Origin: Actinomycetes bacterium
GTDB taxonomy: Bacteria; Actinomycetota; Actinomycetes; Actinomycetales; Microbacteriaceae
NCBI GenBank assembly: GCA_021779075.1
Contig: JAJYBG010000005.1
Coordinates: forward strand, 1-37,088
Reading direction: 5' to 3'
Length of the DNA stretch: 37,088 bases
Shown here in pieces: positions 1-37,088 of the stretch; position 1 is the first letter of the stretch; each line of letters begins with the position of its first letter. The notes under the pieces are model-generated. The model saw only the letters and a list, made by a program, of their open reading frames with translations, was not told the origin of the DNA and ran no database searches. The position numbers were made by a program, and so were the translations under genes.

Positions 1-114
1 CGCGGGCAGAAAGGCCCAACGACCAGCCCTGCCCAAAACGAGGCGCACCACTCAAATGGAAATCAGACGCACGCCCCCCGCCGGGTCGGTGGATCGAGGC
101 TTAGCCACGGCCGG
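1..114. other. Left-edge stretch with no recognisable gene
   Basis: These bases lie downstream of the excisionase-like gene. I see no convincing coding frame. A short inverted repeat, GGGCAG at 4-9 with CTGCCC near 29-34, could form a weak hairpin and end the small gene, but there is no T-tract. The neighbouring element, if there is one, continues left of the window. Confidence 0.3.
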
Positions 115-339
115 TCACCCCCGCCCGGTCTCCGACGCTCCGCGCTCGTGGCGGGCTTCCAGCCAGGCGTTCACGTCCGCCGCGCTGAATCTCAGATGCT
201 TGCCGACACGGTAGGCCCTGGGGCCGCGCCCGTTCACACGCCAGTCGTAGATCGTCTGCACCGGCACGCCGAGGTAGCGCGCCAGCTCTGCGGCCCCGAG
301 CAGCGGGGCCAGTCCCATCCGGTTCGAGTTGTCTTCCAT
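115..339 (-). CDS. Excisionase-family helix-turn-helix DNA-binding protein
   Basis: A 74-residue protein that is essentially one MerR/excisionase-like winged HTH (HTH_17 type). Visible hallmarks are the AAELARYLGVP helix, the TIYDWRVNGRGP turn and recognition segment, and the basic wing YRVGKHLRFSAADVNAWL. Proteins of this size are usually recombination directionality factors or small regulators that bend DNA at attachment sites. I chose the ATG at 339. The ATG at 318 is also possible, since a GGAAGA stretch lies about 15 nt before it; the open frame continues to 432 but that extension looks non-coding. The gene lies about 170 bp beyond the 3' end of a tRNA gene, the usual place for int/xis modules. 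The integrase is not in the window, so a role in excision is an inference. Confidence 0.75.
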   Translation of the reverse strand: MEDNSNRMGLAPLLGAAELARYLGVPVQTIYDWRVNGRGPRAYRVGKHLRFSAADVNAWLEARHERGASETGRG

Positions 340-512
340 ACCGGATAGGTGCGGAAGACGTTCCGACGGGGCCGGAGAAAACCGGAAACCGACCCAGAAC
401 GACGCGAACAGGAACAGCGAGAGCGACCCCATTCCGATGGGATTGCGATGGATTCATCAAATCCGACCCCTGCAAAAAGTCGCGAAACCCCAGGGATTCC
501 GGGCGACTTCCG
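340..512. other. Gene-free stretch between tRNA 3' end and xis-like gene
   Basis: No coding frame is supported here. The stretch looks less GC-rich than its surroundings, with A-runs such as GCAAAAAGTCG. It holds the small palindrome CCCAT-TCCG-ATGGG (428-441) and repeated ACCGGAAACCGAC-like words (about 380-392). If the xis-like gene marks an integrated element, this is where arm-type integrase/excisionase sites would lie, but no direct repeat of the tRNA 3' end can be seen inside the window. Confidence 0.3.
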
Positions 513-586
513 TAGGGCGGGCGGGACTTGAACCCGCGACCCAAGGATTATGAGTCCTCTGCTCTAACCGGCTGAGCTACCGCCCC
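513..586 (-). tRNA. tRNA with CAU anticodon, probably tRNA-Ile2 (lysidine type)
   Basis: A 74-nt cloverleaf on the minus strand. The acceptor is GGGGCGG/CCGCCCT (first pair G-U), then T8-A9, a D-arm with GCTC/GAGC, an anticodon loop CTCATAA giving anticodon CAU, and the T-arm GCGGG-TTCAAGT-CCCGC; the discriminator is A. No CCA is encoded. CAU is shared by initiator Met, elongator Met and Ile2. The anticodon-arm context AGAGCAGAGGACTCATAATCC resembles actinobacterial Ile2 species, whose C34 is converted to lysidine by TilS, more than elongator Met. This identity call is an inference. It lies 16 bp after the glycosyltransferase gene on the same strand. Confidence 0.9.
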
Positions 587-602
587 TCGGCGATGGGACC
601 GG

Positions 603-1796
603 TCACTCTGTCACCGGGTCCGTCACCGGCATCCCACGATACAGAGCCTCGAACGTCGACACGGTGCGCTCGATGTCGTGCGACTGCACGATTCGGAGGC
701 TCGCGTGCTTCATCGCGTCGAACTCGGCCTCCGGCAGCGTCAGCACACGCTCCAGCTTGGCGGCGAGATCGACGACGTCGCCGGGGCGGAAGAGGTAGCC
801 GTTCTCGCCATCGTGAACGAGATGGGGCAGCGCCATCGCGTCGGCCGCGACGACGGGAAGCCCGGATGCCATCGCCTCCATCGTCACGATGGACTGCAGC
901 TCCGCGATCGACGGCATGGCCAGAACACTCGCCGCGGTGTAACGGGCCGGCAGATCGGCGTCGGAGACGTAGCCCGCGAACGCGACCCGATCGCTGAGGC
1001 CGAGCGACGCCACGAGCTTCTCGAGTTCGGCGCGCTGCTCGCCCTTGCCGACGATCTCGAGCCTCGCGCCGAGCGACTCCGGCAGCAGCGCGAACGCCCT
1101 CACCAGCACGTCGATGCACTTCTCATGCGCGAGACGGCCGACGAAGAGGACCGTATTGCGGGCCCCCTGGAACGACGGCGTGTAGTCGGTGGTGTGGATG
1201 CCGCACGAGATCGCGTGCACATCGCGGATCGGCGTGTGCTCCTCGAGGAACTCGGCCGCGCGGCGCGTCGGCGTCGTCACCGCCTCGGCCCTGCCGAGCA
1301 CCTTCCCCTCGTCGCGCCACGCCCACTTGAGCAGAACCGGCCACGCGAACCGTGGCACGCCGGTGAACTCCAGCATGTTCTCGGGCATGGTGTGATTCGT
1401 CGCGATGAGGCGGATGCCGCGGCTGCGCGCCTCGACCGAGAGCGCGCGGCCGACGATGAAGTGCGACTGGAAGTGCACGGCATCCGGCTTCACATCGTCG
1501 AGAATGCGCGCGACGCCGCGGCGCGCAGCCCCCGGGAAGATGAAGCGCACCCACTCGTGCAGGGGCCAGCGGTGCGAGCGCAGCCGATAGACGAAAACGG
1601 CATGCCCAGCATGCGTCTCGACGCCCTCGTGGGGAACACCCGTATCGGACGGTGCGACGACCACGACGCGATGGCCGCGCTCGATGAGACCCTCGGCGAG
1701 TCGCTCGGCAAACTTGGCCGCGCCGTTGACGTCCGGGGCGAAGGTGTCACAGCCGAGCAGGATCGTGAGCCGCTCGTCGGTGGCCGGGTCCGGCAA
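603..1796 (-). CDS. Glycosyltransferase family 4 protein
   Basis: A 397-residue GT-B glycosyltransferase. The N-terminal half is a GT4 acceptor domain (GCDTFAPDVNGAAKFAERL at about 15-33, typical of enzymes that glycosylate lipids). The C-terminal half holds the nucleotide-sugar domain: FVGRLAHEKCID opens the donor site, and the EX7E motif appears as E-LQSIVTM-E followed by AMASGLPVVAADA. Enzymes with this set include actinobacterial alpha-mannosyl or alpha-glucosyl transferases acting on diacylglycerol or phosphatidylinositol at the cytoplasmic membrane; the exact substrate cannot be read from sequence. The start is TTG at 1796, with GGAAGG 8 nt upstream. It is followed on the same strand by the CAU tRNA. 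Confidence 0.85.
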   Translation of the reverse strand: MPDPATDERLTILLGCDTFAPDVNGAAKFAERLAEGLIERGHRVVVVAPSDTGVPHEGVETHAGHAVFVYRLRSHRWPLHEWVRFIFPGAARRGVARILDDVKPDAVHFQSHFIVGRALSVEARSRGIRLIATNHTMPENMLEFTGVPRFAWPVLLKWAWRDEGKVLGRAEAVTTPTRRAAEFLEEHTPIRDVHAISCGIHTTDYTPSFQGARNTVLFVGRLAHEKCIDVLVRAFALLPESLGARLEIVGKGEQRAELEKLVASLGLSDRVAFAGYVSDADLPARYTAASVLAMPSIAELQSIVTMEAMASGLPVVAADAMALPHLVHDGENGYLFRPGDVVDLAAKLERVLTLPEAEFDAMKHASLRIVQSHDIERTVSTFEALYRGMPVTDPVTE

Positions 1797-1848
1797 ATCG
1801 TCTACCTTCCGTCGGGGACGCCTCAGTCTAGAAGCGCGATTCGGGCGA

Positions 1849-2778
1849 TCAGTGTTCGACGCGCGCCTGGGGGTGGTAGCGCGCGAGGACGAGCACTCCC
1901 ACGATCGCCACGAGCCCCGTCACGACGAAGAGGGCGGTGGTCCAGCCCTGCGCGACGGCCGCCTCGTTGAGGATGACGATGCCGATGGTCACCGCGACCA
2001 TCGGGTCGATGACGGTGAGCCCCGCCATGACGAGGTCGGGCGGGCCCGAGGCGTAGGCGTTCTGCACGAAGTACGCGCCGAGCGCGACCGCGACGAGCAG
2101 CGCGAGGATGCAGATCGCGGTGAGGAAGCCGAACGCACCCTGCTCGGTGCGTGAGATGACGACCTTTGCGAGCGTCGCGACGAAGCCGTAGAGGACGCCC
2201 GCGCCGATGACGTAGACGAGGGCGCGCAGGCGCTTGCGCAGCAGCACGAACCCCACGATGCACGCCGCGAGCACCCAGCCGAGGACGGCGAGCACCTGCA
2301 CCAGCGCGCTCTCGGTGACGCCGACGTCGCGCGAGGTGAAGGCGGCGATGATGACGAAGACGCCGACCCCGCCGACGCAGAGGCAGATGGCCGTGATGGT
2401 CGGCGTGTTGAGCTTGGTCTGCGACAGCCACGAGTTGAGCACGGCCGTGACGACGAGGCCGAAGGCGCCGATGGGCTGCACGACCATGAGCGGGGCGAAG
2501 GCGAGGCTCGTGAGCTGCAGCACGATGGCGATGCCGATGAGGGCGGTACCGGCGATCCAGGTGGGGCGCTTGAGCAGCATTCCGAGATGGCGCATGCCGA
2601 GCCCGCCGGCGGCGGCCACCAGCTCGCCGGTCTCGGTGCCGACCTTGGTGACGCCACGGCTCTGGAACTGGGTGCCGAGCGCAAGCAGAATCGCGCCCGC
2701 GAGCGCGATGGGGATGCCGATGAACTGTTTGGGGTCGAGGGCGAGTCCCTGCGCCACGCTGCTCAGACTGCCGCCCAC
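1849..2778 (-). CDS. DMT-superfamily (EamA-like) membrane transporter
   Basis: A protein of about 309 residues with roughly nine to ten hydrophobic segments and little else, the pattern of the drug/metabolite transporter superfamily. Segments include FIGIPIALAGAILLALGT near the N-terminus, LMVVQPIGAFGLVVTAVL in the middle and ALFVVTGLVAIVGVLVLA at the end. The substrate is unknown. The open frame extends to 2922 but that would run over the divergent deformylase gene. I chose GTG at 2778 because a TACTTT -10 hexamer sits 6 nt before it, the spacing of a leaderless transcript. A GTG at 2757 is the alternative. The protein ends in a short basic cytosolic tail. Confidence 0.8.
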   Translation of the reverse strand: MGGSLSSVAQGLALDPKQFIGIPIALAGAILLALGTQFQSRGVTKVGTETGELVAAAGGLGMRHLGMLLKRPTWIAGTALIGIAIVLQLTSLAFAPLMVVQPIGAFGLVVTAVLNSWLSQTKLNTPTITAICLCVGGVGVFVIIAAFTSRDVGVTESALVQVLAVLGWVLAACIVGFVLLRKRLRALVYVIGAGVLYGFVATLAKVVISRTEQGAFGFLTAICILALLVAVALGAYFVQNAYASGPPDLVMAGLTVIDPMVAVTIGIVILNEAAVAQGWTTALFVVTGLVAIVGVLVLARYHPQARVEH

Positions 2779-2784
2779 CTCGCA

Positions 2785-2790
2785 AAAGTA
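2785..2790 (-). promoter_or_regulatory. Putative leaderless -10 box for the DMT transporter
   Basis: On the minus strand TACTTT fits the actinobacterial TANNNT -10 pattern and is followed by exactly 6 nt and then the GTG at 2778. Transcription would start at or next to the start codon, and no Shine-Dalgarno sequence is seen. No clear -35 box is present. Confidence 0.45.
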
Positions 2791-2806
2791 CCCGATGCTC
2801 CCCCGA

Positions 2807-2812
2807 TATTCT
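2807..2812 (+). promoter_or_regulatory. Putative leaderless -10 box for def
   Basis: TATTCT fits TANNNT and is followed by 6 nt (GGACGA) and then the ATG at 2819, so the mRNA probably begins at the start codon. There is no Shine-Dalgarno sequence in front of this ATG. The box lies back-to-back with that of the divergent transporter. Confidence 0.45.
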
Positions 2813-2818
2813 GGACGA

Positions 2819-3385
2819 ATGGCCGTGCTACCCATCAGGATCTGGGGCGAGACCGTCCTCCACACCCCCGCGGCACCGGTCACCGTCTTCGACGACAAGC
2901 TCCGCACGCTCGTCGCCGACATGTTCGAGACGATGGACGCTGCACCCGGCGTCGGCCTCGCAGCACCGCAGGTCGGCGTCGCCCAGCGGCTGTTCGTCTA
3001 CGGCTGGAGCGACGACGAAGCTGCCGAGTATCGCGGCGTCGCGATCAACCCCGTGCTGTGGCTGTCGCCGGTCCTCGCCGAGGAGCCCGACGAGGAGGCC
3101 GAGCAGGAGGGATGCCTGAGCTTCCCCGGGGAGCGCTTCCCCCTCAAGCGCGCCGACCAGGCGATCCTCGCGGCCGTCGACCTCGACGGCGAACCGTTCG
3201 AGATCCGGGCGAAGGGCTGGCTGGCCCGCATCTTCCAGCACGAGTACGACCACCTCGACGGCACGCTCTACATCGACCGGCTCTACCCGCCCTACGACGC
3301 GGATGCCGCGAAGGTCGCCCGGAAGCGCGGCTGGGGAAAGCCGGGGCGCTCCTGGCTGCCGGGAATGGACAGGCTCGAAGGCTAG
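2819..3385 (+). CDS. def: Peptide deformylase
   Basis: A 188-residue peptide deformylase, which removes the N-formyl group from nascent proteins using a metal ion. All three family motifs are present: GVGLAAPQVG (motif 1), EGCLSFPG (motif 2, with the metal-binding Cys) and QHEYDHLDG (motif 3, with the HEXXDH zinc/iron site). The length is usual for the family. The C-terminus carries an extra basic stretch after the catalytic core (KVARKRGWGKPGRSW), as in other actinobacterial deformylases. The open frame extends far upstream, but ATG at 2819 begins the canonical MAVLPIRIWG N-terminus. It is transcribed away from the DMT transporter. Confidence 0.95.
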   Translation: MAVLPIRIWGETVLHTPAAPVTVFDDKLRTLVADMFETMDAAPGVGLAAPQVGVAQRLFVYGWSDDEAAEYRGVAINPVLWLSPVLAEEPDEEAEQEGCLSFPGERFPLKRADQAILAAVDLDGEPFEIRAKGWLARIFQHEYDHLDGTLYIDRLYPPYDADAAKVARKRGWGKPGRSWLPGMDRLEG

Positions 3386-3386
3386 C

Positions 3387-3444
3387 CGCGAATTGCGCCA
3401 CGTACAGGTTTCAGCCGCCGGAGCCTGACATGGCGCAATTCGCG
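3387..3444. repeat. Large palindrome (14-bp perfect arms) after def
   Basis: CGCGAATTGCGCCA at 3387-3400 is the exact reverse complement of 3431-3444, separated by 30 nt. The loop can extend the stem through GGTTTC/GGAGCC pairing. It starts two bases after the def stop codon and lies about 75 bp before tRNA-Asn. It could act as a factor-independent terminator without a T-tract, or be a copy of a dispersed palindromic repeat. Its core GCGCAATTCGC is AT-containing, unlike the surrounding GC-rich DNA, which favours a repeat-family origin. That is an inference. Confidence 0.7.
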
Positions 3445-3480
3445 CACTGACCTCGACGCGAGGCGCGCCGGACAGATTTG

Positions 3481-3486
3481 CTAGAG
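3481..3486 (+). promoter_or_regulatory. Possible -10 region for tRNA-Asn
   Basis: The stretch TTTGCTAGAGTGGC around 3477-3490 contains TAGAGT (3482-3487), matching TANNNT, about 32 nt before the mature tRNA 5' end. A leader trimmed by RNase P would be short. No strong -35 box is visible. This is a weak call from position and motif only. Confidence 0.3.
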
Positions 3487-3518
3487 TGGCTTCTGCCGCC
3501 GAAGTCCAGGCAGCGCAT

Positions 3519-3591
3519 TCCTCGATAGCTCAATTGGCAGAGCAGCCGGCTGTTAACCGGCAGGTTCTTGGTTCGAGTCCAAGTCGGGGAG
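3519..3591 (+). tRNA. tRNA-Asn (anticodon GUU)
   Basis: A 73-nt cloverleaf: acceptor TCCTCGA/TCGGGGA, T8-A9, D-arm GCTC...GAGC, anticodon stem GCCGG/CCGGC with loop CTGTTAA (anticodon GUU), T-arm CTTGG-TTCGAGT-CCAAG, discriminator G. CCA is not encoded. Its 3' half is overlapped on the opposite strand by the end of an ABC ATPase gene whose TAA stop lies in the anticodon loop. Confidence 0.95.
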
Positions 3592-4395
3592 CTCCACCAG
3601 ATCGAGCGCCTCCTTCAGCCGAGCGACGAAGGGGTGCGCGGGCGACGCGAACACCTCGTCCACTCCCCCGTACCCGACGATCTCGCCCTCGTGCAGCACA
3701 GCGACGTTGGCCTCCAGCGCCCGGAGCACGCCGAGGTCGTGCGTCACGAGCAGGGCGGCGAACCCGGGGTCGCGCTGAAGCTCGCGGATGACGCCGAGCA
3801 CGGCATCCCGCACGGTCGCGTCGACGCCCGCGGTCGGCTCGTCGGCGATGAGCACGTTCGGCCCGAGGACCAGAGAACGCGCGATCGCGACCCGCTGCTG
3901 CTGGCCGGCGCTGAGCTCGTAGGGGTACTGCCAGGCCGCCTCCAGCGGCAGACCGACGGCGATGAGGAGCCGCCCTACCCGGTCATCCCCGGCCGCTCGG
4001 GCGAGCGGTCGTGACCGCGCGTAGACCGGTTCGAGGATGAGATCGGCGACCGTGCGGGTGCGCGTGAGCCGTGTCGCGGCGTCCTGCCGCAGAAAGCCGA
4101 CCGAGAAGTCGAGGGCGCGCCGCCCGCGCCGGCTGAGGCGCCGCAGCGGAACGCCGCGTACGGCCGCCTCGCCGCCGGTCACCCGAAGATCCCAGCCGCC
4201 CGGCCCCTTCTGGCGCAGGGCGCCGGCCAGCACCCGGGCGAGCGTCGTCTTGCCGCCGCCGCTCTCGCCGAGGATGCCGAGAATCTCCCCCGGCCCCACC
4301 GTCAGCGAGACGCCGCGCAGCGCGTGCACGACGCCAGAGCGCGTGGCGTAGTCGGCGCTGAGATCACTGACCTCGATCGGCGCTCTCTCTGCCAC
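3553..4395 (-). CDS. ABC transporter ATP-binding protein (extra single-domain ATPase of the peptide operon)
   Basis: A 280-residue ABC ATPase of the dipeptide/oligopeptide/nickel class. Walker A is GESGGGKT (43-50), the signature is LSAGQQQR (161-168, Ala instead of the usual Gly), Walker B is VLIADEP (181-187), and the H-loop is VTHD (His219). It starts with GTG at 4395, 9 bp after the fused double ATPase gene, so it belongs to the same transcript. The transporter already has two ATPase domains in the preceding gene, so this third one is surplus to the usual pair; it may be an alternative motor or serve another permease. The last 12 residues are encoded antisense to tRNA-Asn. Confidence 0.88.
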   Translation of the reverse strand: MAERAPIEVSDLSADYATRSGVVHALRGVSLTVGPGEILGILGESGGGKTTLARVLAGALRQKGPGGWDLRVTGGEAAVRGVPLRRLSRRGRRALDFSVGFLRQDAATRLTRTRTVADLILEPVYARSRPLARAAGDDRVGRLLIAVGLPLEAAWQYPYELSAGQQQRVAIARSLVLGPNVLIADEPTAGVDATVRDAVLGVIRELQRDPGFAALLVTHDLGVLRALEANVAVLHEGEIVGYGGVDEVFASPAHPFVARLKEALDLVELPDLDSNQEPAG

Positions 4396-4404
4396 GGCTC
4401 GACC

Positions 4405-6066
4405 CTAGTCGCCGAGCGCGCGCAGGGCGTCGCGCCGTTCGGCCTGCGCGTCCGGGTCCGGCACAGGCAGCGAGGCGAGCAGCCGGCGCGTGTACGCGTG
4501 CTGCGGGCTGCCGAGCACCTGGGAGTTCGGACCGGTCTCGATGATCTCGCCGTTCCTCATCACCGCGATGCGCGTCGCGAGCTGGTCGACGACGGCAAGG
4601 TCGTGGCTGATGAACAGCGCAGCGAACCCGAACTGCCGCTGAAGCTCGCCGAAAAGCTCGAGCACCCGCGCCTGCACCGAGACGTCCAACGCCGAGGTCG
4701 GCTCGTCGAGGACGACGAGCGACGGCGAGAGAGCCAGCGCGCGGGCGAACGAGACACGCTGGCGTTGGCCGCCGGACAGCTCGTGGGGGAACCGCTCGCC
4801 GTACACGGTCGGCAGCTGCACGGCATCCAGCAGTTCGTCGACGCGAGCGCGGGCGTCGCGAGCGGTTCGAGCGCGGCCGTGGACGATGAGCGGCTCGGCG
4901 ACGCACTCGGCGATGGTGAGCAGCGGGTTGAAGCTCGTGCCCGGGTCCTGGAAGACGAACCCGATGTCGCCGCGAACCGCCCGGAAGCGCCTCTCACGGA
5001 CGCCGTTCATCTCGAACCCGAGCACGTCGAGGGAGCCGCCGGTCACCGGCGTGAGGCCGGCGATCGCGCGCCCGATCGTCGTCTTGCCCGAGCCCGACTC
5101 CCCCACCAGACCCAGGACCTCGCCGGCATGGATGTGGAAGTCGACGCCGCGCACCGCCGTGAAACCGCCGCTCCCGAACCTGGCCGGGTACTGGATGACG
5201 AGGCGCTTCGCCTCGACCACGTTCGCCGTCGCCGGCTCCGGCGTGTCCCGCTGCGAGTGGCCCGCGCCGACGCGAGGCACCGCGGCCAGCAGACGCTGCG
5301 TGTAGGCGTCCTGCGGGACCGCGAAGAGCTGTCGCACCGGCGCCTGCTCGACGACCCGACCCTGATACATGACCGCGACACGGTCGGCGAGATCGGCGAC
5401 GACGCCCATGTTGTGAGTGATGAGCACGATCGCGCTGCCGAAGTCATCCCGGAGACGGCGCAGCAGATCGAGGATCTCGGCCTGCACCGTCACGTCGAGG
5501 GCGGTCGTCGGCTCATCGGCGATGATGAGGCCCGGGTTGAGTGCCAGCGCCATCGCGATGACGATGCGCTGCTTCTGCCCGCCGGAGAACTCGTGCGGGA
5601 AGTGGTCGATGCGGTGCGTCGGATCGGGGATGCCGACGAGCTCGAGCATCTCGACGGCGCGCGCCCGGGCGTCGGCGCGGCTCAGCCGGCCGTGGGCGCG
5701 CAGTCCCTCGGCGATCTGCCACCAGATCGGGTAGACGGGATTGAGCACGGCGGACGGCTCCTGGAAGACCATCGCCGCATCCCGGCCGCGCACCTGACGC
5801 AGCTGGCCGGGAGACAGCGAGAGGACATCGACGCCGTCGGACGAGTCCCGCCCGCGCAGCACGACGGCACCCCTCGTCGTCGCAGTCTCGGGGAGCAGGC
5901 CGAGGATCGCGCGCGCGGTCACTGTCTTGCCCGACCCCGACTCGCCGACGATCGCGAGCACCTCGCGCTCCCCGACCGCGAGGCTGACGCCGTCGACGGC
6001 GAGCACGCTGCCCTCGTCGGTGGCGAAGCGCACCACGAGGTCCTCGATCTTGACGACGTCGCTCAT
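4405..6066 (-). CDS. Dipeptide/oligopeptide ABC transporter, fused double ATPase (DppD-DppF type)
   Basis: A 553-residue protein with two complete ABC ATPase domains in tandem. Domain 1 has GESGSGKT at 41-48, FSGGQKQR and Walker B LIIADEPTTALD. Domain 2 has a second GESGSGKT near residue 322, LSGGQRQR and VVLDEPTSALD. Such fusions replace separate DppD and DppF subunits and power uptake of short peptides or related solutes through the two permeases encoded just upstream. The start is ATG at 6066, overlapping the permease stop codon as ATGA, which implies coupled translation. The open frame continues upstream to 6999 but only as a shadow of the permease. Confidence 0.92.
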   Translation of the reverse strand: MSDVVKIEDLVVRFATDEGSVLAVDGVSLAVGEREVLAIVGESGSGKTVTARAILGLLPETATTRGAVVLRGRDSSDGVDVLSLSPGQLRQVRGRDAAMVFQEPSAVLNPVYPIWWQIAEGLRAHGRLSRADARARAVEMLELVGIPDPTHRIDHFPHEFSGGQKQRIVIAMALALNPGLIIADEPTTALDVTVQAEILDLLRRLRDDFGSAIVLITHNMGVVADLADRVAVMYQGRVVEQAPVRQLFAVPQDAYTQRLLAAVPRVGAGHSQRDTPEPATANVVEAKRLVIQYPARFGSGGFTAVRGVDFHIHAGEVLGLVGESGSGKTTIGRAIAGLTPVTGGSLDVLGFEMNGVRERRFRAVRGDIGFVFQDPGTSFNPLLTIAECVAEPLIVHGRARTARDARARVDELLDAVQLPTVYGERFPHELSGGQRQRVSFARALALSPSLVVLDEPTSALDVSVQARVLELFGELQRQFGFAALFISHDLAVVDQLATRIAVMRNGEIIETGPNSQVLGSPQHAYTRRLLASLPVPDPDAQAERRDALRALGD

Positions 6067-7031
6067 GCCTCGAGCTCCAGTGCGGCTTCGTTCGCCTCGG
6101 CCGAGCGGCGGCGCAGCCGCGGATCGGCGAGGTCGTTGAGGCCTTCGCCGAGGAGCGAGATCCCGAGCGCGAGGAGGACGATCGCCAGGCCGGGGAACAG
6201 GGCCGTCCACCAGATGCCGGCGGTGACGTCCGAGACGGCCTTCTGCAGGTCGTAGCCCCACTCGGCGGCGCTCGACGGCTCGATGCCGAGCCCGAGGAAT
6301 CCGAGCCCCGCAAGCGTCTCGAACGCGTCGACGGCGTTGAGCGTGATGATGAGCGGCAGCGTGCGCACCGAATTGCGCAGCACGTGGACGAAGAGCACCC
6401 GGCCATTGCCGGCGCCGATGACCTTCGCCGATTCGACGTACGCCTCCGCTTTGATCCGGACGACCTCCGAGCGCACCACCCGGAAGTACTGAGGCACATA
6501 CACCACCGAGATCGACAGCGCCGCGGCCATGATGCCCGACCAGAGGCTCGACTGCCCGCGGCTGAGCATGATCGAGATGACGATCGCCAGCAGCAGCGAC
6601 GGGAACGCGTAGATCGCGTCGCAGACGACGACGAGGATGCGGTCGAGGGGCCCGCCGAAGTAGCCCGAGAACAGCCCGAGGAGCACGCCGATGATGAGCG
6701 AGATGATGACGGCCGCAACAATGGCCATCAGGGCGGTCTGCGAGGCGTATAGGGTGCGGCTGAGCACGTCGTAGCCGGCGATGGTCGTACCCCAGAGGTG
6801 CGTGGCCGAGGGCGCCGCCGAGCCCGGGAACGTGCCCGAGGCATCCTGCAGCTGGTTGAAGCGATAGGGCGCGATCACCGGCGCCAGCAGCGCGACGAGG
6901 ATGTAGACGAGCGTGATGATCACGCCGACGAGCAGCATGAAGCGCTGGACGCCGACGCTCTGGCGCAACTCGCGCAGGACCGGGACCTTCGCCAGCCACG
7001 TTCCGCGCGGCTTCGCGGGCACTGCGGTCAT
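6063..7031 (-). CDS. Peptide ABC transporter permease (DppC/OppC type)
   Basis: A 322-residue inner-membrane permease. It has a cytosolic N-terminus, a first membrane segment (FMLLVGVIITLVYILVALLA), the N-terminal OppC signature leading to HLWGTTIAGYDVLSRTLY, and then about five more segments. The cytosolic EAA loop that contacts the ATPase is visible as EAYVESAKVIGAGNGRVLFVHVL. The second-half motif ETLAGLGFLGLGI is typical of DppC. It ends in an acidic tail (EANEAALELEA). It follows the other permease gene by one nucleotide and overlaps the ATPase gene by 4 nt. Confidence 0.93.
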   Translation of the reverse strand: MTAVPAKPRGTWLAKVPVLRELRQSVGVQRFMLLVGVIITLVYILVALLAPVIAPYRFNQLQDASGTFPGSAAPSATHLWGTTIAGYDVLSRTLYASQTALMAIVAAVIISLIIGVLLGLFSGYFGGPLDRILVVVCDAIYAFPSLLLAIVISIMLSRGQSSLWSGIMAAALSISVVYVPQYFRVVRSEVVRIKAEAYVESAKVIGAGNGRVLFVHVLRNSVRTLPLIITLNAVDAFETLAGLGFLGLGIEPSSAAEWGYDLQKAVSDVTAGIWWTALFPGLAIVLLALGISLLGEGLNDLADPRLRRRSAEANEAALELEA

Positions 7032-7032
7032 C

Positions 7033-8079
7033 TCAGTACCTCACCCTCGGGTCGATGAGCGCCGCGATGATGTCGACGATGAAGTTCACCACGGCCACGA
7101 TCACCGCGAGAAGGGCGACGATCCCCTGCACCGCGACGAAGTCGCGCGCCTGCAGGTAGTGGTTGAGCTGGTAGCCGAGACCGTTCCACTCGAAGGTCGT
7201 CTCGGTGAGCACCGCCCCTCCGAGCAGCATCGCGATCTGCAATCCGATCACGGTGATGATCGGGATGAGAGCGGGACGGAAGGCGTGCCTGGTCACGAGG
7301 CGGTACTCGCCGACCCCGCGCGAGCGCGCCGCGTCGATGTACCCGGTGTTGAGGGTGCCGATGACGTTGGTGCGCACCAGCCTGAGGAAGATGCCGGCCG
7401 TGAGCAGGCCGAGGGTGACGGCAGGCAGAATCGCATGCTGCAGCACATCGGGAAGCGCCGCCGGGTCGCCGGTGCGCAGCGCGTCGATGAAGTAGATTCC
7501 GGTGGGATTGCTCAACTCCTGCATCTTGAGCTCGACGGTCGTCGACGCACGGCCTGCGACCGGCAGCACGTGCAGCCAGATCGAGAAGACGAGTTTGAGA
7601 AGCAGCCCCGAGAAGAAGATCGGCGTCGCATAGAAGAGGATCGCCAGGACGCGAAGGACTGCGTCCCCCCAGCGGTCGCGGATGAACGCCGCGAGCATGC
7701 CGAGCGGGATGCCGACGATGAAGGCCACGACGAGCGCGTAGACCGCGAGCTCGAGCGTCGCCGTGCCGTAGGTCGTGAGAACCGTCGTGATCGGTTGATG
7801 ATCGCTGTACGTCGTGCCGAAGTCACCGCGCAGGAGCTGCCCGAGGTACTGGGCGTACTGGACGATGATCGGCTGGTCGTAGCCCGCGGTGTGGATGCGC
7901 TGTGCGAGCTCGTCCGGCGGAAGGCGCCCGCCCTGCGACGCCGTGATGGGGTCGCCGGTGACGCGCATGAGGAAGAAGACCAGGGTGACCAGGATGAAGA
8001 TCGTCGGGAAGATGAGCAGGAACCGCACGACGAGGTAGCGGATCAGCCCGCCGCTCGCAGCATGCGTCTTCTCTGCCAT
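7033..8079 (-). CDS. Peptide ABC transporter permease (DppB/OppB type)
   Basis: A 348-residue permease. The first membrane segment is IFPTIFILVTLVFFLMRVTGDP, matching the DppB N-terminus with its conserved GDP, followed by the periplasmic loop containing YDQPIIVQYAQYLGQLLRGDFG. Five further segments follow; the EAA loop is YIDAARSRGVGEYRLVTRHAF. It ends with VDIIAALIDPRVRY, the usual DppB C-terminus. It forms the translocation pore together with the next permease. It lies 68 bp after the binding-protein gene on the same strand. Confidence 0.93.
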   Translation of the reverse strand: MAEKTHAASGGLIRYLVVRFLLIFPTIFILVTLVFFLMRVTGDPITASQGGRLPPDELAQRIHTAGYDQPIIVQYAQYLGQLLRGDFGTTYSDHQPITTVLTTYGTATLELAVYALVVAFIVGIPLGMLAAFIRDRWGDAVLRVLAILFYATPIFFSGLLLKLVFSIWLHVLPVAGRASTTVELKMQELSNPTGIYFIDALRTGDPAALPDVLQHAILPAVTLGLLTAGIFLRLVRTNVIGTLNTGYIDAARSRGVGEYRLVTRHAFRPALIPIITVIGLQIAMLLGGAVLTETTFEWNGLGYQLNHYLQARDFVAVQGIVALLAVIVAVVNFIVDIIAALIDPRVRY

Positions 8080-8147
8080 CGAGGCCTTCCTGGACGAGGA
8101 GGAGGGCGGCCGACCGAAGCCGACCGCCCTGCCGATTGAACGGGCTG

Positions 8148-9788
8148 CTACTTGGTCAGCGTCGCGTAGCGGAACTTGAACGAGGCGTCGAGGACCGCGC
8201 CGGTGACCGACTTGCCGGTGACGATGACCTGCGCACCCTGCAGCAGCGGGATCGTGTCGAGATCCTTGGCCACGAGGTCCTGGATCTGCCCGATCTCGGC
8301 GGCGCGCTTGGCCGCGTCGGTCTCGCCGGTCTCCTGCGAGATGAGCTTGTCCACAGCCGGGTTGTCGTAGTGGTTGTGGAGGAAGCCGCCCTGCGGGAAG
8401 AACGGGGCCAGGTAGTTGTCGGCGTCCGAGTAGTCCGGGAACCAGCCGCGCTGGAACAGCGGGTAGCCGTCGTTCGGGGCCTGCTTCGAGAACGTCACGT
8501 TCTCGACGCCGTTGAGGTTCACGGTGAAGAGCCCGCTCGCCTCGAGCTGCGATTTGAGGAGACCGTACTCGTCACCCGACTGCGGACCGTAGTGGTCGCT
8601 GTTGTAGGTGATGTCGAGCGCGACCGGCGAGGTGATCCCCGCCGCGGTCAGCACGGCCTTCGCCTTGTCGAGCGAGGGTCCGCCGTTGCCGTCGCCGTAG
8701 AGGCTCTTCAGCGCCGTGTTGGCCCCGGTGAGGCCGTTCGGGACGTAGGAGTAGAGCGGCGTGTAGGTGCCCTTGTAGAGGTCGCTCAGCGCCTGGCGGT
8801 TGATGACATCGGCGACGGCCTGGCGCACGGCAAGTGCCTTGGCCGGGTCGGGCGTCGAGGTTCCGGTGCCGAACGGCTGGGTCTTGAAGTTGAAGACGAG
8901 GTAGCGGATCTCGCCGCCGGGGCCCGTGGTGACCGTGACCTTGTCGGTCGCCGTCTTGAGGTCGGCGATGTCCTGCGCCGAAAGGCTGCGGTAGGCCGCA
9001 TCGATGTTGCCGCTCTCGACGTCGAGCTTCAGGTTGGAGGAGTTCTTGTAGTACTTGACGACGACCTCGGCGTTGGCGGCAGGCGGCAGGACGCCGACGT
9101 AGCCCGCGTTCTTGACGTAGTCGACGAGCTGGTTCACCTTGTAGCTCTTGATCGTGTACTGGCCCTCGAAGGCATTCGCGGCGACGATCGCGTCATCCGT
9201 GGTCAGCGCGGTGGGGCTGAAGACCTTCTGATCGACGATCGGGCCGACAGGACTCGAGAGCACCTGCTCGAACGTCTGGTCGTTGGCGACCTTGAGATGG
9301 AAGTCGACGGTGGTGTCGTCGACAACGGTCGTCTTGTCGAGGTTCGCGAGGAGCGAGCTCGGGCCATTGCCGCCGTCGGCGCCGGAAGCGCCGATGGCCT
9401 GCTGCCGGTCGAAGGTGAACTTCACCGAAGCGGCATTCAGCGGGTCGCCGTTGGCGAAGGTGAGATTCGGCTTGAGCTTCACCTCGAACGTCGTCGGATT
9501 GATGAACGATCCGCTCTCCGCGAGCGAGGGCTTGACGTCCGGGCTGTTGTACGGCGTGTCGAAGAGGAAGCCGAAGACCTGGGTCTGCACGGCGAACGAG
9601 CCGTTGTCATAGGAACCGGCCGGGTCGAGCGCGACGATGGAGTCGGTGGTGCCCAGCGTGATGGTCGCGCCGCCGGTCGATCCGGTGCTGGGGCTGCTGC
9701 CGGAGCAGCCCGCCAGGACGAGCGATCCCGCGACCGCGGTGGCGGCCAGGGCGATCAAACCAGCCCGGCGCTTCGTGAAGGAAGTCAT
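8148..9788 (-). CDS. Solute-binding lipoprotein, family 5 (peptide/opine ABC transporter)
   Basis: A 546-residue extracellular substrate-binding protein of SBP family 5. The N-terminus is a lipoprotein signal peptide: basic FTKRR, a hydrophobic stretch, and the lipobox LVLAGC with the lipidated Cys at residue 28, followed by a Ser/Gly/Thr-rich linker. Family features include a VKLKPNLTFANGDPLNAASVKFTFDR segment (split here as LKPNLTFANGDPL and VKFTFDR) and a C-terminal hinge region. The family binds di- and oligopeptides, opines, nickel or sugars; the ligand cannot be read here. It is the first gene of the operon. The ATG has an AGAAAGAG purine tract 11-18 nt upstream. Confidence 0.93.
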   Translation of the reverse strand: MTSFTKRRAGLIALAATAVAGSLVLAGCSGSSPSTGSTGGATITLGTTDSIVALDPAGSYDNGSFAVQTQVFGFLFDTPYNSPDVKPSLAESGSFINPTTFEVKLKPNLTFANGDPLNAASVKFTFDRQQAIGASGADGGNGPSSLLANLDKTTVVDDTTVDFHLKVANDQTFEQVLSSPVGPIVDQKVFSPTALTTDDAIVAANAFEGQYTIKSYKVNQLVDYVKNAGYVGVLPPAANAEVVVKYYKNSSNLKLDVESGNIDAAYRSLSAQDIADLKTATDKVTVTTGPGGEIRYLVFNFKTQPFGTGTSTPDPAKALAVRQAVADVINRQALSDLYKGTYTPLYSYVPNGLTGANTALKSLYGDGNGGPSLDKAKAVLTAAGITSPVALDITYNSDHYGPQSGDEYGLLKSQLEASGLFTVNLNGVENVTFSKQAPNDGYPLFQRGWFPDYSDADNYLAPFFPQGGFLHNHYDNPAVDKLISQETGETDAAKRAAEIGQIQDLVAKDLDTIPLLQGAQVIVTGKSVTGAVLDASFKFRYATLTK

Positions 9789-9828
9789 GCCGCTGAAATC
9801 TCTTTCTGTGATGGGTGCAGGGCCCTCC

Positions 9829-9846
9829 GGCCGCGACTGCGCGGCC
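9829..9846 (-). promoter_or_regulatory. Perfect 7-bp hairpin in the 5' leader of the peptide transporter operon
   Basis: GGCCGCG (9829-9835) and CGCGGCC (9840-9846) pair perfectly around a 4-nt loop, about 40 nt before the ATG of the binding-protein gene and downstream of its likely promoter. It would form in the leader RNA. It may stabilise the mRNA or modulate readthrough; no alternative pairing was identified. Confidence 0.4.
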
Positions 9847-9852
9847 TCAAGG

Positions 9853-9878
9853 GTGGTTGCTAGCTAACCACAACAGTA
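9853..9878 (-). promoter_or_regulatory. Operator-like palindrome overlapping the start site of the peptide ABC operon
   Basis: GTGGTT at 9853-9858 and AACCAC at 9866-9871 form a perfect 6-bp inverted repeat with a 7-bp spacer. Immediately upstream in the direction of transcription is TACTGT (9873-9878), fitting TANNNT as a -10 box. The palindrome would therefore cover the transcription start, the usual place for a repressor operator. No regulator gene is next to the operon. Confidence 0.45.
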
Positions 9879-9881
9879 TTT

Positions 9882-9900
9882 CCGCGGCATAACCGCGGAC
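9882..9900 (-). terminator. Possible dnaG terminator hairpin
   Basis: TCCGCGG at 9881-9887 and CCGCGGA at 9893-9899 form a perfect 7-bp stem around a 5-nt loop. It lies downstream of the peptide transporter's -10 box when read away from that operon, and just upstream of the 3' end side of dnaG. Since dnaG ends at 9923 on the minus strand, this is the first stable hairpin after its stop codon. There is no T-tract. It may also simply be part of the downstream promoter. Confidence 0.35.
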
Positions 9901-9922
9901 CCACCACGTCACGCGCGAATCG

Positions 9923-11854
9923 CTATTCGCCGCGGACCGCGCGCCGCTGCTGCTCGATGTCGGCCATTGCCCGCTGGAGGGTCGCCCGGCCATCGACGTC
10001 GACCGGGTCGCTGCGCTGCAGTCGGCCCTGGAGCTCCGCCTTGCGCCCGAGAAGGTCTTTCTCGACGAGCGCGGCGACGGCGCCCCGGACGAAGCCGGCG
10101 AGCTGCGCTTCGTCGCGCACCGGAAGGGGCGCGACGGCGAGCTCCTGGACGAGGCCGGCGAGCGGAGCCGGCACATCGGCGAGCACCTTCGCGAACCAGC
10201 CGGATTCCGCATAGCTGTCGAGATTCGCAGCGATCGCATCGCGGACCACCTGCAGCGACTGGTTCGCGAACCGCGCCTCGGCCGCCTGCCCGGCCAGGTC
10301 GCGGCCGACCAGTTCGGGCTGCTGCAGGATCCCCATGAGAGCGTCCCGCTCGAGCCGGGTCACGGGGTCGGTGGCGAGCGCGAACAGGCCTGCGGGATTT
10401 GATGCCCGGATGGCGGGGGTTTCCCCGCCCGCTGCGGGCGGGGGCGAACCGCCTTCTCTCGACAGTCCTGAGGTTTCGGCGCCACCGAGTGGGCGCCGGT
10501 GCGCCGGATCGGCGCTATCTCTCCTCTGACGGCCTGCCGCCGTCACCGCGTGCTCGGCCTCGGTCAACTCCGCGCCCGTCATCCGGGCGAGTTCGCGCGT
10601 GTAGCCGGGGCGCAGCGCGGTGTCCTTGAGCTCGGCGATGACCGGCGCCGCGGCCCGGAGCGCACCGATGCGGCCCTCGAGCGTCGAGAGGTCGAACCGC
10701 GCGACCGTCTGGCGCAGGATGAACTCGAACATCGGCCGCTTCTCGTCGATCATCCGAACGATCGCAGCGTCGCCCTGCGCGAGTCTCAAATCGCACGGGT
10801 CGAGCCCGTCCGGGCCGACGGCGACGTAGGTCTGCGCACCGATCCTCGTCTCCTGGATGACGTCCCAGGAGCGCTCGGCGGCCTTCTGGCCCGCCGCATC
10901 GGGGTCGAAGGTGAAGACGACCTGGCTGGATGCCTCCTCGTCGCCGAGCATCCGCCGCAGCATCCGCACATGGTCGGCGCCGAACGCGGTGCCGCAGGTC
11001 GCGACAGCCGTCGTGATGCCGGCGAGATGGCACGCCATGACGTCGGTGTACCCCTCGACGACGACGACCTGGTGGCCGCGCCCGATGTCGCGCTTGGCGA
11101 GGTCCAGCCCGTAGAGCACCTGAGCCTTGTGGTACACCGCCGTCTCGGGGGTGTTGAGGTACTTGGGGCCCTGGTCGTCGTCGAAGAGCCGACGCGCTCC
11201 GAATCCGAGCGTCTGGCCGGTGACGTCGCGGATCGGCCAGACGACCCGGCCGCGGAAGCGATCGTAGATCCCCCGGTCGCCCTGGCTGACGAGGCCGGCG
11301 GCGGCGAGAACCTCGGGCGTGAACCCCTTCGCGCGCAGGTGGTTCGTCAGCTCGTCCCAGGCCTTCGGCGCATAGCCGACGCCGAAGCGCGAGGCGGCCG
11401 CAGCGTCGAAGCCGCGCTCGCCGAGGAACCTGCGGCCGGGCTCGGCGTCGGGCAGGGTGAGCCGCTGCACGAAGAACTCCTCGGCCGCCTTGTTCGCGGC
11501 CAGGAGCCGGGTGCGCTGGCCGCGCTCCGCGTCATCCTGCGCGCCACCGTCCTCGTAGGTGAGGACGTAGCCGACGCGGGCGGCGAGCTTCTCGACCGCC
11601 TCGGCGAAGGTCACGTGGTCCAGCGCCTGGAGGAACGAGTAGACGTCGCCCGACTCGCCGCAGCCGAAGCAGTGGTAGTAGCCGAGCTGGGGGCGCACGT
11701 GGAAGCTCGGGCTGCGCTCGTCGTGGAAGGGGCAGAGCCCTTTGAGCGACCCGATGCCCGCCGGCTTGAGCTGCACGTACTCGCCCACGACGTCGGCGAT
11801 GTTGGTCCGGGCCTTGACCTCCTCGATGTCGGAGTGTCGGATGCGGCCGGGCAT
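9923..11854 (-). CDS. dnaG: DNA primase
   Basis: A 643-residue bacterial primase that makes RNA primers at the replication fork. The CHC2 zinc domain is at the N-terminus (Cys41, His44, Cys62, Cys65). The Toprim core has EGYTD near 268-272 and the metal-binding FDPDAAG near 316-322. The C-terminal DnaB-helicase-binding part follows residue 500. Between them, residues about 441-490 form a Pro/Gly/Arg-rich, probably disordered linker encoded by DNA with two strong hairpins. The start ATG at 11854 gives the canonical [17 protein letters not shown]; the frame extends further but into dgt. It starts right where dgt ends, so it is co-transcribed with dusB-dgt. Confidence 0.96.
10423..10443. repeat. 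GC-rich inverted repeat inside dnaG linker, copy 1
   Basis: CCCCGCCCGC (10423-10432), one T, then GCGGGCGGGG (10434-10443): perfect 10-bp arms with almost no spacer. It encodes part of the Pro/Gly-rich linker of the primase (residues around 470-477). Confidence 0.6.
10477..10498. repeat. GC-rich inverted repeat inside dnaG linker, copy 2
   Basis: CGGCGCC (10477-10483) and GGCGCCG (10492-10498) are perfect 7-bp arms around an 8-nt loop. Together with the repeat at 10423-10443 it makes up most of the coding DNA for the primase linker. Confidence 0.55.
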
Positions 11855-11861
11855 GGCTCGA

Positions 11862-13106
11862 TTATTGCGGAACGCTGCGCTCGAACCAGGCGATCGCTGC
11901 CTGATCCGTGAGCGAAGCGACCTGGTCGACGACGACGCGCTTGCGGGCCGCGTCATCGGGCGCCGCGGCCCAGTCGCCCGCGGATCCCGCGTCGAGTCCA
12001 ACAGGGCCGGCCGCGAGCAGCGCGTCGGCGAGGCCGATGAGCAGCTCCCGCTGTCGCTGGTACACCGGCTGGCGCTCGTTGTTCGCCATGATGTGCGCCG
12101 CGGTGATGCCTTTCAGCGCGGCGATCTCCGCCGCGATCTCGCGCGGCACGACGACGGATGCTCCGAACCGGGCGAGCAGCACGACCGGGTGCGCCTCGAG
12201 CGTGGCACTCGTGGCAACGCGCACGAACCGGCCGATGAGCTGGCTGGTGAGGTCCTTGAGCCGCGCCTGGGCGAGGCGGGAGCCGTCCCAGGCGGTCACC
12301 CAGGCGTCGAGCGCGCGCAGCCGGGTGTACGCCTCGGCGAGCTCTTCCCGGGCGAACTCGTCGCCCGACCAGGCGGCCATCGTGTCGACGAGGTCGGCGT
12401 CGGATCTCGACGAGGTGAAGGCTGAGACGTCGATGAATCCGCCGACGACGGCGTCCTCGTAGTCGTGCACCGAATACGCGATGTCGTCGGCGAGATCCAT
12501 GACCTGCGCCTCGATGCAGCGCACCTGCTCGGGAGCGCCCTGCCGCAGCCAGTCGAAAGCGGCGGTGTCGTCCTCATAGAACCCGAACTTGGCACGACCG
12601 CTCGGATCCAGAACGGCCCACGCGGCAGACCACGGATACTTGCAGCTCGCATCGAGGCTGGCGCGGGTGAGATTGAGCCCGTAGGGCCGCCCGTCGACGC
12701 CGAACACCTTCGGCTCGAGCCGGGTGAGCACGCGCAGCGTCTGCGCGTTGCCCTCGAAACCGCCGATGTCCGCCGACCAGTCGTTGAGAGCCCGCTCGCC
12801 GTTGTGACCGAACGGCGGATGCCCGAGGTCGTGCGCGAGGCACGCCGTGTCGACGACGTCGGGGTCGAGCGAGAGCTGCTGGGCGAGCTCCCGGCCGATC
12901 TGCGCGACCTCGAGCGAGTGCGTGAGCCGGTTGCGGGCGAAGTCGAGGCCGAGGGTCGGCGAGAGCACCTGGGTCTTCGCCGCGAGGCGCCGCAGGGCGC
13001 TGGAGTGGAAGATCCTGGCCCGGTCCCGGGCGAAGTCGCTGCGCCGGTTCGAGTGCTCCTCGGGAAGCCAGCGCTCGCGGTCGAACGCGGTGTACGCGTC
13101 ATCCAC
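11862..13106 (-). CDS. dgt: Deoxyguanosinetriphosphate triphosphohydrolase-like HD-domain protein
   Basis: A 414-residue HD-superfamily dNTP triphosphohydrolase. The metal site is visible: H63 in THSLEV, then H92-D93 in [15 protein letters not shown]. The family splits dNTPs to deoxynucleoside and tripolyphosphate, helping to control dNTP pools; substrate range varies. Neighbouring dnaG gives a replication context. I chose the GTG at 13106, which has GGAGGAG about 10 nt upstream and begins [13 protein letters not shown]; the open frame continues to 13481 only as a shadow of dusB. It overlaps the dusB stop by 8 nt, and its own end lies 7 bp before the dnaG start. Confidence 0.92.
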
Positions 13107-14259
13107 CGCTGTTGTGCTCCTCCGCGGCGGCGATGTCGGCGCGCGCGGCCTCGTCGAGCTCGCGGCTGTCGAGCCACCGGTCCGGCAGCGACGGCACGCG
13201 CGGCCCGCCGGCGCGACCGCGCTGGCCCTCGGCGTCGACGCCGGGGTACGGAGTCGACCAGTCGAGCTCGGCGAGCAATCCGTCGATCTCCTCGAGCGTC
13301 GAGGCGGTGGCCAGTGCCGCACGCACCTCGCCGCCGACCGGGTAGCCCTTGAAATACCAGGCGACATGCTTGCGGATGTCGCGGCAGCCGCGCAGCTCGT
13401 CTTCGTAGAAGTCGCCGAGCAGTTCGGCATGACGTCGGAACGCGCGCGCGACGACGCCGAGGTCGGGCTGGTAGCCCGCATCGCGCGTCCACTCGCCCCT
13501 CATCGCAAGTGCGAGGTCGCCGAACAGCCACGGGCGGCCGAGGCAGCCTCGTCCCACGACGACGCCGTCGGCGCCGGTCTCGGCCATCATCCGCAGCGCG
13601 TCGTCGGCAGACCAGATGTCGCCGTTGCCGAGGACGGGGATCGAGAGGGCGTCCTTGAGCCGCGCGATCGCCGACCAGTCGGCCCGCCCCGAGTACATGT
13701 CCGCCGTCGTGCGGCCGTGCAGGGCCACCCACTTCGCGCCCTCGTCCTCGGCGATCCGGCCGGCATCGAGGTAGGTGAGGTGGTCGTCATCGATGCCTTT
13801 GCGCATCTTCACCGTCACCGGAAGCACCCCCGCCGCGGCGACCGCCTCGTGCACGATCTCGCGGAACAGCCCGAGCTTCCACGGCAGTGCGCTGCCGCCG
13901 CCCTTGCGGGTGACCTTGGGTGCCGGGCAGCCGAAGTTGAGGTCGATGTGGTCGGCCAGGCCCTCGTCGACGAGCAGGCGCACGGCATCCCGAACCGTCA
14001 CCGGATCGGTCGTGTAGAGCTGGATCGAGCGGTACGACTCCGTGGGATGGTGCCGGATCAGCCGGAACGTCTCGGGACGGCGCTCGACGAGTGCGCGGCT
14101 CGTGATCATCTCGGTGACGTAGAGACCGGCGCCGAACTCGCGGCACAGCAGCCGGTACGCCATGTTGGTGATGCCCGCCATCGGTGCGAGCACGACGGGC
14201 ACCTCGAGGCGGTGCTCGCCGAGCATCAGCGCGGGCGCGGCGGTTATCGTGGCTGGCAT
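13099..14259 (-). CDS. dusB: tRNA-dihydrouridine synthase (DusB type)
   Basis: A 386-residue FMN enzyme that reduces uridines in the tRNA D-loop to dihydrouridine. The TIM-barrel start has VVLAPMAGITNMAYR. The catalytic motif DLNFGCPAPKVTRKGGGSA contains Cys111, the general acid; the FMN phosphate site is VLGNGDIWSADDA followed by GVVVGRGCLGRPW. The start ATG at 14259 gives an N-terminus typical of actinobacterial members. First gene of the dusB-dgt-dnaG group; the 42-bp gap to the divergent ybaK-type gene must hold both promoters. The C-terminal 60 residues (PSLPDRWLDSRELDEAAR) are a charged extension found in actinobacterial DusB proteins. Confidence 0.95.
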   Translation of the reverse strand: MPATITAAPALMLGEHRLEVPVVLAPMAGITNMAYRLLCREFGAGLYVTEMITSRALVERRPETFRLIRHHPTESYRSIQLYTTDPVTVRDAVRLLVDEGLADHIDLNFGCPAPKVTRKGGGSALPWKLGLFREIVHEAVAAAGVLPVTVKMRKGIDDDHLTYLDAGRIAEDEGAKWVALHGRTTADMYSGRADWSAIARLKDALSIPVLGNGDIWSADDALRMMAETGADGVVVGRGCLGRPWLFGDLALAMRGEWTRDAGYQPDLGVVARAFRRHAELLGDFYEDELRGCRDIRKHVAWYFKGYPVGGEVRAALATASTLEEIDGLLAELDWSTPYPGVDAEGQRGRAGGPRVPSLPDRWLDSRELDEAARADIAAAEEHNSGG

Positions 14260-14301
14260 CCTGTCGATTCTCTCAGACGGGGCTGAACGGAGGGCGAACG
14301 C

Positions 14302-14793
14302 GTGGCCGATGCGTTCGAGGGCCTGACCGGGACTTCCCGGGTGGCGGCGGATGCCGCAGCACGCGGCCTCGCCGTGGAGATCATCCCGCGCCCCCGCGCG
14401 AACTCCCTCACGGAGGCGGCGGCACTGCTCGGCGTCGCGCCGTCGGGCATCGTCAAGACCCTCGTCGTGGGGCGTCACGACGGCAGCTTCCTGCTGGCGC
14501 TCGTGCCCGGCGGGCGGAAGATCTCCTGGCCCAAGCTGCGCGCCCTCGTCGGCGTCAACAGGCTCGCCATGCCCGACCCGGAAGTGGCGAAGGAGGCGAC
14601 CGGGTACGAGCGCGGCACCATCACGCCGCTCGGATCGGCGATCGCGTGGCCCGTGTTCGCCGACGTGACCATCGTCGGGCAGACCATCCACCTCGGCTCC
14701 GGCGAGCACGGCTTCTCAGCCCGCGCCGAGGCCGACGACCTCATCGCCGCCTACGGGGCGACGGTGGCCGACATCACGGAGCTCGACGAGTAG
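14302..14793 (+). CDS. ybaK: YbaK/EbsC-family aminoacyl-tRNA deacylase
   Basis: A 163-residue single-domain protein of the YbaK/ProX editing family, which hydrolyses mischarged tRNA such as Cys-tRNA(Pro). The conserved core can be followed: SLTEAAALLGVAPSGIVKTLVV (with the active-site Lys), LALVPGGRKISWPKLRALVG, and the GYERGTITPLG loop. The start is GTG at 14302 with a clear GGAGGG 9 nt upstream. A TATCGT hexamer at 14245-14250 could be the -10 box, inside the first codons of the divergent dusB. The precise tRNA substrate cannot be assigned. Confidence 0.88.
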   Translation: MADAFEGLTGTSRVAADAAARGLAVEIIPRPRANSLTEAAALLGVAPSGIVKTLVVGRHDGSFLLALVPGGRKISWPKLRALVGVNRLAMPDPEVAKEATGYERGTITPLGSAIAWPVFADVTIVGQTIHLGSGEHGFSARAEADDLIAAYGATVADITELDE

Positions 14794-14799
14794 GGCCGC

Positions 14800-14937
14800 C
14801 TATCGGCGGCGTGTATCCGCGCGACGATCCACTGGAGCGTCGCCCATCGGCGGAAGCGCGCAGACACCGTCAACGCACATCGCGGCGTCCATCTCGCCGA
14901 GAGGCGTCAGCTCGATAGCAGGCGTGAGATCGCTCAT
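14800..14937 (-). CDS. Small CX4C protein coupled to FrnE-type oxidoreductase
   Basis: A 45-residue product, MSDLTPAIELTPLGEMDAAM followed by CVDGVCALPPMGD and a basic tail. Its start overlaps the stop of the FrnE-type gene as ATGA, so translation is almost certainly coupled. The only striking motif is Cys-Val-Asp-Gly-Val-Cys (CX4C). In Deinococcus radiodurans FrnE a CX4C motif in the protein's own C-terminal tail exchanges disulfides with the CXXC active site, and actinobacterial homologues often end in a C-x4-C-A-[VL]-P-like tail. I infer that this small protein is that tail encoded as a separate chain, or joined by frameshifting. It is too short for most gene finders. It ends seven bases after the convergent ybaK stop. 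Confidence 0.65.
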   Translation of the reverse strand: MSDLTPAIELTPLGEMDAAMCVDGVCALPPMGDAPVDRRADTRRR

Positions 14938-15620
14938 GCGCCGAACGCTCCCGCCCCGGCCTTGGCGCGCTCGGTGAAGACCTCTTCGAGGACATTGGCG
15001 AACACCCGGGCGTCCTGAGCGCCAGAAACGCCGTACTTGCCGTCGATGACGAAGAACGGCACGCCCTGGATGCCGTACGCGACCGCCTGCGCCTGATCCT
15101 CGCGGACCGCCGCGAGGTACGTGTGCTGCTCGAGCGCCGCGCGGAGGGCGGCGCCGTCGAGACCGATCTCCTCGCCGAGTTCGACGAGCGAGTCGACCTT
15201 GCCGACGTGCCTGCCCTCGATGAAATACGCCTTGAGCAACCGCTCCTTCATCTCGAGCTGCTTGCCCTGGGCCTTGGCAAAGTGCACCGCCTCGTGCGCG
15301 AGGACGGTGTTCGTGTGCTGGAGGTGGTCGTAGTCGTAATGGAGCCCGACGGACTCGGCGATGCCGGTCACCCGGTCGAGCATCTCCTGAACCGCCTCGG
15401 CCGGCACGCCCTTGTGGCTCGCGAGGAACTCGGCCTCGCCGCCCTCGAAGTCGACGGGAGTGTCGGGAGACAGCTCGAAGGAGTGGTATTCGATCTCTAC
15501 ATCGCGATCGGGGCCGTTGCCGGCGAACAACCCGGCACCCGCCTCGAACTTGCGCTTGCCGATATAGCACCACGGGCACGCGATGTCGGACCAGACGTCG
15601 ATCTTGATGGGCTCACTCAT
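14934..15620 (-). CDS. DsbA-family oxidoreductase, FrnE type
   Basis: A 228-residue cytosolic thioredoxin-fold protein. The N-terminus IKIDVWSDIACPWCYIGKRKFE carries the CPWC redox pair (Cys15, Cys18); a helical insert follows, and the cis-Pro loop GIQGVPFFVIDGKYGVSGAQ closes the active site. This is the FrnE/2-hydroxychromene-2-carboxylate isomerase-like branch of DsbA. There is no signal peptide, so it acts in the cytoplasm, probably on disulfides under oxidative stress. The start ATG at 15620 is clear; the frame's upstream part is a uppS shadow. The stop overlaps the start of the CX4C mini-gene by 4 nt. It follows uppS by 47 bp on the same strand. Confidence 0.9.
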   Translation of the reverse strand: MSEPIKIDVWSDIACPWCYIGKRKFEAGAGLFAGNGPDRDVEIEYHSFELSPDTPVDFEGGEAEFLASHKGVPAEAVQEMLDRVTGIAESVGLHYDYDHLQHTNTVLAHEAVHFAKAQGKQLEMKERLLKAYFIEGRHVGKVDSLVELGEEIGLDGAALRAALEQHTYLAAVREDQAQAVAYGIQGVPFFVIDGKYGVSGAQDARVFANVLEEVFTERAKAGAGAFGA

Positions 15621-15667
15621 GATTCGAGTAAACAGCGCTGCCCCACCGTCTATTCCGCATCCTCGGA

Positions 15668-16471
15668 TCAGACGCTGGGCGCGTCGACGGCGCCGCCGAA
15701 ACGGCGGTCGCGGTCGGCGTAGAGCTCCACGGCGCGCCACAGGTCGGTGCGCGAGAAGTCCGGCCAGAGGGTGTCGAGGAAGACGAACTCGGCGTAGGCG
15801 CTCTGCCACAGCAGGAAGTTCGACGTGCGCTGCTCGCCGCTGGTGCGCACGAAGAGGTCGACATCGGGCATGTCCGGCAGGTAGAGGCGGCGCTGGATGG
15901 CCTTCTCGGTGACGGCCGACGGCTTCATCCGTCCGGCGGCGACGTCCTCGGCGATGGCGCGCACCGCGTCGGCGATCTCGAGCCGGCCGCCGTAGTTCAC
16001 GCACATCGTGAGGGTCAGCGCCGAATTGCCCGCGGTGAGCCGTTCGGCGAAGCGCAGCTCGTCGACGACGGACCGCCACAGCCGCGGCGCGCGGCCCGCC
16101 CATCGCACGCGCACCCCCCACTCGTTGAGCTGGTCGCGGCGGCGGTGCAGCACGTCGCGATTGAAGCCCATCAGGAACCGCACCTCGTCAGGCGAGCGGC
16201 GCCAGTTCTCCGTCGAAAACGCATAGACGCTGAGGTGCTTCACGCCGACCTGCAGCGCGCCCGCGACGACGTCGAGCAGGGCCGCTTCGCCCGCGCGGTG
16301 GCCCTCGATGCGGGCGAGGCCGCGACGGTTCGCCCAGCGACCGTTGCCGTCCATGACGATGGCGACGTGGTCCGGCACCTGAGACGGCGGGATGGCGGGC
16401 GGGTACTGCGCCGTCCAGTCGATCGGCACGAAAGGCGCGGCGTCCTGGTGCGTGGCGGGCTTCGGTCTCAC
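15668..16471 (-). CDS. uppS: Isoprenyl transferase (undecaprenyl/decaprenyl diphosphate synthase family)
   Basis: A 267-residue cis-prenyltransferase that extends farnesyl or geranyl diphosphate with isopentenyl units to make the lipid carrier of cell-wall synthesis. The catalytic motif [12 protein letters not shown] contains Asp41; the other signatures are [18 protein letters not shown], and the C-terminal [24 protein letters not shown] region (given here as FVRTSGEQR and [11 protein letters not shown]). The start is GTG at 16471, overlapping the recO stop as GTGA. Chain length of the product cannot be predicted from sequence. Confidence 0.95.
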
Positions 16472-17235
16472 GCGCTGGCCGCCTGCCGACCACTGTGTGC
16501 ATTCGCCTCAGCCTCGCGGCTGACGAGCCGCAGCGACCGCAATCCGCGCTCGAGATGCCACTGCGTATATGCGGCGATGATGCCGGATGCCGTGCCGCGG
16601 GCGGCCTCGGCCGAGGAATCCGCACTCGCCCAATCGCCCGTGAGCAGGGCCGTGAGCAGCGCGAGGGTCTCGCCGTCGAGCTTGGGCGCGCCGGGCGGTG
16701 CGCAGTCGTCGCAGACGACCCCGCCGAGCTGCACGACGACATGCGAGTGCGGGCCGGGCTTGCTGCACCGGGCGCAGTCGCCGAAGCTCGGCGCCCAGCC
16801 GGCGATGGCGAGGGCCCGCACGAGGTACGAGTCGAGAGACAAGGCGGGCGCGTGTTCCCGACGGGCGAGCGAGCGCAGCGCGCCGACGAGCAGCAGGTAC
16901 TGCTGCCGGGAGCCGTCGTCCTCGGTGAGCCGGTCCACGGCCTCGACCATGGCGTTCGCCGCGGTGTAGCTCGCGTAGTCGCCGACGATGTCGGCCCCAT
17001 AGGAGCCGAGCGTTTCGGCCTGCTGCACCACGTCGAGCGAGCGGCCCTCATGGAACTGGATGTCGGCGACCATGAACGGCTCCAGCCGCGAGCCGAACTT
17101 CGACGCGGTGCGGCGCACCCCTTTGGCGACCGCACGGATCTTGCCGTGCTGCTTCGAGAGCAGGGTGATGATCCGGTCGGCTTCGCCCAGCTTGTAGGTG
17201 CGGAGCACGACGGCTTCGTCACGATAGGTGGGCAC
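16468..17235 (-). CDS. recO: DNA repair protein RecO
   Basis: A 255-residue mediator of recombinational repair that helps load RecA onto SSB-coated DNA in the RecFOR pathway. The N-terminal OB-fold begins [21 protein letters not shown]; the [16 protein letters not shown] segment follows. The C-terminal domain has the zinc-type cysteines CARCSKP and CDDC. I favour the GTG at 17235, which gives the usual family N-terminus; a GTG at 17256 would add MPGRQWS. Neither has a strong Shine-Dalgarno sequence. It overlaps uppS by 4 nt, the usual actinobacterial pairing. Confidence 0.92.
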
Positions 17236-17267
17236 ACTCCATTGTCGGCCCGGCACAACGGAATCCG

Positions 17268-17438
17268 ATGGATGCCACGACGTTCACCCTGCCGTTCTGG
17301 GCCGATCGCGCGGCGGTCGCGGTCCTCGGCGCCGCGATCACCTTCGTCGTGCGGCTGCTCGCCGTGCGATCCGGGTGGAGCCCGCCCGAGCAGCGCTCGC
17401 TGGCGACGCGGCCGATCAGGGTCATCCGAAAGCGCTAG
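17268..17438 (+). pseudogene. C-terminal remnant of a TRIC/UPF0126 (YicG-like) membrane protein
   Basis: A 56-codon open frame begins with ATG at 17268 and reads [20 protein letters not shown], then FVVRLLAVRSGWSPPEQ and a basic tail. It contains one hydrophobic segment followed by the R-L-L-A-x-R-x-G-W ending that closes the last membrane helix of TRIC/UPF0126 proteins, which are normally about 200 residues with seven helices. Nothing of the first six helices is left: the sequence upstream is the start of recO on the other strand. It is best read as a decayed fragment; a tiny single-span protein is less likely. Assignment rests on the C-terminal pattern only. Confidence 0.5.
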
Positions 17439-17518
17439 GCGGGGTAGGGCAAGCTCGAACCGCCAACTCCGCACGGTGCGGAGCGCACCGCCGTGCCGAA
17501 CCGGCGACTCGAGCGGGG

Positions 17519-19282
<1,764 letters not shown>

Positions 19283-19326
19283 TTAGCTCTTGTTCTCGAG
19301 TCGGGATCGCCGGCCAACGCCAAACT

Positions 19327-19366
19327 CCGCGACGAGGGAGGCCTGCTGAACTAGGACTCGTCGCGG
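19327..19366 (-). promoter_or_regulatory. leuA leader hairpin (attenuator-like element)
   Basis: On the leuA transcript CCGCGACGAG (19357-19366 on the plus strand's complement), lying in the Arg-Asp-Glu codons of the leader peptide, is perfectly complementary to CTCGTCGCGG (19327-19336), giving a 10-bp stem around a 20-nt loop. A ribosome stalled on the preceding leucine codons would cover the upstream arm and prevent the stem. No T-tract follows it, so control may act on leuA translation or through Rho instead of an intrinsic terminator. Confidence 0.6.
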
Positions 19367-19398
19367 CGGCTAAGGAGGAGCAGCGCCGTGTAGTACAT
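19351..19398 (-). CDS. leuL: leuA leader peptide (LLLL)
   Basis: A 15-codon open frame, MYYTALLLLSRRDES and TAG, about 70 nt before leuA. Four consecutive leucine codons (CTG CTC CTC CTT) make it a typical leucine-sensing leader peptide. Its later codons form one arm of a perfect 10-bp hairpin. The ATG lies 9 nt after a TACGAT box, so it would be the first thing translated on the transcript, nearly leaderless. The leucine codon run CTCCTCCTT is also a perfect anti-Shine-Dalgarno string. Leader-controlled leuA genes are known in Actinobacteria; the mechanism here is inferred from this layout. Confidence 0.75.
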   Translation of the reverse strand: MYYTALLLLSRRDES

Positions 19399-19407
19399 GC
19401 TCAGAAA

Positions 19408-19413
19408 ATCGTA
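19408..19413 (-). promoter_or_regulatory. Putative -10 box of leuA transcript
   Basis: TACGAT on the minus strand fits TANNNT and lies 9 nt before the leader peptide ATG. Transcription would begin two or three bases before that ATG. No clear -35 hexamer is seen. Confidence 0.4.
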
Positions 19414-19514
19414 ACACCGCGCGGTGCCCGCCTGGCCAGCCATCAGTGAATCAGCGACCCCTTCGCCGGTGGGCGGCGCGACGCGCGCCGGGCAGGGACC
19501 GGCGCGCCATGAAC

Positions 19515-20417
19515 TCAGAAACCCAGACGGCCCAATTGCTTAGGGTCGCGCTGCCATTCCTTGGCGACCTTGACCCGGATGGACAGGAACACTCTCGTGC
19601 CGAGCAGCGCCTCGATCGGGGCGCGCGCGGTCTGACCGATCTGCCTGAGGCGCTCGCCCCCCTTGCCGATGACGATGCCCTTCTGGCTGTCGCGCTCGAC
19701 GAACAGGTTGGCGTAGACGACGGTAACGCCGTCGTCGCGCTCGACGATGTCGTCGATTGTCACGGCGACGGAGTGCGGCAGCTCGTCGCGCGCCTCTTCG
19801 AGGACGGCTTCGCGGACGTATTCGGCGATGCGCTGCACGGAATCCTCGTCGGTCACCGCATCGTCGGGGTAGAGCTGCGGGGATTCCGGCAGCAGGGCCA
19901 CGAGCACGCTCACAAGCTCGTCCAGCTGGCGGCCGGTCAGCGCCGAGATCGGTACGATGTCGTCCCACTCCCGCAGCGCCTGCACCGCGAGGAGCTGCTC
20001 GGCGAGGCGTGGATTCGTCACCGTGTCGGTCTTCGTGACGATAGCGACCTTCTTCGCGCCGGGGTGCCGGTCGAGCTGCTCGCTGACGAACCGGTCACCC
20101 GGGCCGATCGCCTCGTTCGCGGGCAGGCACATTCCGATGACGTCGACGCCGCCGAGCGTCTCATCGACGACGGCGTTGAGCCGTTCGCCGAGCAGCGTGC
20201 GGGGCCGATGCACGCCAGGGGTGTCGACGACGACGAGCTGGGCGTGCGGCAGGTGGACGATGCCGCGGATGGCGCGGCGCGTCGTCTGCGGCTTCGACGA
20301 GGTGATCGCGACCTTCTGGCCGACCAGGGCGTTCATCAGGGTCGACTTGCCGACGTTCGGCCGACCGACGAACGACACGAAGCCGGCCCGATACGGCTCC
20401 GCCGGTGCCTCAGCCAT
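19515..20417 (-). CDS. era: GTPase Era
   Basis: A 300-residue ribosome-assembly GTPase that binds the 3' end of 16S rRNA. G-motifs are GRPNVGKS (18-25), the switch-I TTRR region, DTPG (65-68) and TKTD. The C-terminal KH RNA-binding domain shows GIVIGKGGERLRQIGQTAR. The start ATG at 20417 follows directly on the CBS-domain gene, overlapping its stop by 8 nt. The context with ybeY and phoH is the usual 16S rRNA maturation cluster. It is the last gene of the hrcA-to-era minus-strand run; a leuA promoter follows. Confidence 0.97.
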   Translation of the reverse strand: MAEAPAEPYRAGFVSFVGRPNVGKSTLMNALVGQKVAITSSKPQTTRRAIRGIVHLPHAQLVVVDTPGVHRPRTLLGERLNAVVDETLGGVDVIGMCLPANEAIGPGDRFVSEQLDRHPGAKKVAIVTKTDTVTNPRLAEQLLAVQALREWDDIVPISALTGRQLDELVSVLVALLPESPQLYPDDAVTDEDSVQRIAEYVREAVLEEARDELPHSVAVTIDDIVERDDGVTVVYANLFVERDSQKGIVIGKGGERLRQIGQTARAPIEALLGTRVFLSIRVKVAKEWQRDPKQLGRLGF

Positions 20418-21267
20418 CGCCGTCCTCCTCGCGTCGGGCGACGAGGACGGTCGCGATCCGGCCGCGGCGGCCCTCAACGCGCTCGGCGGTGAGGGTGAGT
20501 GGTCCGACGTCGACGGCGTCGCCGGCGGCCGGCAGGCGACCCAGGTGCTTGGTGAGCAGTCCGCCCACCGAGTCGACGTCGTCGTCCTCGAGCTCGAGCT
20601 CGAAGAGCTCGCCGAGCTCTTCGACGTTGTAGCGGGCGGCGATGCGGTAGGTGCGGCCGTCGACGCGCTCGACACCCGGCGCCTCGCGATCGTACTCGTC
20701 GGCGATATCGCCGACGAGCTCCTCGATGAGGTCCTCCAGCGTGACGAGGCCGGCGATGCCGCCGTACTCGTCGACGACGAGCGCGAGATGGTTCGACTCG
20801 GCCTGCATCTGCCTCAGCAGCGCGTCGGCGCGCATGGATTCCGGCACGAAGACCCCGGGCTTCTGCAGCGCCGCCACGGGCGTCGTGTCGGCATCCGCCG
20901 GACGCTCGAACACGAGCCGGGCGACATCGCGCAGGTACAGGACACCGGTGACGTCGTCGGCGTCGGAGGCGGTGACGGGCATCCGCGAGACGCCGCGGCC
21001 CAGGAACACGCCCATGGCCTCGGCGGCGGTGTCGCCGACGCCGACGGTCACCATGTCGGTGCGGGGCACCATGACCTCGCGCACCACCGTGTCGCTGAAG
21101 TCGAAGATCGAATGGATGAGCTCGGCGTCCTCCTCCTCGATGGCCTCGTGCTCGGCCTGATCGTCGACGAGGCTGAGGAGCTGCTCCTCGCCGGCGTCCT
21201 CCGCGGCATCCCCGCGCACAGCGAGCCGTGCGAAGAAGCGCGAGAGCGCTGCGGCGAGTCGGCGCAT
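20410..21267 (-). CDS. ybeX: CBS-domain CorC/HlyC (YbeX-like) protein, short form without DUF21
   Basis: A 285-residue soluble protein. Two CBS domains lie between VREVMVPRTDMVTV and LALVVDEYGGIAGLVTLEDL, followed by the CorC_HlyC transporter-associated domain (YRIAARYNVEELGELF to about 280). The N-terminal 60 residues are charged and helical (EAIEEEDAELIHSIF), with no membrane segment. Most actinobacterial homologues at this position are about 430 residues with an N-terminal DUF21/CNNM membrane domain; this one has the short architecture of E. coli YbeX/CorC, which is linked to ribosome metabolism and magnesium/cobalt efflux. It starts 5 bp after the ybeY stop and overlaps era by 8 nt. Confidence 0.9.
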   Translation of the reverse strand: MRRLAAALSRFFARLAVRGDAAEDAGEEQLLSLVDDQAEHEAIEEEDAELIHSIFDFSDTVVREVMVPRTDMVTVGVGDTAAEAMGVFLGRGVSRMPVTASDADDVTGVLYLRDVARLVFERPADADTTPVAALQKPGVFVPESMRADALLRQMQAESNHLALVVDEYGGIAGLVTLEDLIEELVGDIADEYDREAPGVERVDGRTYRIAARYNVEELGELFELELEDDDVDSVGGLLTKHLGRLPAAGDAVDVGPLTLTAERVEGRRGRIATVLVARREEDGDG

Positions 21268-21272
21268 CCCGC

Positions 21273-21734
21273 CTACCGTTTGCGCTCAGCGAGGGCGAAG
21301 CCGACGAGGATGTCGCGCTGGATGCCGAACATCTCGCGCTCCTCGGCGGGGTCGGCGTGATCGAATCCGAGCAGGTGGAGCAGCCCGTGGACGGTGAGCA
21401 GGAGGAGCTCGTCCTGCAGTGCGTGCCCGGCGGTCTCCGCCTGCACCTGGGCGACCTGCGGGCAGAGCACGATGTCGCCGAGGAGGCCGGCCGGCGTGGG
21501 CGACTCCTCGGTGCCGGGGCGCAACTCGTCCATGGGGAAACTCAGCACGTCGGTGGGGCCGGGCTCGTCCATCCACTGCACGTGGAGCTGCTCCATGGCG
21601 GCCTCGTCGACGAGCACGAGGGCGAGCTCGGCATCCGGACTCACGTGCAGCGAGTACAGCGCGTAGTGCACGACCCGCTGGAGCAGCGCCTCATCGACCT
21701 CGACGGCGGACTCGTTGTTGACCTCGACGCTCAC
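21273..21734 (-). CDS. ybeY: Endoribonuclease YbeY (rRNA maturation factor)
   Basis: A 153-residue metalloprotein needed for 16S rRNA 3'-end maturation and ribosome quality control. The zinc motif HGLLHLLGFDH (His116, His120, His126) is intact. The PTDVLSFPMDE and GDIVLCPQVA blocks are also family hallmarks. Its ATG overlaps the phoH stop as ATGA. Length is normal. Confidence 0.96.
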   Translation of the reverse strand: MSVEVNNESAVEVDEALLQRVVHYALYSLHVSPDAELALVLVDEAAMEQLHVQWMDEPGPTDVLSFPMDELRPGTEESPTPAGLLGDIVLCPQVAQVQAETAGHALQDELLLLTVHGLLHLLGFDHADPAEEREMFGIQRDILVGFALAERKR

Positions 21735-22792
21735 TGGCGGGGCTTGCCTCTCTTGACGGTGGGGTCCGCGGGGCGGCGCGCGGCCCGGTCCGCGAACTCG
21801 CGGGCCTGCTCGCGCTCGACGTGGGCCGCCTGCTGCTTCTGGTCGTATGCCGTGTAGGCGTCGATGATGCGGCCGACGAGGCTGTGGCGCACGACGTCGT
21901 CGCTCGTCAGCGTCGCGAAGTGGATGTCATCGACTCCGGCGAGCACGCGGGTGACCAGTCGGAGGCCCGACGCCCCCGCCGGCAGATCGATCTGCGTGAC
22001 GTCGCCCGTGATGACCATGCGCGAGCCGAAGCCGAGCCGGGTGAGGAACATCTTCATCTGCTCAGGGGTCGTGTTCTGCGCCTCGTCGAGCACGATGAAC
22101 GAGCTGTTGAGGGTGCGACCGCGCATGTATGCCAGTGGTGCAACCTCGATGGTGCCCGAGGCGAGGAGCTTCGGCACGATCTCGGGATCGAGCATCTCGT
22201 TGAGCGCGTCGTAGAGCGGCCGAAGATACGGGTCGATCTTCTCCGTCAGCGTTCCGGGCAGGTAGCCGAGCCGCTCTCCCGCCTCGATCGCCGGGCGCGA
22301 CAGGATGATGCGCTCGACCTCCTTGCGCTGCAGAGCCTGGACGGCCTTGGCCATTGCGAGGTAGGTCTTGCCCGTACCCGCGGGGCCGATGCCGAACACG
22401 ATGGTGCTCCGGTCGATGGCGTGGACGTAGTCGCTCTGCCCCTTGGTCATGGGGCGTATGGTCTTGCCGCGCACCTGCAGGATCGCCTCGCCCAGCACCG
22501 CGGCGGGGCTCTGGCCGGAGTCGACGAGGCGTCGGCCCTTGCTCACCTCGACGGGCTGGAGGTCGTGGCCGTTCTCGACGAGGGCGATGAGCTCCTCGAC
22601 GAGAGTGCGCGCGGACGCCACGTGCTCGGCCTCTCCGCTCAGCGTGATCTCGTTGCCGCGCACGTGCACCTCGACGCCCGGGTACTGCTTCTCGAGGGTG
22701 GTGAGCAGGCGGTCCTGCGGGCCGAGGAGACGCACCATCGCCACGCCGTCCACCTGCAGCTGGGTCTGCACCTGCTCGCCGCTAGAAGCCAA
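21731..22792 (-). CDS. phoH: PhoH-family ATPase (YbeZ-like)
   Basis: A 353-residue protein with an N-terminal KH-like region (VRLLGPQDRLLTTLE to about 60) and a PhoH ATPase domain. Walker A is GPAGTGKT at 136-143, Walker B FIVLDEAQNT, and the conserved SRPAIEAGERLGYLPG and ITGDVTQIDLP blocks are present. YbeZ works with YbeY in rRNA processing. I chose the TTG at 22792 (LASSGEQVQTQ), which lies inside the HIT gene's last codons and has GGAGAG 5 nt upstream; the open frame extends through the whole HIT gene as a shadow. A basic, poorly conserved C-terminal tail (PADPTVKRGKPRQ) follows the core. Confidence 0.94.
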   Translation of the reverse strand: MASSGEQVQTQLQVDGVAMVRLLGPQDRLLTTLEKQYPGVEVHVRGNEITLSGEAEHVASARTLVEELIALVENGHDLQPVEVSKGRRLVDSGQSPAAVLGEAILQVRGKTIRPMTKGQSDYVHAIDRSTIVFGIGPAGTGKTYLAMAKAVQALQRKEVERIILSRPAIEAGERLGYLPGTLTEKIDPYLRPLYDALNEMLDPEIVPKLLASGTIEVAPLAYMRGRTLNSSFIVLDEAQNTTPEQMKMFLTRLGFGSRMVITGDVTQIDLPAGASGLRLVTRVLAGVDDIHFATLTSDDVVRHSLVGRIIDAYTAYDQKQQAAHVEREQAREFADRAARRPADPTVKRGKPRQ

Positions 22793-23129
22793 TGGTGCTC
22801 TCCGTGAGGCCGCCGCCGAGCAGGTGCGCATGAACGTGGAACACGGTCTGACCCGCCTCGGGGCCGGTGTTGAACAGGAGCCGGTACTGCCCGTTCGAAT
22901 ACTCGTCCGCGAGCTCCTGCGCGACCGCCACGATCTCGGCGAGCAGCCCGGGATCGCCTGCCGCGAGCTCGGTGATGTTGGCGTACTGCTCGGTCTTGGG
23001 CACGATGAGGAAGTGCACCGGCGCCTTGGGCGCGATGTCCTTGAAGGCGATGAGGCGGTCCGTCTCGCGCACGATGAGCGCAGGGATCTCCCGCGCGATG
23101 ATACGGGAGAAGACCGAGGGCTCACTCAT
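22782..23129 (-). CDS. HIT-family nucleotide hydrolase/transferase (HinT-like)
   Basis: A 115-residue histidine-triad protein. The active-site motif HVHAHLLGG (His98, His100, His102) is intact, and the N-terminal FKDIAPKAPVHFLIVPK block is typical of HinT, a phosphoramidase acting on AMP-lysine-type substrates. It is the usual partner of rsmE and phoH in this operon. Its last 11 nt overlap the TTG start of phoH. It starts with ATG at 23129, 12 bp after the rsmE stop. Confidence 0.94.
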   Translation of the reverse strand: MSEPSVFSRIIAREIPALIVRETDRLIAFKDIAPKAPVHFLIVPKTEQYANITELAAGDPGLLAEIVAVAQELADEYSNGQYRLLFNTGPEAGQTVFHVHAHLLGGGLTESTIGF

Positions 23130-23141
23130 GGCTCAAGTCTG

Positions 23142-23870
23142 TCACCACCGCGCCAGCGGCACGTTGAGGACGGCGAGCGCGGCCGGCCCCGCGGTGGAGG
23201 TGCGCAGCACCGTGCCGCCGAGGCGGCGCAGCTCGCCGCCGGCGTCCTGCAGCGCCTCGAGCTCGGCGGGGGCGATGCCGCCTTCGGGCCCGACGACGAG
23301 CAGGATTCCGCGCCCGTCCGGCTGGAGCGAGGCGAGCGGCTCGCGCGCATCCGGCTCGAGGACGACGAGACGCCACGAGGATGCGAGTACGCCCAACTGC
23401 GTCGTCGAGACGAGCGGCAGCACCTCGGGCAACCACGGGCGCACGGCCTGTTTGGACGCCTCCCGCGCGATCGCCGCCCAGCGTTCGCGGCCCTTCTCGG
23501 CCTTCTCGCCGCCCCACCGAGGCACCGAGCGCTCGGCCTGCCAGGGGATGACGACGTCGATGCCCAGCTCGGTAGCGGCCTGCACGGCGAGCTCGTCACG
23601 GTCGCCCTTCGCCAGTGCCTGCGCGAGTGCGATCTTGACCGTTGGTGCAGCCTGCTGCTCGACGGAATCCACCATGAGCTCGACGGCCGAGGGCTGTACC
23701 GAGGTCGCCCGGGCGCGCACAACGAGACCACGGCCGTTTCCCACCATGAGCTCATCGCCGACGCGGGTGCGCGCGACCTGAGCGGCGTGTCGCGCCTCGG
23801 AGCCGGTGAGGCGCACCGACGCGCCGATGCGCGTCTCCGCCAGCGTCTCGTCGAGGTAGAAGTTGGCCAC
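23142..23870 (-). CDS. rsmE: 16S rRNA (uracil-1498-N3)-methyltransferase RsmE
   Basis: A 242-residue SPOUT methyltransferase that methylates U1498 in the 16S rRNA decoding centre. An N-terminal PUA-like domain (RLTGSEARHAAQVARTRVGDEL) precedes the alpha/beta knot, where the SAM loop motif VVGPEGGIAPAELEAL and the following LGGTVLRTSTAGPAAL are clear. It starts with GTG at 23870, 8 bp after the dnaJ stop. The dnaJ-rsmE-HIT order is conserved in Actinobacteria. Confidence 0.96.
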   Translation of the reverse strand: MANFYLDETLAETRIGASVRLTGSEARHAAQVARTRVGDELMVGNGRGLVVRARATSVQPSAVELMVDSVEQQAAPTVKIALAQALAKGDRDELAVQAATELGIDVVIPWQAERSVPRWGGEKAEKGRERWAAIAREASKQAVRPWLPEVLPLVSTTQLGVLASSWRLVVLEPDAREPLASLQPDGRGILLVVGPEGGIAPAELEALQDAGGELRRLGGTVLRTSTAGPAALAVLNVPLARW

Positions 23871-23878
23871 GGGACGCC

Positions 23879-24982
23879 TCAGAGGAAGCGATCGCGGAGC
23901 TTCGCGAAGAGCCCCTGCTGGAACCGGGCGAGGCGCGGGGCGGCATCCTTGCGGTGTCCCTTGAACTGCTCGATGAGCTGCTTCTCGGCGGCGGCGAGCT
24001 TGGTCGGGGTGATAACTTGCACACCGATGCGCAGATCACCGCGACCGCTTCCGCGCAGATGCGTCACGCCCCGGCCTTTCACCGTGATGACGTCGGCCGA
24101 CTGCGCGCCCGGCTTGAGGTCGACGTCGACCGGACCGTCGAGCGCTTCGACCATCGTCTTCGCACCGAGGATGGCGTCCGCCATCGACACCTCGAGCGTC
24201 GCGAGCAGATCGTCCCCCTCGCGGCTGAACACGTCGTCGTGCTTGACCCGGATCTCCAGGTAGAGGTCGCCGTGGGGACCCCCCGCCGGGCCGGCCTCGC
24301 CCTTGCCGGAGAGCTGCAGGCGCAATCCGGTGTCGACTCCGGCGGGGATGTCGACCGGGATCGTCGTGTGGGCGCGGACCCTCCCCTGGCCCTGGCAGGT
24401 GGCACAGGGGGTCGCGATGATGGTGCCGTAGCCGCGGCAGACCCCGCACGGACTCGACGTGACGACGTTGCCGAGGAGCGAACGCACCTGGCGCTGGACG
24501 TGACCGCTGCCGCCGCAGACATCGCACGTCACGGGCTGGGTGCCGGGCTGGCAGCAGGTGCCGCCGCAGGTCTCGCAGACGATGGCGGTGTCGACCTCGA
24601 GATCGCGGTGCGCCCCGAAGATCACCTCGGCGAGCTCGACGTCGACACGCAGCAGCGCGTCCTGCCCGCGCTCGGCGCGCGAACGCGGCCGAGCGCCGGC
24701 CGACCCGCCGCCCCCGCCGAAGAACGCGTTGAACACGTCCTCGAAGCCGAAGCCCTGCGTGCCGCCGAAGCTGCCGGTCTGCCCGCCGCGGTCGTACTGC
24801 TGGCGGGATTGCGGGTCGCTGAGCACGTCGTAGGCGTGGGTGACGAGCTTGAAGCGTTCCTCCGCATCGTCGCTGCCGTTGACATCGGGATGCAGTTCAC
24901 GGGCGAGCCTGCGATACGCCTTCTTGATCTCGTCCTGGCTGGCGTCGCGTTCGACTCCGAGGACCTCGTAATGGTCCGCCAC
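23879..24982 (-). CDS. dnaJ: Chaperone protein DnaJ (DnaJ2 type)
   Basis: A 367-residue type-I Hsp40. The J-domain has HPD at 31-33; a Gly/Phe-rich segment follows ([19 protein letters not shown]), then the zinc-binding region with four cysteine motifs and the substrate-binding C-terminal domains. The first zinc motif reads CETCGGTC and lacks the usual final Gly of CXXCXGXG, while the other three ([24 protein letters not shown]) are standard; the four zinc-ligand pairs are still complete. The start is GTG at 24982, sharing one base with the hrcA stop. Expression should follow the CIRCE/HrcA control of the hrcA promoter. Confidence 0.96.
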
Positions 24983-25992
24983 TACTCCCCCAGCAGCCGA
25001 CTGAGATAGCGGGCGATCGCGCGCACCGCAGCCATGTTCGATGAATAGTCCATGCGCGTAGGTCCCAGCACACCCAGCCTGCCCAGACCTCCGCCGTAGT
25101 CGCTGGTGAGCAGCGAGGTCTCGGCGAGGCCGACCGCGACGTTCTCACGCCCGATGCTCACCGCCACCCCATGCTGCTCGCTCGCCATCTCGCCGAAGAT
25201 CTTGAGCAACTCGACCTGCTGCTCGATCGCCTCGAGCACCGGATAGATGCTGCCCGAGAAGTCGTGCTCGGTGCGCACCAGATTGGCGGTGCCGGCCATG
25301 AGCAGACGCTCCGACCGGGTCGACTCGATCTCGGCGACGAGCGCGGCCGCAAGCTCCGCAGCGAGAGGGCGCGACGCGGACTCCACCGAGTCGGGGAGAG
25401 CCTCGAGCAGTGCCGCAGCATCCGTCATCGTCGCGCCGGTGACAGCGGCATTCACGGCGTCGCGCAGCGCATGGAGCGCCTCGGGGTCGATCTCGGACGA
25501 GGTCTCGACGACGCGCTGTTCGACCGAGGCGTTGTCGGTGATGAGGACCGCGAGCAGCCGTCTCGGCCCCATCGTCACGAGCTCGATGTGCCGTACCCTG
25601 GCGCGCGACAGTTGCGGGTACTGCAGCAGGGCCACCTGGTGGGTGAGCTGGGCGAGCGCACGAACGGTGCGCGCCAGGACGTCGTCGATGTCGAGGCTCT
25701 CGCCGACGAACGCCTCGATGGCATTGCGCTGCGCGCTCGTGAGCGGCCGCACCTCGTCGAGCTGGTCGACGAACACCCGGTAGCCCTTGTCGGTCGGGAC
25801 GCGACCGGCTGAGGTGTGGGGGGCGACGATGAGCTCCTCGTCCTCGAGCGCTGCCATGTCGTTGCGGATGGTCGCGGCCGAGACGCCGAAGGCGTGCTTG
25901 TCCACGATGCTCTTCGAGCCCACGGGCTCGCGCGTCGCGACATAGTCGTGGACGATCGCGCGGAGCACCTGCAGCCCGCGTTCCGAGACCAT
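24982..25992 (-). CDS. hrcA: Heat-inducible transcription repressor HrcA
   Basis: A 336-residue repressor of class-I heat-shock genes that binds CIRCE. The N-terminal winged-helix part begins [20 protein letters not shown] with [18 protein letters not shown] as recognition region; the C-terminal part is the GAF-like dimer domain. The start ATG at 25992 has GAGAGGGG 5 nt upstream. A CIRCE operator and a TACGAT -10 box lie just before it, so the gene represses itself and the following dnaJ. A divergent membrane-protein gene starts about 100 bp away. Confidence 0.97.
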
Positions 25993-26005
25993 GGCGCCCC
26001 TCTCG

Positions 26006-26032
26006 CTAGCACTCCACCATTCTGAGTGCCAA
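26006..26032. promoter_or_regulatory. CIRCE operator (HrcA binding site)
   Basis: CTAGCACTC - 9 nt - GAGTGCCAA matches the CIRCE consensus TTAGCACTC-N9-GAGTGCTAA with one change in each arm. It lies between the hrcA -10 box and the hrcA ATG, the autoregulatory position. Confidence 0.93.
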
Positions 26033-26037
26033 TCGTA
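26032..26037 (-). promoter_or_regulatory. -10 box of hrcA-dnaJ transcript
   Basis: TACGAT on the minus strand fits TANNNT and abuts the CIRCE operator, so RNA polymerase and HrcA would compete. A Shine-Dalgarno sequence (GAGAGGGG) follows downstream. Confidence 0.5.
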
Positions 26038-26085
26038 ACGCCACCCGATGGCAATCCGCCGTTGCCCGCGGGCACCCGCCACCGC

Positions 26086-26091
26086 TACCTT
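26086..26091 (+). promoter_or_regulatory. Putative leaderless -10 box of the DUF4870 gene
   Basis: TACCTT fits TANNNT and is followed by 6 nt and then the ATG at 26098. There is no Shine-Dalgarno sequence. The spacing is the same as at the def and DMT transporter genes. Confidence 0.45.
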
Positions 26092-26097
26092 GGCCGC

Positions 26098-26448
26098 ATG
26101 ACCTACACGCGACCCGCGTCGCCCCTCAATCCGGCGGACGAGAAGATGTACGCCATCCTCACCCACGTGCTGGGAATCTTCTTCAGCTTCATCCCCTCGC
26201 TCATCACGTTCCTGGTCTTCAAGGATCGCGGGCCGTTCCTGCGCCAGCACAGCGTCGCCGCGCTCAATTTCCAGATCACCATGGCCATCGCCTATGCGGT
26301 CGGGTGGATCCTGACGGCGATCTTGATCGGCGGCTTCATCGTCGCCGCGGCCGGCATCCTGACCCTGATCTTCAGCATCCTCGCCGCGGTCGCGGCGAGC
26401 CAGGGCCGCCCGTACACCTACCCGCTGTCCATCGCGTTCATCAAGTAG
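26098..26448 (+). CDS. DUF4870 (Tic20-like) small membrane protein
   Basis: A 116-residue protein of the DUF4870 family. After a short polar N-terminus come DEKMYAILTHVLGIFFSFIP, the conserved FKDRGPFLRQHSVAALNFQ segment between helices, and two further hydrophobic helices (ILTAILIGGFIVAAAGILTL). The family has about three to four membrane spans and no assigned function. The ATG at 26098 is supported by a TANNNT box six nt upstream. It is divergent from hrcA, a frequent arrangement in Microbacteriaceae-like genomes, and overlaps the end of hemW tail to tail by 8 nt. Confidence 0.88.
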   Translation: MTYTRPASPLNPADEKMYAILTHVLGIFFSFIPSLITFLVFKDRGPFLRQHSVAALNFQITMAIAYAVGWILTAILIGGFIVAAAGILTLIFSILAAVAASQGRPYTYPLSIAFIK

Positions 26449-27667
26449 TCGTCAGGCGCCGCACGACGGCGTCGGCGAGCAGGCGGCCCTTTCGGGTGAG
26501 CACGATGCTCCCCGCCAGGGCCGCTTTCGCGTCGACGAGCTCGTCGGCGATGAGCCCGGCGACAGCAGTGCGCGCGGCCGTCGGCAGCTCGACGGTCGGG
26601 ACGCCGTCGACAATGCGCGTGCGCAGCAGGATCATCTCCATACGGCGGGTTCCGGCATCCAGCGTCTCGCGCCCGACGGCGGGCGACACGCCCTGAGCGA
26701 GGCGCTGCGCATACGCGGCCGGGTGCTTCGCATTCCACCAGCGCACCCCGCCGATGTGGCTGTGCGCGCCGGGACCGACCCCCCACCAGTCGTGGCCGAG
26801 CCAGTAGCCGAGGTTGTGCCGCGAACGGTGCTCCTCGCCGCGCGACCAGTTGCTCACCTCGTACCAGCCATAGCCGGCCGCCCCCAGCAGCTCGTCGGCG
26901 AGCTCGTACATGTCGGCCTCGAGGTCGTCGTCCGGCCGACCGACCTCGCCGCTGCGGATCTGCCGGGCGAGCTTCGTGCCGTCCTCGACGATGAGCGCGT
27001 AGGCGGAGAGGTGATCGGGCTCGGCTGCGACCGCCGCGTCGAGCGAGGTGCGCCAGTCGGCGAGCGACTCGCCCGGGGTGCCATAGATGAGGTCGAGGCT
27101 GACGTCGAGGCCGGCCCGCCGCGCCCAGTCAACGACGAGAGGGATGCGCTCCGGGTCGTGCGTGCGCTCCAGCGTCGCCAGCACCCGCGGCACCGCCGAC
27201 TGCATCCCGAACGAAACGCGGGTGAAGCCGGCGTCGGCGAGTCGCCGGAGATCGTCGGCGCCGACGGAGTCGGGGTTCGCCTCGGTGGTGACCTCCGCGC
27301 CGTCGGCGATGCCCCAGGCGCTGCGGATCGCGCCGAGCATCCGCGCGAGATCCGCGGGCGGCAGCAGTGTCGGGGTGCCGCCGCCGAAGAACACGGTCGC
27401 CGCCTCGCGCTGCGGCAGACCGGATCGCTCGAGCACGCCACGCGCGAACGCGATCTCGGCGCCCGCCTGCTCGGCGTAGTCGGACTGCTTCACCCCCCGC
27501 AGCTCGGTCGCGGTGTAGGTGTTGAAGTCGCAGTAGCCGCAGCGAACCCGGCAGAACGGCACGTGCACGTACACGCCGAGGTCGCGGTGCGTCGCGCCTT
27601 CGGCAGCCTGTGCGGGGAGGAGCCCATCCTCGGGCGCCGGGTCCGCGATGGGCAGGCTGCTGGGCAT
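26441..27667 (-). CDS. hemW: Radical SAM family heme chaperone HemW
   Basis: A 408-residue radical SAM protein of the HemW/HemN-like family, long misannotated as coproporphyrinogen dehydrogenase. The [4Fe-4S] motif CRVRCGYC holds Cys39, Cys43 and Cys46; FFGGGTPTLL and the EANPDSV block follow. It lacks the N-terminal extension of true HemN and most likely delivers heme to respiratory targets. The start ATG at 27667 is not preceded by a clear ribosome site. It lies 36 bp after the acyl-CoA dehydrogenase gene. Its usual neighbour, lepA, is separated from it here by three genes. Confidence 0.94.
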   Translation of the reverse strand: MPSSLPIADPAPEDGLLPAQAAEGATHRDLGVYVHVPFCRVRCGYCDFNTYTATELRGVKQSDYAEQAGAEIAFARGVLERSGLPQREAATVFFGGGTPTLLPPADLARMLGAIRSAWGIADGAEVTTEANPDSVGADDLRRLADAGFTRVSFGMQSAVPRVLATLERTHDPERIPLVVDWARRAGLDVSLDLIYGTPGESLADWRTSLDAAVAAEPDHLSAYALIVEDGTKLARQIRSGEVGRPDDDLEADMYELADELLGAAGYGWYEVSNWSRGEEHRSRHNLGYWLGHDWWGVGPGAHSHIGGVRWWNAKHPAAYAQRLAQGVSPAVGRETLDAGTRRMEMILLRTRIVDGVPTVELPTAARTAVAGLIADELVDAKAALAGSIVLTRKGRLLADAVVRRLTTT

Positions 27668-27703
27668 CAGCCGATCATCGCACGGCGGTGCGCCGCTGCT
27701 GTC

Positions 27704-29479
27704 TCAGCCGGCGAGCTGCGCCGGCGACAGGGTGTAGAGATCGCCCCTGCCGCGGGTGACCGCACCGAGCAACGCGCCCGCCGCCGGCAGAAGCTGCTCG
27801 GCGTGGAAGCGGGCGAGCACGAGTTTGGTCTCGGCGAACTCGGCGTCGCCGAGGTCCTTCGCCACGAGCGCCTCGCGGGCGAGCAGCCAGGCCGAGAGCA
27901 CGAGGCCCCACATGCGCAGATACGGCGCCGAACCGGCGAGCGCCGAGTCGAAGTCGCCGCCGGCGCTTGTCTGCAACAGCCATCCCGTCGCCTTCTTCAG
28001 CGCGCCGAGGTTCGCGGCGAGACCCGAGCGGATGGCGGCGAAGCCCTCGCCGGCCGCTTCCAGGGTGCCGTCGATGGCGCCGATCTCCTCGAGGTACTCG
28101 AGCGCCGACTGCCCCTGACGGATGCCGAGCTTGCGGCCCACGAGGTCGGCGGCTTGGATACCGTTCGTGCCCTCGTAGATGGGCAGGATGCGCGCATCGC
28201 GGTACTGCTGCGCGATGCCGGTCTCCTCGATGAATCCGGCGCCGCCGAAGACCTGGAGAGCGGTCGAGGACAGCTCCACGCCGAGGTCGGTGCCGAAGGC
28301 CTTGCAGATCGGGGTGAGGAGGCCGACGATCTCGTCCTCGCGCTGACGGACGGCCGCGTCAGGATGGCGCTTCGCCCGGTCGCCGTGACCTGCGTTGAGC
28401 AGGATGAGCGCGCGCAGCGCGTCGAGCTGGGCGCGCTGAGTGAGCAGCATCCGGCGCACGTCCGGGTGCTCGATGATCGCCACCGGCTCAGTGCCGCCGA
28501 CTGCTGTGCCCTGGATGCGCTCCTGGGCATACGCGAGCGACTTCTGGTAGGCGCGCGAGGCCACCGCGAGGCCCTCGAGGCCGACGGACAGGCGCGCGTT
28601 GTTCATCATGACGAACATGATCCGCATGCCCTTGTTCTCCTGGCCGATGAGGTAGCCCGTGGCGCGCTCGTAGGACATCACGCACGTCGGCGAGCCATGG
28701 AGGCCCAGCTTGTGCTCGACGGAGAGGCACTTCAGTGAGTTCGCCTCACCCAGCGAGCCGTCGGGGTTCACGAGGTACTTCGGCACGATGAAGATCGAGA
28801 TGCCGGCCGTGCCTTCCGGCGCGCCCGGGGTGCGGGCGAGCACGAGGTGGACCTTCTGCTGGGTGAGGTCGTGCTCGCCGTAGCTGATGAAGATCTTCTG
28901 ACCGGTGATCGCGAAGGTGCCGTCGCCGTTCGGCACGGCCTTCGTCGTCAGCGCGCCGACGTCCGATCCGGCGTGGGGCTCGGTGAGGTTCATCGTGCCC
29001 GTCCAGTCGCCGGCGACCATGTGCGGCAGATATGTGGCCTTCTGCTCGTCGCTGCCGTAGTGGAGCAGCGCGTCGACGGCGCCCTGGGTGAGCAGCGGAG
29101 CGAGCGAGAACGCGATGCTTGCTGAGGTGAGGATCTCCTGCAGCGCAAGGCCGGCCACGGCGGGGAATCCGCCGCCGCCGAACTCGTCGGGGAACTGCAG
29201 GCCCGTCCAGCCGCCGGCGCGGTAGGCGTCGTACGCCTCCTGGTAGCCCTTCGGAGTGGTCACGCTGTAGTCGGGATTCCACCTGGCGCCCTCGACGTCG
29301 CCGGCGCGGTCGAGCGGCGCGACCTTCTCGACGATGAATTCGCTCGCGGCGGCGAGGAGGTCCCTCACCGTCTCGAGGTCGGCGTGGCCGTAACCGGGCA
29401 GGGCCGCGATCTCGTCGTAGCCGACGATGTGCTCGAGGACGAAGGAAAGGTCATTGAGAGGGGGCTGGTAGTCACTCAC
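27704..29479 (-). CDS. Acyl-CoA dehydrogenase (long DmdC/FadE-like form)
   Basis: A 591-residue flavoprotein that oxidises an acyl-CoA to the 2-enoyl-CoA. It has the N-terminal helical domain, the FAD-binding middle domain (GTMNLTEPHAGSDVG, then ITGQKIFISYGEHD), the C-terminal helical domain and the extra C-terminal domain that makes this class about 590 residues instead of 380. The catalytic Glu lies in ILPIYEGTNGIQA near residue 436. Relatives include 3-methylmercaptopropionyl-CoA dehydrogenase (DmdC) and mycobacterial long-chain FadE proteins; the substrate is not predictable. The start is GTG at 29479. No other beta-oxidation gene is adjacent. Confidence 0.93.
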   Translation of the reverse strand: MSDYQPPLNDLSFVLEHIVGYDEIAALPGYGHADLETVRDLLAAASEFIVEKVAPLDRAGDVEGARWNPDYSVTTPKGYQEAYDAYRAGGWTGLQFPDEFGGGGFPAVAGLALQEILTSASIAFSLAPLLTQGAVDALLHYGSDEQKATYLPHMVAGDWTGTMNLTEPHAGSDVGALTTKAVPNGDGTFAITGQKIFISYGEHDLTQQKVHLVLARTPGAPEGTAGISIFIVPKYLVNPDGSLGEANSLKCLSVEHKLGLHGSPTCVMSYERATGYLIGQENKGMRIMFVMMNNARLSVGLEGLAVASRAYQKSLAYAQERIQGTAVGGTEPVAIIEHPDVRRMLLTQRAQLDALRALILLNAGHGDRAKRHPDAAVRQREDEIVGLLTPICKAFGTDLGVELSSTALQVFGGAGFIEETGIAQQYRDARILPIYEGTNGIQAADLVGRKLGIRQGQSALEYLEEIGAIDGTLEAAGEGFAAIRSGLAANLGALKKATGWLLQTSAGGDFDSALAGSAPYLRMWGLVLSAWLLAREALVAKDLGDAEFAETKLVLARFHAEQLLPAAGALLGAVTRGRGDLYTLSPAQLAG

Positions 29480-29583
29480 CGTCCTGGTCTACTCCACGGA
29501 GCCGCGCGCTCACAATGACTTGGGCGCGTTCTGAAGCACCGCCGCGCCGTGCCTGCCGCCCGGGTGCGGAACGGCGCCAGAGG
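29480..29583. other. Intergenic stretch upstream of the acyl-CoA dehydrogenase
   Basis: About 104 bp between the DUF1990 gene and the acyl-CoA dehydrogenase on the same strand. I see no obvious -10 box with good spacing, no strong hairpin and no small gene here. It is long enough to hold a separate promoter for the dehydrogenase. Confidence 0.3.
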
Positions 29584-30228
29584 TCAGCCGACAGCAGGGT
29601 GGAGCGCGCGCAGGAAGCGCGTCGTCAGCGTGCGAAAGACGCTCCGGGTGATCGGGGTCAGCAGACGGTAGAGCGGCCCCGACGCCCGCGAGAACGCGCG
29701 GATGGTGAACCAGACGCTGTCGTCGGCGAGCCAGTCGAGGAAGAACGCCTCCTCGCCGCTCGCGGGATGCCCCGCCAGCGTGCCATAGGCGAAGCCGAAC
29801 CGGCGCGGCTCGTCGATGACGTAGACGACGCGCACCGGGGAATCCACATGGAAGGGGCCGACGCCGAGCCTCAGCACCGCGCTCACCCCGTTGGCGACGT
29901 TCGGCTGGCCGTCGGGACCGTACACGATCTCGGGCGGCGCCTCGGGCGCGACGGGGGACCCGGATTCGTCGTACCGCAGCCCCGGGTACTGCTCGCCCGT
30001 GCCTGCGGTGACGTCGCGGACCTCGAGGCCGGCGCCGCGCTGGACCTCCCAGGCGAGCATTGCTTCGCGCGATGCCGCGAAGCGCTCGGCGCCGGAGCCG
30101 AGCCGGATGCTGCGTTCGATCGGGCGGAAGCCGCGCGGCGGGTACTGCAGCAGGTCGGAGCGCTGCGTGGCCCCGACAGCGCCGTAGGTCACCGGGATGT
30201 CGACGAATGTCGCGCGCCGCGCCATCAC
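29584..30228 (-). CDS. DUF1990 family protein
   Basis: A 214-residue protein of the DUF1990 family, whose function is unknown. Recognisable stretches are TYGAVGATQ near the start, LLQYPPRGFRPIERSIRLG, and the C-terminal FGFAYGTLAGHPASGEEAFF followed by DDSVWFTIRAFSRASGPLYR. It is predicted soluble, a lipid/ligand-binding-like beta-rich protein. The start may be GTG at 30228 or ATG at 30225, both overlapping the kinase gene's TGA; translation is thus coupled to the kinase. Confidence 0.85.
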   Translation of the reverse strand: MMARRATFVDIPVTYGAVGATQRSDLLQYPPRGFRPIERSIRLGSGAERFAASREAMLAWEVQRGAGLEVRDVTAGTGEQYPGLRYDESGSPVAPEAPPEIVYGPDGQPNVANGVSAVLRLGVGPFHVDSPVRVVYVIDEPRRFGFAYGTLAGHPASGEEAFFLDWLADDSVWFTIRAFSRASGPLYRLLTPITRSVFRTLTTRFLRALHPAVG

Positions 30229-31394
30229 AGGACGTCCTCGCCGGTCAGCGGGAGCAGGGCCGACACCGTCGCGCCGCCGCCCGGCCGGCTCGCCAGCGCG
30301 AGCCGGCCCCCGCGTGTCGCAAGCCGCTCTTCCAACCGCTTCAGCCCGCTCGGCACCGCTGCGGGGTCGACGCCGTCTCCGTCGTCGTCGACCTCCACCT
30401 GCAGCACCCCCGCCGAGTCGACGGCGAGGGAGATCCGGAGCGCGGTCGCCTTCCCGTGCCGGAGGGCGTTCGTGACGGCCTCCTCGAGAACCCGGATTGC
30501 GAGGATCCGCAGCTCGAACGGCAGCCCCCCCGGGGTGGCGGTCTCCGCCACGGCGACGGACTCGTCGATCTGCGTCGTCACCGCGATGCTCGGCGGGATC
30601 CGGCCGATGAGGATGCGGGCCGCGTGCACCAGCCCGAGGTCGATGCCGACCGGGAAGAGCATCCTGCTCACATCACGCACTCCCTGTTCGCGGAGCCGGT
30701 CGAGCTCATCGCGCACCCAGCCGAGGTCGCGCGCGATCTCGGCCTCGCGGGGGTCGTCCTGCGCAAGCTTCTCCGCGGTATGGGCGAGATGAATGTTGAG
30801 CATGACGAGCTGCTGCTGCACGGTGCCGTGCAGCCCGTCGGCGACATCGCGACGAACCCGCAACTCCTCGTCCCGAAGCGCCTCCAGCGCAGAGGACGCC
30901 ACTCGCGCCCGCTCCGCCGAGGTGCGCTCCTCCTGCACCACCCGGTTCTGGAACTCGGCGAGGGCGAGAGCGGTCGTGATCGAGAACGCCGATGTGATGG
31001 ACGCGGGGATGACGTCGAGCAGCAGCGCACCCGTGTCGCCGAAGGCATGCACGCCGAAGTCCACCTGCAGCGCACCCCGCGCCACCGCTGCGACGACGGA
31101 CGCCCCGACGAGGAACGCGATCTTCGCCGGCCACGGCATTCGCCGCATCGGCACGAACCAGGCTGGGACGACGATGAGGAGCGAACCGCAAATGTTCGCG
31201 AGCAAGCGCGGGCCGATGGGAATGGATTCGCCCCGAATCTGCAGCACCGCCGATTGAAACGCCGACCCGGCGGCGAAGATCGCCAACGCGGCCGCGGTGG
31301 CGACGAAGAATACCCTGCGATAGCGCCGGTCGTCCCGGCGCTCGTCCGGCGCCGCGTCGGAGCGCCCCCTGGGGCGCGGCACCGTTCGCGTCAT
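30225..31394 (-). CDS. Sensor histidine kinase (HisKA_3-like), orphan
   Basis: A 389-residue membrane sensor kinase. Four hydrophobic segments at about 29-50, 64-83, 91-110 and 121-148 form the sensor part, followed by a coiled-coil linker. The dimerisation/phosphoacceptor motif is RRDVADGLHGTVQQQL with His189; the residue after the His is Gly, where most HisKA_3 proteins have the catalytic Asp. The ATPase domain has LEEAVTNALRHGKAT (N box), DDGDG (G1) and GLKRLEERLATRGG (G2). No response regulator gene is next to it. It follows lepA by 27 bp and overlaps the DUF1990 gene, an unusual partner. Confidence 0.9.
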   Translation of the reverse strand: MTRTVPRPRGRSDAAPDERRDDRRYRRVFFVATAAALAIFAAGSAFQSAVLQIRGESIPIGPRLLANICGSLLIVVPAWFVPMRRMPWPAKIAFLVGASVVAAVARGALQVDFGVHAFGDTGALLLDVIPASITSAFSITTALALAEFQNRVVQEERTSAERARVASSALEALRDEELRVRRDVADGLHGTVQQQLVMLNIHLAHTAEKLAQDDPREAEIARDLGWVRDELDRLREQGVRDVSRMLFPVGIDLGLVHAARILIGRIPPSIAVTTQIDESVAVAETATPGGLPFELRILAIRVLEEAVTNALRHGKATALRISLAVDSAGVLQVEVDDDGDGVDPAAVPSGLKRLEERLATRGGRLALASRPGGGATVSALLPLTGEDVL

Positions 31395-31421
31395 CGTCGT
31401 GAGGACCGGACCCGGAGGTCG

Positions 31422-33275
31422 CTAGTCCTTCTCCTTGCGTTCGGCGGTGTCGCCCGAGAGCGCGGCGATGAAGGCCTCCTGAGGAACCTCGACGCGCCCC
31501 ACCATCTTCATGCGCTTCTTGCCCTCCTTCTGCTTCTCGAGCAGTTTGCGCTTGCGTGTGATGTCGCCGCCATAGCACTTTGCGAGGACATCCTTGCGCA
31601 TCGCGCGGATGGACTCGCGCGCGATGATCCGCGCACCGATCGCCGCCTGCACCGGCACCTCGAACTGCTGGCGCGGAATGAGCTCTTTGAGGCGGCCCGT
31701 CATGAGCACGCCGTAGGCGTAGGCCTTGTCGCGGTGCACGATCGCGCTGAAGGCGTCGACCTGCTCGCCCTGCAGCAGGATGTCGACCTTGACGAGGTCG
31801 GCCTCCTGATCGCCCATCGGTTCGTAGTCGAGACTGGCATAGCCCTGGGTTCGGCTCTTGAGGTGGTCGAAGAAGTCGAAGACGATCTCGCCGAGCGGCA
31901 TGGAGTAGCGGATCTCCACGCGATCCGTGCCGAGATAGTCCATGCCGAGCAGCGTGCCGCGGCGGCTCTGGCAGAGATCCATGATCGTGCCGACGTAGTC
32001 CTTGGGGGCGAGGATCGCCGCGCGCACCACCGGTTCGCGCACCGTCTTCACCTTGCCGGTCGGGAACTCGCTCGGATTCATCACCGCGATGGTCCGGCCG
32101 TCGTCGGTTGTCACCTCATAGACGACACTCGGCGCCGTCGTGATGATGTCGAGTCCGAACTCGCGCTCGAGGCGCTCGGTGACGATCTCGAGGTGCAGCA
32201 GGCCGAGGAACCCGCACCGGAACCCGAACCCGAGCGCGACGGAGGTCTCGGGCTCGTAGTTCAGTGCCGCGTCCGAGAGCTTGAGCTTGTCGAGGGCCTC
32301 GCGGAGATCGGGATAGTCGGAGCCGTCGATCGGGTAGAGACCGGAGAACACCATCGGCTTCGGGTCGGTGTACCCGGCCAGCGCCTCCGTCGCGGGGTGG
32401 TGGGCGTTCGTGACGGTGTCGCCGACCTTCGACTGGCGGACGTCCTTGACGCCCGTGATGAGGTAGCCGACCTCGCCGACGCCGAGACCCGCCGTCGGGG
32501 TCGGCTCGGGCGCGCTCACGCCGATCTCCAGCAGCTCGTGGTGCGCGCCGGTGGACATCATGACGATGCGCTCGCGCGCGGCGAGCTGGCCGTCGACCAT
32601 GCGCACGTAGGTCACGACGCCGCGGTAGGCGTCGTAGACCGAGTCGAAGATCATGGCGCGGGCAGGTGCATCCGCCCGGCCCCTCGGCGCCGGGACCAGT
32701 TCGACGACGCGATCGAGAAGCGCCGCGACACCCTCGCCCGTCTTGCCGGATACCCTCAGCACGTCATCGGGCGAGCCGCCGATGAGATCGGCGAGCTCGC
32801 GGGCGTACTTCTCGGGCTCGGCAGCGGGCAGGTCGATCTTGTTGAGCACCGGGATGATGGCGAGGTCGTTCTCGAGCGCGAGGTAGAGGTTCGCGAGGGT
32901 CTGCGCCTCGATGCCCTGCGCGGCATCCACGAGGAGGATCGCACCCTCGCAGGCCGCGAGCGACCGGCTGACCTCGTAGGTGAAGTCGACGTGGCCGGGC
33001 GTGTCGATCATGTTGAGGGCGTACGCCTGACCGCCGGCCGCCCACGGCATCCGCACCGCCTGGCTCTTGATGGTGATGCCGCGCTCCCTCTCGATGTCCA
33101 TGCGGTCGAGGTACTGCGCGCGCATGTCGCGGTCGGACACGACGCCGGTGAGCTGCAGCATCCGGTCGGCGAGCGTCGACTTGCCGTGATCGATGTGCGC
33201 GATGATGCAGAAATTGCGGATGCGCGCGGGGTCGGTCGCGGCCGGGACGGGACCGACATTCGTGCGGGGTGACAT
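31422..33275 (-). CDS. lepA: Elongation factor 4 (LepA)
   Basis: A 617-residue translational GTPase that acts on stalled or assembling ribosomes. G1 is AHIDHGKST (26-34), G3 DTPGHVD, G4 NKID. Domains II-III, the EF-G domain-V-like region and the LepA-specific C-terminal domain ([20 protein letters not shown] to [11 protein letters not shown]) are all present. The start ATG at 33275 lies 9 nt after a TAAAAT -10 box. It is the first gene of the minus-strand run through the sensor kinase, DUF1990, acyl-CoA dehydrogenase and hemW. Confidence 0.97.
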
Positions 33276-33284
33276 GACCTGTCG

Positions 33285-33290
33285 ATTTTA
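33285..33290 (-). promoter_or_regulatory. Putative -10 box of lepA
   Basis: TAAAAT on the minus strand matches TANNNT closely and lies 9 nt before the lepA ATG, giving a leader of only two or three bases. It overlaps the stop codon of the aminotransferase gene transcribed in the same direction. Confidence 0.45.
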
Positions 33291-34427
33291 GGGTGCCGGC
33301 AGAGCGTTCACGCCGAGCAGGAGGTCGTCCGGGCTCGCGGCGGCGCAGAGCCGGATCCAGCCCTCGCCGGCGGTGCCGAACGCGCTGCCCGGCGCGACGG
33401 CGACGCGCGTCTCGGAAAGGAAGCGTTCCGCCCAGGCCTGCACGTCGCCACCGGAGACATGGCTCACGTCGACCCAGAGATAGAACGCACCCTGCGGCGC
33501 GAGGTAGCGGATGCCGCGCTCGTCGAGGATCGCCGTCGCACGAGCGATGTTGCGGCGGTAGTGCGCGGCCGCCTGCTCGACATGGAACTGGTCGCCCGTG
33601 ATCGCCGCGATCGCCGCGTACTGCGCCGGCTCGTTCACGCACGAGATGACGCCCTCCTGAACCCGGCGCATCACGTCGACGAGGCCGGGCGGCGTGACGA
33701 GATAGCCGATGCGGATGCCGGTCATCGCGTACGTCTTCGAGAGCGAGAACGCGCTGAGCACGCGAGCGCCGTCATCGAGCGAGCCGATGCTCACATGCGG
33801 CGTGCCGTGGGTGAACGCCTCGTACACCTCATCGCTGATGACCCACAGGTCATGGCGTTCGGCGAACGCCATGATGTCGCGCAGCACGCTCTCGGGGAAC
33901 ACCACTCCGATCGGGTTCGACGGCGAATTGACGATGATCGCCCTGGTCCGCGACGTCACGAGCGAGTCAAGCTCGGCGAGGTCGGGCAGGAAGCCGTTCT
34001 CGGGCAGCAGGCTGTAATAGCTCGGCACGGCCTGCAGCATCCGCGTCGACATGCTGAACGTGGTATAGCCCGGGTTCGGCACGAGCACCTCGTCGCCGAC
34101 GTCGAGCACGAGGCCGAGCGCCTGGCTGATCGCCTGCGTGGCGCCGATCGTCGACCACACCTGATCGGTGGTCGCCGCGATGCCGTTGACCGCGGCGAGC
34201 TTGGCGACCACGGCCTCGCGGAACGGCAGGATGCCACCGTTCGGCGTGTAATCGGTCTTGTCGGCGTCCCATGCCGCCTTCGCCGCCGCCGCGATGTGCG
34301 GCGCCACCGGAACATCCGGCTCGCCGACGGCGAGCATGGTGACCCCATTGAGGCCGAGGGCCGCCTCGTGGATGCGCCGGATGCCGGACGCGGGGACCAG
34401 GTCGATATGAGAGGCGAGCTTCGGCAT
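33288..34427 (-). CDS. Class I/II pyridoxal-phosphate aminotransferase
   Basis: A 379-residue fold-type-I aminotransferase of the AspC-like (class I/II) group. Substrate and cofactor motifs in order are VGEPDVPVAPHI, DYTPNGGILPFREAV, NSPSNPIGVV, ISDEVYEAF and AFSLSKTYAMTGIRIGYL, whose Lys231 forms the Schiff base. The substrate may be aspartate, an aromatic amino acid or kynurenine; none can be chosen. I chose the ATG at 34427 (MPKLASHIDL), with TAGGCT 7 nt upstream; the open frame reaches 34571 as a shadow of the rpsT leader. It ends 12 bp before the lepA start. Confidence 0.92.
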   Translation of the reverse strand: MPKLASHIDLVPASGIRRIHEAALGLNGVTMLAVGEPDVPVAPHIAAAAKAAWDADKTDYTPNGGILPFREAVVAKLAAVNGIAATTDQVWSTIGATQAISQALGLVLDVGDEVLVPNPGYTTFSMSTRMLQAVPSYYSLLPENGFLPDLAELDSLVTSRTRAIIVNSPSNPIGVVFPESVLRDIMAFAERHDLWVISDEVYEAFTHGTPHVSIGSLDDGARVLSAFSLSKTYAMTGIRIGYLVTPPGLVDVMRRVQEGVISCVNEPAQYAAIAAITGDQFHVEQAAAHYRRNIARATAILDERGIRYLAPQGAFYLWVDVSHVSGGDVQAWAERFLSETRVAVAPGSAFGTAGEGWIRLCAAASPDDLLLGVNALPAP

Positions 34428-34434
34428 GCGTTTC

Positions 34435-34440
34435 AGCCTA
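34435..34440 (-). promoter_or_regulatory. Putative leaderless -10 box of the aminotransferase gene
   Basis: TAGGCT on the minus strand fits TANNNT and is followed by 7 nt and the ATG at 34427. No Shine-Dalgarno sequence precedes this ATG. Confidence 0.4.
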
Positions 34441-34454
34441 GGGGCGGCCGCTGA

Positions 34455-34460
34455 TAGACT
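34455..34460 (+). promoter_or_regulatory. Putative -10 box of rpsT
   Basis: TAGACT fits TANNNT and lies about 105 nt before the rpsT start codon, giving a leader of about 100 nt. The leader contains GC-rich segments that could fold; ribosomal-protein leaders often bind their own product. Confidence 0.35.
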
Positions 34461-34564
34461 CCGTTGTTGGCTTGCGCAGCGGTTCCCACGCCCTGCGAAT
34501 CGCCGGACGGGCCCCTCTACCCCGCCACCGGCTCTCTCCATCCGAATCGACGAAAGACACTCCG

Positions 34565-34825
34565 TTGGCAAACATCAAGTCGCAGATCAAGCGCATCGGC
34601 ACCAACAAGAAGCGCGAAGAGCGCAACAAGGCCGTCAAGAGCGAACTCAAGACGCTGGTCCGCAACACCACCAAGGCCGTCGCCGCGGGCGACAAGGCCG
34701 CCGCCGAGGCCGCGCTCAAGGCCGCCTCGAAGAAGCTCGACAAGGCCGTGAGCAAGGGCGTCATCCACGCCAACCAGGCCGCGAACCGCAAGTCGGGCAT
34801 CGCCAAGAAGATCGCGGCGCTCTGA
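34565..34825 (+). CDS. rpsT: 30S ribosomal protein S20
   Basis: An 86-residue ribosomal protein that binds 16S rRNA and stabilises the small subunit. The basic N-terminus [20 protein letters not shown] and the helical [29 protein letters not shown] region are typical. The start is TTG at 34565, with GAAAGA about 9 nt upstream; this matters because the open frame continues another 31 codons upstream but without S20 character. A non-ATG start is also used for rpsT in E. coli, where it takes part in autogenous control. A strong hairpin follows the stop by 8 nt. Confidence 0.96.
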
Positions 34826-34833
34826 GCTAGTCT

Positions 34834-34860
34834 GGTGCGCCGGTCCTTGCCCGGCGCACC
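34834..34860 (+). terminator. Strong hairpin after rpsT
   Basis: GGTGCGCCGG (34834-34843) and CCGGCGCACC (34851-34860) make a perfect 10-bp stem with a 7-nt loop, starting 8 nt after the rpsT stop codon. No T-tract follows, as is common for terminators in GC-rich actinobacteria. Confidence 0.7.
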
Positions 34861-35028
34861 GCAGTCGGCTTGACGACGCTGCTGCGCACGGCGCCGGCAA
34901 AGCCGCCGCCTCCTAGAGCGTGTCGCGCTTGTCGGCACGCCGGTCCTTGCCCGGCGCACCGCAGTCGGCTTGACGACGCTGCTGCGCACGGCGCCGGCAA
35001 AGCCGCCGCCTCCTAGAGCGTGTCGCGC
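34838..35028. repeat. Perfect 91-bp tandem duplication between rpsT and holA
   Basis: Positions 34838-34928 are identical to 34938-35028, a 100-bp period with 9 bp of non-identical spacer. Each copy begins with the terminator loop and right arm and ends in CTCCTAGAGCGTGTCGCGC. Each also contains a second imperfect hairpin (GGCGCCGGC-AAA-GCCGCCGCC). Only the first copy retains the perfect terminator stem: the second has two changes in its left arm (34934-34943). The convergent gene pair rpsT/holA flanks it, so it holds terminators for both. The small Arg-rich frames it creates are not believable proteins. Confidence 0.95.
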
Positions 35029-35069
35029 CGGGCTCCTCGTCAGCGGGGCCCAACATCAGTTGGCGACGC

Positions 35070-36095
35070 TCAGCGAGCGGAACCGCGGGAGGCGATGACG
35101 GCGATGAGGCGCTCGAGGGCGTAGACGGGATCGCGGCCGGCACCCTTCACCTCGGCATCTGCCGCGGCCAGAGCGGTGAGCGCACCCGCGAGGCCCGCCT
35201 CGTCCCAGCCCGCGAGGTCGGCGCGGGCGCGATCGACCTGCCACGGCGCGACCCCGAGAGTGCCGGCGAGCTGACCGGATGCCCCGCGCACCCCGTACAC
35301 CCGGGCCATCGTGCGCACCTTGCTCGCGAACGCCGCAACCATCGGCACCGGATCGGCACCCGAGGCGAGCGCATGCCGCATCATTACGAGAGCCGCACCG
35401 TGCTCGCCGGCGATCGCGGCGTCCGCCACGCGGAACGCATTGGCCTCGACGCGGCCACCGTAGTAGCTGTCGACAAGCGCCTCGGTGATCTCGCCGACGG
35501 TGTCGTCGACGAGCTGCCGGCAGGCCGCGGCCAGTTCGGCGAGGTCGTCCGCGAACGCGGCAACGACGGCGCGGAGCGCACCAGGCTCGATCTGGCGGCG
35601 GGCACGGCGGAACTCGTCGCGCGCGAAGTCGAAGCGGTCGGAATCCCGTTTGATCTCGGCACAGACGATCTCGATGCCGCCACCGGCCCCGGCGCGGATG
35701 GCATCGAGCAGCTTCTTGCCACGCACTCCCCCGCTGTGCCGCAGCACGACGACAGCGCCGTCAGCGGGCGCGTCGAGGTAGCGCAGCGCGTCGTTGAGGA
35801 ACGCGTCGGACATCGTCTGGGCGCCCGTGACCCGGATGAGACGGAGCTCGCCGAACAGCGAAGGGCTCGCGAGCGTGAAGATCTCGCCCGACGTGTACGT
35901 GGCCGCGTCGACATCGTGGATCTCGAGGGCGGGATCGGTCTCCTTGAGCGCGTCGCGGAGCCGGTGCCCCGCGCGCTCCGCGAGGACTTCCTCGGGGCCG
36001 GAGATCAGCACGATCGGGGCAGGGGAGACCTGGGACCAGGCCAGTTGCGGGATGACGGCGCGGGCGTTTTGCGCCGTCCTGCGCGGTGCGGCCAC
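35070..36095 (-). CDS. holA: DNA polymerase III subunit delta
   Basis: A 341-residue clamp-loader subunit that opens the beta sliding clamp. The N-terminal AAA-like domain starts PIVLISGPEEVLAERAGHRLRDALKE and contains the beta-interacting segment SPSLFGELRLIRVTG; the middle domain and the C-terminal collar domain follow (GVRGASGQLAGTLGVAPWQVDRAR). Walker motifs are degenerate, as in all delta subunits. I chose GTG at 36095 with GGAGAG 6 nt upstream; the frame extends 36 codons further as a shadow of comEC. It lies 25 bp after the comEC stop, the normal comEC-holA order. Confidence 0.94.
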   Translation of the reverse strand: MAAPRRTAQNARAVIPQLAWSQVSPAPIVLISGPEEVLAERAGHRLRDALKETDPALEIHDVDAATYTSGEIFTLASPSLFGELRLIRVTGAQTMSDAFLNDALRYLDAPADGAVVVLRHSGGVRGKKLLDAIRAGAGGGIEIVCAEIKRDSDRFDFARDEFRRARRQIEPGALRAVVAAFADDLAELAAACRQLVDDTVGEITEALVDSYYGGRVEANAFRVADAAIAGEHGAALVMMRHALASGADPVPMVAAFASKVRTMARVYGVRGASGQLAGTLGVAPWQVDRARADLAGWDEAGLAGALTALAAADAEVKGAGRDPVYALERLIAVIASRGSAR

Positions 36096-36120
36096 TGCGC
36101 TCTCCTTCCGTCGGTTCAGC

Positions 36121-37088
36121 CTAACGACGCCCCGGGCGCCACAGACCCGCCGGGTCGGCGGCGTGCTCGCTCCACATCGAGAGCACCCCGTCCGGATTCG
36201 CACGGACCAGCGACATGCCCTCCTCGTCGGTGCGCACGATCGCCGTTCCGAGCCCGCGCAGCATGGTCAGAGCGTGCTCGGTCGGATGGCCGTAATCGTT
36301 GGCGGCTCCCACCTCAAGGATTCCCAACCGGGGCCCCGCTGCCCGGTAGAGCGCGTCGTCCTGGTCGGCGGAGCCGTGATGGGCGACTTTGACGATGTCG
36401 ACGGCGCCGATTCCGCCCTCCGCGAGAACCGCCGCCTGCGCCGGCGCGTCGAGATCGGCGAGGAACAGCATCGAAACCCCGCCGCCGACGAACTCGACGA
36501 CCACGCCGCGCTCGTTGCTCGTCGTTAACGAGGTGTTCGCCGGATCCGGCCAGAGCACCCGCCAGGAGAGGTCGCCGAGCCGGCCGGAGTCTCCGCGCGC
36601 GGCGACATGGACCTCGGCACCCGAGCGCTCGAGAGACGTTACGCTCGCCTGCGCCCGCTCGCCGGGCGGCGGGTCGACCAGCGCCGTCGCCGTCAGCGCT
36701 CGCGCGGCATCGAGGCCCCCGACATGGTCGAGGTCGTAGTGGGTCAGGACGAGCAGGTCGATGCGGCGGATGCCGAGCCGGCCCAGACATGCGGCGAGCG
36801 GCCTCGGATCGGGGCCGGTGTCGACGAGCGCGACCTCGTCGGCGCTGCGGACGAGGACGGCGTCGCCCTGACCGACATCGCACGCCGCGACGACCCAGTC
36901 GCGCGGCATCGTCAGTGCCCGGGCCACCGCCGGCCCCGCGCTCGTCGCCGCGCCGACGACGAGCAGGATCGCCGTGGCGCCGGTGACCGCGACCCGGGCG
37001 CGGCGCAATCCACTGCCTCCCCCCTGCGCCGCGAGCAGCGCGCCCGCGCCCAGCGCGCGCACCGCCGCGGCGACCCCGAGCGGACCGG
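36121..37088 (-). CDS. comEC: ComEC/Rec2 DNA-uptake protein, C-terminal metallo-beta-lactamase part (partial)
   Basis: The 3' part of comEC; the frame is still open at the right edge, so the gene continues out of the window. What is visible is the end of the membrane region (VAVTGATAILLVVGAATSAG) and a full metallo-beta-lactamase-like domain: DVGQGDAVLVRS, THYDLDHVGG (metal ligands), LFLADLDAPAQAA and VAHHGSADQDD. In ComEC this domain is thought to degrade the non-transported DNA strand at the outer face of the membrane during natural transformation. It is followed by holA. Its presence alone does not show competence. Confidence 0.9.
   Translation of the reverse strand, partial: GPLGVAAAVRALGAGALLAAQGGGSGLRRARVAVTGATAILLVVGAATSAGPAVARALTMPRDWVVAACDVGQGDAVLVRSADEVALVDTGPDPRPLAACLGRLGIRRIDLLVLTHYDLDHVGGLDAARALTATALVDPPPGERAQASVTSLERSGAEVHVAARGDSGRLGDLSWRVLWPDPANTSLTTSNERGVVVEFVGGGVSMLFLADLDAPAQAAVLAEGGIGAVDIVKVAHHGSADQDDALYRAAGPRLGILEVGAANDYGHPTEHALTMLRGLGTAIVRTDEEGMSLVRANPDGVLSMWSEHAADPAGLWRPGRR

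What the first reader, a model, noticed from the sequence alone, without database searches (positions are those of the whole stretch)
14800..15620. FrnE-type oxidoreductase with its CX4C element on a separate, coupled mini-protein
The FrnE-like gene ends without a CX4C tail, but an ATGA overlap leads straight into a 45-codon frame whose only motif is CVDGVC, a CX4C. In Deinococcus FrnE the CX4C motif lies in the same chain and exchanges electrons with CXXC. Here the redox partner may be a free peptide acting in trans, or be joined to FrnE by frameshifting at the overlap. It could be a gene fission or a two-component thiol relay that has not been described.
Basis: partly seen in the sequence, partly recalled or inferred. 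Interest (0 to 1): 0.7.

Follow-up and report, generated by a model that had tools for sequence, protein, structure and literature searches.

The report
Redox tail split from FrnE enzyme
A family of bacteria makes the two-cysteine tail of a thiol-disulfide enzyme as a separate tiny protein, usually from a gene that overlaps the enzyme's gene and in some relatives from a distant gene, so the tail probably works as a free partner of the enzyme.

Summary
On the minus strand, a FrnE-type DsbA oxidoreductase (15620..14934, CPWC) ends without a CX4C tail; an ATGA overlap starts a 45-codon frame with CVDGVC. The mini-protein is real: 144 of 213 distinct FrnE loci examined carry a separate CX4C frame, 130 of them with the same one-base-back start. 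Its core is under purifying selection (dN/dS 0.38; shifted frames above 1.5) and an SD-like site often precedes it. The core matches the in-frame tail of FrnE in other Actinobacteria (window ELTPLGEMDAAMCVDGVCALP; fused GLTPLGEPDAAACGPDGCAVP). Split forms group together with fused forms outside, which suggests one ancient gene fission. Frameshift fusion is disfavoured: no slippery site, starts in all three phases, gaps up to about 170 bases, and in part of Microbacterium a free-standing copy hundreds of kb from FrnE. I conclude that it is the detached CX4C arm of FrnE, translated separately and most likely docking in trans on the CPWC site, as the tail of one Deinococcus FrnE molecule does on another. 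Binding and redox activity were not tested. It is a new variant of a known kind.

The parts
14934..15620 (-). FrnE-type DsbA-family oxidoreductase, 228 aa, active site CPWC (C15, C18), no C-terminal CX4C; coordinates include the stop codon
   Evidence: Pfam DSBA E 3.1e-38; PDB FrnE (5cnw) E 2.7e-59; AlphaFold model mean pLDDT 93.9, drFrnE ranks first in the PDB fold search, TM 0.88-0.89
14800..14937 (-). CX4C mini-protein, 45 aa, detached homologue of the FrnE C-terminal tail; coordinates include the stop codon
   Evidence: separate CX4C frame in 144 of 213 FrnE loci; dN/dS 0.38 in close pairs; profile match to fused tails
14934..14937 (-). ATGA junction: mini start codon ATG (14937-14935) overlapping FrnE stop TGA (14936-14934)
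   Evidence: start one base before the stop in 130 of 144 split loci, 77 ATGA and 53 GTGA
14948..14951 (-). Shine-Dalgarno-like GGAG before the mini start
   Evidence: Sequence; SD-like 4-mer in the -15..-4 window in 85 of 130 split loci versus 6-30 of 130 in six shifted control windows and 14 of 52 loci without a mini
14860..14877 (-). CVDGVC codons (CX4C motif, mini residues 21-26)
   Evidence: in 54 independent close pairs of minis no Cys codon changed (the cores were chosen for holding CX4C)

Best explanation
The mini-protein is the C-terminal CX4C redox arm of FrnE, separated from the enzyme by an ancient gene fission in Actinobacteria and now made as its own small, mostly unstructured protein. 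It is normally translated right after FrnE, by coupled re-initiation at the one-base-back ATGA/GTGA, often with its own SD-like site. Shown here by sequence: the gene, its conservation, its homology to fused tails, its own start, and unlinked copies. Inferred: the peptide docks in trans on the CPWC site of FrnE and exchanges disulfides with it, regenerating the active site with electrons from the thioredoxin system or another thiol source. In Deinococcus crystals the tail of one FrnE molecule already docks on the active site of another, so moving the tail to a separate chain needs no new chemistry. Loss of the covalent link would make FrnE recycling tunable by the amount of mini-protein.
For: The enzyme is FrnE by sequence and fold. 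Separate CX4C frame in 144 of 213 distinct loci, all 144 with CPWC in FrnE; dN/dS 0.38 (bootstrap 95% 0.29-0.48) against 1.60 and 1.52 in shifted frames. Fused tails share the core: a profile of split minis run on 213 FrnE proteins has 13 of the 17 fused ones as its first 13 hits, three at E<0.001, five at E<0.01, the rest weak; it finds fused tails in whole genomes (with 39; nine loci); profile-profile probability 97.7%. In a 241-row tree all 163 split rows are on one side of a branch (with 44 tail-less rows; SH-like support 98) and all 26 fused rows on the other. Solo relatives: of 48 Microbacterium genomes with a profile hit (48 of the 64 found), 21 have it on another contig than FrnE and 25 on the same contig 809-2820 kb away; solo core dN/dS 0.25. 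Precedent: drFrnE tail of one molecule at the active site of another, a Cys244-Cys22 intermolecular disulfide, and lower NADPH/TrxR-coupled DTNB reduction when the tail cysteines are lost (PMC8945050 section 2.4, passage read).
Against: No experiment or structure shows binding or electron transfer. 142 of 198 Microbacterium genomes had no hit at E<=0.001 with the solo profile, and 29 of 30 genomes whose FrnE lacks an adjacent mini gave no hit with the linked profile, so some FrnE seem to do without it, or it has diverged beyond detection. Some lineages carry CX5C (Subtercola) or CCGGxCC, which could suit metal binding. The variable Ala/Pro-rich N-terminal stretch has no obvious use in a free peptide. 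Both alignments were picked for CX4C, so the cysteines inflate that score. dN/dS over all, largely saturated, pairs is only 0.59. The partner of the solo minis is unknown.
Confidence: 0.66

Rival explanations
1. The mini-protein is a small metal-binding (Zn, Cu or similar) or metal-sensing peptide that shares an operon with FrnE, rather than its redox arm.
For: Acidic residues between the cysteines (CEGDxC) and the CCGGxCC variants with three or four Cys; Deinococcus frnE is upregulated by cadmium (PMC8945050); a His-containing extension shared by several genera.
Against: The core is homologous to the fused FrnE tail, whose cysteines were reported to react with the active site; 133 of 144 minis have only two Cys; 90 of 94 hits sit directly behind FrnE.
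Confidence: 0.14
2. FrnE and the CX4C frame are joined in a fraction of products by programmed frameshifting or read-through, so the tail is still covalent.
For: In 133 of 144 loci the mini lies in the -1 phase, and one genome (G131) has the two in one open frame after deletions.
Against: No XXXYYYZ heptamer in slip phase in any of 130 loci; an SD-like site precedes the mini start in 85 of 130; the phase is different in 11 of 144 loci and gaps of 31-169 bases occur; solo copies hundreds of kb away.
Confidence: 0.05
3. The mini-protein is a non-redox accessory (for example a plug or stability factor for FrnE) in which the cysteines form a structural hairpin.
For: AlphaFold gives only a short hairpin at the CX4C (residues 20-27, block pLDDT about 72) and otherwise low confidence.
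Against: Homology to a tail reported to act by thiol exchange and to lie next to the active site.
Confidence: 0.12
4. The frame is spurious, or a sequencing frameshift in a single-chain FrnE.
For: The window's assembly is fragmented (197 contigs).
Against: The same overlap is in 130 distinct loci, some in single-contig genomes; coding-type selection; five FrnE loci with an ATGA or GTGA but classed as having no mini show only unrelated, Cys-free frames.
Confidence: 0.01

Closest known systems
Deinococcus radiodurans FrnE (DR_0659; PDB 5cnw, 5co3, 5coh, 5cp1, 5xwh)
   Same: DsbA-like fold (TM 0.88-0.89, 47-48% identity); CXXC active site; a CX4C element that in crystals lies at the active site of another molecule (PMC8945050 passage)
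   Different: In Deinococcus the CX4C is in the same chain (Cys239, Cys244); here it is a separate protein
   Same: The tail core, such as GLTPLGEPDAAACGPDGCAVP, is closely similar to the mini core
   Different: Single chain, in frame
Streptomyces coelicolor SCO1869 (PDB 3gl5)
   Same: Next after drFrnE in the PDB fold search (TM 0.83, 36% identity)
   Different: Whether it carries a CX4C tail was not examined here
WP_326569904.1, annotated 'hypothetical protein', behind a plasmid DsbA-family gene of Streptomyces griseorubiginosus
   Same: One-base overlap behind the FrnE-type gene and a CIDGVC motif
   Different: 65 aa, with a second copy of the unit that has lost one Cys
Detached or opposite-subunit shuttle cysteines in other redox enzymes (thioredoxin reductase tail, Ero1/Erv shuttle disulfide, AhpF domain); recalled, from no call
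   Same: A flexible dithiol carries electrons to or from an active site
   Different: Not homologous; recalled analogies only

Membership tests
FrnE subfamily of DsbA-like oxidoreductases (enzyme part) | DsbA-like thioredoxin domain | tested here: met
   Pfam DSBA 131.9 bits, cut-off 25.6; fold match to drFrnE TM 0.88-0.89
FrnE subfamily of DsbA-like oxidoreductases (enzyme part) | CXXC active site near the N-terminus | tested here: met
   C15-P-W-C18, invariant in 34 aligned sequences
FrnE with CX4C tail (drFrnE type) | CX4C at the C-terminus of the same chain | tested here: not met
   The chain ends ...RAKAGAGAFGA without Cys; the element lies in the downstream frame
FrnE with CX4C tail (drFrnE type) | A homologous CX4C element encoded in the genome | tested here: met
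   Present as a separate protein whose core matches fused tails
FrnE subfamily of DsbA-like oxidoreductases (enzyme part) | Cytoplasmic location | not tested
   No signal-peptide program was run; the N-terminus MSEPIKIDVWSD leads directly into the first strand
drFrnE mechanism | CX4C reacts with the CXXC site and supports TrxR/NADPH-coupled turnover | not testable with these tools
   Needs biochemistry; reported for drFrnE (PMC8945050 passage)
A curated family for the small protein (Pfam, NCBIfam) | Profile match of the 45-aa protein | tested here: not met
   0 families in both libraries at E<=10
Programmed -1 frameshift fusion | Slippery heptamer in phase before the stop | tested here: not met
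   0 of 130 split loci in the last 90 nt

The most novel reading that the evidence does not exclude
The mini-proteins are a class of diffusible dithiol shuttle peptides: detached from FrnE, they recycle it in trans, and in Microbacterium species where the gene stands alone beside an MFS transporter gene, hundreds of kb from FrnE, they may also serve other thiol enzymes: a minimal redox carrier without a thioredoxin fold.
Probability: 0.3. Interest if true: 0.8.

Novelty: new variant of a known kind. Interest (0 to 1): 0.6.

Why it matters
It is a natural experiment in which the redox arm of a disulfide enzyme was cut off and kept as a separate protein. That makes the proposed trans-docking of the FrnE tail directly testable with two separately made proteins. 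It also adds a small-protein family, with no match in Pfam or NCBIfam for the window's member, that is conserved in many genera of Microbacteriaceae and occurs in other Actinobacteria, and it offers a very small candidate dithiol carrier.

Tried and rejected
Frameshift or read-through fusion: rejected by phase, spacing, lack of slippery sites and solo genes. Sequencing error: rejected by conservation. Chance frame: resampled DNA gives 2%. Of the four hits not next to FrnE, G140 lies by what looks like a decayed FrnE remnant, G115:C36 lies at a contig end, G012 is weak (E 0.008) and was fetched but not examined, and G108 is a solo gene. All pairs, many saturated, gave dN/dS 0.59; I rely on close independent pairs (0.38). 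The class 'other' (14 loci) was sorted by eye: 12 to split, 2 to none. Not all FrnE found were used: one search kept the best 80 of 536; of 132 family genomes with a match, 113 are in the tally of 213 and 19, mostly more diverged or fragmentary, are not; of the phylum hits (115 of 296 genomes) the best 30 matches were used. In Microbacterium the linked profile hit only 5 of 198 genomes at E<=0.01; profiles built from those hits, and then from hits of those, found 64 of 198 at E<=0.01 and 56 of 198 at E<=0.001, so the solo family was built up by iteration. In the order, 36 of 396 genomes had a match at E<=0.001 with the linked profile; 26 loci were classed, 17 split and 9 fused. That the genus of G108 is Microbacterium is inferred: one of its members (G584) has a hit at the same contig position as the genome of L071, Microbacterium sp. 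MYb72. A FrnE-mini complex could not be modelled with these tools; the mini alone folds with low confidence. The primary drFrnE papers (PubMed 28899103, PMC3697258) are not held, so I cite the review that describes them.

Literature: search listings showed no title or abstract about a separate CX4C protein; passages were read only in PMC8945050 and PMC11164402, and those passages do not mention one. Most subscription journals are not in that library.

Full report
What is there. On the minus strand of the window, a 228-aa gene (15620..14934) encodes a DsbA-family protein with CPWC at residues 15-18. It matches Deinococcus radiodurans FrnE in the PDB at E 2.7e-59, and in a fold search its AlphaFold model (mean pLDDT 93.9) ranks drFrnE entries first, TM 0.88-0.89. 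It has no cysteine after its SGAQ motif. The stop overlaps the start of a 45-codon frame (ATGA) that reads MSDLTPAIELTPLGEMDAAMCVDGVCALPPMGDAPVDRRADTRRR and matches no Pfam or NCBIfam family.

Is the frame real? I collected 220 loci with 221 FrnE copies, 213 distinct, from named genome contigs (best 80 of 536), from the genus, family and phylum of the window's genome and by direct fetching. After sorting 14 unclear cases by eye, 144 have a separate CX4C (or CX5C) frame behind FrnE, 17 have the motif in the FrnE chain itself, and 52 have neither. The start lies one base back in 130 of the 144 (77 ATGA, 53 GTGA); the other 14 start at offsets from -11 to +136. The phases are 133, 7 and 4. All 144 FrnE have CPWC. 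In 54 independent close pairs no cysteine codon of the core changed (cores were chosen for holding CX4C), dN/dS of the core is 0.38 (bootstrap 0.29-0.48), and the two shifted frames give 1.60 and 1.52; the FrnE body in the same pairs gives 0.17. Using all pairs, many saturated, the core gave 0.59. An SD-like 4-mer precedes the start in 85 of 130 loci, against 6-30 of 130 in six shifted windows and 14 of 52 loci without a mini. Resampled downstream DNA gives a comparable frame in 2% of trials. Of the 52 loci without a mini, five have an ATGA or GTGA at the stop, and their frames hold no Cys.

Is it tied to FrnE? A profile of 61 mini cores searched in 150 whole genomes of the family hit 91 genomes with 94 matches at E<=0.01, 90 of them within 400 bp downstream of FrnE on the same strand. 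59 of 150 genomes had no hit; 18 of 150 had no FrnE match, and among the rest are variants that the profile misses (CX5C in Subtercola; CCGGxCC in Microterricola, Cryobacterium and others) and FrnE with nothing behind it.

Where does it come from? Fused FrnE proteins elsewhere in Actinobacteria end in the same core, for example GLTPLGEPDAAACGPDGCAVP in L305 against ELTPLGEMDAAMCVDGVCALP in the window. A profile made only from split minis, run on all 213 FrnE proteins, gives as its first 13 hits 13 of the 17 fused ones; three reach E<0.001 (best 3.4e-5), five E<0.01, the others are weak, and four fused ones are missed. The 23-column profile also finds fused tails in whole genomes (G332, G343, G173, read; nine loci). 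Profile against profile gives 97.7% probability, with the caveat that both sets were chosen for CX4C. On a FastTree tree of 241 FrnE bodies, one branch (SH-like support 98) has all 163 split rows and 44 tail-less rows on one side and all 26 fused rows on the other (an earlier tree of 213 rows, agrees). This suits a single fission followed by losses. Many other branches are weak, so more than one event is not excluded.

Could the two still be joined? No XXXYYYZ heptamer in slip phase was found in the last 90 bases in any of 130 loci. Frames in all phases and gaps of 31, 52, 75, 86, 136 and about 168 bases argue against any single recoding mechanism. Microbacterium is the strongest case. The Microbacterium FrnE in the set have no tail and no mini behind them, but a profile built from first hits found a related small gene in 64 of 198 genomes of the genus at E<=0.01, and a larger one in 56 of 198 at E<=0.001. 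Of the 30 best loci, 28 have no FrnE in the 3 kb held and an MFS transporter gene beside the mini, 25 of them also an acyltransferase gene (family names from Pfam); the other two lie behind a second FrnE paralogue. I searched 48 of the 64 genomes for FrnE and all 48 have it; the mini is on another contig in 21, on the same contig 809-2820 kb away in 25 (contig coordinates; round a circle some are nearer), and beside the paralogue in 2. The solo core has dN/dS 0.25 in 12 pairs, shifted frames 1.94 and 1.33, and profile probability 96.4% to the linked minis. 142 of 198 genomes gave no hit at E<=0.001, so the solo gene is not general in the genus.

How it most likely works. A review describes drFrnE (passage read, PMC8945050 section 2.4): CXXC at 22-25 and CXXXXC at 239-244; [quoted passage not shown] a Cys244-Cys22 intermolecular disulfide was seen in crystals grown with DTT; DTNB reduction with NADPH and TrxR fell when the tail cysteines were mutated or deleted, while insulin reduction with DTT did not need them; the authors proposed that the tail regenerates the active site. 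The review adds that D. maricopensis and S. roseofulvus FrnE lack the motif. If the tail acts between molecules there, a separate peptide can do the same job. The mini here is predicted mostly without regular structure, with a short hairpin at the cysteines (residues 20-27, block pLDDT about 72). Steps shown by sequence: gene, conservation, homology, separate start, unlinked copies. Steps inferred: docking, disulfide exchange, electron source. Metal binding is the main rival, chiefly because of the acidic CEGDxC and the CCGGxCC variants.

Outside Microbacteriaceae. The split form also occurs in two Solirubrobacter records (L044, L083), Oerskovia (L082, offset 136) and other families of the order (codes f71, f76, f81). 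The Solirubrobacter rows lie inside the Microbacteriaceae part of the tree, so transfer is likely. On two Streptomyces plasmids a FrnE-type gene is followed by an overlapping small gene with one intact (S. griseorubiginosus, annotated 'hypothetical protein') or two intact (S. tendae) CIDG[VL]C motifs. In the order, 360 of 396 genomes had no match at E<=0.001.

Verdict. Confirmed observation; gene fission supported; trans redox partner of FrnE is the most likely function (0.66) but untested. New variant of a known kind.

Noticed in passing
L263-L292 except L265 and L273 (Microbacterium): The 28 solo CX4C mini genes inspected all lie beside an MFS transporter gene, 25 of them also near an acyltransferase gene, several near a DUF6328 gene; why this place is conserved is unexplained.
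   Followed up: partly
L252 (G131:C16:21650-22450): FrnE and mini core are in one open frame after in-frame deletions (SGAQEIRGDADAASCEGEFCELP), with part of the FrnE middle also missing: a natural re-fusion, a decaying gene or an assembly fault.
   Followed up: no
L014, L020, L031, L048, L061, L146: Minis of several genera (Salinibacterium, Lacisediminihabitans and others) share a C-terminal extension like DHHEQAVVNRRLDEDLV of unknown purpose.
   Followed up: no
L037, L055, L066, L110, L154, L163, L176, L218, L219, L220: Minis with a CCGGxCC-type cluster, in some loci behind a gap after FrnE; these could bind metal.
   Followed up: partly
L293:2145-2342 and L294:2145-2345: Streptomyces plasmid minis with a duplicated CX4C unit; one unit of L293 has lost a Cys.
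   Followed up: partly
L154 (G130): Tandem FrnE genes; a mini was found behind only one of them.
   Followed up: no
L258:770-1520 (Microbacterium, G491): A second FrnE paralogue with a CVWC active site is followed by its own CX4C mini.
   Followed up: partly
L066: A record labelled Microthrixaceae carries a FrnE that groups with Microbacterium; probably a mislabelled or contaminated bin.
   Followed up: no
window 14302-14793 +: A tRNA-editing-domain (YbaK-like) gene converges on the mini with only 6 bases between the two stop codons.
   Followed up: no
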